From Acidobacteriaceae bacterium (GTDB lineage Bacteria; Acidobacteriota; Terriglobia; Bryobacterales; Bryobacteraceae), in assembly GCA_019240405.1 (NCBI GenBank), contig JAFAYL010000020.1:62001-126000 (forward strand): a stretch of DNA of 64,000 nt. The letters run 5' to 3'. Position numbers and translations under genes: made by a program. How positions within the stretch are numbered: the stretch's first letter is position 1; each line of letters starts with the position of its first letter. Shown one piece after another: positions 1-64,000 of this stretch. The notes below the pieces were generated by a model. That model made no database searches and was not told the origin of the DNA. It saw only the letters and a list, made by a program, of their open reading frames with translations.

Positions 1-888
1 GTCTTTCAGAGCAATCAGGCTCGCCATTGCGTAAGGAGAGGAGCAATCCATCCGGATCTTCCCATCCCAATCGACACTCATAAACCGAAACGTCGGATCG
101 ACGACAGTATTGAGAACGGTGAGCTTCAACCCGTAACGATCGGCAATGCGGGGCCAATACGCCACCCCGGCTCCGCCTAATGGATCGACACCCAAGTTGA
201 GATCGGCGGCGGCGATGCTCGCGAGATCCACCACCCGCCACAACTCGTCCACATACTTCGAAACGTAATCGTACCGATGCGTTGTCGCGGCCTTCAGAGC
301 CCGCTCGTAAGGAACCCGAGCTACACTTTTCAGGCCCGAGCGCAGTAGATCGTTCGCGTAATTTTCGATCCATTTTGTCGCGGAAGTATCCGCTGGACCG
401 CCGGAAGGAGGATTGTATTTGAAGCCGCCGTCTTCAGGAGGGTTGTGAGAGGGAGTAATAACAATTCCATCGGCGAGTCCATCTTTGCGTCCGCGGTTAT
501 AAGTGAGTATCGCGTGCGATAACGCAGGCGTCGGCGTGTAGCCGCCTGCGTGATCGACCATTACGTCGACAGTATTGGCAGCAAGCACCTCGAGAGCGGT
601 TACGAACGCGGGCTCGGAAAGAGCATGTGTGTCCTTGGCGAGGAAAAGAGGACCGGTCGTGCCCTGTTGCCGCCGGTACTCGTAAATCGCCTGGGTGATG
701 GCGAGTATGTGGTCCTCATTAAATGAGGAGTGTAGTGAAGAGCCCCGATGGCCGGATGTTCCGAAGGCGACCCGTTGCGTATTCTCGCTCGGATCAGGTT
801 TGAGCGAGTAATAACTGGTAATCAGGCGGGGAATATTGACAAGCTGCGAAGGATCGGCGGGTTTGCCTGCGCGTGGATCAGTAGCCAT
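1..888 (-). CDS. pgm: Phosphoglucomutase (alpha-D-glucose phosphate-specific), C-terminus cut by the window edge
   Basis: Interconverts glucose 1-phosphate and glucose 6-phosphate in the cytoplasm, linking glycogen and nucleotide-sugar pools to glycolysis. About 296 residues are visible, against about 545 in the family, so the C-terminal half lies off the left edge. The ATG at 888 is preceded by GAGGTG a few bases upstream. The N-terminal loop [10 protein letters not shown] (residues 41-50) and the phosphoserine motif [11 protein letters not shown] (Ser about 147) are present. Further on are DPLGGAG and the long conserved stretch around TVDPTFRFM and [17 protein letters not shown], which is typical of the bacterial Pgm branch rather than phosphomannomutase. 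It lies 30 bases after the ATP-grasp-like gene and on the same strand, so it is probably the last gene of the same operon. Family assignment is firm; its link to the ligase genes is inferred from spacing. Confidence 0.95.
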
Positions 889-918
889 ATCACCTCACAT
901 TTTCGTCCCTCTTCAGGA

Positions 919-2097
919 TTACTGCGGGAGATGGAAACCGGCCGACGCGCCCACCCAGTCGAGGTCTTTATTGAAATCGACGCCCATCATTTTTCCGCGG
1001 CCAGTGCGTATGATCGTTGTCACCGGCTTTAACCCGCCATCCCAAATGTACATGATTCGCGTCTCGACCTTCGTCATCCCGCTGGGCGTGTCAACGGTTG
1101 GGACGAAGTTCATCTTTCGCTGAAGAATGAAATTCGAGCGCTCCTTCTCCGGAATGGCGTCAATCTCCTCCTGGGCGGGGCCGATTTTTATGCCGAGCCC
1201 GGCGAACGAATAAAGCGGCTTGAGGACGTAATCGTCCAGGTTTTCCGGCAACGTGTTCACGTCAGACAAGAATCTCGTTTCAGGCACACTGACGTGACGG
1301 AACCAGGGCAGCGAAAACTTACTCAGACGAAAAAACCAGTTCGGATGCCCGGCCCATTCGACATCCAAATCATCCGTGAACTGGAAATCAGTGTTGATCT
1401 CTTTTCGCAGCAGCTCATCCACAATCGCGCGATTATAGATGCGCTTAATTTCGATATCGTCCAGATAGAGTTTGCGTCCCCGCTTTCTAACATCGGTAAT
1501 CGGAGCGATCCGGATTCCCAGTAATTTCCGGGTCAGCAGGAAATCTGCGAGTGTCTTTTGTTCGTACGGATCTATTTCGAGAAGAACGACCTGCTCCGGC
1601 GAGTGCCCGCCGAGGATCGCTCGCCCGAGCGTCTCATGATAACTCCGCTCATCCAGGCAATCGAGGAATTCGCGGAGATTTGAGTCGAGCCGGTAAACCT
1701 GGCGGTAGACGTCCGCGAGCGCGGGCTGAAATGCATACAGCGAAGGGAAGCCCTGAATCTCGACGAGCTTCGGCTCTAGTGTTCCATCGGGTTCGCGGAC
1801 CAGGCCGAAATCAGCTTGCACAAACAACGGATGCTCCGGCTCATTTGGCACCCGAAAGCGATCCGGAATTGCCGCATCTGAAGCTTTCCGGTATTGCGGA
1901 TTCTCAGCAAGCTGCCGGTATAGTTCTTGCCCATAGCGCACCATCTTATCGAGCAGCGGCTTCGGATAAAAAACCGGCGTTTCGCTACAGCGAAAACCGA
2001 CGTGTGTTCCGCTCACAGCGTCGATCTGATGAAGGAATTCGGTATAAAGCTCGGGCGACCACTGTTCGTTAAAACGCTTGCGCAGCTCCGGTACCAC
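919..2097 (-). CDS. ATP-grasp-like protein of unknown substrate (possibly circularly permuted)
   Basis: 392 residues, no signal peptide. The C-terminal half carries an ATP-grasp-like nucleotide-binding segment, YVLKPLYSFAGLGIKIGP (residues 290-307), followed by NFILQRKM and KVETRIMYIWDG. This resembles the glycine loop and metal-binding strands of ATP-grasp ligases such as the glutathionylspermidine-synthase group. The N-terminal half has a distinctive LVEIQGFPSLYAFQ stretch (about 111-124) after ADFGLV. It starts 11 bases after the aminopeptidase gene, in a run with a GCS2 ligase and a classic ATP-grasp enzyme. A role as the second amide-forming enzyme of one pathway is therefore inferred. 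The substrate cannot be read from sequence; it could instead be a binding protein that has lost catalysis. Confidence 0.7.
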   Translation of the reverse strand: MVPELRKRFNEQWSPELYTEFLHQIDAVSGTHVGFRCSETPVFYPKPLLDKMVRYGQELYRQLAENPQYRKASDAAIPDRFRVPNEPEHPLFVQADFGLVREPDGTLEPKLVEIQGFPSLYAFQPALADVYRQVYRLDSNLREFLDCLDERSYHETLGRAILGGHSPEQVVLLEIDPYEQKTLADFLLTRKLLGIRIAPITDVRKRGRKLYLDDIEIKRIYNRAIVDELLRKEINTDFQFTDDLDVEWAGHPNWFFRLSKFSLPWFRHVSVPETRFLSDVNTLPENLDDYVLKPLYSFAGLGIKIGPAQEEIDAIPEKERSNFILQRKMNFVPTVDTPSGMTKVETRIMYIWDGGLKPVTTIIRTGRGKMMGVDFNKDLDWVGASAGFHLPQ

Positions 2098-2108
2098 GAC
2101 CGTCCCAT

Positions 2109-3137
2109 TTAAACTAGAAACTCGCCATTTCGCATGATCTGGTGCTCATCAACGAATATGTCGAACTTTCGTCCGACTACATCGATGTGCGTAGATGAGC
2201 TCCACTCGGCTCCCGTGTGGAAACCGTAAGGATTTCCGAACGCCATATGAACACCGGGTATTTTCTCGTCCTGGAGAATGTTGCCGACGACATCTCGGAT
2301 CGCAATATTGGTTCCGATGGCAAATTCACCGACGCGATCGCTGTTTTCGTCGGTGTGGGTGTAAGCCCAGAATTCGTCGCGAAGCTGCTTGTTGTCAGAT
2401 TGCGCGTCGGTAAGACGGTTGCCTTCTATCCTCACGGTCAGCGGCGCTTCTCTTAAATCGCCAAACTTACCGCAAAGGTAATCGCCCACGACGCCATCGA
2501 CCACAAACGTGCCATTCACTTCGAGCGGAGATGTGAAAATTTCGCCTCCGGGCAGATTGCCCCATTTATCCTGACCAATGATGCCGCTTGTCTTGATCCA
2601 TTTGTATGCGGGCGTGAGATCCGCGGTTACATCCGTCCCGGCGGCAGTAACAGCCCTGATCGAACGCGCGTTTTTCACGATGCCCATAATTCTGCGGCTG
2701 AGTTCATCGACCTCCAAGAAGTCCGCCCGCATGCCCTCAAGCATGATCTTTTTCTCGATGTTGACCATGTGAGCATGCCGCAACTTCTTGCGATTGACCA
2801 CGTCAGTCATCTGCATCCGCGATCTCAGCTCATGCCATTGAGCCTGAGCGGCAAAAATGCTAACCTGGCTTGACTCCAGATCGTCTAGAATGACCTTCGG
2901 CATATCTGTCAAAGGCCGAGGCGCCAGATCTTCCAGAACGAAGGTGCGGTAGGGGCAGCCGCATGCATCGAGTTCGGCAACCAAACTGGCGGCGATTTCT
3001 TCGCAGGCTTGATCGGTAATCAACGTCACCTTTTCCGCAGGCTGAATTCTCAAGCACACAAATACCGCGTTATGCGCGCCGCTCTTCAGCTCGGGATCAA
3101 ATGGGATGGTTGTGAGGTCGGTAAGCGCTGTGGTCAC
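2109..3137 (-). CDS. M29-like metallo-aminopeptidase (thermophilic aminopeptidase family)
   Basis: 342 residues, cytoplasmic. It fits the M29 group (AmpS/PepS-like), whose members use two metal ions to remove N-terminal residues. Candidate metal ligands appear in the expected order: Glu199 in PGGEIFTSP, Glu271 in GEFAIGTN, His297 in HMAFGNPYG, and His317/Asp319 in HIDVV. It is somewhat shorter than the roughly 400 residues of typical M29 enzymes, mainly at the N-terminus. Its start overlaps the end of the GCS2 ligase gene by 4 bases, implying translational coupling. Inside an amide-ligase operon it may trim or recycle the product; it could also be a repurposed enzyme acting on a non-peptide amide. 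The family call is good, the substrate unknown. Confidence 0.75.
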   Translation of the reverse strand: MTTALTDLTTIPFDPELKSGAHNAVFVCLRIQPAEKVTLITDQACEEIAASLVAELDACGCPYRTFVLEDLAPRPLTDMPKVILDDLESSQVSIFAAQAQWHELRSRMQMTDVVNRKKLRHAHMVNIEKKIMLEGMRADFLEVDELSRRIMGIVKNARSIRAVTAAGTDVTADLTPAYKWIKTSGIIGQDKWGNLPGGEIFTSPLEVNGTFVVDGVVGDYLCGKFGDLREAPLTVRIEGNRLTDAQSDNKQLRDEFWAYTHTDENSDRVGEFAIGTNIAIRDVVGNILQDEKIPGVHMAFGNPYGFHTGAEWSSSTHIDVVGRKFDIFVDEHQIMRNGEFLV

Positions 3138-4267
3138 GCCGCACCAGCGCCCATGAATTCACCGGAAAGTCCGGCTTCCGTCTCATAAATCATGTAATCC
3201 ACTACTTTGGTCAAATCTCCTGTTTCTTGAAAAATACGCAGTTGCCGGTCCGCCCCTGTGCCGTGCTCGAGAATGCGATGGATGTAGTTAATCTCTTCTC
3301 TAGAATCGAGTTCATCGACTACGTCGTCCACGAATTCCAGATACTCATAAATTAGGTCGCGAACAGGCACTTCAATTCGCTTTCCGAAATCGATGAGCTT
3401 ACCTTCAATGCCGTACCGCGAAGCTCGCCACTTGTTTTCCATGATGAGCGCGCGCCGGTAGAGCCGGAAGCCTTGGTTCGCCGCCAGCAATTTATTGAGC
3501 TTGGCGATTGTGGCCTGAATTAAAGCGGCAATGGCAATTGTCTCGTCGGCCCGCATCGGAACATCGCAAATGCGAAATTCGAGGGTAGGAAAGTTTGGAT
3601 GCGGCCGGATATCCCACCAGATTTTCTTGGCATTGTCGATGCAATTCGTCTTGACGAGAATATTGACGAAGCTCTCGTACTCGCCCCAGCTCGGAAAATA
3701 ATCGGGAATGTTTGTCCGGGGAAACTTATCGAACACCTTGCCCCGATAGGACTTCAGGCCCGTATCCATCCCCAGCCAGAACGGCGAATTCGTCGAAAGG
3801 GCCAATATATGTGGCAAGAAGTATCGAGACGCATTCATCAATTGAATCTGCGTCTCCCGATCCTCCACACCGACGTGCACGTGAAGACCGAAGATCAGGT
3901 TCGCTCGAGCGACCATTTTCAGATCCTGCACGATGGTGTAATAGCGCTCGTCGGGATAGATGTCCTGCTTGCGCCAATCCGCAAACGGATGTGTTCCCGC
4001 CGCCGCCAAGCTCAGCCCGTTCTGTTTCGCTAAATTGACGATCTGCAGCCGCAGCGCTTTTAGCTCCTTGGCCGCATCTTTAATGTCACGGCATACGCCC
4101 GTCCCCACCTCGACTACCGACTGATGCATCTCCGCTTTGACTGCCTCTTTGAGAAGCATCTTGCCTTTAGAGATGATCTCCGAGTCAATGTGCGAGCGGA
4201 GGTCTCGGGTTACCGGATCAATCGTCTGATATTCTTCTTCGATCCCTATGGTCAGACTCGGATTCAT
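3134..4267 (-). CDS. Carboxylate-amine ligase, GCS2/YbdK family
   Basis: 377 residues with the glutamate-cysteine ligase type 2 fold. Family members use ATP to couple a carboxylate, often the gamma carboxyl of glutamate, to an amine. The N-terminal metal-binding motif TIGIEEEYQ (6-14), FGLHVHVGVED in the middle and TLEFRICDVPMRADE further on are hallmark strands of the fold. The length matches YbdK (about 370). The 3' end overlaps the aminopeptidase start by 4 bases, and 45 bases separate it from the upstream ATP-grasp gene. True glutathione synthesis is unlikely because the second ligase here is not GshB-like. A different gamma-glutamyl or amide product is inferred. Confidence 0.88.
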   Translation of the reverse strand: MNPSLTIGIEEEYQTIDPVTRDLRSHIDSEIISKGKMLLKEAVKAEMHQSVVEVGTGVCRDIKDAAKELKALRLQIVNLAKQNGLSLAAAGTHPFADWRKQDIYPDERYYTIVQDLKMVARANLIFGLHVHVGVEDRETQIQLMNASRYFLPHILALSTNSPFWLGMDTGLKSYRGKVFDKFPRTNIPDYFPSWGEYESFVNILVKTNCIDNAKKIWWDIRPHPNFPTLEFRICDVPMRADETIAIAALIQATIAKLNKLLAANQGFRLYRRALIMENKWRASRYGIEGKLIDFGKRIEVPVRDLIYEYLEFVDDVVDELDSREEINYIHRILEHGTGADRQLRIFQETGDLTKVVDYMIYETEAGLSGEFMGAGAA

Positions 4268-4312
4268 ACCGCTAATGCCTACCTAATTCGCGTCCTTTAG
4301 TGCACTGCCGCC

Positions 4313-5272
4313 TCAAGAGGATGCGGCACTAGTCTTTACCGGCCCCGCGTTCAAGAAATGAGCCCAGCGGTATTCGGTGTCGGGCTGCTTTTTGCTGACA
4401 GCTTTATCGATTGCAAGTTGCGCCACATTCTCCACCACCCAATCGAAGTTAGCCTGACCGACGGAGTGAACGTCCGCATCGGGCGCGGGATTCAAGAAGT
4501 CAATCGCGTAAGGCACTCCGTTCTGAACGGCGAACTCCACGGTGTTGAAGTCATAACCCAAAGCCCGGCAGAGCGCCAGGGAATCCTTTACCAGCCGCTG
4601 ATGTAAAGCGCCAGTCGCAGCGGCATCTTTTACGTATCGCAGGTGGTGCGGCTGTTTGGGATCGTACTTCATCGCGCGCACCTTCTCCTGGCCAACCACA
4701 TAACAGCGATAGTAGTCGTCGAAATCGACCGCCGATTGCAGGGTCATGCACATGGTGCCAGTCTGGTCATAGGAGTTGAAGAATTCATCGCGGGAATTGA
4801 CCTTATACACATGTTTCCAGCCACCGCCGCTGAAGGGTTTTAAAAACGCGGGAAAACCTATATAGTCAAATACTTCGTCCCAATTCAACGGGTACGCGAG
4901 GTTCCGCATGGATTGGACCGTCGTGCCCGGCGGATGCATTTTATGCGGCAAAACGACCGTGTTCGGGACCGCCACTCCCAATTTTTTAGCCAGCGCGTAA
5001 TTAAAGAACTTATCGTCAGCACTCCACCAGAACGGATTGTTGATCACTACGGTTCCGCTGAGCATTGCGTTTTTCAGATATGCACGATAGAAATCTATGT
5101 CGTGCGAAATGCGGTCGACAATCACCTGGTAACCGCTCGGCTCGGCGATCTTGATGGCACCGATGCGGACGTGGTCGGCCGTGACGCCCGCAACCTTTTT
5201 CTCGTTGATCCGATCCACGAGGGCCTGGGGAAACGTGTTTTCCATCCCGTAGATCACGCCAATCTTGGCCAT
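4313..5272 (-). CDS. ATP-grasp ligase, RimK-like, unknown substrate
   Basis: 319 residues, soluble. A canonical ATP-grasp layout is visible: an N-terminal alpha/beta domain beginning MAKIGVIYGME, the phosphate-binding loop FLKPFSGGGWKHVYKV (143-158), and the metal-binding strands EFAVQNGVPYAIDFLNPAPD (Glu246, Asp258, Asn261). Enzymes of this class activate a carboxylate as acyl phosphate and couple it to an amine. The gene sits second in the run, 46 bases after the esterase and 45 bases before the GCS2 ligase, so the two ligases probably act in sequence on one metabolite. The start ATG at 5272 has AAGGAG about 6 bases upstream. Substrate and product cannot be told from sequence. Confidence 0.82.
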   Translation of the reverse strand: MAKIGVIYGMENTFPQALVDRINEKKVAGVTADHVRIGAIKIAEPSGYQVIVDRISHDIDFYRAYLKNAMLSGTVVINNPFWWSADDKFFNYALAKKLGVAVPNTVVLPHKMHPPGTTVQSMRNLAYPLNWDEVFDYIGFPAFLKPFSGGGWKHVYKVNSRDEFFNSYDQTGTMCMTLQSAVDFDDYYRCYVVGQEKVRAMKYDPKQPHHLRYVKDAAATGALHQRLVKDSLALCRALGYDFNTVEFAVQNGVPYAIDFLNPAPDADVHSVGQANFDWVVENVAQLAIDKAVSKKQPDTEYRWAHFLNAGPVKTSAASS

Positions 5273-5318
5273 GTCGATCTCCTTTTAAAGCTGCCTTCGA
5301 ACGCACCTTCCTGCATCG

Positions 5319-6029
5319 TTAAAAGAATTTTACCGCCATGCGCTGCCATAGCGGCCAATCATGGCGTTCACCGCCCGTCCAAATATCCAACCAGTGCGGG
5401 ATACCTCGCGCCCCCAAGATATTCGCCATTCGGAAATTCTCGCCTAGGCAGATATCGTGGTCGCCCGCCGCAAGGACGATTCTCATTTGCCGGTAGCGGT
5501 CGAGAAACCAGGGGTCGCTCATATTAGGAATGTAATCGACGGGATTATTGAAATAGAAATCGTTATCGTAATAGCCGTCCATGAAGGATTTCATTTCAAA
5601 TGCTCCGCTCATGGCAACGCAAGCGGATATCGCATCCGGATGCCTCAATGCAAAATTCAATGCGTGATAGGCGCCAAAACTGCACCCTGTAGTTGTGACG
5701 GTTGGCGATCCGTTCACGCCGCGAATCAGAGGCAAGACCTCAAAAATCACGTAATTCTCATAGGCGATATGCCGCATCACGCGGTCGTGGGGGTGAATGC
5801 TCCGGTTATACCAGCTCTCCCCATCTATACTGTCGACGCAAAATACCTGGAGATGTCCCCATTCGACTTTTTGCCAGACGGCATGAATCATGCCCGCGTT
5901 TTCGTACTCGAAGAACCGCCCGCGCGAGGTGGGAAACACCAAGACGGGCGATCCAGCGTGTCCATACGCCAATAACTCCATGTTGCGGCCAAGCCTGGAG
6001 CTGTACCAGTTGTGATAGTCGCGGCGCAT
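5319..6029 (-). CDS. Alpha/beta-hydrolase esterase of the amide-ligase operon
   Basis: 236 residues, esterase-D-like alpha/beta hydrolase without a signal peptide. The nucleophile elbow is TGCSFGAYHA (Ser117). An acid candidate lies in AAGDHDICLGEN (Asp190 or Asp192), and the catalytic His in GGERHDWPLWQ (His223), so the triad looks complete. It is the first gene of the minus-strand run that continues into the ligase, peptidase and pgm genes. The family includes esterases and acyltransferases, so it may hydrolyse an ester, release a product, or transfer an acyl group. The neighbourhood suggests a step in the same pathway. Expression probably starts in the 145-base divergent gap 6030-6174. Confidence 0.82.
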   Translation of the reverse strand: MRRDYHNWYSSRLGRNMELLAYGHAGSPVLVFPTSRGRFFEYENAGMIHAVWQKVEWGHLQVFCVDSIDGESWYNRSIHPHDRVMRHIAYENYVIFEVLPLIRGVNGSPTVTTTGCSFGAYHALNFALRHPDAISACVAMSGAFEMKSFMDGYYDNDFYFNNPVDYIPNMSDPWFLDRYRQMRIVLAAGDHDICLGENFRMANILGARGIPHWLDIWTGGERHDWPLWQRMAVKFF

Positions 6030-6174
6030 GCGATGAGTAGATGTTTTCTTTGCCCTACCTGGAACTGTCCATTCTGCCTACATCATCTAATACGGTACGG
6101 GCATCTAGTATGTAGAGAAGAGCGGGGCCCAGTTAGGGACGTCTTAGCTAAATGGGGCCCCGGGAGCGGCCGGA

Positions 6175-6915
6175 ATGCGTACACTACGAAGAAACTGCAA
6201 TCTGCTCATTGGGTTAGCAGTGGTTGTGTCTGCCGGAAGTGACGCAACGGCGGATGAGCCCAAACGTGAGGACAAAGCAGCGACGGCGGCGATACTCTTA
6301 AAATACGTCGCGGCATCGCAAGCTCAAGCTGACGTTGTCCGCGGCGCTTCCATGCAGGTTGAAATCACGGCTTCGGTGCCCAAACTGAAAGAGGAAGGTC
6401 GCTTACAAGCTCTTCGTAAGATCTCAAAAGTAGGCCAGATTACATACCATGTCCTTGGATTCCAAGGGGACACCACCGTCAAGAGCCAAGTGATCGCCCG
6501 GTTTTTGCAGGCCGAGCAACAAGGTCCGCAGGCCGCCGATTTGAGCATCACGCCAGCCAACTACAAGTTCAAATTCAAAGGTGAATGGAAGTTCGGCGAT
6601 AAGGACGCTTATCTGTTTCAGCTTTCTCCTCGCAGGAAAGTCGTCGGCCTCTTTAAAGGTGAAATCTGGATCGACGCGGCCACGTATTTGCCACTGTACG
6701 AGAAGGGCCGGTTAGTCAAAAACCCGAGTATTTTCTTCAAGAAAGTGGATTTTCAGCGAGCCTTTACCATTGCAAACGGAACAGCCATTCCCGCGTACAT
6801 GGTTAGCACGATTGACACGCGCGTCGTCGGGAAAGTGGAGATCAATATCCACTATTCAAACTTCGAGCCGAATGCTGCTCCCGACGAGGAGACCGGAACT
6901 GCTGTTCAGCAGTAG
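6175..6915 (+). CDS. Secreted LolA-like (outer-membrane lipoprotein-sorting fold) protein
   Basis: 246 residues with an N-terminal signal peptide (RTLRRNCNLLIGLAVVVSAG, cleavage near residue 26). The body has the alternating beta-strand pattern of LolA/LppX-type proteins, including GEWKFGDKDAYLFQLSP and KGEIWIDAATYLPLYEKGR, which match the usual 'converted to / imposed on' strands of this fold. It is therefore probably periplasmic and may bind a lipid. A second protein with the same strand order lies at 49492-50313. It is divergent from the amide-ligase operon and 126 bases before hpnJ. A link to hopanoid handling is only a guess from proximity. Confidence 0.6.
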   Translation: MRTLRRNCNLLIGLAVVVSAGSDATADEPKREDKAATAAILLKYVAASQAQADVVRGASMQVEITASVPKLKEEGRLQALRKISKVGQITYHVLGFQGDTTVKSQVIARFLQAEQQGPQAADLSITPANYKFKFKGEWKFGDKDAYLFQLSPRRKVVGLFKGEIWIDAATYLPLYEKGRLVKNPSIFFKKVDFQRAFTIANGTAIPAYMVSTIDTRVVGKVEINIHYSNFEPNAAPDEETGTAVQQ

Positions 6916-7041
6916 CCGTCGAATTCGTCGGTTGCCCGCTGAATGCGACAATTGTTCCATAGGCCCCAGATAAGATTCCACTAAGCCTCTCCCAGGTTGT
7001 CTGTGGGGCTAATACAAAGTAAGCTAAAGAATTAGCGCCTA

Positions 7042-8523
7042 ATGGAGTCCATGAGAACGCTTTTTTTGAACCCCCCTTCCTTTGAAGGGTTTGACGGGGG
7101 GGCGGGGTCACGCTGGCCAGCCGCGCGAGAGATCGAATCCTACTGGTACCCGGTTTGGCTTTGCTATCCGGCAGGCATGCTTCCCGACAGCAAAGTTGTC
7201 GATGCCCCACCTCACAAGGTTTCGATCGAACAGACGGTGGCAATGGCTGCCGATTTCGAGTTGCTGGTGCTTTTTACATCGACTCCGGGCTTCGAAGTCG
7301 ATGTGAAGATCGCCGAGATGATGAAGGATGCGAATCCCAAGCTGAAGGTGGCGTTTGTCGGACCGCCGGTTACCATCGAGCCGGAAAAGAGCCTACGCGC
7401 TTCCACAGCCATTGATTTCGTCGTGAAGCGCGAATTCGATTACCCGATACGCGATTACGCGATGGGTAAACCGCTCGACGAGATTCCGAGCGTGGTGTTC
7501 CGGAAGAACGGAGGATTTCAGCACAACCCGGAGCGGGGCGTTATCGAGAATCTCGACGAGCTTCCATGGGTAACGAAGGTTTATAAACGCGATCTTGATT
7601 TCCGGCGGTACAACGTTCCTTTTCTGCTGAATCCGTACATCTCGTTCTACACCACGCGCGGATGCCCCGCACAGTGTACATTTTGTCTTTGGCCGCAAAC
7701 GCATTCGGGGCACCGCTGGAGACTGCGCTCTTCGGATGACATCGTGAATGAATGCCGCTGGACATTGGAGAATTTTCCGGGCTTGAAGGAAATCTTCTTC
7801 GACGACGATACGTTCAATTATCAGAAAGCCCGGACAATCGAGCTTTGCAGCAAGCTGAAGCAGCTTAAATTCACGTGGAGCTGCACGTCTCGCGTAACCA
7901 CGGACTACGACACACTCAAAGCGATGAAGGAAGCCGGCTGCCGATTACTGATTGTCGGCTATGAGTCCGGCGAGCAGCAGATTCTGAAGAACATTAAGAA
8001 GGGCGCGACGATCGACATGGCCCGCCGGTTTACTGCGAATTGCAAGAAGCTGGGGCTGGTGATCCATGGCGATTTCATCGTCGGCCTGCCCGGCGAGACG
8101 CGTGAGACGATCCGAAAAAGCATCGATTTCGCCAAAGAGCTCGACGTTGAAACCATTCAGGTCTCGATCGGCCACGCCTATCCAGGAACTGAGTTTTACG
8201 AGCACATCACCAAGAATGGACTCATCAATTTAGAACAGAAGATGGCGGATGAAGCCGGGCACCAGCTCCCGAACTACGCGTATCCGGGACTCGATCGGGC
8301 CGAGCTTGTGGATTGGGTGGAGCGCTTCTACGGTGAATTTTATTTCCGCCCGAAAGTTGCGCTGCGGCTGGTTGGAAAAGCCATGTGGAACAGCGCAGAC
8401 CGACGGCGGCTTTATAAGGAAGCCCGCGAGTATCTGAGCTTGCGTTCCAAACGCAAACAGTTCGTGAAACACGCGAAGCAGGAAAAACAAGAGCAAGCTG
8501 CCGTTCTGAGTGCCGGTGATTGA
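7042..8523 (+). CDS. hpnJ: B12-binding radical SAM protein of hopanoid side-chain synthesis
   Basis: 493 residues. A B12-binding domain (about residues 5-150) precedes a radical SAM domain whose cluster-binding motif CPAQCTFC (Cys208, Cys212, Cys215) is intact. FDDDTFN and VGYESGEQQIL follow in the barrel. The opening TLFLNPPSFEGFDGGAGSR is characteristic of HpnJ, which is known to act in bacteriohopanetetrol cyclitol ether formation by contracting the sugar ring. The true start may be the ATG at 7051, which has GGAG just upstream. The gene overlaps hpnI by four bases (TTGA), so the two are co-translated. hpnK, the deacetylase step between HpnI and HpnJ, is not in this window. Confidence 0.93.
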   Translation: MESMRTLFLNPPSFEGFDGGAGSRWPAAREIESYWYPVWLCYPAGMLPDSKVVDAPPHKVSIEQTVAMAADFELLVLFTSTPGFEVDVKIAEMMKDANPKLKVAFVGPPVTIEPEKSLRASTAIDFVVKREFDYPIRDYAMGKPLDEIPSVVFRKNGGFQHNPERGVIENLDELPWVTKVYKRDLDFRRYNVPFLLNPYISFYTTRGCPAQCTFCLWPQTHSGHRWRLRSSDDIVNECRWTLENFPGLKEIFFDDDTFNYQKARTIELCSKLKQLKFTWSCTSRVTTDYDTLKAMKEAGCRLLIVGYESGEQQILKNIKKGATIDMARRFTANCKKLGLVIHGDFIVGLPGETRETIRKSIDFAKELDVETIQVSIGHAYPGTEFYEHITKNGLINLEQKMADEAGHQLPNYAYPGLDRAELVDWVERFYGEFYFRPKVALRLVGKAMWNSADRRRLYKEAREYLSLRSKRKQFVKHAKQEKQEQAAVLSAGD

Positions 8524-9626
8524 TCTGGCTCATCTTCCTGCCCGCGATCGGTTACCAATGCCTCGCGATCTTCGCCGCAGTGCGGCACCTGCGAAGACAT
8601 CGCTCGGCGCGTCCAAACTCTGATTCCACTTTCAAGCCTGCTGTTTCTGTTCTGAAGCCCGTGTACGGCCTGGATCGGAACACGTACGGCGCATTCGTTT
8701 CGCAGATCCAACAGGATTATCCGGAATTTGAGGTGCTATTCGGCGCTCGCGACGAGCACGATCCGGCGATTGCCGAGGTTCGCCGCTTAGTACGCGATTT
8801 CCCGGAAGCTCCCGTTCGGCTCATTATCGGAGCAGCGCCTGCTCGGAACGGGAAGGTGGGCGTGCTGACCGAACTCGCTCGCCACGCCCGGCATCCCGTG
8901 TGGGTCGTGAACGACAGCGATATCAAAGTTACGCGCTCGTACCTTGCGGAAATTGTTTCAACACTCGATGGCGATGCCGGTCTTGTGACGTGTCTTTACC
9001 GCCCTAGCGCGCATAATGTTCCCGCTGCTTGGGAAGCGCTCGGCATCTCGGCTGATTTTATGCCGAGCATACTCGTCGCGCAGCTTGTAGGAGTACGTGA
9101 ATTCGGCTTGGGTTCAACGCTCGCGTTCCGCGCCGATGACCTGGAACGAGCAGGCGGTTTCGCCGCGGTTGCCGATTACCTCGCGGACGATTATCAATTA
9201 GCAAAACGGATCAGCGAGCTCGGGAAGACAGTAGTGCTCTCGGCCTACACGGTTGAGACCTCGATCAACGTTTCGACCTGGGGCGGTGTGTGGAATCACC
9301 AGCTCCGGTGGGCTCGTACGGTACGGGTTACGAAAGCCAGCGGCCACGTGGGACTGCCGGTTGCACATGCTGGTCTTTGGGCTGTGATCGCAGTTGTTAC
9401 CGGAGCTTGGCTTCCTGCCTTTGTGCTGATCGCGGCGCGGATCACTTCGGCATTGGTGGCCGGATGGTTGGTCCTACGTTGTCGTGTTGCCCTAGCCCTG
9501 TGCTGGCTGTCACCAGTATGGGATCTTTATGCATTTGCGCTGTGGGTGACCTCTTATGCCAGCCGGGAGGTCCGCTGGCGCGATCGCACGTTGAAGATCG
9601 ATAAGGAGGGCCGGATCCGGCTCTGA
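8520..9626 (+). CDS. hpnI: Hopanoid glycosyltransferase (N-acetylglucosaminyl transfer to bacteriohopanetetrol)
   Basis: 368 residues. A GT2 ceramide-glucosyltransferase-like domain carries VSVLKPVYGLD, VNDSDIKV (the DxD-type motif) and LADDYQLAKRISELG, with the acceptor-site QLRWART. A membrane anchor starts the protein and two or three hydrophobic helices end it (about 285-350). This matches HpnI, which adds GlcNAc to bacteriohopanetetrol at the inner membrane before deacetylation and HpnJ action. The start codon is TTG at 8520, overlapping the hpnJ stop; I prefer it because it gives the expected N-terminal membrane helix. Together with hpnJ this implies that the organism makes elongated hopanoids. 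Confidence 0.9.
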   Translation: MIWLIFLPAIGYQCLAIFAAVRHLRRHRSARPNSDSTFKPAVSVLKPVYGLDRNTYGAFVSQIQQDYPEFEVLFGARDEHDPAIAEVRRLVRDFPEAPVRLIIGAAPARNGKVGVLTELARHARHPVWVVNDSDIKVTRSYLAEIVSTLDGDAGLVTCLYRPSAHNVPAAWEALGISADFMPSILVAQLVGVREFGLGSTLAFRADDLERAGGFAAVADYLADDYQLAKRISELGKTVVLSAYTVETSINVSTWGGVWNHQLRWARTVRVTKASGHVGLPVAHAGLWAVIAVVTGAWLPAFVLIAARITSALVAGWLVLRCRVALALCWLSPVWDLYAFALWVTSYASREVRWRDRTLKIDKEGRIRL

Positions 9627-9633
9627 TTCGCTC

Positions 9634-10209
9634 ATGCATGTTAGCCTGATTATCGATCAGTACATGACTTTACAAAACGCAATGCACTTTAGACTGCGCA
9701 GCATCCTACTTCTTATCTCGGCTTCGATTGCAACGGTGACTCTGGCGCGGGCTCAAGCAATCGCTCCAACGAGAGTGGCTATTATCAATGCTCAGAAAGC
9801 TGTCGGGGACACGCAGGAAATCAAGAAGGCGCAAGCAGCGCTAGAGGCGAAATATCGTCCGAGGCAGCAAGAGATTGACGCCCTGCAGCGCGATCTGCAA
9901 AACATCCAGCAGCAGTTGAACGCACCCAATGTCGCGCCCGAAAGAGCAGCTCAATTGAGAGCTGATGGCACCCAGAAACAAAAGCGGCTCCAACGCCTCA
10001 GCGAGGATCTTCAAGCTGATGTAAATAACGAGCGCCAGGATATTCTCGGCCGCTCGGGACGGCAAATGACGGAAGTGGTGAAGAAGTTGGCGGAAGAACG
10101 GAACCTCGATATCGTGATCGACATCACCAATACGCTTTATTTCAAACCCGCGCTCGATATTACGGCGGACGCCACCGCGGCCTACGACAAGGCCTATCCT
10201 GCAAGGTAG
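9634..10209 (+). CDS. OmpH/Skp-family periplasmic chaperone
   Basis: As drawn, 191 residues, but the real start is probably the ATG at 9682 (or 9664), because the signal peptide begins with MHFRLRSILLLISASIATV and ends at ARAQA. The mature protein is a typical OmpH/Skp: a first strand RVAIINAQKAVGD, then a long helical hairpin (about 60-140) rich in Gln, Glu, Lys and Arg, then a closing strand LDIVIDITNTLYFKP. Skp-like proteins hold unfolded outer-membrane proteins in the periplasm. It lies just after hpnI and may share its transcript; no strong ribosome-binding site decides the start. Confidence 0.85.
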   Translation: MHVSLIIDQYMTLQNAMHFRLRSILLLISASIATVTLARAQAIAPTRVAIINAQKAVGDTQEIKKAQAALEAKYRPRQQEIDALQRDLQNIQQQLNAPNVAPERAAQLRADGTQKQKRLQRLSEDLQADVNNERQDILGRSGRQMTEVVKKLAEERNLDIVIDITNTLYFKPALDITADATAAYDKAYPAR

Positions 10210-10244
10210 CGGCATTTTTCACCTATTAAGTTGCCGCAGGGCTC

Positions 10245-10718
10245 ATGGGCAGCTATCTCCAGCAATATGGCGCAGAGGATGAGCGTCGCATCCGCATCAT
10301 CACGAGAATTGTTGTTGGCGTCATTGCAGCGATTGTTCTAGCCGTTGCAGCCTATCTGTTTTTTCACAACTTCCCGGAGAAACAGAAAATAAATCATTTT
10401 TTGGCCGAAATAAATAAGCACCACTACGAAGCCGCCTATCGCGATTGGGGATGCACGTCCAGCCATCCCTGCCGCGATTACGACTACGACCGTTTCATGC
10501 GCGATTGGGGGGTGAGCGTTTCATCGCCTTGGAAAATCGCTTCCGTCGACGGTTGCAAGACTTTCGTCACGATTAACGTGCAGGCAAGCGGCGCGGAATT
10601 GCAATCTTTGATGGTGGAACGCAGCACGCGCGTGATGGGCTTTGCCCCGGCGCCCGAGTGCCAGGAGAAAGAATGGCACTGGAGGGAGTTCTTTCACCGG
10701 ATTTTTGGGGGATCGTAG
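10245..10718 (+). CDS. Small single-span membrane protein, unknown function
   Basis: 157 residues. A short cytoplasmic start (about 1-20) is followed by one clear membrane helix (RIVVGVIAAIVLAVAAYLFF, about 22-43) and a soluble domain outside. The soluble part has four Cys (in WGCTSSHPCRD, DGCKTF and PECQEK), which could form disulfides in the periplasm. The pattern HHYEAAYRDWGC...WGVSVSSPWKI resembles small domains that carry a helix, then a beta sheet, but I do not recognise the family. It starts 35 bases after the OmpH gene and converges on the RND pump gene, leaving 5 bases between them. Confidence 0.6.
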   Translation: MGSYLQQYGAEDERRIRIITRIVVGVIAAIVLAVAAYLFFHNFPEKQKINHFLAEINKHHYEAAYRDWGCTSSHPCRDYDYDRFMRDWGVSVSSPWKIASVDGCKTFVTINVQASGAELQSLMVERSTRVMGFAPAPECQEKEWHWREFFHRIFGGS

Positions 10719-10723
10719 CTTTT

Positions 10724-13700
10724 TTATTCTTCCGCACATCCCGGTTCGACGGGCGGCAAGACGTCACCGGCACGGGCGATCCAAACGTAGAGGGTCGGCA
10801 GAACGAAGATACTCATAACTAGCGTGGCGCTCAGTCCGCCCACGATCACAATCGCGAACGGCCGCTGCGAATCCGATCCAATTCCTCGCGAGATTGCAGC
10901 CGGTAACAGTCCCAAGGTTGCGACGAGCATCGTCATCATGATGGGGCGCAAGCGCAACACCGCGCCTTCAACCGCGGAATCCTCGACCGAATGGCCTCGC
11001 GCGCGTAACTGGTTGATGTATTCGATCATGATGACACCTGTCTGCACGGACACACCAAACAGCGCTAACATGCCAATTCCCGATGAAACGCTGAAGTGCG
11101 TTCCCGTGAAGAACAGAGCGAAGAGCCCCCCAATAGGCGCGAGCACCACCGTCACCATAACCAAAGCCGCCCATTTGAAGGAGTTGAACATCGAATACAG
11201 GAAGAGAAATATGGCCCCAACCGTAATGGGCACGATGACTTCCAACCGTTTGTTGGCGCGCTGCTCGCTTGCGTATTCGCCAGCCCAATCGATGTGATAC
11301 CCCGTGGGCAGCTTCACTTCTCGATTGACCCGATCAATTGCTTCTTCGACGGTGCTCCCCAGGTCCCGGCCGCGTACGCTGTACTTTATCGCGACGTAGC
11401 GCGAATTTGCTTCGCGATAGATCTCGGAACCTCCGTCGCGCACATTAACTTTCGTGAGCTGGGCGAGGGAAACGCGCTCTCCCGAGGGCGCCAACAGCCG
11501 GATGTCTTCGATTGCTTCCTTCGTATCGCGATATTCGGGAAGATAACGGGGGACCAGATCATAACGCTGCTCGCCTTGGAGCACCTGGCTCACGGCATTG
11601 CCGCCGACCGCCGTTTGAATTGCATCCTGCACATCGGCAACATTGATTTGAAATCGCGCTGCAGCATCCCGATCGACAGTGAAGTTCAAATTGGGCTGGC
11701 CCAGGACGCGAAACAAGCCCAAATCTTGAATCCCGCGGATCTGGCGCATGATACCAACGATCTGATCGCCTTTCGCTTCTAGAGTTCGTAAATCATCGCC
11801 GTAAACTTTGACCGCAAGCTCACCTTTTACCCCGCTGACCGCCTCCTCGACGTTGTCCGAAATCGGCTGCGAGAAATTCCAAATCACCCCGGGCATCTTC
11901 ACTAGCTCGCGATTCATGGCGGCGATCAACTCATCCTTATCCTCATGGAAGACAGGACGCCAATCGTGCTTGGGCTTCAAGTCTACGAAATATTCTGTGT
12001 TGAAGAATCCGGTGGTATCTGTTCCGTCATCGGGCCGCCCGACCTGACTCGTCACAGTTGTGGCTTCTGGAAACGACGCAAGCACCAAGCGAGCCCAGTT
12101 GGCAACTCGAATGCCCTCGCTAGGTCCTGTGCTCGGCGCAAGAGTGCCGCGCACCCAGATAGCGCCCTCATCGAGATGCGGCAGGAATTCGGAGCCGATT
12201 GCTCCTGCTATAAAGAGTCCGACCGCGCAGGCCAATAGCGCCGCTACAGGCACGAGAACCACAAATTTCAGCCGCACCGCACGCCGAAGCGCACGGCGGT
12301 AGTTGCGGATGAGAAATTCCATTACGGGGTTGTGCCATTCACGGGCATTCTTTTGGAAAAGGAGGCTCGAGAGAACCGGCGCGATGAGCATAGAAAAAAT
12401 CAACGCCCCAAGCAATGCGAAAGCCACTGTCAACGCCATCGGGCGAAACAGCCGGCCCTCCACAGCCTGTAACGTGAAGATCGGAAGATAGGCCGTGATG
12501 ATGATGGCGATTGCATAAAAGACAGGGCGCTGGACCTCGTGGGCGGCTTCTCGGATCAATTCCAGAGTGGTCTTCTCGCTCTTCTCGCGCCGGCCCATGT
12601 GCCGTACGATGTTCTCGACCATGACGACCGCGCCATCGACCACCATGCCGAAATCCAGTGCGCCGAGCGACAGCAAATTGGCGGGAACCTTGTTCAAATC
12701 GAGACAGATTGACGCGAACAGCAGTGAGAACGGGATTGTCAATGCCACGATTAGGGCGCCGCGAACATTGCCCAAAAACGCGAATAAAATGATCGCAACC
12801 AGGATGATTCCTTCAGTAAGGTTATGTAGCACCGTGTGCGTCGTGTAGTGAACCAGATCGCTGCGATCAAGGAATGGCACCACTTTCACGCCGGGCGGGA
12901 GAATGCGCTCATTTAGTTCCTTGACCTTCTCGTGAATCCCTTGAAGGGTCGAGTCTGAATCGGCTCCCTTGCGCAGTAGCACAATACCTGAGACCACATC
13001 GTCGTTATCGATAATGCAGCCATCCTCGCGATGGAGCGCCCTCGCAAAGCGGCCCAGCCGGATCTTTGGGCCCTGCGTCACCGTCGCGATGTCCTTAATG
13101 CGAATAGGTGTGCCGTTTGACGTTTTCACGACGGTCTCGCCAATATCGGCTACCTGTTTGATCAGCCCGACTTCTCGGACGTTGATCTGCTGTCTGCCCT
13201 CTTCAATGAAGCTCCCGCCCGTGTTCGCATTGTTATTCGAAAGCGCTTGCTCGACTTGAGAAATGCTCAGCCCGTAGGAGATGAGTTTGTTCGGATCAAT
13301 GCGGACCTGGTACTCGCGCGTCGTACCACCGAAGCTCGAGACATCCACGACATTCGGCACGGATTTGAACTGCTTCTCGAGAACCCAATCCTCCAGCGAT
13401 TTCAGTTCCATGAGGTCGTACTGCGGGTTGGTGCTCTTCAGCGTGTAGAAGTAGATCTGGCCCACCGGGCTGTAATCCGTCCCCATCTGCGGTTGCACAT
13501 TGGACGGAAGGGTCGCTTGAGCCATGCGTTCCACGACCTTCTCACGATTCCAATCGTTGTTCGAATCATCGTCGAAAATGAGCATCAGACTCGAGAGGCC
13601 GAACAGCGAAACCGACCGCAGATGCTCTAGATGCGGAATACCGTTCATCACGATCTCAAGCGGGACGGTAACTTGCTGCTCGACCTCCTCAGCCGCCTGA

Positions 13701-13864
13701 CCGGGCCATTGAGTGATGATCTGCACGTAATTGTTGGCTACGTCGGGATAGGCCTCGACCGGCAACCTTTTAAACGAAATCGCCCCCCAGCCGAGCAAGA
13801 AAATCGCCAGGGCAAGCACCAGCAGCCGGTTTCGAAGAGCGAAATCGACAAACGCGCGGATCAT
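10724..13864 (-). CDS. Heavy-metal efflux RND transporter, CzcA/CusA type
   Basis: 1046 residues, the normal length for the HME branch of RND pumps. It begins with the expected membrane helix (RLLVLALAIFLLGWGAISF) and the porter-domain start VEAYPDVANNYVQI. LDFGMVVDGAVVMVENIVRH in transmembrane helix 4 is the HME signature with the proton-relay acids. A second helix block near 890-1030 closes the pump. The inner-membrane trimer exports metal ions such as Co/Zn/Cd or Cu/Ag using proton flow. It follows the adaptor gene by 15 bases in an outer-membrane factor, adaptor, pump order. Which metal is exported cannot be settled by eye. Confidence 0.93.
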   Translation of the reverse strand: MIRAFVDFALRNRLLVLALAIFLLGWGAISFKRLPVEAYPDVANNYVQIITQWPGQAAEEVEQQVTVPLEIVMNGIPHLEHLRSVSLFGLSSLMLIFDDDSNNDWNREKVVERMAQATLPSNVQPQMGTDYSPVGQIYFYTLKSTNPQYDLMELKSLEDWVLEKQFKSVPNVVDVSSFGGTTREYQVRIDPNKLISYGLSISQVEQALSNNNANTGGSFIEEGRQQINVREVGLIKQVADIGETVVKTSNGTPIRIKDIATVTQGPKIRLGRFARALHREDGCIIDNDDVVSGIVLLRKGADSDSTLQGIHEKVKELNERILPPGVKVVPFLDRSDLVHYTTHTVLHNLTEGIILVAIILFAFLGNVRGALIVALTIPFSLLFASICLDLNKVPANLLSLGALDFGMVVDGAVVMVENIVRHMGRREKSEKTTLELIREAAHEVQRPVFYAIAIIITAYLPIFTLQAVEGRLFRPMALTVAFALLGALIFSMLIAPVLSSLLFQKNAREWHNPVMEFLIRNYRRALRRAVRLKFVVLVPVAALLACAVGLFIAGAIGSEFLPHLDEGAIWVRGTLAPSTGPSEGIRVANWARLVLASFPEATTVTSQVGRPDDGTDTTGFFNTEYFVDLKPKHDWRPVFHEDKDELIAAMNRELVKMPGVIWNFSQPISDNVEEAVSGVKGELAVKVYGDDLRTLEAKGDQIVGIMRQIRGIQDLGLFRVLGQPNLNFTVDRDAAARFQINVADVQDAIQTAVGGNAVSQVLQGEQRYDLVPRYLPEYRDTKEAIEDIRLLAPSGERVSLAQLTKVNVRDGGSEIYREANSRYVAIKYSVRGRDLGSTVEEAIDRVNREVKLPTGYHIDWAGEYASEQRANKRLEVIVPITVGAIFLFLYSMFNSFKWAALVMVTVVLAPIGGLFALFFTGTHFSVSSGIGMLALFGVSVQTGVIMIEYINQLRARGHSVEDSAVEGAVLRLRPIMMTMLVATLGLLPAAISRGIGSDSQRPFAIVIVGGLSATLVMSIFVLPTLYVWIARAGDVLPPVEPGCAEE

Positions 13865-13879
13865 CTTAACTACTCGTTC

Positions 13880-15016
13880 CTACTTCTCGTGCTCCGCGTT
13901 CAGCGCCAGCGCGTCATTGACCACTTCCTGCCCGGGCAAAAGACCCGACATGACGTCCTGTGTGCCGTTCGTGATCTTTCCGCCGGAAATCTCTATTCTC
14001 CGAAACTTCCCGCCTCCCGCCGGAATGAACACCCAATCGCGATCGTGCAGGTGTAAAACGGCACTGGCCGGAACCGTCGAGTAGATTCGGCCATGCTGGC
14101 CATAGAATGTCGCGGTAACGAACATCCCCGCGCGCATGATTCCGGGATTTGCCAACTCTATCCGCACCTTAGCTGTGCGAAGGTTTGGATCGAGAACGCG
14201 GCCGATGTTCGTGACCCGCCCCTGAAATTTACGATCTGGATAGGCGTTCAACACAACATCGGCAACATCTCCCAACTTCACCATCGGAATGTCGTTTTCA
14301 TAGACGTCGGCAAGTATCCAGACACGCGCAAGATTGGCGATTGTGAAGAGATTGGGTTGATTATCGGGCGTATGCACGCTCGCGGAAAGTACGACGTTTT
14401 GCTCGATGATTGTTCCGTCGGACGGAGCGTAGATGTTTACCACCGGATCATTATGCTTGGGATCCGCGCCCATTGTGCGAAGCTGTTGGGCCGCCGTTTC
14501 GAGGCTTACTTTCGCTTTCTCCTCGGTGTCCTCGGCCACCTGGAAATCGTTCAGCGAGATGGCCCCGTGTTCATACAGGAGCTTCGCGCGCTCTAGCTGC
14601 TTTTGCGCCAGAACCTCATCGGCTTTGGCTTGATTGTAATTTTGGAAGCCGGCAGCGATATCGTTGCTTAGCACTTTGAGAAGCAACTGGCCCTTCTTGA
14701 CGTCGTCGCCGAGCTTGGCGTAGATACCCACGACGCGTCCCGAAGCGAGCGAGATTACCGGAATCGATTTCTCCACATCCGGACTGACCACTCCAGTCGC
14801 ATGCAGCTCGGGCAGCTCTTCACGCCGGCCAGCCTTCACGAACGTAAACCGCTCGGGCTGATCGACCTGAATCAGATTGACGTCCGGCTCCTCTTCAACT
14901 CGCGCAGGTGGCGGTGCGGCTACTGATTCATCTACCTTGCCGCTGGAGCGGCAGCCCGTTATTAACTCGCCTAGCGCTATAGAGAACGCAGCGAAGATAA
15001 ATATCTTTCGCTTCAT
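13880..15016 (-). CDS. RND periplasmic adaptor (membrane fusion protein), lipoprotein
   Basis: 378 residues. The signal peptide ends in a lipobox, LITGC (about residues 18-22), so the protein is probably lipid-anchored. Downstream come the beta-barrel and lipoyl halves (SGRVVGIYAKLGDDVKKGQLLLKV and IYAPSDGTIIEQNVVLSASV) around a helical hairpin (about 120-175), then the membrane-proximal domain ending GLLPGQEVVNDALAL. It bridges the inner-membrane pump and the outer-membrane channel. The start overlaps the upstream channel gene by 4 bases (ATGA), so the two are translationally coupled. CzcB/CusB-like family; metal specificity unknown. Confidence 0.9.
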   Translation of the reverse strand: MKRKIFIFAAFSIALGELITGCRSSGKVDESVAAPPPARVEEEPDVNLIQVDQPERFTFVKAGRREELPELHATGVVSPDVEKSIPVISLASGRVVGIYAKLGDDVKKGQLLLKVLSNDIAAGFQNYNQAKADEVLAQKQLERAKLLYEHGAISLNDFQVAEDTEEKAKVSLETAAQQLRTMGADPKHNDPVVNIYAPSDGTIIEQNVVLSASVHTPDNQPNLFTIANLARVWILADVYENDIPMVKLGDVADVVLNAYPDRKFQGRVTNIGRVLDPNLRTAKVRIELANPGIMRAGMFVTATFYGQHGRIYSTVPASAVLHLHDRDWVFIPAGGGKFRRIEISGGKITNGTQDVMSGLLPGQEVVNDALALNAEHEK

Positions 15017-16290
15017 CGAATCACCTCGGCGCCCACAGACGTGTTCAGTTGATTAGCCGCCGAAAGATACGAGCCAACGAGATTCAGATAATTTAGCTCG
15101 GTATCGCGGTATTCCTTCTGCGCATCCAAGAAATCCAACAAGGAAGCTGCTCCGTGCTGATACGCAAAAGACACGGTGGAGCGTATCGACGCAGCCTCTT
15201 CCAAATACTTGGCCTTATAGGGTCGCAAAATCTCGAGCGTGCTTTGGAGCGTTGCGTATGCGGAATCGACATCGTGCAGCGTCGTCTGCTCAGCAGCATC
15301 GCGCAACTTCTTGTTGCGATCGATATCGATCAGCGTGTGCGCCTTATTTCCTTGATTACGGTCGAAAATACGAAGCGGAATACTGACACTGGCCCCTACA
15401 GTGTTGAACGCATCGGGATTGTTGAATGAGCCATTATGTGTCCACCAAAGGCCGAAAGTTGGATCAGTCGAACCATTCGCAACGGCGAGCCGGTAATCGG
15501 TTCTCGCTTTATCGAGACTCTGCTCGGCTTCCTTGAGATCCGGCCGCGTACGCAATGCCATGGCACGCAGCTCTTCGAGAGATACCAGCGGCTCATGGAA
15601 ATCGAATTTTTCGTTTACGTCGAATTCGTCAACAGGTGTCCGATCTCTAAGAAGGTTAAGTAGATCGATCTTCGCCGTGCGGACATTTACCTGCGCAGTC
15701 GCCAAATCCGATTCGAACTGGACCCGCTGCAATTCGACCCGTTGAAAGTCGACTTGAGCAATCGCACCCACCTTGAAGCGATCGCGGTTAATGCCGATCT
15801 CTTTGTCGTAATAGTCGAGGTTCTCTCTCGCCACTTCCAATACAGCCTTCGCCTGAAGCACCCGCACAAACGCATCCCGCAAGTTGAACATGAGGGTTCG
15901 CTCCAAATCCGCCTGCGCGGAGACCGCGATGTCGGTAGCTTTTTGAGCGCTCTCCAAGCGAAGCTCTCGTTTGTGCTGGCGTTCGTGGAGGTAGCTGATG
16001 GCTGGAATATACAAAGTACCTGCGAACGGGCGCCAAGATCCGTGCGATGGCGTAATTTGAGTTCCGTCGGCGGTCAGGGTGAAGTCGGGATTCGGCCGCA
16101 AAAATGCCGTGATCTCGTCGACACGCGACTCGTCAATCGTTTCCTGTCCCGCAAGTAGCGTGGGGTTGTTTGCTCTAAATCTTTCCTGGGTCTCCTGCCA
16201 GGTGAGTGCCCGCTGCGGACGTGGCGTCTGAGCCAAACCTACAACTGCAAACAGGAGACCGGAATACATACGCCAATTTCGGCGCTGCAT
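15013..16290 (-). CDS. TolC-family outer-membrane efflux channel (CzcC-like)
   Basis: 425 residues with a signal peptide (to about residue 20). Two repeated outer-membrane-efflux domains are visible as long coiled helices, with LTWQETQERFRANNPTLLAG at the start of the first and LVSLEELRAMALRTRPDLKEAEQSL at the start of the second. Both are typical TolC/CzcC repeat starts. The final helix reads LNYLNLVGSYLSAANQL. It forms the trimeric exit duct for the pump encoded two genes downstream. A small membrane-protein gene lies 34 bases upstream on the same strand and may be the operon leader. Confident family call. Confidence 0.88.
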   Translation of the reverse strand: MQRRNWRMYSGLLFAVVGLAQTPRPQRALTWQETQERFRANNPTLLAGQETIDESRVDEITAFLRPNPDFTLTADGTQITPSHGSWRPFAGTLYIPAISYLHERQHKRELRLESAQKATDIAVSAQADLERTLMFNLRDAFVRVLQAKAVLEVARENLDYYDKEIGINRDRFKVGAIAQVDFQRVELQRVQFESDLATAQVNVRTAKIDLLNLLRDRTPVDEFDVNEKFDFHEPLVSLEELRAMALRTRPDLKEAEQSLDKARTDYRLAVANGSTDPTFGLWWTHNGSFNNPDAFNTVGASVSIPLRIFDRNQGNKAHTLIDIDRNKKLRDAAEQTTLHDVDSAYATLQSTLEILRPYKAKYLEEAASIRSTVSFAYQHGAASLLDFLDAQKEYRDTELNYLNLVGSYLSAANQLNTSVGAEVIR

Positions 16291-16324
16291 CTGTCCTCCT
16301 TAAAAACTGCTGCTTATTGTCTGA

Positions 16325-16747
16325 TTACAATGCTGAGAAGAAGGGTGGAGACCGGCCCGCGCAAAGGGGAGCTATGCGGTCGAACGCCCTAACCACAGGT
16401 ACGAAGACAAGAGAGATGAAAAGAAAAATCAGCGAAACCGCGCAGATACGGGATACCAGGGCGGTATCCATGGCCTCGTAAAGTCGCATCAAATCATCGT
16501 TTGCGGTCTGTTTGTTCGTGTGTCGAGGATTGTGCTGGGCGTTAAAGTGCTCGATGCGCAGAACATCGTCAGTAGCCGAGATGTAGGGAAATAACGCGGC
16601 TACAATTAGCCCGACACCGATGATGTGGAGCCAGCGAGACTTTCGCGTGTCTATCCGGCGCCGATTGAAGGTAGTGGCGGCTGTTCTGCCAAAGGCCAAA
16701 AGCCCCAGGAGCAGCCATGCGAGGTTCAACGCGCTATCGAAGTGCAC
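16325..16747 (-). CDS. Small three-helix membrane protein ahead of the metal-efflux operon
   Basis: 140 residues with three predicted membrane helices (about 6-24, 41-60 and 96-118). A polar loop between helices two and three contains several His and acidic residues (EHFNAQHNPRHTNKQ), which could contact metal. I do not recognise the family. It ends 34 bases before the channel gene on the same strand, so it is probably the first gene of the RND operon. Small uncharacterised membrane or periplasmic proteins are common in czc and cus operons. A metal-related role is inferred only from position and the His-rich loop. Confidence 0.55.
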   Translation of the reverse strand: MHFDSALNLAWLLLGLLAFGRTAATTFNRRRIDTRKSRWLHIIGVGLIVAALFPYISATDDVLRIEHFNAQHNPRHTNKQTANDDLMRLYEAMDTALVSRICAVSLIFLFISLVFVPVVRAFDRIAPLCAGRSPPFFSAL

Positions 16748-16817
16748 CTTTTCTTACCGTATCACGCAGTTTGAGGTTATCGACCAGCCGAACGCGGCAC
16801 GGATTCTACGCAGCTTA

Positions 16818-17387
16818 TCAGTGCCCCGACCAGGGAAGCGCTTTCTTGGTCCAGATACTGTCGGGGTATTTCTGCTCGAGTTGCTGTGCTACCTTTCCTA
16901 GAATTGTATGGTCATTCGTACCTTTATAGTGGCTAACCGCAGCCCAATACATTGCCTCGGGTGCCGCGTCCGACTCAGGGTGATTCTGCACGATCGCGTT
17001 GTAGTCGCGCTCGGCGTCCGACCACTTCTTCTCCTTAAAGACAACACGTGCCAAACCCAATTCGAGCTGAGCTCGGAACTCCTCCTTCGGTAGATAGCCC
17101 TCGATGCGGTATCGCTCAGTGCCGTTTGAGTGGAGGATTAATACGGTTGGAGTCCACGATGCATCGAACCTGTGAAACCAGGCTGGATGTTCCTTGATGT
17201 GGGCCTCCACTGGACGGAAGCTCGCGTTGATGAATTTTGAGACTTCATCATCCGCGTAGGACTCGGCTTCCAGCCGAGCGCATGCGCCTCAAGCCGGAGC
17301 CGCGCTGAAATCGAGAAGCAGCGGCCGGCGCGAAGCTTTGGCTTCTTCAAGAGCCGAATCGACGTCTTTGCTCCATTGGACGGGCAT
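16818..17387 (-). CDS. Thioredoxin-fold selenoprotein (UxxC active site, in-frame TGA) with TPR-like tail
   Basis: 189 residues if the in-frame TGA at 17289-17291 is read as selenocysteine. The ATG at 17387 has AGAGG five bases upstream. The N-terminal part is a thioredoxin fold: a strand LLLDFSAAPA is followed by the TGA codon (position 33), then Gly-Ala-Cys36, giving a Sec-x-x-Cys motif where Trx proteins have CxxC. The cis-proline strand WTPTVLIL (Pro80) follows, and the reading frame is conserved in character on both sides of the TGA. A helical tail (about 110-180) has TPR-like pairs such as AERDYNAIVQNHPESDAAPEA. A perfect 7-bp hairpin with a GGA loop lies 11-27 bases after the TGA, where a bacterial SECIS belongs. 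Probably a thiol-disulfide or peroxide-reducing protein, cytoplasmic since no signal peptide is seen. The alternative is a nonsense mutation of a Cys codon. Confidence 0.82.
17262..17291 (-). promoter_or_regulatory. Selenocysteine UGA codon with bacterial SECIS-like hairpin
   Basis: The UGA codon occupies 17289-17291. Starting 11 nucleotides downstream, CUCGGCU (17278-17272) pairs perfectly with AGCCGAG (17268-17262) around the loop GGA (17271-17269), with a G-U pair able to extend the stem by one. The loop begins 18 nucleotides after UGA and has G in its first two positions. Both features match the published bacterial SECIS consensus recognised by SelB. The hairpin lies inside the coding frame, as bacterial elements do. 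Seen directly; its function is inferred. Confidence 0.78.
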
Positions 17388-17512
17388 AGAAACCTCTCGT
17401 TTATGGATTGTAAAACAACGGCTCGGCGAGTTGTGAAAGTGTTCTCAGGGTTTAATAGGCAAGCATTGAGCCGGCTGGGACCCACATGAACCAGAGAGCG
17501 ATCCCAAACTGA

Positions 17513-20182
17513 TTATTCTTCTCGGAGTGCAGTATTCGGATCAATTCGCATGGCCCGCATGGCCGGAATCAGAGATGCCACAGCCGCCATGGCGATGAGC
17601 ATCACAGTCATGGCCGAGAAGGTCAGCGGATCTAACGCAGTTGTGTTGTAGAGCATCGATTTGAGATATCGCGTGAGCGCCCAAGCACCGATGGTTCCGC
17701 CGATTGCGGAGGCGAGGGACCAACCCAAGCTCTCACCCAGCACAAGGCCGAGCACATGGCGGGTTCGCGCGCCCAATGCGATACGAATGCCGAGCTCGCG
17801 GGTGCGCTGCGTAATCAGATACGCCATCACCCCATAGACGCCGACCGCAGCGAGGAGCACAGCGATGGCGGCGAACATTCCTATGAGAAGCAAGTGGAAA
17901 CGTTGAGGCGCGAGAGAACCGGCCAGTTGTTCGCGCATGGTTCTTACATTGAAAACGGGTTCGTCACGGTCTACTGCGTAGATTTGGTTTTCGATAAGGC
18001 GTACGACAGCGGTTGGGTCCACAGTCGTTCTGACGAGCAGGCCCATCCGCGACATGAACGGATCCCCGCCTTGGCAGGTACAGCGGTATATCAATGGGTC
18101 TGATTCAGCGCCGAGCTCACTTCCCCTAATGTTCCCTACGACTCCGACAACGGTCCAGTGCATCCTACCAGTCGGCCCAATGAGAAGGTGTCCTAGGGGA
18201 TTTTCTCCCGGGAAAATCTTCTTTGCGAAAGCTTCATTCACAACAATGTTGCCGGGCGCTTTGGGCGTATCAGTTGGATCGAAAACGCGGCCGTTGAGAA
18301 GAGGGATACCAAGCGATTTGAAGAATTCCCCGCTCACAATAGTTACGTCTGACTGCGGCTGCTGGGCCACCGGAAGAGGCACGCGCCCGCTGACCTGAAA
18401 TTTTATTCCTCCGAAGCGGTCTTCGCCACTTACTGGTAAGTCTGTTGAAACGGCTGCGGAACGGATCTGAGGAAGCTGTTTGACCCGATCGAGGACCTCA
18501 TCATAGAAACGTACCTGATTTTCGGCTGTCGCATATCTGGAGCCGGTAAGGTTGAACCGAAGCGTCAGCAGATTGTCGGGGGAAAATCCAAGTTCGACGT
18601 GAGCAAGTCTGAGAAAGCTGCGGCCTAGCAGACCGGCCCCGATCAACAGAATAAGCGCGATCGCCAGCTCCGCCACTACTAGCAGGCGACGCACGCGTAC
18701 CGCTTTTCGGCTGGTGGTCTGGAGATGGCTGCCCGATTTTAAGGCTTCCTGGATGCTGATGCCTGCGGCACTTAGCGCCGGAGCTAGTCCGAACACCACA
18801 CCCGTGAAAACCGTAACGGCGAAGGTGAAGACAAGAGTTGGAACATCCAAAGTGAGGCGGGGATAATTTTGAAGCACCAGAGGTTTCCAGGCATTCAACC
18901 CCGCTACGGCAAGAGCTGCAATGAGAGTACCGAGTAAACCGCCTGGTAGCGCTAAGGCAATGCTTTCAGTGAGAACCTGCCTTACGATCCTGGCGCGTCC
19001 CGAACCGAGCGCGATGCGAACCGCCAGTTCCCGCGTTCGCGCGGTGGCGCGGGCAAGCAAGAGGTTGGCAAGATTCACGCAGGCGATCAACAGCACGAGC
19101 CCGACGGCTCCGCTGAGCACGAGCAGCGCCGGCTGTAGATCTCTTACCATGCGCCGCTGCAGCGGAGTTGCCAAAACTTTTATCCCATCGAGGAACCCCC
19201 CAGCCTTGAACTCTCTGGGGTACTCGCGATAGATCATCGTTGTGAGGCGGTTCAGATCGGTATCGAGCTGCTGCTGCGTCACATCGGGTTTGAGGCGCGC
19301 AACGATGCTTATGAGTCGCATGGGCTGGGTGATCATTCTGGCGCTTTCCACTGCTTCGTCCATGGGCAGCGGCCTCCAGATTTGGGTACGCTTCGGGTAA
19401 TCGAAACCTTGGGGCATAACGCCAATAACTGTGTTCGAGAGGCCGTCGAGGGTGATGGTTTTGCCCACCCAGGCCGGATCACTGCCCATGTGGCTGCGCC
19501 AGAACCTGTAGCTTAAGACCACAACGGCGGGAGCTTTTGTGCCCTGTTCAGTTGGAGCCAGATAGCGACCGATGAGCGGTTGCGTACCGAACACTTTGAA
19601 AAAAGATGGCGTTACTTGCGCGGCATCCAACTGCTCGGGTTTCTCGATGCCCGTCCAATTGATATTCAGATCATCGTAGGCGCCCATGTCCGCAAAAACT
19701 TTGTTGTTTTTGCACACGCTGTAGTAGTCAGCACCCACTGTAAACTCATTTTGATTTTTTCCCGCGCGCTCGCTGAGCCAGTACAGATGGTCGGATTCCG
19801 GATATGGGAGCGGACGCAGCATAACCGTATTGACCACGCTGAAAATGGTTGTATTCGCGGCGATGCAGACGGCTAGTGTCACCAACGCGATCAGCGCAAG
19901 CGACCGATCTCGCCGGAAGCCCCGAAGCGAGTAGCGTAAATCTTGGAAGAAATCCTCGACAAGGCTGACCCGCCGGGCATCCCGGCAATTCTCTTTCATC
20001 AGCTCGAAATTTCCGAAGTCTTGGCGAGCTTGACGCTCCGCTTGTTCCCGGCTCAAGCCTGCATTAAGATACTTACGCGTTTGCAGCGCAATGTGCGACT
20101 GAAGCTCGTCGTCAAGTTCTTCTTCCACTTGATGGGGGCGTCCGATTGCTTTTGCGCGGAGCAGGAGATCCTGGAAGTTCAT
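17513..20182 (-). CDS. ADOP-type MacB/FtsX permease with N-terminal prefix domain
   Basis: 889 residues. The N-terminal prefix domain (about 1-75), with LDDELQSHIALQTRKYL and ARQDFGNFELMKENCRDAR, is the permease-prefix type found on acidobacterial duplicated orphan permeases. It is followed by two MacB-periplasmic-core plus FtsX units: first DLRYSLRGFRRDRSLALIALVTLA, helix pairs near 375-470, then a second core from about 520 and final helices near 780-870 ending RIDPNTALREE. These proteins resemble MacB permeases but have no ATPase encoded next to them, and their substrate is unknown. It begins one base after the padR stop, with AAAGAGG inside padR serving as ribosome-binding site, so the two are co-translated. 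Confidence 0.9.
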   Translation of the reverse strand: MNFQDLLLRAKAIGRPHQVEEELDDELQSHIALQTRKYLNAGLSREQAERQARQDFGNFELMKENCRDARRVSLVEDFFQDLRYSLRGFRRDRSLALIALVTLAVCIAANTTIFSVVNTVMLRPLPYPESDHLYWLSERAGKNQNEFTVGADYYSVCKNNKVFADMGAYDDLNINWTGIEKPEQLDAAQVTPSFFKVFGTQPLIGRYLAPTEQGTKAPAVVVLSYRFWRSHMGSDPAWVGKTITLDGLSNTVIGVMPQGFDYPKRTQIWRPLPMDEAVESARMITQPMRLISIVARLKPDVTQQQLDTDLNRLTTMIYREYPREFKAGGFLDGIKVLATPLQRRMVRDLQPALLVLSGAVGLVLLIACVNLANLLLARATARTRELAVRIALGSGRARIVRQVLTESIALALPGGLLGTLIAALAVAGLNAWKPLVLQNYPRLTLDVPTLVFTFAVTVFTGVVFGLAPALSAAGISIQEALKSGSHLQTTSRKAVRVRRLLVVAELAIALILLIGAGLLGRSFLRLAHVELGFSPDNLLTLRFNLTGSRYATAENQVRFYDEVLDRVKQLPQIRSAAVSTDLPVSGEDRFGGIKFQVSGRVPLPVAQQPQSDVTIVSGEFFKSLGIPLLNGRVFDPTDTPKAPGNIVVNEAFAKKIFPGENPLGHLLIGPTGRMHWTVVGVVGNIRGSELGAESDPLIYRCTCQGGDPFMSRMGLLVRTTVDPTAVVRLIENQIYAVDRDEPVFNVRTMREQLAGSLAPQRFHLLLIGMFAAIAVLLAAVGVYGVMAYLITQRTRELGIRIALGARTRHVLGLVLGESLGWSLASAIGGTIGAWALTRYLKSMLYNTTALDPLTFSAMTVMLIAMAAVASLIPAMRAMRIDPNTALREE

Positions 20183-20183
20183 C

Positions 20184-20519
20184 TCAAGCCTCTTTAAGAA
20201 CGCGGCCGATTGCGCCGGTCAAGCGGATCCAATCGGTGGTTTCCGACTCTAACTGTTTTCGGCCCGGGGCGGTAAGGCGATAAAAACGCGCGCGGCGGCC
20301 CAACTCAGAGATACCCCATTCGGCTTTGATCCAGCCCTGGTGTTCGAGCCTGTGGAGCGCCGGGTAGAGCGAGCCTTGGTTGACTTGCAAAACGTCACCC
20401 GAGATCTGCTGAATTCGTTCCGATATGGCCCATCCGTGCATGGGGCTGTTTTGCAGAGTACGTAAAATGAGCAGATCGAGTGTGCCCTGGAGAAGATCGA
20501 GTCTAGATTGACGCTGCAT
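20184..20519 (-). CDS. PadR-family transcriptional regulator paired with an ADOP permease
   Basis: 111 residues, a winged-helix dimeric repressor of the PadR type. LLQGTLDLLILRTLQNSPMHG starts the recognition domain, VNQGSLYPALHRLEHQGWI is the signature helix-wing segment, and RRARFYRLTAPGRKQLE forms the wing and linker before the dimer helix. The gene is immediately upstream of, and translationally linked to, the ADOP permease at 17513-20182, a pairing common in Acidobacteriota. It probably represses its own operon. A perfect 10-bp palindrome lies directly before its start codon. Confidence 0.92.
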   Translation of the reverse strand: MQRQSRLDLLQGTLDLLILRTLQNSPMHGWAISERIQQISGDVLQVNQGSLYPALHRLEHQGWIKAEWGISELGRRARFYRLTAPGRKQLESETTDWIRLTGAIGRVLKEA

Positions 20520-20520
20520 A

Positions 20521-20530
20521 GTGTCGACAC
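20521..20530. promoter_or_regulatory. Palindromic candidate PadR operator
   Basis: GTGTCGACAC is a perfect 10-bp palindrome ending one base before the padR start codon region (ATG complement at 20517-20519). A dyad at this place could let the PadR dimer block its own transcription or translation start. The symmetry is seen; binding is inferred. Confidence 0.4.
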
Positions 20531-20600
20531 CCTACAATAACACGTTCGCTGTTTCAAAGCCATCAACACAGAGCGGGTTTCGACGCTGTCTGGCAGGATG

Positions 20601-20624
20601 TCGGAGCTTCTGCTTTAGCTCCGA
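20601..20624 (-). terminator. Hairpin downstream of the mazF-like gene
   Basis: TCGGAGCT (20601-20608) and AGCTCCGA (20617-20624) form a perfect 8-bp stem with an 8-base loop, 21 bases beyond the toxin stop codon. No T-run follows in the direction of transcription, so it may be a 3'-end-protecting or Rho-assisted structure rather than a classic terminator. Confidence 0.4.
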
Positions 20625-20644
20625 TTTGGCTTTTGGTGATCCAA

Positions 20645-21043
20645 CTAAATCTGGACGAGTCCTAAGCTGATTTGGATGGCTTTGTCCACCTTCCCCATTG
20701 TGGCCGCGTCAACAATGCCCAGACGCCGGATCAGGCGTTGCCGATCTATCGTCCGGATCTGGTCAAGGCGAATGGAGGAGCGCACCATCAACCCGTTGGC
20801 TCTGGTGGGGTCGAGGATAACTTCGACGGGATACGGGACAGGCGAGATCGCCGACGTAATAGCAGCGACAATGGTAAGTGGACTGTAGCGGTTACCAATA
20901 TCGTTTTGGACGATCAATGCAGGCCTGGTTTTTTTGATCTCGTGACCGATAGTCGGATCGAAAGAACAAACATAGATTTCGCCTCGGAGTAGTTGAATTA
21001 TTTTTTGCTTTTCGCTTTGCGGGCCACGCGAGACTTTTGCCAT
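20645..21043 (-). CDS. MazF/PemK-family toxin (endoribonuclease)
   Basis: 132 residues. The core LLRGEIYVCSFDPTIGHEIKKTRPALIVQNDIGN matches the MazF/PemK barrel: RGEIYV opens the fold and KTRPALIV includes the catalytic arginine region. SPLTIVAAITSA and ANGLMVRSSIRLDQIRTID follow. Such toxins cut mRNA when the antitoxin is lost. The ATG at 21043 lies inside the antitoxin gene (46-base overlap) with GAGGAAGAA just upstream, so toxin translation depends on the antitoxin message. The first 19 residues precede the fold and are variable. Confidence 0.9.
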   Translation of the reverse strand: MAKVSRGPQSEKQKIIQLLRGEIYVCSFDPTIGHEIKKTRPALIVQNDIGNRYSPLTIVAAITSAISPVPYPVEVILDPTRANGLMVRSSIRLDQIRTIDRQRLIRRLGIVDAATMGKVDKAIQISLGLVQI

Positions 21044-21267
21044 GCTTCTTCCTCAAGAGGAAACCACTCTGCAGCAATTCTTAGGCTTTCGTCCCAATTG
21101 GCTGTATACCCCGCTGCGAGCCGACTCCGCAGGTTCTCTCTGCCCTGTGTTTTCACGAAATGAATGACCGCAGCAGAGACGAAACGGCTTCGATCGCCTC
21201 TCGGGGCCACCCGATCGAGTACGGCTAGGGTCTCTTCCGGCAGCATGATATTGATGCGTTTGCTCAT
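20998..21267 (-). CDS. Ribbon-helix-helix antitoxin partner of the MazF-like toxin
   Basis: 89 residues. The N-terminal part KRINIMLPEETLAVLDRVAPRGDRSRFVSAAV has the strand-helix-helix pattern of MetJ/Arc-type (CopG-like) antitoxins: NIMLPEE is the DNA-contacting ribbon. The C-terminal tail (about 50-89) is charged and presumably wraps the toxin. Its 3' end overlaps the toxin start by 46 bases. A dimer of such proteins normally represses its own promoter; an inverted repeat, CACAC-5-GTGTG (21308-21322), lies about 40 bases upstream of the start. Confidence 0.82.
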   Translation of the reverse strand: MSKRINIMLPEETLAVLDRVAPRGDRSRFVSAAVIHFVKTQGRENLRSRLAAGYTANWDESLRIAAEWFPLEEEAWQKSRVARKAKSKK

Positions 21268-21307
21268 AGGAGTAGAAATAAGGTATCGTCTTTATATCGT
21301 TAGTTTA

Positions 21308-21322
21308 CACACTTTCCGTGTG
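21308..21322. promoter_or_regulatory. Inverted repeat upstream of the toxin-antitoxin operon
   Basis: CACAC and GTGTG arms with a 5-base spacer sit in the 93-base divergent gap between the antitoxin gene and an ADOP permease. An AT-rich, TATAAA-like stretch for the antitoxin direction lies between it and the start codon. Candidate operator for the antitoxin, or for the permease; short enough to be chance. Confidence 0.28.
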
Positions 21323-21360
21323 GATGTTAAATTCCGCGCTTTTAGCTCATTGTTCTAGGG

Positions 21361-23781
21361 GTGATGCTCATGATTGATGATCTGCGCTACGCGTGGCGCA
21401 TGGTGCTTAAATCGCCGCGGTTTACTCTGGCGGTAGTCGCGACGCTGGCGCTCACGGTTAGTTTGAGTACGACGGTGTTCAGCGTTCTCGATGCGGTGTT
21501 CATCCGGCCTTTGCCCTATAACCAAGCAGACCGGATTTTTTCGCTGAGAACTTATTCGCCCCAAAACTATACCCAGCCGGCGTCTTATCCGGAATATGTC
21601 GACTGGCGACGTGAAACGAAATCGTTTTCAGCGCTTGCCGCGTATAACAGTTACTCCAGTGTGAATTTTGAAAAGGGGGGAATGGCTGTCGCGCTGCCCG
21701 CAGTTTCGAGCTCAGATAATTTCTTCAATGTTTTTGGAGTAAAACCGATTCTCGGCCGCACGTTCGTCGCTGGAGAAGAGCTGCCCGGCCGCAATTTCGT
21801 CGTGGTCTTAAGTAATGAGGTCTGGCGGAGTTACTTTGGCGGGCGACCGGCCGCGCTGGGCGCAAAGGTAAAGCTGGATGGCATCTCCTATACGGTGATC
21901 GGCGTGATGCCACCGGGTTTCCGTTTTCCGATTAACCAAGTTAACGCCATTTACAGGCCGCTAAACATGACACCCATGCAGCGCACCGGCCGAGGCAATC
22001 ACTGGCTGCCGACCGTGGCGCGTCTGCGGCCCGGCATTAAGGCGCAAGCGGCTCAACAGGAGTTCAATCGCGTGCTCGATCAGCTCGGCCGCATTTATCC
22101 CGATACGAAAGGGCGCCGGGCGAAGCTCATCGATCTTCCTTCGTTCACGGTTGGCGATAGCGCTGCTGCACTGCGCCTGCTCCTCTATGCGGTTCTCGTG
22201 TTGCTTGCGATCGGCTGCGTCAACATTGCCGGCCTGCTGTTTGCGAGAGGAGCGCGCATTGAGCGTGAAATCGCGGTGCGCTCGGCGCTCGGAGCAAGCC
22301 GCGCGAGATTGTTACTCCAATTTATTGCCGAGACAGCACTTTTCGCAGTGGCGGGCGGAGTTGCCGGAATCGCGCTAGCGTTCGGTCTGTTGCGGGCTAC
22401 AAGCGTGCTGCTGGCTGCCGCGCTCCAACGCGGAACTGAGATACAGATCAATGTCACCGTACTGCTCGTATCGCTTGTGGTTGCGATTTTCGCGAGTGTT
22501 CTTGCGGGACTGGCTCCCGCTCTGCAAATGTCGGCGATATCCTCGAACTCGGTTCTTCGCTCAGGTGGCCGCGCCGGCGCTGACCGCGGGCAGCATCGCG
22601 TGCGCGCGGGGTTCGTAATTGCGCAGGTGGCACTGGCGCTGGTTCTGCTTGTCACAGCGGATCTTGTGTTCCGTACGCTGTCGGGCCTGCAGCACGCGGA
22701 TTTCGGATTCGATCCGGACCACATTTTGACCGCGGAGATCGACCTGTCTCCGGGGAGTTACGAACACAGAGCTGCTATCGCGAACTTCTACACTCCGATG
22801 CTGGAGCGTGTCCGAGCCCTTCCCGGCGTGAAGAGCGCCGGACTGATTCAAGTGGTTCCTATTCAGAACTGGGGTTGGAACAGCGACACTCATATTGCGG
22901 GCTATCCTCCGAATCCGCCGAATGAAGAGCGGCTCGCCGAGCTTCGATTCGTTACTCCCGGGTATTATGCGGCGTTTGGCGACCGCTTGATGCGCGGGAG
23001 ATTGCCGGATCCATCACGCGATACGCCCAACTCGCAGCGAATCGCGATAGTGAACGAGACGTTCGTCAAGAAATTCATTCATTCCGGCGATGATCCCGTC
23101 GGCAAGGTGATCGATAGCGATGACAAGGTGACGATAGTCGGGGTGGTGCGCGATATCCGGCAGAGCATCTATGAACCGCCACTTGCGGAGATGGACTGGC
23201 CTGTTTCGCAGATTCCGCGAGATTACGAATTGATGGTTGTGGGTTCCATGCACCTAGTACTCAAAACCGCAGGCAAGCCGGAAGCCGTTGTGCCAGATTT
23301 GCGCGCTATTTTTCATCAACTTGATCCGACGCTACCGTTTCGCGCGCCCGAAAGCATGAATCACGTGATCGCCCAGGCCCTCACGCTGGAGCGTCTGGAG
23401 AATTGGTTATTCGCTAGCTTTGCAGGCTTGGCTGTTTTGCTGTCGCTCGTCGGCTTGTATGGGCTGATCAGCCATGAAGTAGAAGCGTCGACTCGCGATA
23501 TCGGCGTGCGAATGGCACTTGGAGCGACGCCTTCCCGGATTTTCAGGATGGTGTACGGGCGGGTTGGCTTTATGCTGACGATCGGCCTGGCAGCGGGTCT
23601 CTTTGGAACTTGGATGCTGCGCGCTGTGATCCGCGCAGTGTTGACGTTGAATTGGCACCACGACGGCGCGGCGATCGCGAGCGTAGTTGCACTGTTCGCC
23701 CTGGTTGCTTTGCTATCGGCATTTGTTCCCGCGCGGCGGGCTGCCTCAGTTGAGCCGATGGAGAGCTTGCGAACGGAGTGA
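21361..23781 (+). CDS. ADOP-type MacB/FtsX permease (first of a tandem pair)
   Basis: About 803-806 residues. The likely start is the ATG at 21370 (MIDDLRYAWRMVLKSPRFT), with AGGGG eight bases upstream; GTG at 21361 and ATG at 21364 are also in frame. It lacks the N-terminal prefix domain of the 17513-20182 protein. Two MacB-core/FtsX units follow: helix 1 near 20-40, a periplasmic domain with TYSPQNYTQPASYPEYVDW, helices near 265-385, then a second half ending with three helices (about 680-790) and VPARRAASVEPMESLRTE. No ATPase gene is nearby. It is followed after 105 bases by another ADOP permease in the same direction. Confidence 0.9.
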   Translation: MMLMIDDLRYAWRMVLKSPRFTLAVVATLALTVSLSTTVFSVLDAVFIRPLPYNQADRIFSLRTYSPQNYTQPASYPEYVDWRRETKSFSALAAYNSYSSVNFEKGGMAVALPAVSSSDNFFNVFGVKPILGRTFVAGEELPGRNFVVVLSNEVWRSYFGGRPAALGAKVKLDGISYTVIGVMPPGFRFPINQVNAIYRPLNMTPMQRTGRGNHWLPTVARLRPGIKAQAAQQEFNRVLDQLGRIYPDTKGRRAKLIDLPSFTVGDSAAALRLLLYAVLVLLAIGCVNIAGLLFARGARIEREIAVRSALGASRARLLLQFIAETALFAVAGGVAGIALAFGLLRATSVLLAAALQRGTEIQINVTVLLVSLVVAIFASVLAGLAPALQMSAISSNSVLRSGGRAGADRGQHRVRAGFVIAQVALALVLLVTADLVFRTLSGLQHADFGFDPDHILTAEIDLSPGSYEHRAAIANFYTPMLERVRALPGVKSAGLIQVVPIQNWGWNSDTHIAGYPPNPPNEERLAELRFVTPGYYAAFGDRLMRGRLPDPSRDTPNSQRIAIVNETFVKKFIHSGDDPVGKVIDSDDKVTIVGVVRDIRQSIYEPPLAEMDWPVSQIPRDYELMVVGSMHLVLKTAGKPEAVVPDLRAIFHQLDPTLPFRAPESMNHVIAQALTLERLENWLFASFAGLAVLLSLVGLYGLISHEVEASTRDIGVRMALGATPSRIFRMVYGRVGFMLTIGLAAGLFGTWMLRAVIRAVLTLNWHHDGAAIASVVALFALVALLSAFVPARRAASVEPMESLRTE

Positions 23782-23886
23782 GCTCGGAACCCAAGGGAAT
23801 GGTTTCGCCTCTGAACCAGTAGGGCGCCCAGATCAAACCTGAAGCCGGAAGCGATGCATGTCACGCGACAAGCATGAAAGACTGAA

Positions 23887-26304
23887 TTGGCGATGCCCGC
23901 GGTGTGTATAGGTATGGACAGAATACAGGACGTGCGGTATGGATTCCGGCAGCTAAAAAATAGTCCAGCGTTTGCGCTCACCGCCATCGTGTCACTGGGC
24001 TTGGGAATCGGCGCTTCCGTAACTATGTTCAGCGCATTTCGCGCCGTCTTTCTCCGTTCCCTGCCTTATCGGAATGCAGATCGGATTGTCGAGATCGAGA
24101 AGGTCGGGGGAAATGGATATAGTCCGAGCAACACGATCGCAGATCTCGAGTTTTTACGCCGATATGCGCGATCCTTCGAGTCGGCCGCGGGCTACGGTTT
24201 TTTCGAAGCGGTCACACTGTCGGGCATCCCCGATCCAGCGGATCTGTGGGTGCGCACGGTGTCTCCCGAGCTGTTCCCTGTTCTCGGAACAAAGCCGTTG
24301 CTCGGCCGAACCTTTCTCGCCTCTGATTTTCAGAGTGGCGCGCCAGAAAGCGTAGTACTGGCTTACGCTGCGTGGCAAAAATATTTTCGCGGAGATCCGG
24401 GGATCGTTGGGCGCGCTATTTCCCTGAACGAGCAAAGCTTCACTGTGGTCGGGGTGATGCCCAAGGATTTCTATTTTCCACAGACGGGAATCGGAGCTTG
24501 GCTTCCTGACCGTGCTGTCGTGACAGACCCCCGGCGGAGTTACACAGCGATTGTGGCTCGATTGCGGCGGGGCGTTTCGCTCGAACAGGCGAGCGTGGAA
24601 CTGAGCCGTTTGACTCCCGCTCTTTTGGCTACGTATGCGGCATCTGAACGGAATTTCAGGCTTACGCTTGAGGAGGTAGCGACGCGCGACGTTGAGCATT
24701 ATCGCGCCGCGTTTCTGCTGCTGCTTGGAGCGACCGGCTTTCTGATTTTGCTTTCCTGCTTGAATGTGGCGAGTCTGTTACTAGGAAGAGCTTCGGCACG
24801 CGGGAGCGAGTTTGCCGTTCGAAGCGCACTGGGCGCGAGCCGCGCACGTTTGATCAGCCAAGTGCTGACGGAAAGCCTTGTACTTGCCGGATTAAGCGGA
24901 GCTTTAGGAGTGGTGCTCGCGTATTTGGGCAATCGCATCCTTCGCGGGTTTCTTCCGCCATATCTCGGAATTCCCAGGTTGGAGGATACACGGATCGATG
25001 GGGCAGCCCTGGGCTTCGCAGTAATGTTGACATGCGTCGTGGCGGTGCTTTTTGGCCTGGGCCCGGCATTCGGGCTCTCGGCGGCTAGGCTGAGCGAGGC
25101 GGATCGCGCGAGACGGTCGAGCGGCAGGAGTACGGGGGCACAAGGTCTCGTGCTGATCGGTGAAATTGCAATCGCTCTCATCCTGTTTGCGGGATCAATC
25201 CTCATGATCCGCGGCTTTGTTCGTTTGGCTAGTGTCGATCCTGGATTCCACACGGCGCACATACTTACGGCAACCGTGCCGCCCGGTCATGCTCGACGCC
25301 TCAGCCGCGAACTGTTAACGCAACGATATCGCGAGATGCTCAGAATCGCGAAGACCGTTCCTGGTGTCGAGCAAGCGGCGCTGACAAGTTACCTGCCTTT
25401 CGGAAACATCGCGGTTCAGCTTCAAGTGTATTTGCCGGGTGTGTCGCCGAATCCGTATCAAATCGATTTCCACGCTGTCAGCGCAGATTACTTCGCAGTC
25501 ATGGGAATTCCGCTTATGCAGGGCCGTTTGTTTAGCAGGACTGACCCGAAATTGGATAAAGGCCGGGTGGTCATCAATCGAACGATGGCGAACAAGTATT
25601 GGCCCGGTCAAAATGCGGTCGGGAAACACCTGAGCAGCCGGCCACCTCCGTCACCGCCGGATGTCACAGTTATCGGGATTGTGGGTGACACCCAGCACCG
25701 CACATTAAGCGGCGAACCGGTGCCGGAATTCTATCAATCGTACGAGCAGTATCTCGGGCCGGCGGTTGGAACCACGCTGGTGCTTCGCGCATTCGGCGAT
25801 CCGAATTCGGTTGCTTCGTCTTTGCGGCAAGCCATACACCGGTTTGATTCAGAGCAGGTGGTCGAGAATGAACGAACGATGAAAGCGACAGTGGAGCAAT
25901 CAATTGCAACGCCTCGATTCTACACAGTTTTGCTGGCTATTTTTGCCGCGTTAGCTCTTGTACTGACGCTTGTGGGCGTGTACGGAGTAGCTTCCTATGG
26001 GATCAGCCTTCGAACACGCGAGTTCGGCATTCGCGTAGCGTTGGGGGCGGAGCGGTATCAGTTGATTGGAATGGTTATGCGGCAAGGATTCATGACGGCG
26101 TTGGCGGGTATTATCGTGGGAGCGTTTGGCTCATGGACACTGGCCCGGTTGATGTCGGGGTTGGTATATGGGATATCCGTGAAGGACCCCGTTTCCTTGA
26201 GTCTTGCCGGGAGCGTTTTGATTGCAGGAGCGTTGATGGCGTATTATGTTCCAGTCCGGCGCAGCACGCGAATCGATCCGGCGGTGGTGCTTCGGCAGGA
26301 ATAG
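23887..26304 (+). CDS. ADOP-type MacB/FtsX permease (second of a tandem pair)
   Basis: About 796-805 residues. The start is more likely the ATG at 23914, giving MDRIQDVRYGFRQLKNSPAF, the usual opening of these proteins, than TTG at 23887. The two-unit MacB-core/FtsX layout is the same as in its neighbour: helix near 30, periplasmic domain to about 265, helices 270-400, second periplasmic domain, and final helices ending PVRRSTRIDPAVVLRQE. The two tandem copies share the plan but are clearly diverged, so this is an old duplication rather than a recent one. Substrate unknown; partner ATPase not in the window. Confidence 0.9.
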   Translation: MAMPAVCIGMDRIQDVRYGFRQLKNSPAFALTAIVSLGLGIGASVTMFSAFRAVFLRSLPYRNADRIVEIEKVGGNGYSPSNTIADLEFLRRYARSFESAAGYGFFEAVTLSGIPDPADLWVRTVSPELFPVLGTKPLLGRTFLASDFQSGAPESVVLAYAAWQKYFRGDPGIVGRAISLNEQSFTVVGVMPKDFYFPQTGIGAWLPDRAVVTDPRRSYTAIVARLRRGVSLEQASVELSRLTPALLATYAASERNFRLTLEEVATRDVEHYRAAFLLLLGATGFLILLSCLNVASLLLGRASARGSEFAVRSALGASRARLISQVLTESLVLAGLSGALGVVLAYLGNRILRGFLPPYLGIPRLEDTRIDGAALGFAVMLTCVVAVLFGLGPAFGLSAARLSEADRARRSSGRSTGAQGLVLIGEIAIALILFAGSILMIRGFVRLASVDPGFHTAHILTATVPPGHARRLSRELLTQRYREMLRIAKTVPGVEQAALTSYLPFGNIAVQLQVYLPGVSPNPYQIDFHAVSADYFAVMGIPLMQGRLFSRTDPKLDKGRVVINRTMANKYWPGQNAVGKHLSSRPPPSPPDVTVIGIVGDTQHRTLSGEPVPEFYQSYEQYLGPAVGTTLVLRAFGDPNSVASSLRQAIHRFDSEQVVENERTMKATVEQSIATPRFYTVLLAIFAALALVLTLVGVYGVASYGISLRTREFGIRVALGAERYQLIGMVMRQGFMTALAGIIVGAFGSWTLARLMSGLVYGISVKDPVSLSLAGSVLIAGALMAYYVPVRRSTRIDPAVVLRQE

Positions 26305-26314
26305 CTTGTGACTG

Positions 26315-26329
26315 ACCTGTCAGACAGGT
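26315..26329. repeat. Perfect inverted repeat between convergent genes
   Basis: ACCTGTC and GACAGGT flank a single A, 10 bases after the stop of the second ADOP permease and 39 bases before the stop of the convergent secreted-protein gene. It may fold as a short transcript-end hairpin (5-bp stem, 5-base loop), or be a dyad binding site. No T-run follows on the plus strand. Confidence 0.35.
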
Positions 26330-26367
26330 ACAATCCGCAGGGCCGTGGGTTGTTTAGCGGCTCGAAG

Positions 26368-26796
26368 CTAAGGGACTCTTTCCCAGTAGCTAACATCGGA
26401 AAACGCTTTACCATCTGGCGTGACGCCCGAACTATAGCTAACGAGCGTTTTTCCGTCTGGCAGAAGTGCCCCCACGGTTCGCTGAACTTCTTTACCGCTC
26501 TCCTTGACAACGAACCGGGTGTCGTGGAGATATGGGTTGCCTGTCGGCTCAACTTTGACGGTGATGGTGTCGTTCCCCTGGCTGCTAAAATCGGATTTTT
26601 TTCCCGACGCGTCAGTGGCAGTGTACGTCCAGCCGTTGTCTGTTATCGTTAGCGTCGCCTCACGAGGCGCACCGTTCGGATTGCTCGAGTAGTTGCTTTT
26701 TGCCAAGTTGAGCTTCCAGGTCCCGGCAGCACTGGGGGCGTCCGCTCCATAAACTGACGAGATTGCAAGCAGCGTGGCGAAGAAAAACTTCATCAT
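26368..26796 (-). CDS. Small secreted beta-rich protein, unknown function
   Basis: 142 residues with a signal peptide (MMKFFFATLLAISSVYGAD, cleavage near 17). The mature part opens AAGTWKLNLAKSNYSSNP, the lipocalin-like opening seen in many small secreted acidobacterial proteins. It continues with short alternating strands (ATLTITDNGWTYTATDASGK, DTRFVVKESGKEV, GKTLVSYSSG). Probably periplasmic or extracellular. The start ATG has GGAGGT seven or eight bases upstream, a strong ribosome-binding site. No functional residues can be named. Confidence 0.7.
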   Translation of the reverse strand: MMKFFFATLLAISSVYGADAPSAAGTWKLNLAKSNYSSNPNGAPREATLTITDNGWTYTATDASGKKSDFSSQGNDTITVKVEPTGNPYLHDTRFVVKESGKEVQRTVGALLPDGKTLVSYSSGVTPDGKAFSDVSYWERVP

Positions 26797-26921
26797 GATA
26801 GTACCTCCACACTTGTCGGGAGTCGCCGGACGTACCTGTGTTCGGCGCTAGGGGTAGAGTATATCAGTTTTCTTTGGACTCGGGATTTGGGTGGGTAGTG
26901 TTGTCATTGCGGGCCAGGCGT

Positions 26922-26940
26922 TGCCACGACGTACGTGGCA
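26922..26940 (-). terminator. Hairpin downstream of the DUF1080-type gene
   Basis: TGCCACG (26922-26928) and CGTGGCA (26934-26940) form a perfect 7-bp stem with a 5-base loop, 17 bases past the stop codon of the minus-strand gene at 26958. There is no T-run, so a classic intrinsic terminator is not shown, but the place suits a 3' end. Confidence 0.35.
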
Positions 26941-26957
26941 CCGAGGAGATCGAATTG

Positions 26958-27761
26958 CTAGGGAAGCTCTCTCACCCAGATATTCCGGAAACTGATGGGC
27001 GCGCTCGGGTCGCCGTGCGCCTGCAGCTTAATGGGTGCGGTTGTGTATGGCTTGTAAGAGGGTTTGCCGATGTACAGAGTTTCGCCTTTCAGCTCGAAGT
27101 GGTTTTCGACGAGCACGGAATTGAAGAAGACGGTTGCGTAAGCGGAGGTTTTCACTGAGCCATCAGTGTTGAACACGGGCGCGGTCCACACGACGTCGTA
27201 GGTCTGCCATTCGCCAGGCTTGCGGCTCGGGTTCGCTAGCGGAATCGCTTGCTTGTAAAGACTGCCGGCCATCCCATTCACGTACGTTTTGTTCCTGTAA
27301 GCATCGAGAACCTGGAGCTCATATCCGGCGTCTCCGGGTCCAGTGGAGGCCAAGAACACTCCGCTGTTGCCGCGAGCTTGGCCGGAGCCGGTAATGTTTT
27401 CGGGAATCTTCCACTCGATGTGTAGTTGGTAGTTCTTGAACGTCCGCTTAGTTTCGATGTTTCCCGCCTTCTTGTTTACGGTCAGCACGCCATCCTCGAC
27501 GATCCATTTTGCGGGCGATTTGTCGGCGACCGACACCCACTCGTCCAGGTTCTTGCCGTCGAACAGCACGATCGCGTCGGAGGGCGGGGCGGTGCAGGTC
27601 GCGCTCGGGGTCACGACCATAGGTTCCGGTTCCCAGACTTCGGTGTCTTCGGGTCTGGGTTTTATTGTTTGTTGAGCCGAGAGGGGAACGGCCGCGGTGA
27701 TTAAAGCGGCAAGCGCGAGCGATGGGGAAAGGTGAATTCGCATCACTCTAGATGAGAACAC
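26958..27761 (-). CDS. Secreted 3-keto-disaccharide hydrolase/DUF1080-type jelly-roll protein
   Basis: As drawn, 267 residues; the start is more likely the ATG at 27743 (MRIHLSPSLALAALITAAV), which begins a clean signal peptide ending PLSAQ. The body matches the concanavalin-like DUF1080 family: IVLFDGKNLDEWVSV opens the fold, FKNYQLHIEWKIPEN, GNSGVFLAS and YELQVLDAYRNKTYVNG follow, and it closes ISFRNIWVRELP. Family members hydrolyse 3-keto-glycosides or bind sugars. It is extracytoplasmic and probably used in carbohydrate breakdown. Specificity cannot be assigned from sequence. Confidence 0.85.
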   Translation of the reverse strand: MFSSRVMRIHLSPSLALAALITAAVPLSAQQTIKPRPEDTEVWEPEPMVVTPSATCTAPPSDAIVLFDGKNLDEWVSVADKSPAKWIVEDGVLTVNKKAGNIETKRTFKNYQLHIEWKIPENITGSGQARGNSGVFLASTGPGDAGYELQVLDAYRNKTYVNGMAGSLYKQAIPLANPSRKPGEWQTYDVVWTAPVFNTDGSVKTSAYATVFFNSVLVENHFELKGETLYIGKPSYKPYTTAPIKLQAHGDPSAPISFRNIWVRELP

Positions 27762-27794
27762 ATTCAGACGCGGTAATCGGACTAGCTCCTGGGA

Positions 27795-28841
27795 TTAGCG
27801 CGCTGCCCAAGCGAGACCATCGGGTTCCTGACCAGCGTGGATACGGCCAGTGATCTCAAGTGTAGTCAGATCAACCACGGCGACATAGTTATCACCTGAG
27901 GATGAAACGTACGCACGAGAACCATCGGGCTGCATTTGGATGCCCGCGCCTCGACCGATATCCAACCGTTTGATTTCCTTGTGAGTTGCAGAGTCGAGGA
28001 TGGTCAAACCGGAACCGGAAATAAATACCAGCTTGCCGTTCGGCGTGAATTTGAGACGATTGGCACCTGCGACGTTTGCTTGAATTGTTTCCTGTACCCT
28101 CTTCGATGCGATATCGATGATGGCGACAGTTCCCAGTTGGGCAGTTGCGACCCAAATTTCCCTCCCGTCGGGAGAAACGTCAAACCCTTCCGAGCTACGG
28201 CCCACAGAAACCAGCGTTTGTTCCCAATCGCCTCCGGGCGGGCCTACCGGGCCGCGAGGCCCACGAGGTGCTTCGCCGGGTCCGCCAGGTGGCGGGCCAA
28301 AATCGGGGGCAGTTCGAGCGCTTTTTTCGATGACGCTCACCGTCCCGGAGCTGACATTGGTGATGATGATTCGTTTCAGGTCGTCGGAGACGAAGATCAT
28401 ATGAGTCCGATCCTGACCGGTTCCTAGAACCCAGTCGACCTTGTTTTCGGAGGGATCATATCTTCCGATAGCCTTGGCGCCTTCAGCGGTGAACCAGGCC
28501 TTTCCGCCGGCGAAAATGAGACCGTGAGGGCCGCGCAGTGGACCGAGATCGATGGCAGGCAACGCCTTCTGCGCGATCAGGTCGATGACGGCGAGAGTGT
28601 TGTACGCGCCGAATCCGTAATTTGAGACATAGGCGCGCTTGCCATCGGCAGACGCGATGACTTCGTGAGGATCTTTACCGACGGGAATGCGCGCGACCAC
28701 GTTGAGGGTTTTGGGATCGACAATGGCGAGAGTTTGATCGCGCTTTGAAAGTATCAGGAGCGCCTGAGCGGGCGTGCTTTCAGCACAAATTATGGTTGTA
28801 GCCGCGAAAGTAAGAAGTAAAAGGAAAGCGCTGGTTCGCAT
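27795..28841 (-). CDS. Secreted YVTN-type beta-propeller protein with a short collagen-like insert
   Basis: 348 residues with a signal peptide (cleavage near residue 20). Repeated blades of the YVTN type are visible: DQTLAIVDPKTLNVVARIPVGKDPHEV, LAVIDLIAQKALPAIDLG, GTVAIIDIASKRVQETIQ, LTILDSATHKEIKRLDIG and VAVVDLTTLEITGRIHAG, so about seven blades. Between blades near residue 190 lies a Gly/Pro-rich loop, GPPPGGPGEAPRGPRGP plus GPPGG, which reads like a few collagen triplets. Such propellers usually bind ligands or partners outside the cytoplasm. It precedes the DUF1080-type gene by 34-52 bases on the same strand, so the two are probably co-transcribed. Confidence 0.85.
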   Translation of the reverse strand: MRTSAFLLLLTFAATTIICAESTPAQALLILSKRDQTLAIVDPKTLNVVARIPVGKDPHEVIASADGKRAYVSNYGFGAYNTLAVIDLIAQKALPAIDLGPLRGPHGLIFAGGKAWFTAEGAKAIGRYDPSENKVDWVLGTGQDRTHMIFVSDDLKRIIITNVSSGTVSVIEKSARTAPDFGPPPGGPGEAPRGPRGPVGPPGGDWEQTLVSVGRSSEGFDVSPDGREIWVATAQLGTVAIIDIASKRVQETIQANVAGANRLKFTPNGKLVFISGSGLTILDSATHKEIKRLDIGRGAGIQMQPDGSRAYVSSSGDNYVAVVDLTTLEITGRIHAGQEPDGLAWAAR

Positions 28842-28924
28842 GATTCGGATTAGATCACGGTGGAGATAACGGCGATCGCGTCGTAATCGGCAGTCGCGCT
28901 TGCTTTAAAAAAGGGCTCGAGATG

Positions 28925-29677
28925 CTACGGATTTGCCGTCAGCTGTGGGAATTCGCCGCCGTTAGCTTCGGTTGCGCGGGTGGAAGCGGCGATGTCGATC
29001 GTCGAGATCGGTATCTTGCGAGCGGGCTGGCGGGTGAAATCCCAGAAAGTCTGGTCCATAATGGCATAGTTCTGAACCTGAATCTGCTGGCCAGTACGAA
29101 GCACTACCGTGATCGGTATTTCGGAGACTGACTGAGGCGCGTCACCCGGAACCGTTCCGCGCTGCTGGGCATCTCGCAACTGGCTAACTTGATCGCCGAG
29201 CGCTTGGACCTGCTGGCCGAGCGAACTTTGCGCCATTAGCATGTTCTGCGTGGCGGCATTCTCAGGCGAGGCGTAATTGTAGTCAGGGTAGCTCGCAAAC
29301 GTGTCGCCATAGCCGAGGAACGGGTAGTAATACGGAGCAAAGAAATAGCCGTAAGGCAGATGCCGATATCCGAACCGATTACTCCGCTGAATCTGCCTCC
29401 AGGCAAGGGGACTGATGCCACTCGCAGGAGGAGGCAATAATGAATTGGGATGTGTCAGACCAAAGTTTCCGAACCCGGAGCTCCCGAAGTGCGCACCTGA
29501 GCTGCCGTAATGAGGGCTCGAGGAATGGAACGAAGAACCGCTTGCGTGCGAACCGGAGAAGCCGCTCGAGAAGCCCGCGTGGCCGCCTCCGTGCCCACCG
29601 TAATGCTGAGCGGAGAGGAGACCGGCGCTCAGGGCCGCTAGCGAACTGAAGAGAAACAGCCGGAAAATGTATCGCAT
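28925..29677 (-). CDS. Secreted Gly/Ser/His-rich protein, unknown function
   Basis: About 250 residues from the ATG at 29677, chosen because AGAGGG lies just upstream and a signal peptide follows (MRYIFRLFLFSSLAALSAG, cleavage at LSAQ). The mature N-terminus is low complexity: YGGHGGGHAGFSSGFSGSH and SSPHYGSSGAHFGSSGFGN, rich in Gly, Ser and His. The middle is Tyr/Pro-rich (YGYFFAPYYYPFLGYGD), and a coiled segment follows (SLGQQVQALGDQVSQLRDAQ). A small domain with ITVVLRTGQQIQVQNYAIMD ends it and may bind a partner. An exported surface or wall-associated protein is likely; no enzyme motif is seen. Confidence 0.7.
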   Translation of the reverse strand: MRYIFRLFLFSSLAALSAGLLSAQHYGGHGGGHAGFSSGFSGSHASGSSFHSSSPHYGSSGAHFGSSGFGNFGLTHPNSLLPPPASGISPLAWRQIQRSNRFGYRHLPYGYFFAPYYYPFLGYGDTFASYPDYNYASPENAATQNMLMAQSSLGQQVQALGDQVSQLRDAQQRGTVPGDAPQSVSEIPITVVLRTGQQIQVQNYAIMDQTFWDFTRQPARKIPISTIDIAASTRATEANGGEFPQLTANP

Positions 29678-29780
29678 GACCCGCCCTCTGTTTTTAGCGT
29701 AGCGCGAATTGAATGGAAGCGGGAAAGCAGCGGATAGAGATGTGTCGCGATGGGACAAGGTTCCCTGCAGCGCCGATACA

Positions 29781-31454
29781 ATGGGGCGAATGCGCATTGC
29801 TCTCGCGCAAATCAACAACACGGTAGGGGATCTGGACGGAAACTCCGCTAAGATTCTCGATTTCGCTCGAAAGGCGGAGCGGGCGGGAGCGGATGTTGTT
29901 GCATTTCCCGAGTTGGCGCTGACGGGCTATCCGCCGCGAGATCTGGTCGAGAAGCACTCGTTTTTGGACCGAACCGCTTGTGCTTTGCGGCGGATTGCGG
30001 CGGAATCTTCGCATCTAAATCTGGCGCTGATTGTGGGATATGTTGCGCGCTCGCCGGAGAATTCGGCAATTCGGGCGCAGAATGCAGCGGCGGTGATTGA
30101 GAACGGGCAGATCATTTTCGATCAGCGCAAGATGCTGCTTCCCACCTACGACGTCTTCGATGAGGCGCGCTACTTTCAGCCCGCCGCATCGCAATCGATC
30201 TGTTATTTACGGGGCGAGAGAGTTGCGCTGGCGATTTGCGAGGATTTCTGGAACGATAAACAGTTCTGGGAGCGACGGCGCTATTCGCGCGATCCGATCG
30301 AAGAACTGGTCCGGCAAGGCGCAGGCGTAATCATTTCGATTAACGCATCGCCATGGAACATTGGGAAGCGCGAGCTGAGGCAGGCAATTTTTCACTCTCA
30401 TGCGAAACGGTTTGGGCTGCCGGTTGCGTGTGTACAGATGGTGGGTGGAAACGATCAGCTTGTGTTCGATGGAACCAGCTTCGCCATGACAGGGCGAGGC
30501 GAACTGGCGGCCACGGCGAAATCATTTGCGGAAGATCTGATTATTTTTGATTCAGTGAGCGGCACCGGTGACGATCACGACAATCACCTGGCGGGAGATG
30601 AAGCCGTTTTTGAAGCGCTCGTTCTGGGCACGCGAGATTACATCAGAAAATGCGGATTCCACAGCGTGCTCGTGGGATTGAGCGGCGGGATTGATTCGGC
30701 ACTGGTAGCCGCAATCGCGGTCGAAGCTGTTGGGAAGGAGAACGTAACAGGCATAGGCATGCCTGGTCCATATTCGTCTGAGCACAGTCTGCGAGATGCC
30801 GAAGTGCTGGCGCGCAATTTAGGGATTCGGTTCGAGGTGGTCCCGATCAACTGCGGGTATAACGCGATGATCCGGACGCTCGAGCCATTGTTCGCGGGCT
30901 TTAATCAGGACACAACAGAGGAGAATTTGCAATCGCGACTCCGTGGCGTGACGCTGATGTCACTCTCGAATAAATTCGGCTCACTGGTTTTGACAACAGG
31001 CAATAAGAGCGAAATTGCGGTCGGGTATTGCACGCTTTATGGAGACATGTGCGGCGGGCTTGCGGTGATCAGCGACGTTCCGAAAACGCGGGTGTACAGA
31101 CTGGCTCGCTGCGCCAATGCGCGATATGAGGCTCAAGGGCTGGCCGGTCCGATTCCCGAGAGCACGTTGACAAAGCCGCCGTCCGCTGAGCTTCGGCCGG
31201 ATCAGAAGGACACAGATACATTGCCTGAGTACGACGTGCTGGATGCGATTCTCGAGGCGTACATCGAGCGCTATGAATCCGTTCCGGAGATTGCGGCCGA
31301 AGCGCGTTTGCCGGAGCAGTTAGTGCGGGACATTGTCCGCAAAGTGGACCGCAACGAATATAAACGACAGCAAGCTGCGCCGGGGCTGCGAATCAGCCCG
31401 AAGGCGTTTGGCGTGGGGCGGCGGTTTCCGATAGCACATAGGTTTACCGAATGA
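29781..31454 (+). CDS. nadE: Glutamine-dependent NAD+ synthetase
   Basis: About 555-558 residues from ATG 29781 or 29790 (MRIALAQINNTVGDLDGN); the latter has GGGG four bases upstream. The N-terminal nitrilase-type glutaminase domain has the Glu-Lys-Cys triad in FPELALTGYPPRDL, DQRKMLLPTYDVFDE and VALAICEDFW. The C-terminal synthetase domain has the pyrophosphate loop LVGLSGGIDSALVAAIA and the later segments TGNKSEIAVGYCTLYGDMCGG and KPPSAELRPDQKDTD. It makes NAD from deamido-NAD with glutamine-derived ammonia. The stop overlaps the next gene by 4 bases (ATGA). Length fits the family. Confidence 0.95.
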   Translation: MGRMRIALAQINNTVGDLDGNSAKILDFARKAERAGADVVAFPELALTGYPPRDLVEKHSFLDRTACALRRIAAESSHLNLALIVGYVARSPENSAIRAQNAAAVIENGQIIFDQRKMLLPTYDVFDEARYFQPAASQSICYLRGERVALAICEDFWNDKQFWERRRYSRDPIEELVRQGAGVIISINASPWNIGKRELRQAIFHSHAKRFGLPVACVQMVGGNDQLVFDGTSFAMTGRGELAATAKSFAEDLIIFDSVSGTGDDHDNHLAGDEAVFEALVLGTRDYIRKCGFHSVLVGLSGGIDSALVAAIAVEAVGKENVTGIGMPGPYSSEHSLRDAEVLARNLGIRFEVVPINCGYNAMIRTLEPLFAGFNQDTTEENLQSRLRGVTLMSLSNKFGSLVLTTGNKSEIAVGYCTLYGDMCGGLAVISDVPKTRVYRLARCANARYEAQGLAGPIPESTLTKPPSAELRPDQKDTDTLPEYDVLDAILEAYIERYESVPEIAAEARLPEQLVRDIVRKVDRNEYKRQQAAPGLRISPKAFGVGRRFPIAHRFTE

Positions 31455-33946
31455 GATCTGGGATTGTTTTCGCGTTCGTGCTCGTGGCATGTCTCGGGAT
31501 GAGGGAAGCCATACCTCAAAATGCGCCGCGAGAGCAGGTGGGTTCGCTGCCCGGCGGTGGCTTTCTTTTGAACAGCGGATGGAGCATTCGTCCGGCTGGA
31601 CAACAAGTAGGGGTGGATACGCTGCCGATGCGAGCCGAGGTTTCAAACGACGGCAAATATCTGTTGGTACTTAATGCGGGATACAATCCGCCCTCGGTTA
31701 GCGTAATCGATATTGCGCAGAAGCGTGAAATTGGGCGGACCGCGCTGCCCGATGCGTGGCTTGGATTGGCTGTTTCGCCGAGAGGCAACTATATATATGT
31801 TGGCGGCGGCAGCCGGGCAACTGTTTACGAGCTATTACTCGATCCGCAAAACGGGATGCTAACTCGGACTCGCGAGTTCGCGGCAGTCACGGACATCAAC
31901 AACAAAGGGCTTTCCTTTATCGGCGATGTTGCGATTTCCTCCGATGCCCATCTGGCATATGCCGCGGATGTACACACCGACAGCATTGCTGTAATCAATC
32001 TGCAATCCGGCCGTTTAATTGCGCGGTGGAAATGCGGCCGGCGTCCTTACTGCCTGCTTCTTCCTCCCGGGAATCAACAGGTAATCGTGAGCAGTTGGGC
32101 CGATGCTGCGGTTTATCAATACGATGCGAACAGCGGTGCACAGATTGGGATGACGCGAATCGGATCACATCCCACGGATATGGTTTGGCTGAACAAGCCT
32201 CCGCCGGCCGAGGATCAAACAGCATCGGCATATGTGGCGCGGTTGTTTGTCGCGGCTGCGAATACGAATTACGTGTATTCGGTCGGCGTGACCCGTGACG
32301 GGCAATTAAAGGCGCTCGAAACGATCAATGTTTCGCTCACTCCGATGCATCCGTTAGGCATGACGCCATCATCACTCGCGATCGACAAGCAGGGGAACCG
32401 CCTGTACGTCGCCTGTTCCGATGCGAATGCGCTCGGCGTCGTGGATATTGCGGGACCGCGCAGCGCGGTGCTCGGATTCATTCCGACAGGATGGTATCCA
32501 ACTGCGGTTGAACTGCTGGCTGATAACGGGCTGGCAATTTTGAATGGCAAGGGCGCAGGGAGTCACCCGAATCCCAACGGTCCGAATCCGAGCGTGCGAG
32601 GTCGAGGCGCGCCGAATCCGAAGATCCAATACGTCGCGCGAATCCAGACTGGGACGGCAGAGTTCGTTCCGGCTGTTGCGGACGAGCAGTTGAGCAGCTA
32701 CAGCAACACGGTTCTGCAGAATTCACCCTATCGCGACGATTTGGTGTATGGCGAAATCACTGATGCGCAAGAGGCTCATTTCGCGCGTACGCAAGAACAC
32801 GCGGCGCCGATCCAGCACGTGATTTACATCATCAAGGAGAATCGCACGTACGACCAGGTGTTGGGCGATATGGAAAAGGGAAACGGCGACAAATCGCTCA
32901 ATTTGTTTGGAGAGCAGGTTACGCCGAACTTGCATCAGCTCGCGCGAGAATTCATTCTTTATGACAATTTTTACGAGAACTCCGACGTGAGCGCGGATGG
33001 GCATAACTGGGCGGCGGCCGCGATTGCTCCGGATTACACGGTGAAATTGTGGCCGAACAATTACGCACAGCGGCGGCATACGTACGACTTTGAGGGAGGG
33101 GAGCCTGCCGATACGCCGCCCGCGGGGTATATCTGGGACAACGCGATCGAAGCAGGCATTACTGTCCGAGGTTACGGCGAATGGACGATCAATGTTCCGA
33201 GGCCTGCGGCGAATGGCCAGCGGCAGATCGCTAAAGTGAACGACCCGGCGCTGCAGCCTTACACGGACATGAATTATCGAGGATTCGATCTCGATTATTC
33301 GGATCTCGATCGGACCAAGGAGTTCATTCGTGAATGGAAAGAGTTCGACACGAAGGGGCAGGTCCCGCAGCTTTCGATCGTGCGATTAGGGAACGACCAC
33401 ACATCTGGAACTGCGCCCGGGAAACTGACGCCATTTTCGTTTGCTGCCGAGAATGATTTTGCGGTGGGAATGCTGGTGGAGGCGGTTTCACATAGCAACG
33501 TATGGCCATCTACCGCGATCTTCATCATCGAGGACGACGCGCAGAATGGATGCGACCATGTAGATTCACATCGCGCGCCGGCATGGGTGATTTCACCGTT
33601 CACGCGCCGAGGAATCGTCGATTCAGCGATGTACAACCAAGCGAGTGTACTGCGGACGATGGAGTTGATTGTGGGGCTGCGGCCGATGACGCATTTCGAT
33701 GCCGGGGCGCGGCCCATGTTCGCGGGATTCAGCGAGCAGGGGGATAACCGGCCGTTTACTGCGATTCAGCCGAAGGTCTCGTTGACCGAACGCAATTCCG
33801 GCAGAGCGCCCGGAGCCGACCAATCGGCGCGCTTGGATTTTTCAGACGCGGACCGTGCGGACGATGATACGTTGAACTCGATTTTATGGCGGGCGATTAA
33901 GCATACTGAACCGCCGCCGCCGACAAGGAGTGGATTTGGGAACTAA
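31451..33946 (+). CDS. Secreted YVTN beta-propeller / phosphoesterase bifunctional protein
   Basis: 831 residues with a signal peptide. The N-terminal half is a YVTN-type propeller (about 50-390): DGKYLLVLNAGYNPPSVSVID, SIAVINLQSGRLIARW and NRLYVACSDANALGVVDIAG. The C-terminal half (about 455-790) is a phosphoesterase/phospholipase C-like domain with the metal-binding start IKENRTYDQVLGD, ENSDVSADGHNWAAA, and IIEDDAQNGCDHVDSHRAP carrying the second metal set. This fusion is a known 'YncE/alkaline-phosphatase family' type in Acidobacteriota. It probably removes phosphate from an extracellular substrate. The ATGA overlap couples it to nadE, though no metabolic link is obvious. Confidence 0.9.
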   Translation: MRSGIVFAFVLVACLGMREAIPQNAPREQVGSLPGGGFLLNSGWSIRPAGQQVGVDTLPMRAEVSNDGKYLLVLNAGYNPPSVSVIDIAQKREIGRTALPDAWLGLAVSPRGNYIYVGGGSRATVYELLLDPQNGMLTRTREFAAVTDINNKGLSFIGDVAISSDAHLAYAADVHTDSIAVINLQSGRLIARWKCGRRPYCLLLPPGNQQVIVSSWADAAVYQYDANSGAQIGMTRIGSHPTDMVWLNKPPPAEDQTASAYVARLFVAAANTNYVYSVGVTRDGQLKALETINVSLTPMHPLGMTPSSLAIDKQGNRLYVACSDANALGVVDIAGPRSAVLGFIPTGWYPTAVELLADNGLAILNGKGAGSHPNPNGPNPSVRGRGAPNPKIQYVARIQTGTAEFVPAVADEQLSSYSNTVLQNSPYRDDLVYGEITDAQEAHFARTQEHAAPIQHVIYIIKENRTYDQVLGDMEKGNGDKSLNLFGEQVTPNLHQLAREFILYDNFYENSDVSADGHNWAAAAIAPDYTVKLWPNNYAQRRHTYDFEGGEPADTPPAGYIWDNAIEAGITVRGYGEWTINVPRPAANGQRQIAKVNDPALQPYTDMNYRGFDLDYSDLDRTKEFIREWKEFDTKGQVPQLSIVRLGNDHTSGTAPGKLTPFSFAAENDFAVGMLVEAVSHSNVWPSTAIFIIEDDAQNGCDHVDSHRAPAWVISPFTRRGIVDSAMYNQASVLRTMELIVGLRPMTHFDAGARPMFAGFSEQGDNRPFTAIQPKVSLTERNSGRAPGADQSARLDFSDADRADDDTLNSILWRAIKHTEPPPPTRSGFGN

Positions 33947-33963
33947 GCATTGCTGAATTAATC

Positions 33964-34293
33964 TCAGTTCACCGGAACGAAGTTCGCAAACATCATTTCG
34001 GCTTCCTGCAGAGTTTTTAGGGGCACGAAGTCGCATGCTTCTGAGTAGCGGGACCATAGTTCACGCAAACCGGAATGGGCGTGTGCCTTTTCTACGCCGC
34101 CCTCGACCCACTCAAATACTTCAACAACTGTCCCATCATTTGCAGTCGCGATCACGTGGGGGCGGTCAGTCGCGAGACCGATGCTGCGCAGATAAGGAAC
34201 GTGTTCGCGCGTGAGCGACATCAATTCTGCTTCTTTGCCTGGCTTAGGTTTATAAGCCACGATCGACAGACGGGCTTGGGGATTGTCAGTCAT
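33964..34293 (-). CDS. Small antibiotic-biosynthesis-monooxygenase-like (dimeric alpha-beta barrel) protein
   Basis: 109 residues from the ATG at 34293, which has AAAGGAG seven bases upstream. The sequence has the ABM/NIPSNAP-like pattern: a first strand LSIVAYKPKPGKEAELMSL, a helix TREHVPYLRSIG, a strand VIATANDGTVVEVFEWVEGG, and a helix HAHSGLRELWSRYSEAC. This fold includes monooxygenases, stress proteins and small isomerases, so function cannot be assigned. It is divergent from the GH13 gene with 42 bases between starts. The open frame extends much further upstream, opposite the GH13 gene, but that part is not coding. Confidence 0.75.
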   Translation of the reverse strand: MTDNPQARLSIVAYKPKPGKEAELMSLTREHVPYLRSIGLATDRPHVIATANDGTVVEVFEWVEGGVEKAHAHSGLRELWSRYSEACDFVPLKTLQEAEMMFANFVPVN

Positions 34294-34335
34294 GCGATGA
34301 CTCCTTTGAGCAACTATATGACATAACATGACGGA

Positions 34336-36201
34336 ATGCGATTGATCCGGCGCATTGCGAAACGGGTTCTGCTGGTTGCGCTCAGCGGAACCGCGGTTTG
34401 GGCGCGGCCTGTGGTGACGAAAGTGGAACCGCCGAACTGGTGGGCGGACTACTCGATCAATCCGGTCCGGGTGATGATTCGGGGATCGGGCTTCACCAGC
34501 GCGACGATCACGGTCCCACGAGGGTTGGGCGCGAGCCGTATTTGGGTGAACGCGCCGGGTACATACTTGTTCGCCGATATCACGATTGCGCATGGGCTCC
34601 GTCCGGGATCGTATCCTCTCGAAATTCGGACCTCGGACGGGAGGGCAGAAGCACCATTTGAGATTGCGGCGCCGCTTTCTCCCGCCGGGCGCTTTCAGGG
34701 ATTCTCTTCGAACGATGTGATTTATCTGATCATGCCGGACCGGTTTGCAAACGGCGATCCGTCGAACGATGACCCGGCCATATCGCGGGGCCTGTTTGAC
34801 CGGAGTAATCCGCGTTTGTATCATGGCGGCGATCTTCAGGGAATCATTGACCATCTCGGCTATTTGAAGAAACTCGGTGTAACCGCGCTTTGGCTCACGC
34901 CTGTATACGACAATGCGAACGAGCCAAACCGGAAGCAAGCTGTAGGCGGGCAGCCGGTTGCGGACTACCACGGCTATGGAGCAGTTGATTACTACGGCAT
35001 CGAAGAACACTTCGGCACTTTCGACGTGCTTCGGACGCTGGTCGACACGGCGCATCGGACGGGGCTGAAGGTGATTCAGGATCAAGTGGCGAATCATGTC
35101 GGGCCTTATCATCTTTGGGTTACGGATCCGCCGAAGCCCACGTGGTTTCATGGCACGGCTTCGCAACATGTGAACGAGACTTGGCAGATCTGGACCCTGC
35201 CGGATCCACACGCGTCACAAGACCTGCGACAGACGGTACTGAATGGATGGTTTGGAGATGTACTGCCGGACATGAACCAGGACGACCCGGAAGTCGCACG
35301 TTACGAAATTCAGAATGCGTTGTGGTGGGTGGGAACTGCGGGATTTGATGGAATCAGGCAAGATACATTGCCTTATGTGCCGCGCAGTTTTTGGCGGGAG
35401 TGGTCCTTAGCCTTGAAGCGCCAGTATCCGGATCTGAGGGTGGTTGGCGAAGTCTTCGATGGCGACACGGCGATTCCGTCATTCTTTCAAGGCGGCGTGA
35501 AACGCTTCGATGGAATCGATAGCGGTGTCGACACAGTGTTCGATTTTCCTATGTATTACGCGATTCGCGATGTATTCGCGCGAGGAAACTCTATCGAGTC
35601 TTTGGCGAAAACACTGGCGAAAGATAATTTGTACCCAAATGCGAGTTCTTTGGTCACATTCTTAGGGCTTCATGATGTTGCGCGCTTCATGAATGAACCG
35701 GGGGCAAACGTTGAAAAACTGAAACTCGCGTTCACCTTTCTGCTGACCACGCGCGGAACGCCGATGATCTACTACGGGGACGAGATTGGAATGCCGGGCG
35801 GCGACGATCCGGATAACCGGCGCGATTTCCCGGGTGGCTGGAAAGAAGATCCGCGAAACGCGTTTGAGTCGTCGGGAAGGACAGCCGACGAAGCGGCAGT
35901 TTTCGATCATGTTCGGAACCTAACCGCTTTGCGGATGAGATTGGAGCCGCTGCGGAGAGGCAAGATGATCGACTTGGTATTGGCAGGTCAGACCTTTGCA
36001 TACGCCAGGGAGATCCCTACGGAGGTGGTAATCGTCGCGATCAACAATGGCTCTACTGCGGAGGAAATTCCGATTCACTTCAGCGGCACGGCGGAGTTTC
36101 GCAATCAATTGGGAGTGACAAGAGATTTGAAGCTTCGCAATGGGCATGGAGTAATTCGACTGCCGGGGCTTTCGGCTGAAATTTACGCAGCTTCGCGCTG
36201 A
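34336..36201 (+). CDS. Secreted GH13 alpha-amylase family enzyme, SusA/neopullulanase-like
   Basis: 621 residues. A signal peptide (to about residue 23) is followed by a cyclomaltodextrinase-type N-terminal domain (VTKVEPPNWWADYS onward, to about 115). The GH13 barrel begins YLIMPDRFANGDPSNDD. The nucleophile Asp343 sits in DGIRQDTLP, the acid Glu372 in VVGEVFDGD, and the third acid Asp448 in FLGLHDVARF. Region I is QDQVANHVG. A beta-sandwich closes the protein. It probably cleaves alpha-glucans or pullulan in the periplasm. No SusC/D pair accompanies it here. Family assignment is firm; product specificity is not shown. Confidence 0.92.
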   Translation: MRLIRRIAKRVLLVALSGTAVWARPVVTKVEPPNWWADYSINPVRVMIRGSGFTSATITVPRGLGASRIWVNAPGTYLFADITIAHGLRPGSYPLEIRTSDGRAEAPFEIAAPLSPAGRFQGFSSNDVIYLIMPDRFANGDPSNDDPAISRGLFDRSNPRLYHGGDLQGIIDHLGYLKKLGVTALWLTPVYDNANEPNRKQAVGGQPVADYHGYGAVDYYGIEEHFGTFDVLRTLVDTAHRTGLKVIQDQVANHVGPYHLWVTDPPKPTWFHGTASQHVNETWQIWTLPDPHASQDLRQTVLNGWFGDVLPDMNQDDPEVARYEIQNALWWVGTAGFDGIRQDTLPYVPRSFWREWSLALKRQYPDLRVVGEVFDGDTAIPSFFQGGVKRFDGIDSGVDTVFDFPMYYAIRDVFARGNSIESLAKTLAKDNLYPNASSLVTFLGLHDVARFMNEPGANVEKLKLAFTFLLTTRGTPMIYYGDEIGMPGGDDPDNRRDFPGGWKEDPRNAFESSGRTADEAAVFDHVRNLTALRMRLEPLRRGKMIDLVLAGQTFAYAREIPTEVVIVAINNGSTAEEIPIHFSGTAEFRNQLGVTRDLKLRNGHGVIRLPGLSAEIYAASR

Positions 36202-36269
36202 ACCGTGCGCGCGGAGTCGTCCCGGCTTGAGGCTTTCTGCATTACGATGACTGCATTGGATTCAGCCCA

Positions 36270-36719
36270 ATGATTCAGCTCGCTGGCTATTGGCAGGAAG
36301 TCTGGAATAACTTTGAGCATGTCGCTATTGCTTACATATTGACTGCCTCAATCGGTTGGGAGAGCGAGCGCGAGGCGCATAGCGCGGGTGTCCGCACATT
36401 CCCGATTGTCGGGATGAGCAGTTGCGGATATCTTCTGCTTCTCGGCAGCCACCCAGATGCTGCTGCTCAGTCCCGCTTGCTTCAGGGCCTTATTACAGGA
36501 ATCGGATTCATCGGAGGGGGCGCAATTCTTAAGGAAGGTGCGACGGTGCGAGGCACGGCAACGGCCGCGAGCGTTTGGAACGCTGGCGTAATCGGAGCCG
36601 CTGTTGCGATGAATCACTACGGCATTGCTGTTACACTTGCACTTCTCAATCTCTTTACGTTAAGAGCGCTGCTGCCTCTGAAGCGCTGGCTTGATCGGAG
36701 AAGCTCACAAATCGACTAG
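36270..36719 (+). CDS. MgtC/SapB family membrane protein
   Basis: 149 residues with four to five membrane helices. The MgtC hallmarks are present: LTASIGWESEREAHSAGVRTF near residue 30, LLQGLITGIGFIGGGAILKEG (about 69-89) and VRGTATAASVWNAGVIGAA. The long C-terminal cytoplasmic domain of virulence MgtC is absent, so this is the short SapB-like form. Members affect magnesium-related growth and membrane energetics, but the molecular act is unclear. Its stop overlaps the stop of the convergent ABC exporter gene by 4 bases. Confidence 0.88.
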   Translation: MIQLAGYWQEVWNNFEHVAIAYILTASIGWESEREAHSAGVRTFPIVGMSSCGYLLLLGSHPDAAAQSRLLQGLITGIGFIGGGAILKEGATVRGTATAASVWNAGVIGAAVAMNHYGIAVTLALLNLFTLRALLPLKRWLDRRSSQID

Positions 36720-38533
36720 CGATAGGCCGCAGCTTGGATGCCATAGAGCTCCGAGTAATGACCACCATTCGCTATAAGCTCTTCGTGAGTACCCGATTCG
36801 ACTACGCGCGAGCCGTCGAGGACCACGATAAAATCAGCCATCCTGACGGTGCTGAAGCGATGAGAGACGAGAATTGTGATGCGGCCGTTCGAGCCGGATT
36901 GGCGCGATGCTGCGGCGAAACGTTCGAAAAGGGCATGTTCGGTCTCGGCATCGAGAGCCGCTGTCGGTTCGTCGAGTATCAATAAAACCGGCTCTTCGCG
37001 CATGAAACCGCGGGCAAGCGCGAGCTTCTGCCATTGGCCGAAACTGATTTCTACGCCGTCAGGCCAGGTGGGCCCTAACTGCGTTTCGAGCCCGTGCTGA
37101 AGCTGTTCGATTACATCGTCCGCGCCGGCGTGATTCACGGCGGCTGCTACGGCTGTGACATTTTCATGCTGGGGAAGGTCGCCAACTCCGACGCTTTGAA
37201 GGGCTCTAAACTCAAAACGAAAAAAATCCTGGAAGGCGCCGGCAAGACGTGAGCGCCAGGATTCCGGCATGATGCGAGCCAAATCCAAGCCATCGATAAG
37301 AATGCGCCCGCGCGAAGGCTGATAGAGGCGGCATAATAACTTCACGAGCGTGGTCTTCCCTGCTCCGTTTTCGCCGACGATTGCGACGACAGAACCGGGC
37401 TCGAGGTGAAGATTTACGTCATCCAGCACAAGGCGCTGGGTGCCGGGATACGCGAACGACACGTGTTCGAAGGTGATACCCTGCTCGAGTGTTTCGGGAG
37501 CCGCAGCATCGGCATGCTGTTCAATAGAGGCGGCGTAATCTTCGAGCCAAGCGAGGCGCCGCGAGCCATCCAGCCAAAATCCGCGCAAGAATCCGATTTC
37601 GCCGACAGTGGCTCCGATGTAAGCGGATAGACGCGCGCCGGCAGCGAGGACTAACAATACCGCGCCAGGCGTGGCTTTGAGCACGGACGAGACGAAGACC
37701 ACCGCAGCCACATATGCCGCGCCAAACACCGCCCAGCTTAGGGATTGCCAGAGCGCGCTGCCGTTGCGGGCGGCTGCAACCGGTCCATACCAGCGCTCCC
37801 AAGCTTCGCGACGCTGTGTTATAAGCTGCGAGCCGATCCGAGTGACCCGCACTTCCTTGCCCGGCGGCGCTGTCGTGGCGACATTGAAGAGATGCCGAGA
37901 CAGGCGATTCGCCCAGGAGCCGCGCTCATCAGCCTTTCGCTCGACCTCCGGCCGCCAGGTGGAGGTGAAGACGGTCGGCAACGCAAAAACTGCTAGCAAC
38001 GCAAGAGCGGGGTGAATAGAGACAAGGAGCGACAGAGTCACAGCCAAGCGCAGAATCCAGCCGCATGTGGTAAAGAGCGACCAGTACATGTGATCCAACA
38101 CGAAAACCTGGTTGCGCAGCATGGCGAGGCGGTCGACGTATTCCTGACGTTCGTGGTGCTCGATGCTTGCCACTGAGGCGTGGAGGCGCGCTACATGGGC
38201 TTCCAAGAAAATAGTGACGCGCTCGCGGAAGCGGCGCTGCGTACGATCACTGATGACACGAAGGAACCACGTGGCTGCTGCTGAGGCTCCGAGACCAATT
38301 GAAGCCGCGACGACTTCAGCGTGTTTGCCGCTCAAAACGCCATCGGCGAGGAAACGCAGCCAGAGCGCGAGCAAAGCGTCCGGGAGCGCCGCCAACAAGG
38401 CTACGGAAAACGCTACGCCGAGCAATAACGGTTCGGCTTCACGAGCACGTTTCAAGGAGCGCCACATGGAAGAGAGCGCTGGGGGCATAGGCTCGACTTG
38501 GTTCGATGTCTTCACGGCCTCAGGTTCGGTCAT
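36716..38533 (-). CDS. ABC exporter, fused membrane and ATPase domains (second subunit)
   Basis: 605 residues. Six membrane helices (about 35-330) precede an ATPase domain: Walker A VGENGAGKTTLVKLL, Q-loop GAFQDFFRFEF, signature EISFGQWQKLALARG, Walker B LLILDEPTAALD and H-loop VSHRFSTVRM. The signature reads SFGQ instead of SGGQ, a departure that suggests unequal ATP sites if it pairs with its neighbour. It starts 12 bases after the other exporter gene. The FQDF-R(F/Y)E Q-loop type occurs in exporters linked to peptide natural products, but no precursor peptide is seen here. Substrate unknown. Confidence 0.9.
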   Translation of the reverse strand: MTEPEAVKTSNQVEPMPPALSSMWRSLKRAREAEPLLLGVAFSVALLAALPDALLALWLRFLADGVLSGKHAEVVAASIGLGASAAATWFLRVISDRTQRRFRERVTIFLEAHVARLHASVASIEHHERQEYVDRLAMLRNQVFVLDHMYWSLFTTCGWILRLAVTLSLLVSIHPALALLAVFALPTVFTSTWRPEVERKADERGSWANRLSRHLFNVATTAPPGKEVRVTRIGSQLITQRREAWERWYGPVAAARNGSALWQSLSWAVFGAAYVAAVVFVSSVLKATPGAVLLVLAAGARLSAYIGATVGEIGFLRGFWLDGSRRLAWLEDYAASIEQHADAAAPETLEQGITFEHVSFAYPGTQRLVLDDVNLHLEPGSVVAIVGENGAGKTTLVKLLCRLYQPSRGRILIDGLDLARIMPESWRSRLAGAFQDFFRFEFRALQSVGVGDLPQHENVTAVAAAVNHAGADDVIEQLQHGLETQLGPTWPDGVEISFGQWQKLALARGFMREEPVLLILDEPTAALDAETEHALFERFAAASRQSGSNGRITILVSHRFSTVRMADFIVVLDGSRVVESGTHEELIANGGHYSELYGIQAAAYR

Positions 38534-38545
38534 GCGCGTTCCGGC

Positions 38546-40345
38546 CTAATCCAGCGTCTCCAGATCGGCTTCTTCTTCGAAGCGCGACGCTTGCAGCTCG
38601 AACATAGTTTTGTAACGGCCGGCGGCGGCCATAAGCTCGTCGTGAGTCCCCAGCTCGACGACTCTTCCTTTCTCGAGGACGCAGATCCGGTCGGCGTGGC
38701 GAACTGTGGAGAAGCGGTGCGAGATCAGTATGGTGGTCACCTGACGAGTTGCAGTGAGGATCCGTTTGAAGATCTCCGCCTCGCCGCGCACGTCGAGTTG
38801 CGCTGTCGGCTCGTCGAGCAATACGAGTCCAGCTCCCATCTTCACCGCACAGAGCGCCCGTGCCAGCGCTACACGCTGCCATTGTCCGCCAGATAGTTCG
38901 GTGCTGTTTGGATAGCCGCGCGCGAGCACGGTGTCGAGGTGAGCCAGGCCTAGCGCCCCGGCATCTTCGAGCGCCTCGAGGATGAGGCTGTCCGGCGCGT
39001 CTCCTGGAGCGACGTTATCGCGAAGCGGCAACTCGAAACGAGTGAAGTCCTGAAATACGGCGGTCACGCGGGAGCGCCACGCATCGATCTCGAGCATACG
39101 CATATCGACACCGTCGACCTCGATAGCTCCCACTTGGGGATCGTAGAGCCGGCAGAGGAGTTTCGCGAGAGTCGTTTTGCCTGCGCCGTTCTGGCCGACT
39201 ATGGCGAGTGACGTGCCTGCGGGGATGGTCAAGTCGAAGCCCGCGAGCACAGGCTTATCTGCATTGGGATACGCGAACGTGAGATCGCGAAACCGGATTT
39301 CTCGAGCCGGCATTCCTGTCGCGGGGCGATCACCGGGTGTGAGAGATCCTTCTTTTTCCATGCTGCTTTCCAGCCGAAGCACGGCGGCAACGGCGGCTGC
39401 TGCTCCATCGAGCGCCCATGACAATCCGCCGAAAGCAATCATGCTGGTCCCAATAGCAGCGCTAGCGAGAGTTACCAGCCGGGCGAGCGGGAGATGGCCG
39501 GCTGTCGCAGACGCGCCCATCGACCAGAACACGATGATATTTGCAGCAAGCACGAGAAGGATGCTCCAGATGAGCGGGCGCTCACGTAGGCGGGTCGCTT
39601 CCCAGCGCAACTCGAATAAATGACGGCGGCGCGAGCGGAAGCGTTCGACAATCCAGCCGGCTAGTCCAAAGAGACGCAACTCTTTCGCGGCGGGAGGATC
39701 GACGGCAAGCCGGTAGGCGTAATCGGCGTGGCGCTGCGCTTGGCGCACCTCCTCTGTATTGCGGTCGCGCCAGACGGTACTTTCGCGAAGCAGCCAGTGT
39801 GTCGCGATCCAACTACCTGCCAGCAGGATGGCGGCCCACCAGGTATAGGCTGCGAGAACGGCCGCCGAGGCGATACCTCCGGCTACTTCAACCAAACCTC
39901 CCGCGATGAAATCCATCGAGATGAAAAGCGGTGGACCCGTGATGCCGAGATCGAAATCACGGGCCATGGTCAGATCGGTGGTGAGTTTTGGATTTTCGAG
40001 ATGCCCCATGCCCGGCGGGCGAACGCAGGTAATGGTGAGCTGGTCATAGAGCCAAGCCGCAGTCCGGCTCCCGAGATTGGCACCCAGCGCCCGGTGAATG
40101 GGCGGCAAAACTTGGAGCAGTAAGAAAACGAATCCGAAGGAAGCGAGTGGGATGGTGAGATCTGCGTGGCGCTGTACATCCCCAACCAGCACCCCCATAA
40201 GAATGGAAAAAATCGCGGGAAGCAGCCCGCGAAGAATCAGGATGGCCCACCAAGCCAAGGCGAGCGAGCGCCCGGCGCGAGGCAGCACGCGGGAGAATGT
40301 CACGAAATTGCTCGAGCGCAAGCGCTCGATCAGAGATCTGCTCAT
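38546..40345 (-). CDS. ABC exporter, fused membrane and ATPase domains (first subunit)
   Basis: 599 residues. Six membrane helices in the first 320 residues precede an ATPase domain with Walker A VGQNGAGKTTLAKLL, Q-loop FQDFTRFELPL, a standard signature TELSGGQWQRVALARA, Walker B GLVLLDEPTAQLD and H-loop ISHRFSTVRH. With the gene 12 bases downstream it probably forms a heterodimer, this half supplying the consensus signature. An 18-base perfect inverted repeat lies in its first codons (40312-40329). The family exports lipids, peptides or drugs; no specific substrate is indicated. Confidence 0.9.
   Translation of the reverse strand: MSRSLIERLRSSNFVTFSRVLPRAGRSLALAWWAILILRGLLPAIFSILMGVLVGDVQRHADLTIPLASFGFVFLLLQVLPPIHRALGANLGSRTAAWLYDQLTITCVRPPGMGHLENPKLTTDLTMARDFDLGITGPPLFISMDFIAGGLVEVAGGIASAAVLAAYTWWAAILLAGSWIATHWLLRESTVWRDRNTEEVRQAQRHADYAYRLAVDPPAAKELRLFGLAGWIVERFRSRRRHLFELRWEATRLRERPLIWSILLVLAANIIVFWSMGASATAGHLPLARLVTLASAAIGTSMIAFGGLSWALDGAAAAVAAVLRLESSMEKEGSLTPGDRPATGMPAREIRFRDLTFAYPNADKPVLAGFDLTIPAGTSLAIVGQNGAGKTTLAKLLCRLYDPQVGAIEVDGVDMRMLEIDAWRSRVTAVFQDFTRFELPLRDNVAPGDAPDSLILEALEDAGALGLAHLDTVLARGYPNSTELSGGQWQRVALARALCAVKMGAGLVLLDEPTAQLDVRGEAEIFKRILTATRQVTTILISHRFSTVRHADRICVLEKGRVVELGTHDELMAAAGRYKTMFELQASRFEEEADLETLD
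40312..40329 (-). repeat. Inverted repeat in the first codons of the ABC exporter gene
   Basis: TCGAGCGC and GCGCTCGA with a 2-base spacer lie about 17-34 bases into the coding sequence. In the mRNA this forms a GC-rich hairpin near the translation start. It may modulate initiation or be a by-product of Leu-Glu-Arg-Leu-Arg-Ser codons. Confidence 0.3.
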
Positions 40346-40433
40346 GTCCGGGGAACTGGATCGCCCATCAGTATACGCCGAAGTGGAAGGCTCTTGCCGA
40401 AATGCGTGCGTTCGCTAGGATGAAATTACATCC

Positions 40434-43247
40434 ATGAATGTTTCTTCGGTTGACCTGAAGAAGACGGTCAATCTCCCCAAGACAGATTTCCCAATGAAGG
40501 CGAATTTGCCGACCGCCGAGCCGAAAATGCTCGCGAGGTGGGAGGCGATGAGGCTTTATGACCGGATTCGGGAAGCTCGCTCGGGGCGGCCTCAGTACGT
40601 GCTGCACGATGGTCCGCCTTACGCGAACGGGAACATCCATTTAGGGACGGCGTTCAACAAGATCATCAAGGATCTGATCGTCAAGTCGAAGAGCATGGCG
40701 GGTTTCGACGCGCCATACGTTCCAGGCTGGGACTGCCATGGGCTGCCTATCGAGTTCCGAGTTGATCAGGAGCTGGGGAAGCGCAAGGCGTCGATGAGCG
40801 TTGCGGAAATCAGATCAGCGTGCCGGGCTTATGCGTCGCGGTTCGTTGACATTCACCGGAGTGAGTTCAAGCGCCTGGGCATTCTGGGCCGCTGGGAAGA
40901 TCCGTATCTGACGATGAGCCCTGAATACGAGGCACTCATCGCGCAGGCGTTCGTTGATTTTCTCCACGGCGGGTATGTTTACAAGGGTCTGAAGCCGGTC
41001 CATTGGTGTATCAAAGATCGCACCGCGCTTGCCGAAGCAGAAGTCGAGTACGAGAACGAATCGAGCCCTTCGATTTACGTGCGGTTCAAACTCGCTTCGG
41101 ATCCGGCGGCCATTGATTCAGCGCTTGCGGGGCGGGGCGTCTCGACGATGATCTGGACGACCACGCCATGGACGATTCCGGCGAATATGGCAATCTGCTT
41201 TCATCCGAAGTTCGAGTATGTCGCGGTGGATACGCCCGATGGAATAGAGATTGTTGCGCAAGGCTTGATTGCGCAGATTTCAGAAGTGCTCGGGTGGGAT
41301 CAGGCCGTTATTGCGCGTTTTCCGGGAACGAAACTTGAAGGCGCTGTGTTTCGGCATCCATTTCTGGATCGCGATTCGCCGGGCCTTCTTGGCGAACATG
41401 TCACGTTGGAGCAGGGAACCGGCGCAGTTCACACAGCGCCAGGTCATGGTTTGGAAGATTTCGTTGTCTGCCAGCGCTACGGAATTCCGGTCTATTGCCC
41501 GGTCAATGAAGCAGGCCGGATCTTTCAAGCGGAAGGCGCGAGCGGGCCGTTGTCGGATCAGTTGCTCGGGAAGACGGTTTGGGAGATCAATCCGTTGGTG
41601 ATTGAGCTGCTGAAGAAGCACGGGGCGCTTTCATCTCAGACGAATCTCGATCACAGTTATCCGCATTGCTGGCGCTGCAAGAATCCGGTGATTTTCCGTG
41701 CCACCGAGCAATGGTTTATCGGGATGGAGCGTGAAGGGCTGCGCACGCGTGCGTTAGAAGCGATCAAGGGAGTAACGTGGCATCCGACCTGGGGCGATGA
41801 GCGCATGTCGAACATGGTTGCCATGCGGCCGGACTGGTGCATCTCGCGACAGCGCGCATGGGGCGTGCCCATCATCGTGTTCTACTGCGAGAATTGCGCC
41901 GAGCCGTTCACAGACAAGCGCGTCCAAGAGAACGTGGTGAAGCAGATTCGCGAGCACACTGCGGACGTTTGGTACTCGAAGACGGCGGCGGACTTGATGG
42001 GAAACGGCTACGCGTGCGCGAAGTGCGGTGGAACGAGCTTTCGGAAAGAGACCGACATTCTGGACGTTTGGCTGGACTCGGGGTGCAGTCATCTCGCGAC
42101 TCTAACGCCGAAAGAGGATCTCGAGTGGCCGGCGGACATGTACATGGAGGGCGGAGACCAGTATCGCGGCTGGTTTCAAAGTTCGCTACTGGTTGGCGTG
42201 GGCTTGAAAGGCGGGTCGCCATACAAGGAATGCGTGACGCATGGCTGGACGCTCGATGCCGAGGGGCGTGCGATGTCGAAGTCCATGGAGAGCATGGGAC
42301 CGGCGAACATCATCAAGCAATACGGCGCGGATCTGCTTCGGCTTTGGGTGGCATCGGTTGATTTCATGGAAGACGTCCGGATGTCGGATGTCATTTTGAC
42401 GCGTTTGTCGGAGGCCTATCGAAAGCTGCGGAATACGTTCCGGTGGGCACTGGGCAATCTGGCCGATTTTGATCCGGAGCAAGATGCGGTTCCGGGAGAG
42501 AATTTAGCGGCGATTGACAGTTGGATTCTTTTGCACGCGGAAGACCTCGTTGGGCGCTGTTTGGCCTGGTACAACGAGTACGCATTTCACAAGGTGTATC
42601 GCGCAGCCTATGAGTTTGCGATTACGGATCTGAGCGCGTTGTACTTCGACGTTTCGAAGGATCGCTTTTACACGCACGGGCCGTCTTCGTCCTCGCGCCG
42701 CAGCGGGCAGACCGCACTCCACCGGTTGAACTTGGCGCTCGCGCGGCTGCTTGCACCAATCCTGTCCTTCACCTGCGAAGAAGTTTGGCAGCATATGAAC
42801 TCCCGAAAGGGCGCTGGGGAAAGCGTGCATATGGCGTACTTCCCGAAACCGGATGAACTGAGCGAGGGAATCACAGCGGGGCAACGTGACCAGGCGGCGG
42901 ACTGGGACCGGCTTGTGCCGGTTCGCGACCAAGTATTGAAGGCCCTTGACACTGCGCGTGAAGACAAGGTCATCGGGTCTTCACTGGAGGCGCGTGTCCT
43001 GCTCGAAGCGGGGAGAGAGATGTATCCATTACTGGAAAAATACCGTGGCGATCTGCCGGCCTGGTTTATTGTTTCCCAAGTTGACGTGAAAAGGAAATCT
43101 TCGCCAGAGCTCGCGATTCGCGTCGACCGTGCGCGTGGTGATAAATGCGAGCGTTGTTGGAAATACACGATGGACGTGGGTAGCAATCAAGAGTTTCCTA
43201 CAGTTTGCGCGGCGTGCGCGGCGGTATTGCCGGAGTTCCTGAACTAG
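40434..43247 (+). CDS. ileS: Isoleucyl-tRNA synthetase
   Basis: 937 residues, full length for bacterial IleS. The class I motif lies in [13 protein letters not shown] (about 61-73), the KMSKS-type loop in [11 protein letters not shown] (about 613), and WDCHGLPIE near residue 100. The editing domain (about 200-400) has [10 protein letters not shown] and [15 protein letters not shown]. The C-terminal zinc finger has CERCWKY and [11 protein letters not shown]. It charges tRNA-Ile and edits Val. The start ATG at 40434 has only a weak ribosome-binding site. It is directly followed by lspA and lgt, a common bacterial ileS-lspA arrangement. The gene is intact and ordinary. Confidence 0.97.
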
Positions 43248-43781
43248 GTGGCGAGCGAGCGATCAACGATTGAAAGATTGATGCCGCTCGCTATCTCTGG
43301 GGTGGTTATCGTGGCCGACCGGATTTCGAAGACATCCATCCAGCATTCAATAAACCTGTTTGATAGCGTTTCGGTTGTGCCGGGTTGGGTTCGCATCGTG
43401 CACACAGAAAATGCGGGCGCCGCGTTCGGTCTTTTGGCTGACGGGAACGCGTTGTTACGGACTGCTGTGTTGGTCGGCATTTCGAGTCTCGTACTGCTGT
43501 TCGTGGCATCGTCCTTGTGGGGGCGCGGAACTGGTTTCACCTCGCCCGGGTCGAGAATCGCGCTGTCATTGATACTTGGGGGCGCGACCGGCAATCTTTA
43601 CGACCGGATCTTCCATAGGACGGTCACGGATTTCCTTGAGGTATACCGCGGGACGTGGTCCTTCCCGGCGTTTAACGTGGCGGACAGCGCTATCACGATT
43701 GGGGCGATTTTGTTGTTAATTGATTTGGTGCGGCCACGCGGTAAAGGTGTAGAAGAACACGCGCGATTGGCGCACAAGTAG
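43248..43781 (+). CDS. lspA: Lipoprotein signal peptidase (signal peptidase II)
   Basis: 177 residues with four membrane helices. The two catalytic aspartates are in GNLYDRIFHR (Asp119) and FNVADSAIT (Asp146), and the conserved NAGAAFGLLAD stretch lies at about 55-65. It removes the signal peptide from prolipoproteins after Lgt action. The start is GTG at 43248, abutting the ileS stop codon, which implies coupled translation. The window contains at least one client, the lipobox-bearing RND adaptor. Confidence 0.95.
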   Translation: MASERSTIERLMPLAISGVVIVADRISKTSIQHSINLFDSVSVVPGWVRIVHTENAGAAFGLLADGNALLRTAVLVGISSLVLLFVASSLWGRGTGFTSPGSRIALSLILGGATGNLYDRIFHRTVTDFLEVYRGTWSFPAFNVADSAITIGAILLLIDLVRPRGKGVEEHARLAHK

Positions 43782-43786
43782 ACCGG

Positions 43787-44581
43787 ATGTATCCCAAGCT
43801 GATCCAAGTCGGTACCTTTTATATTCCGACTTACGGCGTTTTGGTTGCGCTGGGTTTTCTTGCAGGTCTCGGGATGACGCTGCGGCTTGCCCGGCAAACG
43901 GAGATGCCTGCAGAGAAGATCACGAATCTTGCGGTTTATTGCGCGATGGCGGGAATCATTGGCGCGAAGCTCTTTATGTTTCTGTTTGACGCTCGCGAGT
44001 ATCTCGAGCATCCTAGCGAAATCTTTTCAATCGAGACGTTGCGAGCCGCCGGCGTTTTTCATGGCGGGCTCATCGTGGCGCTCATCGTGGGAGCGCTCTA
44101 CATGAGAAGTCAGCAACTGCCGTTGTGGCAGACGATGGATGTTTTCGCGCCGGGTATTGCTCTGGGGCACGCCATTGGAAGAATCGGGTGTTTTGCGGCG
44201 GGTTGCTGTTGGGGGAAGGAGTGCCATTTGCCATGGGGCGTTTACTTTCGTTCGAACGAGGCTGCACCTGTGCCGCTTGACAGACCCTTGCACCCGGTCC
44301 AGCTATATGAATCGGCTGCGAATCTCATTATTTTTGCTGTTCTCTACCGGCAGTTCACTCGCGGTCACCGACCCGGCCAGGTGATCGGGCTCTATCTCGT
44401 GCTTTACTCTGTTGCGCGGTTCGTTATCGAGTTTTTCCGGGAACACGAACAGGCGCTTTGGGGTCGGTTTTCGATCACGCAGTGGATCGCGCTCGCGCTG
44501 CTGGCACTCGGCACGATTATTTTGTTTCGAGCGAAGCGATCAGCAGTCGCTTCTCAGCAGACTGAGCCTGTTCGCGCCTAG
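43787..44581 (+). CDS. lgt: Prolipoprotein diacylglyceryl transferase
   Basis: 264 residues with about seven membrane helices. The Lgt signature region reads ALGHAIGRIGCFAAGCCWG (about 124-143), after AAGVFHGGLIVALIVG, which holds the conserved His-Gly-Gly. LHPVQLYESAANLIIF and ARFVIEFFREHEQ follow. It attaches diacylglycerol to the lipobox cysteine at the inner membrane, the first step of lipoprotein maturation. It starts 5 bases after lspA, so ileS, lspA and lgt form one operon. The stop overlaps the convergent glycosyltransferase-like gene by 4 bases. Confidence 0.95.
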   Translation: MYPKLIQVGTFYIPTYGVLVALGFLAGLGMTLRLARQTEMPAEKITNLAVYCAMAGIIGAKLFMFLFDAREYLEHPSEIFSIETLRAAGVFHGGLIVALIVGALYMRSQQLPLWQTMDVFAPGIALGHAIGRIGCFAAGCCWGKECHLPWGVYFRSNEAAPVPLDRPLHPVQLYESAANLIIFAVLYRQFTRGHRPGQVIGLYLVLYSVARFVIEFFREHEQALWGRFSITQWIALALLALGTIILFRAKRSAVASQQTEPVRA

Positions 44582-46113
44582 GGATTTCGCTCCAGAATCC
44601 GGAAATCGTTTTCAATTCCGATTACGTGGTAGTGCGACTCAAGATACGGCTCGATGATTTGCCGGTCGCGTGGAGGCGGATGGTACGCCGGGAATGATAT
44701 CGATAGGCGTTCTAAGCTCTCTGGCGTGCTCCAGAGGACATATCGAACACGTTTCGATTCGATTGAGTTAACTGCCTCATGGAACTGTTGAGGCGTGTTG
44801 TAGCCGTACAAGAAGTAATTGAAGCGCGTCGGGTTCTCAGTATCCGACAAGAAATTGTACAGCGAGTAATAAGGATAGATGAAGACCGGAGCGCCAGGAC
44901 GAGTGTGGGCCTGTATGAATGCCAGCGCATGACCCGGCTCGGGGCTCCAGAACGCGCCATTTCGCGACTGAATACGCGTGTGTGCCTGCAGCGGGTGGAT
45001 AATGCGGGCTACCGCGAAACCCAGTAATGCCGCCAGTGCGCAGCTTGCGATGATGGTGCGCGAGCGGAGGAGCGCAAGAAACCGGAAAAGCAGGATCAAA
45101 AGTATGGGCGAACCCCAGATGAGGTGAGGCATGTCGGGTTTGTGCATTTCAGCCACCCACAAAGCTATGCCACAGATCCAGAAGGGCAGCAGCTCGGGAG
45201 TGAATGCGCGCGATCGGAAAAAAACAGCCGCGGCGATCAGAAGAGCCGGAATCGCGAATACGATTGCGAGCGGGAGAAGCAGAAAGGAGCCGATTGCCCA
45301 TGCTGCCGGATTCCGTACATGCGCGATCCCGCTGAGTATTGATGGCAAGAAATATCCATATGGCGAGACGTTGGCCTGCAAGTAATGCGAACGAGGCCAA
45401 ACGTAATTAGCTGCAATCAGATCTCCCAGAGCACCTTTTGCGGCATAGAACGCAACTGCGCTGGTCACGACGGCAAGATAGGCGAGGATCAGGAGTATTG
45501 CAGTTTTTTTTCGCTGCTGTGGTTTGATGATGATGCTGCTGAGAAACACAGCGACGATTAGTAATGCGCCCTGGTGTTGAATGATCAGGGTTATGAAGCC
45601 CACCAAAGCTCCGCACAACAGGAGCAGCCAATTGCTCTCTCGCCTTTGCCATTCGATCAGCGCGACGAAGGCGAGCAACGTTAAAAGAGTGGCGTCCCAG
45701 TGATAACTGTTGCCGGGCCAGAGGGGGATTCCAATCGCGGTGAAAAAAGCCGTGCATAAGTAAGCGCGCCCTCCGATGCGGCGTGACAGATGAAACATGA
45801 GCAACGCAATGGTAATTCCGGTCAGCAACAGTAAGGCGTGGGCGGAGACGATGCTCACGCCGAATAGTTTGAGGAACAGAGCCGGCCACCAGAATGCGCC
45901 CGGGCCGACCATTTCCACGAAATCGCGCGCGAAGAGCTGGCCTTGTATGATCCGCCGCGCTCCGTCGAGCGAGACGCCTTCATCGCCGATGCCCCAGACC
46001 ATTCGAACAAAAGGAAAGAGAAAGGCGCCGGTGAGCAAGGCGATTACCAGGTATCCGAGCGAGGGCCGCTGGGAAAACCAATCCCGGACCCCGGCCCTTC
46101 TACTTTCCGGCAT
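44578..46113 (-). CDS. GT-C type membrane glycosyltransferase-like protein (GT39/ArnT-like)
   Basis: About 511 residues from the ATG at 46113, just after the methyltransferase stop; an upstream in-frame ATG at 46170 would overlap that gene. About ten to twelve membrane helices are visible. The first periplasmic loop has GIGDEGVSLDGARRIIQGQL, with the acidic pair typical of GT-C catalytic loops. A soluble C-terminal segment ends FRILERNP. Such enzymes move sugars from polyprenyl phosphate to lipids or proteins on the outer face of the inner membrane. It belongs to a four-gene minus-strand module with a GT2 and a methyltransferase. The acceptor is unknown. Confidence 0.78.
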   Translation of the reverse strand: MPESRRAGVRDWFSQRPSLGYLVIALLTGAFLFPFVRMVWGIGDEGVSLDGARRIIQGQLFARDFVEMVGPGAFWWPALFLKLFGVSIVSAHALLLLTGITIALLMFHLSRRIGGRAYLCTAFFTAIGIPLWPGNSYHWDATLLTLLAFVALIEWQRRESNWLLLLCGALVGFITLIIQHQGALLIVAVFLSSIIIKPQQRKKTAILLILAYLAVVTSAVAFYAAKGALGDLIAANYVWPRSHYLQANVSPYGYFLPSILSGIAHVRNPAAWAIGSFLLLPLAIVFAIPALLIAAAVFFRSRAFTPELLPFWICGIALWVAEMHKPDMPHLIWGSPILLILLFRFLALLRSRTIIASCALAALLGFAVARIIHPLQAHTRIQSRNGAFWSPEPGHALAFIQAHTRPGAPVFIYPYYSLYNFLSDTENPTRFNYFLYGYNTPQQFHEAVNSIESKRVRYVLWSTPESLERLSISFPAYHPPPRDRQIIEPYLESHYHVIGIENDFRILERNP

Positions 46114-46115
46114 CG

Positions 46116-46802
46116 CTATTTCTGGGCGAAGACTGCGTATTGTCCGCCGAAGGGGACACTTCGAAGCCACGCTTCAAGGAAAGCGAACCGCCGGTAGAGC
46201 GCCTCAGGCAGGTAGAGAAAGAATTGTTTGCTGAATCGATGCAGTCCTGCGGCTCTGAGGAGTTCTGTAGATTCTCCAATCCCGAGTAATCGCGCGTTAA
46301 CGTCCAACGCCGATCGGCTCACAATGAGCCGGGTGATCGGATTCAGAGGATTATGCTCGATCAGGCAGACGACGCCGCCGGGTTTCAACACTCGTTTGAT
46401 TTCGGTGGTGAGTGAAGCTCTAATTTGACGGGAGGGGATGTGGTGATAGACACAAACGGCAGTGACCAAATCGAATGTCTCCGAGTCGAATGGAATCTGG
46501 TCAGGCCGATTCTGTAAGCGCACCCGCAAATCCCGTGCGTGCGCCAGCATCTCCGAGCTGGGATCGCATCCGACTGCTTCCTTGAAGAAAGACTGCCCCA
46601 AACGCAACAGATCGCTGAAGCCGCATCCTAGATCAAGCCATGTTTGCTCATGGCTGGGAACCTTGTACGAGTCGAGAAACTTTTGGATCAGCTCCCACTT
46701 TCGAAGCGTGAAGAACTGCGATCCAGGAGCAAATTTGTCGCGTAGAGGATCACTCAGGAACTGGTGATAGGCAGTCGCGTAATCATCAAATTCGGCGCCC
46801 AT
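46116..46802 (-). CDS. Class I SAM-dependent methyltransferase
   Basis: 228 residues. The SAM-binding motif LDLGCGFSDLLRLG (about 57-70) is followed by the acidic end of strand 2 in VGCDPSSEMLAHARDL, the PFDSETFDLVTAVCVYHHI motif and LKPGGVVCLIEHNP. This is the Methyltransf_11 layout. The C-terminus has a helical insert suited to a lipid or sugar acceptor. It overlaps the GT2 stop by one base and is followed at once by the GT-C gene, so it probably methylates a glycan or polyprenyl-linked intermediate. Specific substrate not shown. Confidence 0.88.
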   Translation of the reverse strand: MGAEFDDYATAYHQFLSDPLRDKFAPGSQFFTLRKWELIQKFLDSYKVPSHEQTWLDLGCGFSDLLRLGQSFFKEAVGCDPSSEMLAHARDLRVRLQNRPDQIPFDSETFDLVTAVCVYHHIPSRQIRASLTTEIKRVLKPGGVVCLIEHNPLNPITRLIVSRSALDVNARLLGIGESTELLRAAGLHRFSKQFFLYLPEALYRRFAFLEAWLRSVPFGGQYAVFAQK

Positions 46803-47851
46803 CAGACGGAGCGGCCCAGCCTTTCACCGAGACGCAACAATTCGCTTTCCGAGACGGGCGCATCCGCTCTCATCACAGCGACTCGATCGAGTTCATTCGC
46901 CTGGAGATTGACCACACAATCCAGAATGTAGAGCGGCCGGCATTTGGCTTCTTCGTAGATTCGCGCTACATATTCACCGATCGCGCTCATGCCAAGTAGT
47001 GTGATTCCGAAGAAGAGGCATTGGAGGAAAATGATCGAGGTCCAGCCTGGAACCACCTTCTTGAGAACGAAGGCTCCGTAAGCGGCGTAGGCAAAGTACA
47101 GCGCCGAAACGCCGCTAGCTGCTATGCCCGCCATCATCGTTAAGCGCAATGGCAACGCGGAGAAAGAAGTGATAGCGGTCCACGAGAAGCGCAACATTTT
47201 CAGCAGCGAATATTTCGACTCGCCTGCGACGCGCGGCTGACGTTCGAACGGAAGGATCGCTTCTCGCAAGCCGAGCCAGCCCACCAGTCCGCGAACGAAG
47301 CGATGCTGCTCGCGAAATCGGCGAAGCATTTTTACCGCAGCGCGGCTCAGAAGGCGGAAGTCACCCACCTCAGGGCGAATTCTTTCGTGGATCAGTTTTT
47401 GCATGAGGCAGTAAAAGAAGCGGGCGCTAAGGCGCTTGAAGAGTCCATCACCCTGGCGCGAAACACGCTTCGGGGAGACAACCTCGTAGCCCTGCATGTA
47501 AAGCTCCAGCATTTGCGGAATGAGCTCGGGAGGATCTTGAAGATCGGCGTCCATGATGATTGCCGCATCACCTGCGGCGAAGTCTAAGCCTGCGGTCACT
47601 GCGATCTGGTGTCCGAAGTTACGAGGAAAACTGAGGACCTTAATTCGCTGGTCCGCCGCTGCTTCGGCGAGCAGCATCTGAAGTGATGAATCCATGCTGC
47701 CGTCGTTGACGAGCACAATTTCATAGTTCCACGCGAGACCATCGAGCACGCCTCTCAGGCGGCATAAAAACTGGTTCAGAACCGCGGATTCGTTGTAAAC
47801 GGGAACGACGATCGACACTGTTGCGGAATGCCTGTCGACGGTCGTATGCAT
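46802..47851 (-). CDS. GtrB/DPM1-like polyprenyl-phosphate glycosyltransferase (GT2)
   Basis: 349 residues. The GT-A domain has TVSIVVPVYNESAVL at the start, EIVLVNDGSMDSS, and the DxD motif in IIMDADLQDPPELIP, with RVAGESKYSLLKML as the acceptor-side motif. Two C-terminal membrane helices (about 232-255 and 266-290) anchor it, as in GtrB. Such enzymes load a sugar onto polyprenyl phosphate for later use by GT-C enzymes, which are present on both sides here. A short extra tail (about 315-349) extends past the usual end. Good family call; sugar unknown. Confidence 0.9.
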   Translation of the reverse strand: MHTTVDRHSATVSIVVPVYNESAVLNQFLCRLRGVLDGLAWNYEIVLVNDGSMDSSLQMLLAEAAADQRIKVLSFPRNFGHQIAVTAGLDFAAGDAAIIMDADLQDPPELIPQMLELYMQGYEVVSPKRVSRQGDGLFKRLSARFFYCLMQKLIHERIRPEVGDFRLLSRAAVKMLRRFREQHRFVRGLVGWLGLREAILPFERQPRVAGESKYSLLKMLRFSWTAITSFSALPLRLTMMAGIAASGVSALYFAYAAYGAFVLKKVVPGWTSIIFLQCLFFGITLLGMSAIGEYVARIYEEAKCRPLYILDCVVNLQANELDRVAVMRADAPVSESELLRLGERLGRSV

Positions 47852-47927
47852 GTATTGAATTAGTGACCCGGGCGAGCAGATTCGCTCACCGGGACACTTC
47901 CCGTTTTGCCGGGACGAGGCACACTGA

Positions 47928-49418
47928 TTACAACGTGTAAATAGATGTGTCCTCTATCAGACGAACGCGATGGTACCCGGAACGGAGAAGAGCTTCCACA
48001 TAGGGTTGTTTGGCATCATGCCAATATTCCTGATTACCCAAGACAACGATCCGCGGTATGTGAGCGGCGATATCGGCCTCAACTTGAGGGCGCGAGACGA
48101 TGTGGTACCTGGTTCGTTGCGCTCCCGTAAGTCGCGCTGCGCAAGCCAGGCCGCTGTCGCTCTCGAATCCTGGAAAGGGAGCCGCTTTGGTGCCGAACAA
48201 ATAACCGGGCCAAAAGCTCATGACCTCTTCGCCAGGAGCGGCAAGGCGGTCGACGGTTTTTGAAACGGCGAGCACGGTTTTGGGGTTCCAGTTAGCGGGG
48301 CCTTCGCCAGGGACGCCGAAACCCGTGCCAGTGAGAACAAAGCTCCTAAACTCGTTGACCGGCGCCGCGAGGTAAATCGCGAGCAGCGGAAGCCCCGCAA
48401 AGGTGAGCGTTCGAGTACGCTTGAGGTCCGCAAAACGGAGTAAATCATGGATCGCACAGATGGTTCCGGTAACCAGGAAGGGAACCACGACGCAAAAGTA
48501 TTGAAGATATACAGGCGTGGGAAGCAAGGACACCAATGCCAATACGGCAGCAATTTGGAGGGCTACCGGCCAGGATGTTGTGGCGCGCGTTTTCAGCGCA
48601 GCAATAAGTCCCGCGAGGCACAGTAATCCGAGCTGAGGTCCGTCTCCTGGTGAGGGGAGAATGGCGGCTCCGAGAAATACCGCGAGTTTTTGCCCGAAAT
48701 TGCCGATCAGGCCGTCACTGCTTCGAATCGAGTGATAGCCCAGATTGTCAAAGGAGAACAAAGCCGGATTGAGGGAAAAGAAGTAAAGACTCGGGAGCAT
48801 CGCTAGTGCGAAGCCTGCAGCAAAGTAACAAATCGCGGTTTTCTTTTCGCGAATGGCCGAATTTCGGAAGATTGCGAGCAGAAAAATCGGTAGCACGGCA
48901 ATAAAGTACGCCCGCACTTCTACGCTGAGGCCGAACAGCAGTGCAGCCAGTGCGAAGGCGAACTTCGAGGAACGCGAAGAAAACCGGCTTGCCGCCACGT
49001 ACGAGGAAAACAGAAGCACGGATGAGAGGGCATATGTTTTCGTGATGGGCATCCAAGCGAATACCTGACTATTCGCCGCGAAGAGGCAGACGGCCAGCAT
49101 GCCTAGCGCCCATTTCCTGGTGCAACTGCAGACCTGAAAATAGACCAACGTTGCTAGGGCGGCGGTCAGTCCGGCAGAGAGCGAGCGCGCCCATAGCCAG
49201 GATTCCCCTCCGATGTGCAGCCAAAGACCGTATACATAAGGCAAGAGCGGGGCCTGCGTGTAGAAGAAGTCAACGTAAGGCAGCTTGTGCTGATAAACGA
49301 GGCGGGACGCCAGCAGGTAAAATCCCTCATCGGGATCGATGAAGCGGTGAAAGCTGATGGCGATGAATATGAGTAGGGAGACGATCCCAACCGGGATCAG
49401 CAACTTCCAAAGACGCAA
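47928..49418 (-). CDS. GT-C type membrane glycosyltransferase-like protein (GT39-like)
   Basis: 496 residues with about ten membrane helices and a short soluble tail. The first outer loop reads FIDPDEGFYLLASRLVYQ, the acidic motif expected at the catalytic site, and DFFYTQAPLLPYVYG follows. It is a distant paralogue of the gene at 44578-46113, sharing helix order and loop placement. It lies 76 bases upstream of the GT2 gene on the same strand. It probably uses polyprenyl-phosphate sugar to glycosylate a surface acceptor. Acceptor and sugar cannot be named. Confidence 0.78.
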   Translation of the reverse strand: MRLWKLLIPVGIVSLLIFIAISFHRFIDPDEGFYLLASRLVYQHKLPYVDFFYTQAPLLPYVYGLWLHIGGESWLWARSLSAGLTAALATLVYFQVCSCTRKWALGMLAVCLFAANSQVFAWMPITKTYALSSVLLFSSYVAASRFSSRSSKFAFALAALLFGLSVEVRAYFIAVLPIFLLAIFRNSAIREKKTAICYFAAGFALAMLPSLYFFSLNPALFSFDNLGYHSIRSSDGLIGNFGQKLAVFLGAAILPSPGDGPQLGLLCLAGLIAALKTRATTSWPVALQIAAVLALVSLLPTPVYLQYFCVVVPFLVTGTICAIHDLLRFADLKRTRTLTFAGLPLLAIYLAAPVNEFRSFVLTGTGFGVPGEGPANWNPKTVLAVSKTVDRLAAPGEEVMSFWPGYLFGTKAAPFPGFESDSGLACAARLTGAQRTRYHIVSRPQVEADIAAHIPRIVVLGNQEYWHDAKQPYVEALLRSGYHRVRLIEDTSIYTL

Positions 49419-49491
49419 TCGGGTGGTTCCATGAAGATAGTGGTTTCGCTCAGAAATCTTCTCTCGGATGCCATGGGGGTACTATGCGAAC

Positions 49492-50313
49492 CTATTTCGA
49501 CCGAGCGCCCGAGGCGGGATTGGAAATCGACTCTGAAGCTGAACCAGCAATTTTGCGGTAGTCGAAAAACGTGTTGTCTTCCTGTTCTGAGCGGTTGAAC
49601 ATAAAGAGGATCTTGGCGCTCGATTTCATGCTGAAGTGCTTGGCGAGCCAAATACCGTTGTCGACGGGCATCTTTTCCAGCTCGAAGCGAGTGCCGGGCT
49701 CGACCCGGGCCAGGAAACCTTCGATGCTCACGGGATGGATTACCTGGGCTGTCACTTTGACCCATTGAAAGCTTTTCTGATCAATCCATAACTCGCCGCG
49801 CATTCCAGGCAAGACCTGCGCCTCCATATTGGGGGGTTTATATCCATTTCGGGGAGTGGCTCGTAACACATACACATCGTAGGAACCAAGCTTCTTCTCG
49901 CCCAATAGCTTAAAATCGAACGCACGAGTGAGTTGATCCATCATGAGATGGTCACGTTTTCGTTCGGCTTGGTATTTTGCGATGCGCTTTGCTCGCTGAT
50001 CGGCTGATTCAGCTTTGCGTTGCGCAATCACTTGCTGCAGCTTGCGCTCCTCTTGCACGTTATGGTCCATCGGGAGCGGCTCGTTATTAACTGCGATCAA
50101 GCGGCGGTAGGGCGACCCCTCTATCATGGTCACCTGATATGTCTTGCTGATTGTGCCGATGCGGTCGCGCTCTTTATACGAATAGTTCGGATCGGCGTTC
50201 CAATCGGCCTTATTTGCGGCAACGGAGTTTTGGATGATTGTTTGAACGTCGACTTCGGAACGCAGTGCGGTCTGGGAGCCGAAAACGGCAACGCTGAGCG
50301 CAGCCGAAATCAA
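49492..50313 (-). CDS. Secreted LolA-like (outer-membrane lipoprotein-sorting fold) protein
   Basis: About 273 residues. No ATG starts the frame: TTG at 50313 or CTG at about 50330 are the candidates, the latter giving a better signal peptide (IRKRKLISAALSVAVFGS). The body has the strand pattern of the fold, with YKERDRIGTISKTYQVTMIEG, LGSYDVYVLRATPRNGYK, GMRGELWIDQKSFQWVKV and GTRFELEKMPVDNGIWLAKHF. It resembles the protein at 6175-6915. Probably periplasmic. It precedes the glycosyltransferase module by 73 bases on the same strand. Confidence 0.65.
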   Translation of the reverse strand: MISAALSVAVFGSQTALRSEVDVQTIIQNSVAANKADWNADPNYSYKERDRIGTISKTYQVTMIEGSPYRRLIAVNNEPLPMDHNVQEERKLQQVIAQRKAESADQRAKRIAKYQAERKRDHLMMDQLTRAFDFKLLGEKKLGSYDVYVLRATPRNGYKPPNMEAQVLPGMRGELWIDQKSFQWVKVTAQVIHPVSIEGFLARVEPGTRFELEKMPVDNGIWLAKHFSMKSSAKILFMFNRSEQEDNTFFDYRKIAGSASESISNPASGARSK

Positions 50314-50378
50314 TTTCCGCTTGCGAATCAGATGTAAGTACCCGATTACTAGTGTATTAAGTGTGAGTAGAGTTACTT

Positions 50379-51218
50379 ATGAAGAAAGCGATTGGCGACA
50401 CGATATTCCCGGCGGGCACAAGTTTTGAAGACGGACTTAAGCTGTTGAAGCGAGCCGGCTACGACGGCGTCGAGTTGTGGCTGGGAGAACGGCCGTGGTT
50501 TCAGATGAAGACGAGCGATATCGACGTGGGAAGGTTGTTTGCCAAGGTTCAGGACGCGGGCCTCGAGGTTTCCCACGTTGCGAATTCGCTCGATTGGGAT
50601 GAAAATATCTCGGCGCGCGATCCAGCGAAACGCGAAGCGGCGTTCCGACATATCGAGCGGCAGATTGAAGCGGCACAGATGTTGCACACGGATGCGGTTT
50701 TGATTGTCGCGGGAGTCGTCACCGGGGAGACGCCCTATAACGAGGTCTACAACCGGTGCGTGGAGACATTGCGCAAGCTGGGCGAAATAGCGGGGCGGGC
50801 GCGAGTAAAGATTGGGGTAGAGAATTGCAACTCGGAGCAGCGTTTTTTGCTCAGTCCGCGCGAGTTTCGCAATTTCTTGAATGACGTGAACAGCCCGTGG
50901 GTGGGGATTCATTTGGATGTAGGGAATATCCATGACACGGGCTTCGCAGAACAGTGGATCGAAATTCATGGGCCGCGAATTACTCGCATTCACGTGAAGG
51001 ATGTAATGAAGCATCGAGGAAGATGCGGTCAAGAGAGCGTGTACACAAATATTTTTCTCGGGGATAATAACTGGCGCGCGATTCGCGATGCGATGACAAA
51101 GGTGAGGTATGACGGTTGGCTGATCGCGGAGATGGAAGCCCGGTACCGGTATGCATCGGATCAGCAGATTTTTGATACTTCGGCGGCGCTGGGCCGGTTA
51201 ATCTCAGGGCAGTTGTAA
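50379..51218 (+). CDS. Sugar-phosphate isomerase/epimerase-like TIM barrel (AP endonuclease 2 fold)
   Basis: 279 residues with the xylose-isomerase-like TIM barrel. Metal-ligand candidates appear in order: GVENCNSEQRFL (Glu), WVGIHLDVGNIHDTG (Asp and His), RITRIHVKDVM (His) and GWLIAEMEARY (Glu). Relatives isomerise keto sugars, inositols or hydroxypyruvate. No signal peptide, so cytoplasmic. It is divergent from the LolA-like gene and 4 bases before a Tat-signal protein gene, with which it probably forms an operon. The actual substrate cannot be inferred. Confidence 0.88.
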   Translation: MKKAIGDTIFPAGTSFEDGLKLLKRAGYDGVELWLGERPWFQMKTSDIDVGRLFAKVQDAGLEVSHVANSLDWDENISARDPAKREAAFRHIERQIEAAQMLHTDAVLIVAGVVTGETPYNEVYNRCVETLRKLGEIAGRARVKIGVENCNSEQRFLLSPREFRNFLNDVNSPWVGIHLDVGNIHDTGFAEQWIEIHGPRITRIHVKDVMKHRGRCGQESVYTNIFLGDNNWRAIRDAMTKVRYDGWLIAEMEARYRYASDQQIFDTSAALGRLISGQL

Positions 51219-51222
51219 AGTT

Positions 51223-51834
51223 GTGCAAACGCGACGGGATCTTCTCTTCGGTTTGGGGAGTGCCGCGATTGGCCCGGCACTGTCGAGGACGCCGCGACCC
51301 GAATTTGGCATCGAAATTCTTGCCGAAAAACATTGCTTGTCGGAAGAATCGGCGAAAGGCTTCCGGCTATTGGACCGGCGAAGTTCGGCGAGGGTGATCG
51401 TTTTACCCGGCCTGCGAGAGCTCTCATACGAAAATGCTTTGGCAGTGCGGAGTCACGCATTGTACGGCGGGTGGCTGATTCTTGAGAGTGGACTCGCGTT
51501 TGCGGCGAAGGAAACAGTTGCCTGGCAAATCAGGCTCATTCGCGATGTATTCGGACTTCGAATTCGTGAGCCGGTTACGATTCGGGATAACAACAGCTCT
51601 TATGTGCGATATACCTGGCCGGTTCGGCATTTCGTGAGGCACTTCAGCGCGATCACGCCAATTGAGTGCTCGAGCGCCGAGCGAATCGCGGAATTTGCGG
51701 GCGTTAACGTTTGCGCGAGACGGCGCGTAGGAAATGGCGGGATTATTTTTCTTGGGTCGATGCTGGGGCCTGGCCTCGTTGCAGAGGAGAGAGAGGCGCA
51801 TCAGGTGGGAAACGTGATTCTGCAATGCTTATAA
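51223..51834 (+). CDS. Tat-exported protein of unknown function
   Basis: 203 residues starting at GTG. The N-terminus MQTRRDLLFGLGSAAIGPAL is a twin-arginine signal (RRDLLFG), predicting export of a folded protein. The rest has an alpha/beta look (ARVIVLPGLRELSYENALAV, GGWLILESGLAFAAKE, GGIIFLGSMLGPGLVAEE) reminiscent of class-I glutamine amidotransferase-like or DUF4350-like folds, but no catalytic triad can be assigned with confidence. It follows the isomerase gene by 4 bases. Function unknown. Confidence 0.7.
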   Translation: MQTRRDLLFGLGSAAIGPALSRTPRPEFGIEILAEKHCLSEESAKGFRLLDRRSSARVIVLPGLRELSYENALAVRSHALYGGWLILESGLAFAAKETVAWQIRLIRDVFGLRIREPVTIRDNNSSYVRYTWPVRHFVRHFSAITPIECSSAERIAEFAGVNVCARRRVGNGGIIFLGSMLGPGLVAEEREAHQVGNVILQCL

Positions 51835-53133
51835 CGCGGCGATGCGCCGACGGCGAATTAAGGCGTATGCAGCGCCCGCAAGAAGCCAACTGAAGCCAAG
51901 CAAACGCGCCTGCCAGTGAAGACTAAGCCAGATATAAAGGCACACGACGCACCCGGCGAGCGGGAGTACGGAAAAACTCCAATGGCGGTTTTGGCCCCGG
52001 ACGAAATAGTGCATGAAGGCAGCGGCGTTGACGCCGGTAAAGGCGAGAAAGGCTCCAAAGTTCAAAAGCTCAGCGCCTAGCTCATACGTGATCGAAAACG
52101 CCCCGACGAGAGCGATCAAACCGCTCAGCAGGACGTTGTAGTTGGGAATGCGCGTCGTTTTACTGACATGAGCGAAGAAGCGCGAAGGCAGCGCGTTGTC
52201 GCGTCCCATGCCATAGAGCAGGCGAGCTACACCTAATTGAGATCCCATTCCGGAGCCGATGGTCGCCAGCAGAAGAGTTCCATTTACAACGTGGAATAAG
52301 ACGGCGCCGCCCGCGCGGCCCGCCACGAAGCTATAGGCTGTATCGACGTCCGGGTACTTGTGAAAGTCGGGCCACACAAGCTGCGCAACGTAGACTTCGA
52401 TAGATGCGAGCAGTCCGGTGACCAAGCACGTGAGAACAGTGGCCCGCAGAATATTTCGCTTCGGATCGACAACTTCTTCCGACAAGGTGGAAATGCTATC
52501 GAAGCCTATATAGGTGAGAGCGGCTATAGAAGTGCCCGTCGAAACTGCTGCTATCGAGAAGTTGGCAGGATCGTAGAACGGCTTGGTGAGGAACTCCGGG
52601 CCGAGCGTTTGCACGGCGAGGTAACGAAACATCGCGATCAGCATGTAGATGACGACCACTGACATGAATATGGTCAGCCACTTATTAGTCGCAGCCGAGG
52701 ACTCGATGCCACGCAGATTCAAAAGCGTAAAAAGAAGCGCAAAGAATGTCGCCCAAACGGGGAACGGGATGGGAAGAAGGTTTTGCGCGGCTTTGCTGCA
52801 CCAAATGGTGCAGATTAACGGATTCAAAAGGTAGTCGAGAACGATTCCCCAGCCCGCAAGGAAGCCGGCGAAGTTACCGAACTCGCCGCGCACATATGCG
52901 TAGGCGGATCCCGCGCTCGGATACACGCGAGCCATTCTGCCGTAACTCACAGCCGTGAGTAGCATGGCAATCATCGCCAGCATAATAGTGGTGACGACGT
53001 GTCCACGCGCGACTTGCGACACTACGCCGAAAACCGGCATGGGCGCGGTAGGCTGAATCACAATGATTCCGTAGAAGACCAGGTCCCAAACCGTCAGGGC
53101 GCGCCGGAGATCTGACTTGACTAGTTCGCTCAT
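51829..53133 (-). CDS. APC-family amino acid/polyamine permease
   Basis: 434 residues from the ATG at 53133 (MSELVKSDLRRALTVWDLV); a longer frame upstream overlaps the receptor gene and is not needed. Twelve membrane helices are visible. The APC signature is in LTVWDLVFYGIIVIQPTAPM and YPSAGSAYAYVRGEFGN (helices 1-2), with LTYIGFDSISTLSEEV in helix 6. It resembles PuuP-like importers of putrescine or amino acids. It is divergent from the TonB-receptor gene with only 23 bases between start codons, so the two promoters must overlap coding sequence. Substrate unspecified. Confidence 0.9.
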   Translation of the reverse strand: MSELVKSDLRRALTVWDLVFYGIIVIQPTAPMPVFGVVSQVARGHVVTTIMLAMIAMLLTAVSYGRMARVYPSAGSAYAYVRGEFGNFAGFLAGWGIVLDYLLNPLICTIWCSKAAQNLLPIPFPVWATFFALLFTLLNLRGIESSAATNKWLTIFMSVVVIYMLIAMFRYLAVQTLGPEFLTKPFYDPANFSIAAVSTGTSIAALTYIGFDSISTLSEEVVDPKRNILRATVLTCLVTGLLASIEVYVAQLVWPDFHKYPDVDTAYSFVAGRAGGAVLFHVVNGTLLLATIGSGMGSQLGVARLLYGMGRDNALPSRFFAHVSKTTRIPNYNVLLSGLIALVGAFSITYELGAELLNFGAFLAFTGVNAAAFMHYFVRGQNRHWSFSVLPLAGCVVCLYIWLSLHWQARLLGFSWLLAGAAYALIRRRRIAAL

Positions 53134-53156
53134 CGTTCCATTGTTATCGTTTATGC

Positions 53157-56100
53157 ATGAGGCTCGCTTTTTTCTGTTTGTTGATGGGTTGGGTATTCGG
53201 GGCTGGGATAGCGTTTGCCCAGAAGGACACAGCATCTTTAGTTGGGCAGGTGCTCGATGCAACAGGGGCATCTGTCCCTGGAGCGGAGATCACTGCGGTC
53301 AACGTGGACACTGATTTCTCTTATCATGCGACGAGCGACACAACGGGAGAATGGTCGATCAGCCCCGTGCGGATCGGCAGTTACCGGGTATCGATTAGCG
53401 CCAAAGGTTTCAAGACGGCCGTTGCCGGTCCGATCACGCTCGACGTGCAGCAGCGGCAACGAGTGAACATCACTCTTGAGCCCGGACAGGTGAATCAGAC
53501 AGTCGAGGTGACCGGAACTGCACCGCTACTGGAGACGGATACGTCCGAGCGCGGCCAGGTAATCAGTAGCCGAACGATTGTGGGTCTTCCTCTGAATGGG
53601 CGAAACCCTGTGCAACTCGCACAGTTGACTGCGGGCGTGACGTTCAGCGAGCCGGGTGCGCGAGACGAGAGCGGCTATGGCTTCAGCGCAAACGGGGCGC
53701 GATCACTGCAGAACAATTTCTTGCTGGATGGTATCGATAATAATTCAAATCTCGCGGACCTGCTGAATGAGACGAATTATGTGGTGATGCCGTCTGTGGA
53801 CGCGCTTCAGGAGTTCAAGGTTGAAACCGATTCTTACGGTGCCGAGCTTGGCAGGGCTACGGGAGCAGTGGTAAACGCGACTGTGAAGAGTGGCACCAAT
53901 GAATTCCACGGTGTACTCTACGAGTTTCTCCGTAACGAACATCTGGATGCGCGGAACTTCTTTGATGCGACCATTCCCCCCTATCATCAAAATCAATTTG
54001 GCGCAACATTCGGCGGCCGCATCATCCGCGACAAACTATTCTTCTTTACCGATTACGAAGGGCTTCGAATCCGGCAGGGGCAGACGGATACTTCGCTGGT
54101 GCCCACTGCCGCACAGAGAAGCGGCGATTTTTCGAGTCAGTTAGATTTAGGCGCTCCGACCGGGGTTCTCGATTGTAATGGACACGCCACCTACGCAGGT
54201 GAACTGTTCGACACAACACTTACACAAGTAAGCAAGGCCGGTTTCTGCGGCGTGCCGTTTGGATATAACGCAGCAGGCCAACCGACGAATGTTATTCCTG
54301 CGGGCAAGCGGGACCCATTAGGGCTGAAATTAGCGGCGCTCTTTCCCCTCCCGAATGCAATCGGGCTCGGCTACAACTATCTTTTGAATCCGGTTCTATC
54401 GCGCGAACGGAATCAAGGAGACGTGCGAGTGGACCAGGTTTTTTCGTCAAAGGACACGGCGTTTTACCGTTACAGCGAGAGCCAGCAGCCGTCAATCATT
54501 CCATCGCCTCTTGCGGGCTTGGCCGATGGCGGTGGATTTTTTACCGGCATCGAACAGAACAACGGATATAGCGTCGCCGTCAGCGAGACGCACATCTTCT
54601 CACCCACTCGCGTAAACGAGCTGCGGCTCGGCTATGACCGCCTTCATTCCAGCCGCTTTCAATTCAATTACAACCAGAATGTCTCCGGCTCCCTCGGCTT
54701 TCCTGGCGTCCCCTACGCTCCCGGCACGGACAATGGGGGTCTGCCTCAGATGACTTTCAGCGACATCTCGAATCTCGGCAGTCCAACTTACTTACCATCA
54801 AACGAGATTCAAAATACTTACTCCGTATCTGATACTTTTACGCTGATCCACGGCGGACAGAATTGGAAATTCGGAGGCGAATGGCGTCCCGAGGAATTCA
54901 CCATTTTTCAACCCGCTGATCCGCGTGGCTATTTGAGTTTTGGCACGCAATTCACGGACAATCCTGGAGCTCCGGGGAGCGGAGGAAGCGGACTGGCCTC
55001 GATGTTAACTGGCCAGCCGGGCGGAGGAGCTATCAACAACCTGAACAATGTTGATTATTTGCGGCATAACTATGCTGTATTCGCTCAGGACGATTGGCGA
55101 GTTACTCCCAAATTTACTTTGAACTTAGGCCTGAGGTATGAGTACTTTTCGCCCGTGTTTGAGCGGTTTAACGCGCAATCTAACTTCAACCCGATCACGG
55201 GCAAGCTGGATATCCCGAGTAATAATAATATTCCGCTGACTCCGACTCTTGCGGCGCTTCTTCCGGTGAATCACCATGCTTCCGATGCGCTCGTTAATTC
55301 CGATTACAACAACTTCGCGCCGCGTGTTGGCTTGGCGTACCAGGTTATGCCGCGGCTCGTTGTTAGGAGCGCATTCGGCGTTTTCTATAACGGCGAGGAG
55401 AACGGGCCCTATAGCAATCCGAGTCCCGGTTTCAATCCGCCGTATTTTGTGACACAAACCTTTGTTGCGCCTTGCAGCCTGCAATCGACAAATCCTGGGG
55501 TTGAGGATTGCTCGGTGTTGGGTCTTCGTCATTTATTCGAGGGCTTCCCGCCGAATGCACTGGTTGATCCAAACACTCCAACTCTGTTCTCGATTGATCC
55601 AAACATTCGTACTCCGTATGTCCTGCAGTGGCACGCAACCGTGCAGTATCAGATCACGCAGAACACGCTATATGAGGTTGCGTATGTCGGATCGAAGGGA
55701 ACGAAGCTATATACGTTCTTCAATCTAAACCAGGCAGCACCCACGGCAAATCCTTCGATCCCAACCGCGCCGCGCCGTCCGTTTTCGTTCATCGACAGTC
55801 CGATCAACTATCTAAATGCGGCTGGGAATTCGGAATATGATGCTTTGCAGACGAGACTTCAGCACCGCTTCCGAAACGGCCTTTCGGTGCTTATTAACTA
55901 TACTTACAGCCATGCGCTCGGGAATTCTTCGAACGCCAATTTAGGCGCGCAGAATAATGATGCCTTCCGCTGGGGCGAGCACCCGGAATGGGAACACGGC
56001 AATCTCGATTTCGATGTGCGGCACCGGTTTACGGCAAGTTACTTATGGGAGCTTCCTTTTGGCCGAGGAAAACGCTTCGGAACTGACGTGAACGGGTTTA

Positions 56101-56579
56101 CAGATGCTGTCATTGGGAACTGGGAGATAGACGGAATCACGACTCTCTCTTCAGGGACTTGGTACACGGTCACGGACACTGGAAATTTCGCCAATTCAGA
56201 CGGACAGCAGCGGCCTGATACCGTCTTCGGACAAAGCCCAAGCGGAAAGCCGTGTGTACCGGGAACATTTTTCAATACCTGTGCATTCACAAATCCGCCG
56301 CTAGGATCCTTCGGCAACGCCGGCATTAATACCGTGAACGGACCAGGCCTGAACAACTGGGATATTTCGTTACTCAAGACGGTACCTGCGGGCGAGAAGA
56401 GGAAATTTGAATTTCGGACAGAGTTTTTCAACTTTCCAAATCATCCAAATTTCCTATTCGCCGCTCCGGGGCCGCAGAATGCGAATAATGCGACCGTGTT
56501 CGGCACTCCCAGCTTTGGCTATGTAACCGCGGCGCGAGCTCCGAGACAAATCCAATTCGGTTTGAAGTTCTACTATTAG
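53157..56579 (+). CDS. TonB-dependent receptor, acidobacterial Oar-like type
   Basis: 1140 residues. A signal peptide (cleavage near 21, IAFAQ) is followed by a carboxypeptidase-regulatory-like domain (about 25-110: ASLVGQVLDATGASVPGAEI), a plug-like domain (SRTIVGLPLNGRNPVQLAQL, NNFLLDGIDNNS, VDALQEFKVETDSYGAELG), and a long outer-membrane barrel with many aromatic strand ends, closing RQIQFGLKFYY. No clear TonB box can be named by eye. Such giant receptors are very common in Acidobacteriota and probably import oligosaccharides or other large nutrients. The start has little ribosome-binding sequence. It ends tail to tail with the second receptor, overlapping by 3 bases. Confidence 0.92.
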   Translation: MRLAFFCLLMGWVFGAGIAFAQKDTASLVGQVLDATGASVPGAEITAVNVDTDFSYHATSDTTGEWSISPVRIGSYRVSISAKGFKTAVAGPITLDVQQRQRVNITLEPGQVNQTVEVTGTAPLLETDTSERGQVISSRTIVGLPLNGRNPVQLAQLTAGVTFSEPGARDESGYGFSANGARSLQNNFLLDGIDNNSNLADLLNETNYVVMPSVDALQEFKVETDSYGAELGRATGAVVNATVKSGTNEFHGVLYEFLRNEHLDARNFFDATIPPYHQNQFGATFGGRIIRDKLFFFTDYEGLRIRQGQTDTSLVPTAAQRSGDFSSQLDLGAPTGVLDCNGHATYAGELFDTTLTQVSKAGFCGVPFGYNAAGQPTNVIPAGKRDPLGLKLAALFPLPNAIGLGYNYLLNPVLSRERNQGDVRVDQVFSSKDTAFYRYSESQQPSIIPSPLAGLADGGGFFTGIEQNNGYSVAVSETHIFSPTRVNELRLGYDRLHSSRFQFNYNQNVSGSLGFPGVPYAPGTDNGGLPQMTFSDISNLGSPTYLPSNEIQNTYSVSDTFTLIHGGQNWKFGGEWRPEEFTIFQPADPRGYLSFGTQFTDNPGAPGSGGSGLASMLTGQPGGGAINNLNNVDYLRHNYAVFAQDDWRVTPKFTLNLGLRYEYFSPVFERFNAQSNFNPITGKLDIPSNNNIPLTPTLAALLPVNHHASDALVNSDYNNFAPRVGLAYQVMPRLVVRSAFGVFYNGEENGPYSNPSPGFNPPYFVTQTFVAPCSLQSTNPGVEDCSVLGLRHLFEGFPPNALVDPNTPTLFSIDPNIRTPYVLQWHATVQYQITQNTLYEVAYVGSKGTKLYTFFNLNQAAPTANPSIPTAPRRPFSFIDSPINYLNAAGNSEYDALQTRLQHRFRNGLSVLINYTYSHALGNSSNANLGAQNNDAFRWGEHPEWEHGNLDFDVRHRFTASYLWELPFGRGKRFGTDVNGFTDAVIGNWEIDGITTLSSGTWYTVTDTGNFANSDGQQRPDTVFGQSPSGKPCVPGTFFNTCAFTNPPLGSFGNAGINTVNGPGLNNWDISLLKTVPAGEKRKFEFRTEFFNFPNHPNFLFAAPGPQNANNATVFGTPSFGYVTAARAPRQIQFGLKFYY

Positions 56580-59500
56580 AACTTATATTGCAGCTCTAAC
56601 TGAATCAGCCGCGGGTCACGGGCAAGAGTAACTTGCCCGAAAGTAGGCGAATCGATGCGATTCAGGCTGTTTGCGTCACCGGGATTAAAAAACTGCGTGT
56701 GATTGAACAAGTTGAACGCATCGGCTCGGAGCACGAGCGATTGTTTCTCGGTGATGTGGATGTTCTTCCAGGCCGAGACGTCGCTGTTGAGGATGCCCGG
56801 CCCGTGAAACACATTCCGGCCCAGGTCGCCGTAGCGCCCGGCTCCATCAGCGACTGAACCGCCGGAGCCTACGCGGCGGAAGTACGGGTTGGGAACGCCC
56901 GTAGCAGTTCCACCCCCAGCGCCATTGAAGTACGAATTCTGAATGCCGAACGCATTTGAACGCGGATCCGCGAACTGAACACTGCCTCCGATATAATCCG
57001 GGCGATCATCGCCTGCGCCCGTGAGAGAGCGATCCCCGCCGTCGATAATATCGAACGGCAGGCCGGTTTGAAGTGTAACGACGGTTGCGAAATTAAAGCC
57101 GCCAAGTAAATGCCCAAGAAGTCCACGCTGATCCCGGAAAAATGGTAGTGCGTAAATCGCGGTTCCAACATAACGATGACGCACATCGGTATCGCAATTG
57201 CCGCGATCATACCTCGCGTCGAAGGGATTCGAGTTTACTCGTAATCCCGAACCCGTATCGATGCAATGAGCCCAGGTGTAAGCGTTCGTTAACGTGAGCC
57301 CGTATGAATAACGTTTTTCGAGACTGACCTGAAGGCTGTTATAGGACGACGTGGCATCGGAGAGTTGGTCCGTTATCCCGCCGAAGACTGCTCCGCCGAA
57401 CATCGCGTCTTGCGGGTTGTTGATGTTATATCTGTTTCGCTGCGGCTCATTCTGAGTAGTCGCATCGGGCGTCAGCAGGGCAGGATCGATGTCACGGCGG
57501 TTCTCGAGCTTCCGACCTTGGCTTCCTACGTACGCGACGTCTGCCAGCCAATCTTTCGCGACCTGAAATTGCACTTGAAAGTCGTACTGGAAGGCGTATG
57601 GAGTCCTGAAGTTCGGGTCCATGATCGTGACGGTGACCGGAGCAACAGTTGTAAAGTCAAACGGCTGCCCTGGCTGTGCGACATGGAACGGAAACGGATT
57701 TTGAGCGAGCGGCGTTGTCGATGTCTGGTAAGGGTGAGTCATATCCGTCGAGCCGATTGCGATGACCTGAGCACCGTACGGGGGCGAACCGAGAAATTGC
57801 AGCGAAAGCTCGGTTTCCGGAACATTGTAGAAGACGCCGAATCCGGAGCGTATGCTGAGCTTCCCGGTTCCGGTGGGGTCCCATGCGAAACCGACCCGAG
57901 GTCCGAAATTGTTTTTGTCGGCGCTGTAAGTCGAGGCGCTAATGCCTTTATCGCCCGGAAATACCAACCCGACGGGAGCGGTTGGAAAGACAGTGGATTG
58001 TTGACCGAACCGAAATGTGTTTACGCGGTTATGAATGTCAGTTATCGGAGCGCCGTAGTCGTATCGCAGCCCGACATTCAACGTGAAATTCCGCGAAATC
58101 TTGAAATCGTCTTGCACGTACGCGCTGAAGAACTTATCGCGGAGACCCTGCTTGTTCGAATTCGACTGGTCATAGAAGCCCGACACAAATCCGTTTGCAA
58201 AATCATTGACGGCCGGATTGTTCTGGAGACCGGGTATTACAGGCACAAGGCCCAAAAGTGTGGCATCGCCAGTGAATTGGAGAAACCCGTTGTTTATGAA
58301 GTCAAATAGCTGGTTCTGCTCGTAAGCGCGATAATCGGCGCCGAACTTGAGGGTGTGCCGGCCCTTGATCCAGTTAAAGTTATCCGCATATTGCCAGGTG
58401 TTATCGCGGCGTGCTTGTGGCCCTTGAAACGTGTTTCCGATGTTAATGCTATTGATCGAGATAAATGGCGGTCCGGCGGCCCCGGGATCGTCAGGAATAA
58501 TGCCAGTAAATCCGAGGCTGGCCGGAGTCGTTCGGTTTTCTGGAAACACGGCAGGTTGATCGCGACGATGGAAGGAAGCTATTGCCTCGTTAACAATATT
58601 GGGCTGAAGCTGTGGGTATCATGTAGCGCGACGTTGTGGTACGTAGTGAAATCGAGCTCGCCGAAGCCGGGGATTGTCGGCCCTCCGAATGAAAAAGGCG
58701 CATTCTCGGTTGCTCTTTCGGTGAAATACAACACCGAGAAATTGTTGGCGTTTGAAAACCGATGGTCGACTTTAAAAAGACCCTGATCGCGGTTGAGAGA
58801 GTCCACGGGAGCGCTAAAGAGTGTGTCGCTGCTCGAGGCAACTGGGGTGATATTGACAATCGCTTTCGCGGCGGGAACTCCGTGGGCGAGAATGGCTGCG
58901 CGCTCGGCGTCCGAGAATACGGTCCCCGAGTTAGAAACTCCGAACACACGCCTGAACCCGAGATATGAGGCGAAGAAGAACGTTCTGTTCTTAATAACTG
59001 GTCCGCCCAGGTTGGCATCAAAATCGTTCAGATTGTATTTCGGCTTCGGCGTGCCCACCTCATTGAGAAAGAAGTTATTCGAATTCAGCACCCGGTTGCG
59101 GAAAATCTCTTCTGCCCCGATTGCCAAATCATTGGAGTCGGTTCCATCAAGCACAAAATTGTTGGCTTGCGAGCGCTGACCGTTCACTTCGAAATCGCCC
59201 ACCGCGGCTGCCGGGGTTTGAGCTGCAGTTCCTGGCGTTGTCGTAACACCAGGCTGTAAGGCAATCAGAGATAATGCGTTTCGCCCTCCGTTTCCGGACA
59301 GAATCGGAAGCGAGGCAATATCGGTGATCGAGCGTCCGAGTTGCGCGTCCTCGGTATTGACTTGCGGCGACGTCTCGTCGACGGTAACGCTCTCATTCAC
59401 TTTTCCGATTTGAAGCGTCACATCCACGCGAAGATTGCTCGCGACCACGAGGCGCTGCGCCGCGATTGTAGTTTTCGCGAATCCGGGCGCTTCAACGGTT

Positions 59501-59727
59501 ATCGAATACATGCCTGGCGGCAGTTCAATAAATTGATAAAAACCGATGTTGTTTGTTGCCGTTCTTCTTTCCGCACCCGTCCCTGCGTTCGTCGCAAAAA
59601 CGTTTGCGCCGGCAATGGAACCGCCTGACGCGTCGATAACGGTCCCTGTAATCGTACCGGTGGACGTTTGTGTCCAGCCTGTCATGGCTAACAGCAAAGT
59701 AAATGTAATCCCAAGTAACGGTTTCAT
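56576..59727 (-). pseudogene. TonB-dependent receptor, Oar-like, interrupted by a one-base frameshift
   Basis: A gene of about 1050 codons starting at ATG 59727 (GAGGGG upstream, signal peptide to TGWTQ). It has the same plan as its neighbour: carboxypeptidase-regulatory-like domain (STGTITGTVIDASGGSIAGA), plug (SITDIASLPILSGNGGRN, NNFVLDGTDSND), and barrel ending RLIQLELQYKF. The frame breaks near 58600, at a CCC run on the coding strand: the first frame reads HSFSP then SILLTRQ-type out-of-frame residues to a TAG at 58579-58581. Adding one base restores HSFSP-NIVNEAIASFHRRDQP and rejoins the downstream frame that covers 56576-58549 and beyond. The rest looks well conserved, so this is either a very recent mutation, a phase-variable switch, or a sequencing error. 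Confidence 0.85.
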
Positions 59728-59961
59728 AGTATTACCCCTCAACGCACGCACCACCTTTCGCGTACGTCGATATTCCAGTTCACTTCGATTAAAATGCGGA
59801 TGCTTTCCAAAAAGGCTCTAACTTATCACTTACTTCGACATAACCGGGGTGCAGGTCAGCTAGTAAGAGCCAAATAAGTTGCGATTTAGTGAAGCGTTCG
59901 CTACCGGAGCGCCTGAATGCTCGTAAGTCGAATCAAATGAGTCGACGAAAGGATATTTCCC
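59728..59961. promoter_or_regulatory. Divergent intergenic region, receptor / TPR protein
   Basis: The longest gap in the window, 234 bases between the start of the minus-strand receptor gene and the plus-strand TPR gene. It must hold both promoters, but I see no clear -35/-10 pair, no strong dyad and no small gene. The receptor's ribosome-binding site, GAGGGG, lies next to its start. Confidence 0.45.
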
Positions 59962-61626
59962 ATGCGGTCCTTATGCTATTCGGCAGTTACAAACCTTTTA
60001 CAATTTCTTGGCTTGGCAATTTTGGCTGTTGTAAGCGTTTGCGAATCGGCAGTTGGTTTCGAAATAGACCAACACGGAACAAGCTTGGAAGTGGAGGCTT
60101 TGAAGTCCTTCGAGGCCGGCTCCTATGCAGATGCGGCGGGATTGTTCCGCAAAGCTCTCGCAGCGTTGCCTGAACAAGAAACTGCTGAAGCGGCAGTGTT
60201 GTGGAGGCAACTGGGCGAAAGCGAACAGGAGCAAGGTGATTTGGCGACTGCAGAGAAGGATTACCGAGAGGCCATGGCGGTCAGCGCGAAACTCCAGACA
60301 CCGCAATACCTTGGGACTGCGGCTTGCCTGAACGACCTTGCGACCGTAGCTCATGCGCGCGGCCAGTTCGCTGATGCAGAAAAACTCCTTCGGGAATCGT
60401 ATGCGCTGCTCGAGAAAAACCAGTTGGCTGCAAGCGCCATTGCCGGAGCCGCGTTGAGCAACCTGGGAATGGCAGTCGAGAAGCAGGGCCGGTATGAAGA
60501 AGCGGGCCAATTTTACGACCGAGCCCTATCAGTGATTCGCGAGTCAACCGGGGAACGAAGCCGCGAGCTTGCGAAGGTTATAAGCAATTCAGCGTTTTTG
60601 AGTCTCGAAACAGGGAAATACGTGGAGGCCGTTGAAAAGAACCAGAGGGCGCTGGCTATTGAGAAATTTTTACAACTGGGCGAAACCCAGGAAATGGCTT
60701 TTACTCTGAATAACTTGGCGCTTGCGAAATTCGAGCTGGGGCAGTCTTCCGAAGCGGAGGCTCTGCTAATTAAGGCTCTTGCAATCGAGAAGAAGTCCCC
60801 AGCCGGGCCGTATCCGAGCCTTTCCGAGGCTTTGAACAACCTAGCTGTTCTCGAACGTGAAGAGGGGAAGCTGGATGCCGCGCGGCAGCACGAAATGGAG
60901 GCACTTGAAATTATCGAGAAGCACGCTGGAAAAGAGAACGCGTTAGCCGTAACGATTTTGAACAATCTCGGACTTGTTGCGTCTGGTCAAAAGGATTTCA
61001 AGGAGGCTCGGACGTTGTATGAGCAAGCGGCCGGAATTTGTCTGCGAACGCTCGGCCCTGCACATCCGGATTATGCGACTGTGCTTTCGAACATTGCGTC
61101 TCTTGCGGGAAGGCAAGGACACCATAAGAAAGCAGAGGAGTTATATCGACGAGTAGTTGAAATTGACGAATACCGCTTCGGCGCAGCCCACCCGAAAGTA
61201 GCAACGGATCTGGGAAATCTCGCGGCTCAGCTCTTCTACGAGAAGAAATATTCGGATGCGGATTACTTATTCAGCCGTGTCGAGGGAATTCAGGAAAAGG
61301 CGCTCGGCACGAACAACCTCCAGGTGGCTCGAACATGGCATAACCTCGCTCTCGTGAAGCTAGCTTCAAAGCAGATGGAGCAAGCGGATGATGCCTATGC
61401 GAGGGCGATACATTCGCTTGAAGCTTGCTCCGGGAAACAGAACTCGGGTCTTGCACCCTGGCTGCACGAATATGCTCAGTTGCTGAAGAAGGAACATCGG
61501 TTCGGAGAAGCGGAGCAAGCGGAAACGCGAGCTTTGGGGATCGAAGTGCGAAACACGCTGAAGGCTGCTCGCCTGGAGAACAAAGACCAATCGACTTCGG
61601 CTAGAAAGCCGGAGAACAAGAGCTAG
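59962..61626 (+). CDS. Secreted tetratricopeptide-repeat protein (kinesin-light-chain-like repeats)
   Basis: 554 residues. An N-terminal hydrophobic segment (about 10-32) is a signal peptide or anchor. It is followed by about ten TPR units of the 42-residue kinesin-light-chain type: LNDLATVAHARGQFADAEKL, LSNLGMAVEKQGRYEEAGQFY, LNNLALAKFELGQSSEAEAL, LNNLAVLEREEGKLDAAR, LNNLGLVASGQKDFKEARTLY and LSNIASLAGRQGHHKKAEELY. It forms a superhelical protein-binding scaffold, probably outside the cytoplasm. No catalytic domain such as CHAT is attached. The tail (about 525-554) is charged and disordered-looking. Partner unknown. Confidence 0.88.
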   Translation: MRSLCYSAVTNLLQFLGLAILAVVSVCESAVGFEIDQHGTSLEVEALKSFEAGSYADAAGLFRKALAALPEQETAEAAVLWRQLGESEQEQGDLATAEKDYREAMAVSAKLQTPQYLGTAACLNDLATVAHARGQFADAEKLLRESYALLEKNQLAASAIAGAALSNLGMAVEKQGRYEEAGQFYDRALSVIRESTGERSRELAKVISNSAFLSLETGKYVEAVEKNQRALAIEKFLQLGETQEMAFTLNNLALAKFELGQSSEAEALLIKALAIEKKSPAGPYPSLSEALNNLAVLEREEGKLDAARQHEMEALEIIEKHAGKENALAVTILNNLGLVASGQKDFKEARTLYEQAAGICLRTLGPAHPDYATVLSNIASLAGRQGHHKKAEELYRRVVEIDEYRFGAAHPKVATDLGNLAAQLFYEKKYSDADYLFSRVEGIQEKALGTNNLQVARTWHNLALVKLASKQMEQADDAYARAIHSLEACSGKQNSGLAPWLHEYAQLLKKEHRFGEAEQAETRALGIEVRNTLKAARLENKDQSTSARKPENKS

Positions 61627-61757
61627 GTTCAGCGGCTAAGTTCGAATACGAACATCTGCTGTTCGGAGGTGAACGCGAGTTGTAAACTCTCTTACCCCCC
61701 TTTACTCGTGAAACACTCAACTTACGGGTTTGGTATCAGGAGTGCTGCCTTAGGGAC

Positions 61758-62279
61758 GTGACTCTGGCGAATAGCGTTGCAACGGTTGCCACACCACCAC
61801 GGCGCCCGCGAAGCATATTTCGATTCGGTGTATTCGAGCTTCGAAGCGAGAGTGGAGAACTTACTAAGCACGGCATTTGCATAAAACTGCAAAGCAAGCC
61901 ATTGCAGGTATTAGAGGCGCTGCTCGAAAATCCGGGGGAACTGGTTAGCCGGGAGGAACTTTGCAGAAGACTGTGGCCCGCCGGCACTTTCGTTGATTTC
62001 GAAAACGGGCTAAACACAGCCGCCAATCGTCTGCGATCGGCGCTCGGCGACTCGGCGGAAAGACCTCACTATGTGGAAACAGTGCCCCGCCGCGGGTATC
62101 GCTTCATCTGTCCGATAACGCGATTCGAGTCTCCCGACCGGGAGGTTTCCGAATCCGGACGTTTACAAATTGTACGGCCCGCCCCGTCTCCCCTTCCAGA
62201 GAGCGCCCCCAAAATAAAAGGTACGCTGCAATCGGTGTTACTGAAGTGCGCTAACCTTTGGCGTAGAGTTAGAACATAG
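61758..62279 (+). CDS. Lone OmpR/ToxR-type winged-helix regulator
   Basis: 173 residues starting at GTG. One winged-helix DNA-binding domain (about 20-115) is clear: FRFGVFELRSESGELTKHG, PLQVLEALLENPGELVSREE, LRRLWP-type turn, FENGLNTAANRLRSALGDS and YVETVPRRGYRFICP. In Acidobacteriota this domain is usually fused to a membrane helix and a TolB or TPR sensor. Here it stops after a Pro-rich tail of about 60 residues without a membrane helix, so it is either a free regulator or a truncated relative. It converges on a TolB-like sensor gene 51 bases away. Confidence 0.85.
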   Translation: MTLANSVATVATPPRRPRSIFRFGVFELRSESGELTKHGICIKLQSKPLQVLEALLENPGELVSREELCRRLWPAGTFVDFENGLNTAANRLRSALGDSAERPHYVETVPRRGYRFICPITRFESPDREVSESGRLQIVRPAPSPLPESAPKIKGTLQSVLLKCANLWRRVRT

Positions 62280-62330
62280 TTCTGTTACGGGACTTCTTAT
62301 CAACCCGCTCTTACTTGGTGGATGGCCGTG

Positions 62331-64000
62331 CTAACTCCATCCGCTGACGATAAAGAGATCAGACAACGTTTGCATTCGGGAATAGACGAACGTTTGAAGA
62401 TCCCCAGCGATGCGCGGGCGTGTGGCTTGTGTCATACCAATCGAGTCTCCAGGTTTAAAGGTGCCATAGGGAGTCAGGCGCCCGGTTTCCAGATCGACAG
62501 ATTCCACGATAATTACGCCGTTCTCCTGATGCGTTACCAGAACCGTTCGTGAACCGTCAAAAGCGGCTGGCGAGACACATTGAGGCGTCTTGACAGACCG
62601 CACGCCGCCATTACTCAGATCTAGTGAATACAACTGATAACCATCGCAACCAACTGCGGTCTTGCCGCTAGGATCAATCAAGGCGTCACCCATTTGCAGT
62701 CCTGCTTTGACTAAGATCAGAGGGCCATCAGGGACGCGCTGCCGGTAAATACGCGGGGGCTGTTTCGGATAGTTGCCTGCCAAGAGAATCTCCTTCGCGC
62801 CCGGGAAAAATCTTGCCCATCGATACGCGATTCCGGTGGCGACCACCGGAATTCGTTGCGTTCCATTTACTGACACCAAAGTGAGTTTACCCGGATCATT
62901 GGCGCTTTCAGTGAGCGCCCATTGTCCATCGGAGGACAGATCCATTGCACGCCCTTCTCCCAGGCGCTCAGAAGATTTGCTATCGGCGTTGTACAAATAA
63001 ACCGAGTACTGCTTGCCCCCGCCTTCTCCGGTTTCATCAAACAAGATGGATTTGCCATCTGCCGAAATAGCGACTGCGCGAGACCAATCAAGCCACGAGA
63101 TATCTCGCTCAGAACCTTCGTCCAGATTTCCTAAAAACATGGTTACTCGCTGGGCGTCCCGGGAGATCAACACTTTGCCGGAGGAGGCGATATCCTTGAT
63201 TTCCAGGTCTCCCGGGATTTGTGAGATTTGACGCACACGGCCGCGAAGATCGACCGCCATTAAGGCCCGGTTAGCGCCAGAACGAGTTGCGGTAAACCAT
63301 ATCTCGCGTCCTGAAGGGTGCCAGGCTAAGCCTCGCGCCGACGCCCAACCAGAACTGAGCACATGTGCCTCACCCGAGGAGTCAATCAACACTACCTGTC
63401 CGGCGTCATCAGCGAAAACCGGATGTTCGAGGAGGGCCACTTGATCGCCGCGAGGAGATACACGGGGATTCGTGATAGATCCCCGAGCTACGTAAAGCTT
63501 GTGGCCTGCAGGAAACTCGAGAGTGGAGACTGAATCTCTATCTGTGACCAAGCACAAATTTCCATCGGGCCCCCAATCGGCTGCTTCCGCGACTTCGGAG
63601 AGCACGCGTGGCGCGCCACCATTGAGCGGTGTCCGCTCGAGCAGAGCGTGGCGTGAATGCTCCGGCATAGTAAAGATAGCGAGTTCCGCGGTTGGAGAAA
63701 GACTTGCCAGCCGGGCTTTTTCAAATCCTAAATCGCGGGCTTCCGGGCTTACGGTGCTCGCAAGAAAGACCCGGCTCGGCTGCCCGTTCCATTGAGCGCC
63801 GTAGATGACGTTGCCCCCATCGGGCGTGAACCGCGCGTCACTGACAAATCCTTTTCGGAACGTGACTTGATGAAACGAAGGCGCACCGTGACGCGATCTT
63901 CCGGGAAGGAGAACAGCAACGAGCGCAACTGCGAGCGCAGTCATCAAAATTGTTGCACCTACTGCACGATTGCGCACTGACGCAAAAGGCCGGCGACGCT
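62331..64000 (-). CDS. Membrane-anchored TolB/WD40-like sensor, probable C-terminal part of a Ser/Thr kinase (partial)
   Basis: The frame is open through the right edge, so the start lies outside the window. Visible from the edge are a basic juxtamembrane stretch (RRRPFASVRNR), one membrane helix (GATILMTALAVALVAVLLPG), and then a beta-propeller of TolB/PD40 type: VSDARFTPDGGNVIYGAQWNG, EAADWGPDGNLCLVT, NPRVSPRGDQVALLEHP and GLAWHPSGREIWFTATRSG. In Acidobacteriota this exact domain order normally follows a cytoplasmic PknB-like kinase, or sometimes a winged-helix domain; which one applies cannot be seen. A GTG at 63977 would give a 548-residue protein, but starting just before the membrane helix is less likely than continuation. 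Confidence 0.82.
   Translation of the reverse strand, partial: RRRPFASVRNRAVGATILMTALAVALVAVLLPGRSRHGAPSFHQVTFRKGFVSDARFTPDGGNVIYGAQWNGQPSRVFLASTVSPEARDLGFEKARLASLSPTAELAIFTMPEHSRHALLERTPLNGGAPRVLSEVAEAADWGPDGNLCLVTDRDSVSTLEFPAGHKLYVARGSITNPRVSPRGDQVALLEHPVFADDAGQVVLIDSSGEAHVLSSGWASARGLAWHPSGREIWFTATRSGANRALMAVDLRGRVRQISQIPGDLEIKDIASSGKVLISRDAQRVTMFLGNLDEGSERDISWLDWSRAVAISADGKSILFDETGEGGGKQYSVYLYNADSKSSERLGEGRAMDLSSDGQWALTESANDPGKLTLVSVNGTQRIPVVATGIAYRWARFFPGAKEILLAGNYPKQPPRIYRQRVPDGPLILVKAGLQMGDALIDPSGKTAVGCDGYQLYSLDLSNGGVRSVKTPQCVSPAAFDGSRTVLVTHQENGVIIVESVDLETGRLTPYGTFKPGDSIGMTQATRPRIAGDLQTFVYSRMQTLSDLFIVSGWS

Follow-up and report, generated by a model that had tools for sequence, protein, structure and literature searches.

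A predicted thioredoxin-TPR selenoprotein of Acidobacteriota with an in-frame TGA and a putative bacterial SECIS hairpin

Full-length DsbD carries a membrane domain between two periplasmic domains, and the chaperedoxin YbbN (CnoX) carries a TPR_20 domain. One report describes CnoX as an N-terminal thioredoxin fold followed by a C-terminal tetratricopeptide repeat (TPR) domain, and the Caulobacter protein, whose two cysteines both lie in the active site, as a reductase and a chaperone (PMC6282202). Among selenocysteine (Sec)-containing proteins, Table 1 of a 2026 review, which catalogues 119 families, includes a UxxC thiol:disulfide interchange entry of the domain family PF13098 (WP_011366075.1; PMC13188914). 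Sec-containing thioredoxin (PF00085, UxxC) has Sec at the first active-site position of a thioredoxin fold, and VPGUxxT thioredoxin-like and Trx7/PDZ (seleno)proteins (NF041383, NF041382, and NF041199) share a related thioredoxin-like domain. The gene described here is found in a 64,000-nt stretch of DNA from a soil bacterium of the Acidobacteriaceae, referred to as the window, and occupies positions 16818..17387 of the minus strand, with an ATG start at 17385-17387, a terminal TGA stop at 16818-16820, and a plausible ribosome-binding site, GAGAGG, 5 nt upstream of the ATG (17393..17398, minus strand). Translation with TGA as Sec yields a protein of 189 residues, in which a thioredoxin domain is followed by a TPR-like tail. 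The only internal TGA of the minus-strand frame is codon 33 (17289..17291), followed by GGC GCA TGC for Gly-Ala-Cys; therefore, Sec33 would be the first residue of U-G-A-C, and Cys36 (17280..17282, minus strand), the sole Cys or Sec besides Sec33, is the expected resolving Cys of a UxxC motif. The first-pass annotation had claimed that the TGA interrupts a single frame with thioredoxin-fold homology on both sides, that it falls at the first Cys of a CxxC active site, and that gene calling would return either two fragments or the downstream 130-residue piece alone. These claims hold, in that the Pfam thioredoxin domain spans the TGA, U-G-A-C is read at codon 33, and the standard open reading frame (ORF) listing of the locus contains exactly that fragment and nothing else (130 aa, GTG-started, 16818-17210). 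On the basis of family and codon conservation, the gene is predicted to encode a selenoprotein with Sec at TGA codon 33, with a probability of approximately 0.95.

The thioredoxin-fold domain comprises residues 1-108 (17064..17387, minus strand), as indicated by PF13098, PF13899, and PF03190 and by structural matches to DsbD-gamma, DsbH, and others. Thioredoxin_2 (PF13098) scores 49.2 bits over residues 16-108, above the Pfam cut-off and with the TGA inside the domain, Thioredoxin_7 and Thioredox_DsbH also exceed their cut-offs, and PF00085 falls below its own (22.0 versus 23.5 bits). The helical tail, which the first-pass annotation had described as TPR-like, comprises residues 101-188 (16824..17087, minus strand), and its description is borne out by a narrow pass of the Pfam model TPR_6 (27.4 bits against a cut-off of 26.3, residues 144-177) and by five helices in the structure model; at E up to 1, the TPR models of Pfam matching the protein are TPR_6, TPR_16, and TPR_14, and TPR_19 and TPR_20 are absent. 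The protein submitted to the Pfam, NCBIfam, genome-contig, and plasmid searches carried one extra C-terminal residue derived from the terminal TGA. The structure model (mean pLDDT 83, pTM 0.82) consists of a thioredoxin fold and five C-terminal helices (101-118, 122-135, 141-157, 161-173, and 178-188; mean pLDDT of ten-residue blocks 86-97), and the active-site loop, residues 30-38, is poorly modeled, with a pLDDT below 50. The positions that do not vary among the 22 aligned members include D26, Sec/Cys33, C36, and P80; Pro80 belongs to a Thr-Pro motif (17148..17150, minus strand) and occupies what we take to be the position of the thioredoxin cis-proline. The hallmarks of a UxxC oxidoreductase, a thioredoxin fold with UxxC and the cis-Pro position, are thus present, and a role as thiol:disulfide reductase appears likely. 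No obvious signal peptide is visible by eye at the N-terminus, which suggests that the protein is probably cytoplasmic.

Compared with the described systems, the protein shares its Pfam domain and UxxC motif with the PF13098 entry of PMC13188914, which of all the catalogue rows is the likeliest to include it and is broad enough to do so; the comparison is with the description in that table, which names no TPR. In contrast with Sec-containing thioredoxin, the protein scores below the PF00085 cut-off, has no WCGPC, and has a fused helical tail. The best matches to its thioredoxin domain include DsbD-gamma, both by sequence (1uc7, E 1.1e-6) and by structure (2fwh, Z 14.0, rmsd 2.0 over 106 residues), and DsbH (2ju5, Z 14.6, rmsd 2.0 over 111), with which 2kuc and 3f9u (both Z 14.8) are tied; more generally, the domain is nearest to reductase or isomerase domains of this sort. 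Most of the best 50 rows of the structure search match the thioredoxin domain alone, and YbbN is absent among these rows. Unlike DsbD and DsbH, the protein comprises 189 residues with neither the DsbD membrane domain nor an obvious signal peptide, and it has Sec in place of Cys as well as the TPR-like tail. Of the 574 positions of the full DsbD profile, only the last 111 match, scoring 31.6 bits where 330 is required. Matches to NF041383, NF041382, and NF041199 are weak and partial (30.4 of 275, 21.7 of 350, and 18.8 of 300 bits, respectively), and these proteins differ in motif and partner domain.

The alternative that fares best refines the selenoprotein reading without contradicting it: by analogy with CnoX (YbbN), the protein may be a Sec-dependent chaperedoxin that would hold clients, control their thiols, and pass them to GroEL or DnaK. 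The order of the domains, thioredoxin and then TPR, is the same in both, although the TPR of the window protein is identified by one Pfam model and the helical model. Two YbbN structures, 3qdn and 3qou, appear at ranks 14 and 15 in a Foldseek search, and the only two redox residues of the window protein are both in the active site, as stated for Caulobacter CnoX in PMC6282202. However, the tail of approximately 80 residues is shorter than that of CnoX and matches TPR_6 instead of TPR_19 or TPR_20, the overall superposition on YbbN is poor (rmsd 16-17, TM 0.37-0.40), and the thioredoxin domain is nearer to DsbD-gamma and DsbH by both sequence and fold. The likeness to CnoX is thus one of layout, and a chaperedoxin function is a tentative proposal, with odds clearly against it. 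Two matches to TPR_20 reach the cut-off in the source genome, in frames of 115 and 641 aa.

The genomic neighborhood could suggest another role, in which the protein serves adjoining genes for metal efflux and ABC transport. Three adjacent large ORFs at 10724-16290 on the minus strand resemble a heavy-metal RND efflux set, being CusA/CusB-like by eye and including an outer-membrane efflux protein by Pfam, which is located nearby downstream of the selenoprotein gene. Three ORFs of 805-889 aa at 17513-26304 resemble, by eye, MacB/FtsX-type ABC permeases, with 125 nt between the end of one of them and the selenoprotein start, and two overlapping short ORFs at 20645-21267 on the minus strand resemble, also by eye, a MazF/MazE-type toxin-antitoxin pair. 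Clustering of ORFs of at least 90 aa over 30 neighborhoods, with pieces and antisense shadows of the selenoprotein gene itself set aside, revealed no neighbor common to more than four loci. Because only a few close relatives have any neighbor in common, the adjoining efflux and ABC genes are taken as chance neighbors, which makes a dedicated link to them very improbable. A conserved operon was also rejected, with no operon partner pointing to a substrate; the selenoprotein gene seems to stand alone.

The conservation of the TGA was assessed among relatives of increasing distance. A scan of genome contigs, with patterns built from the window protein alone and hence of little bearing on other phyla, returned eight relatives with 57-68% identity, all eight with TGA at codon 33; these are not all independent, in that one MAG, QIAR01, contributes both L013 and L016, L009 and L093 are one gene, and the frames of L015 and L016 are broken further on. 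The two gene copies of QIAR01 are near-identical, with the frame of L016 broken after approximately 74 residues, and this duplicate could be a strain mixture. A seven-member profile matched 22 of 396 genomes of the phylum, 21 of which have one TGA. A 22-member profile, in which Sec was entered as Cys and which is thus unbiased against Cys forms, gave 25 of 26 near-full matches (approximately 180 or more of 186 profile positions) with one TGA in the same 396-genome sample, among the matches listed; the weaker ones align chiefly to the thioredoxin domain. In a 379-genome sample of the class, 14 of 16 matches at E up to 1e-30 have one TGA, and the end of a contig truncates one of these matches, in G404, at position 30. 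Both samples together, with two genomes in common, comprise 40 distinct genomes with a relative among the matches listed, 38 with Sec and two with Cys; these counts leave aside partial matches in G223 and G145 and a second one in G026, and four single-domain matches were read. The sequences of all 38 Sec genomes were read and place the TGA at the active site. The first-pass annotation had looked to homologues with an intact frame and Cys at this position as support for Sec: the frame on either side of the single TGA stays open in relatives with identities as low as 29%, and the two long Cys relatives (L083 and L105) both have CKGC. An in-frame UGA with homology on both sides, by which bacterial selenoproteins are recognized, is therefore found here. 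Single-domain relatives have CxxC, and the only two Cys relatives found are distant (28% identity for L047). Near relatives with TGC, TGT, or TGG at the codon and no hairpin, which the same annotation had named as evidence against Sec, were looked for and not seen, and the same-genus genome G637 and the same-family genome G672 have both TGA and hairpin. Two congeners, G537 and G552, have tRNA-Sec and no match to the gene, which seems to be patchily distributed within the genus. A tblastn search of the window protein against a plasmid collection gave no match.

The predicted bacterial SECIS hairpin, GCUCGGC-UGGAA-GCCGAGU (17261..17279, minus strand), is proposed on the basis of folding, frozen synonymous codons, and published SECIS constraints. 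It spans nt 13-31 from the UGA, over codons +4 to +9, its apical loop starts 16 nt (UGGAA) or 17 nt (GGA) 3′ of the UGA, and it agrees with the bacterial SECIS constraints as printed in PMC13188914. The minimum free energy of the 40-nt hairpin stretch is -16.2 kcal/mol, an unremarkable value for its composition (z -0.87; 40 of 200 shuffles as good). Synonymous codon entropy in 34 sequences is strongly reduced over the hairpin, the mean z being -10.1 for codons +4 to +9 and -0.47 for the 57 codons tested elsewhere, although codon -5, outside the hairpin, reaches -5.3; the z values ignore shared ancestry, with the remaining codons of these genes as the control. Synonymous variation is nil at +5 (Arg), +6 (Leu), and +8 (Ala), and random synonymous codons for the window residues form all six stem pairs in approximately 1% of draws. 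This codon test left out nine relatives with a second type of hairpin as well as L030, L009, and L016; an earlier version, which left out L016 and kept L030 and the second-type sequences then known, gave the same pattern.

The hairpin of the window (first type) is in place in 34 distinct near relatives, with 95.1% of cells paired versus 23-40% in slid controls, and 88.1% of cells are paired on the mixed set. Nine divergent relatives have another hairpin, which lies farther 3′ and covers other residues, and in which 100% of cells pair versus 22-63% when slid; its stem, GGAUGC-CGUGAC-GUAUCC in the commonest form, shows one double change, from A-U to G-C, in L087. Pair counts left out L009 and L016, and the split into two sets was made after the hairpins had been seen, such that the pair percentages lean towards them. 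The second-type relatives are L043-L046, L084-L087, and L104, of which seven have U-(I/L)-G-C and two U-G-(A/G)-C, and L030 differs from both types, the first loop nucleotide of its arrangement being G. Covariation within each type is weak, the observed score being reached by 73 of 500 shuffles for the first type and 47 of 500 for the second, and RNAalifold found no consensus pairs in a mixed alignment of 29 sequences, perhaps owing to the mixing of two hairpin registers. Codon-level constraint is the strongest evidence for the putative SECIS, and the argument at the RNA level consists of the frozen synonymous codons and the two different hairpins. In a tree of 47 proteins (33 first-type, nine second-type, two Cys, and three single-domain sequences; L009, L015, L016, L047, and L103 left out), all 33 first-type sequences form one well supported group (100/97), and the others fall outside it, intermingled and with several long branches. 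Because single-domain thioredoxins are found among the divergent branches, the wider family is not established as one clade.

The same comparisons bear on the reading of the gene as a pseudogene, an assembly error, or a true stop, in which case the actual product would be the downstream ORF of 130 residues. This reading is consistent with the ORF list, which shows that piece only, but the ORF would lack the beginning of the thioredoxin fold, conserved residues (D26, F27, and P31) precede the TGA, the codons over the hairpin are frozen, and the TGA occurs at the same codon in 38 of the 40 genomes with relatives among the matches listed. An assembly error is unlikely because 37 other genomes carry the TGA, and a pseudogene is rejected as contradicted by conservation, which leaves this explanation with hardly any probability.

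The first-pass annotation had made the Sec reading dependent on selA, selB, selC (tRNA-Sec), and selD in the same genome, and all four are found in the source genome (4.4 Mb, 63 contigs, approximately 96% complete): tRNA-Sec with anticodon TCA (75 bits), SelA (508 bits against a cut-off of 268), SelB (363 against 242), and SelD (349 against 125). An Rfam search of the whole window at gathering thresholds returned nothing. Among the Sec-form genomes, tRNA-Sec was found in 33 of 38 (18 of 21, 4 of 4 in G033, G059, G067, and G319, and 11 of 13); it was searched for and not found in the Sec-type genomes G026, G180, G242, G521, and G637, perhaps because these assemblies are incomplete, nor was it found in the two Cys-form genomes, G321 and G567. 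In the phylum sample, 22 of 25 Sec-form genomes have tRNA-Sec against a background of 238 of 396 genomes (one-sided Fisher p 0.002, kinship ignored), and the association of the Sec form with tRNA-Sec is thus present but modest. The source genome further contains a formate dehydrogenase-like gene (contig C47 of G000, locus L109 from 1501) with an in-frame TGA, ARIUHSSTVPGLGASFG, presumably at the usual Sec place of such enzymes, and a hairpin with a GGUCU loop after it; the one TGA lies inside the best-matching piece, which scores 177 bits, below the family cut-off. This gene is likely a second selenoprotein gene of the genome and serves as an internal control for the Sec reading. TGA also ends the gene described here and two of six other large window ORFs checked, and the latter indicates that TGA is not reassigned throughout. 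Some bacteria reassign UGA, but its reading here as Trp or Cys without selenium, for which no support was found, is rejected as the least probable explanation of all, given these TGA stops, the Cys (and in neither case Trp) of the two relatives without TGA, and the full Sec machinery.

With respect to the predicted selenoprotein, SelB and tRNA-Sec would decode the UGA at codon 33 as Sec, directed by the hairpin over codons +4 to +9, and the TGA that closes the reading frame would be a normal stop codon. The selenolate of Sec33 would then attack a substrate disulfide or another oxidized target, Cys36 would resolve the mixed intermediate, and the TPR-like tail would probably dock a protein partner or client; the protein would act in the direction of a reductase. 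A broader proposal, more likely wrong than right, is that of an uncatalogued Acidobacteriota thioredoxin-TPR family, nearly always with Sec, which might act as a selenium-dependent chaperedoxin guarding or repairing client thiols and might use alternative SECIS hairpins that lie over different codons from branch to branch.

Information regarding selenoproteins in this phylum is available from a 2006 survey, which gives three families with four selenoproteins (PMC1794560), and from the deep-Sep method paper, which lists an Acidobacteriota test genome whose three selenoprotein genes were all known already (PMC12013277). The first-pass annotation had suggested a little-described subfamily, and this suggestion agrees with the NCBIfam scan of the window protein, in which no model reaches its cut-off, and with Table 1 of PMC13188914, which has no thioredoxin-TPR entry. 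In an NCBIfam scan of the 22 aligned members, the commonest matches are to the same distant families, with cut-offs given for the first member, and a literature search by titles and abstract starts, in which subscription journals were thinly covered, found no paper on such a thioredoxin-TPR selenoprotein family. The sequences very probably represent a genuine but as yet unnamed family; its kind is well known, and no new principle is involved. In the absence of an NCBIfam model, annotation pipelines that read UGA as Sec for curated families alone are expected to truncate the gene, and truncated calls would strip the N-terminal redox site of the protein from databases; the family is worth naming and adding to annotation models. 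The codon-freezing comparison provides a simple way to spot a SECIS in alignments of suspected selenoprotein genes, and the family would add a thioredoxin-TPR architecture to the list of selenoproteins.
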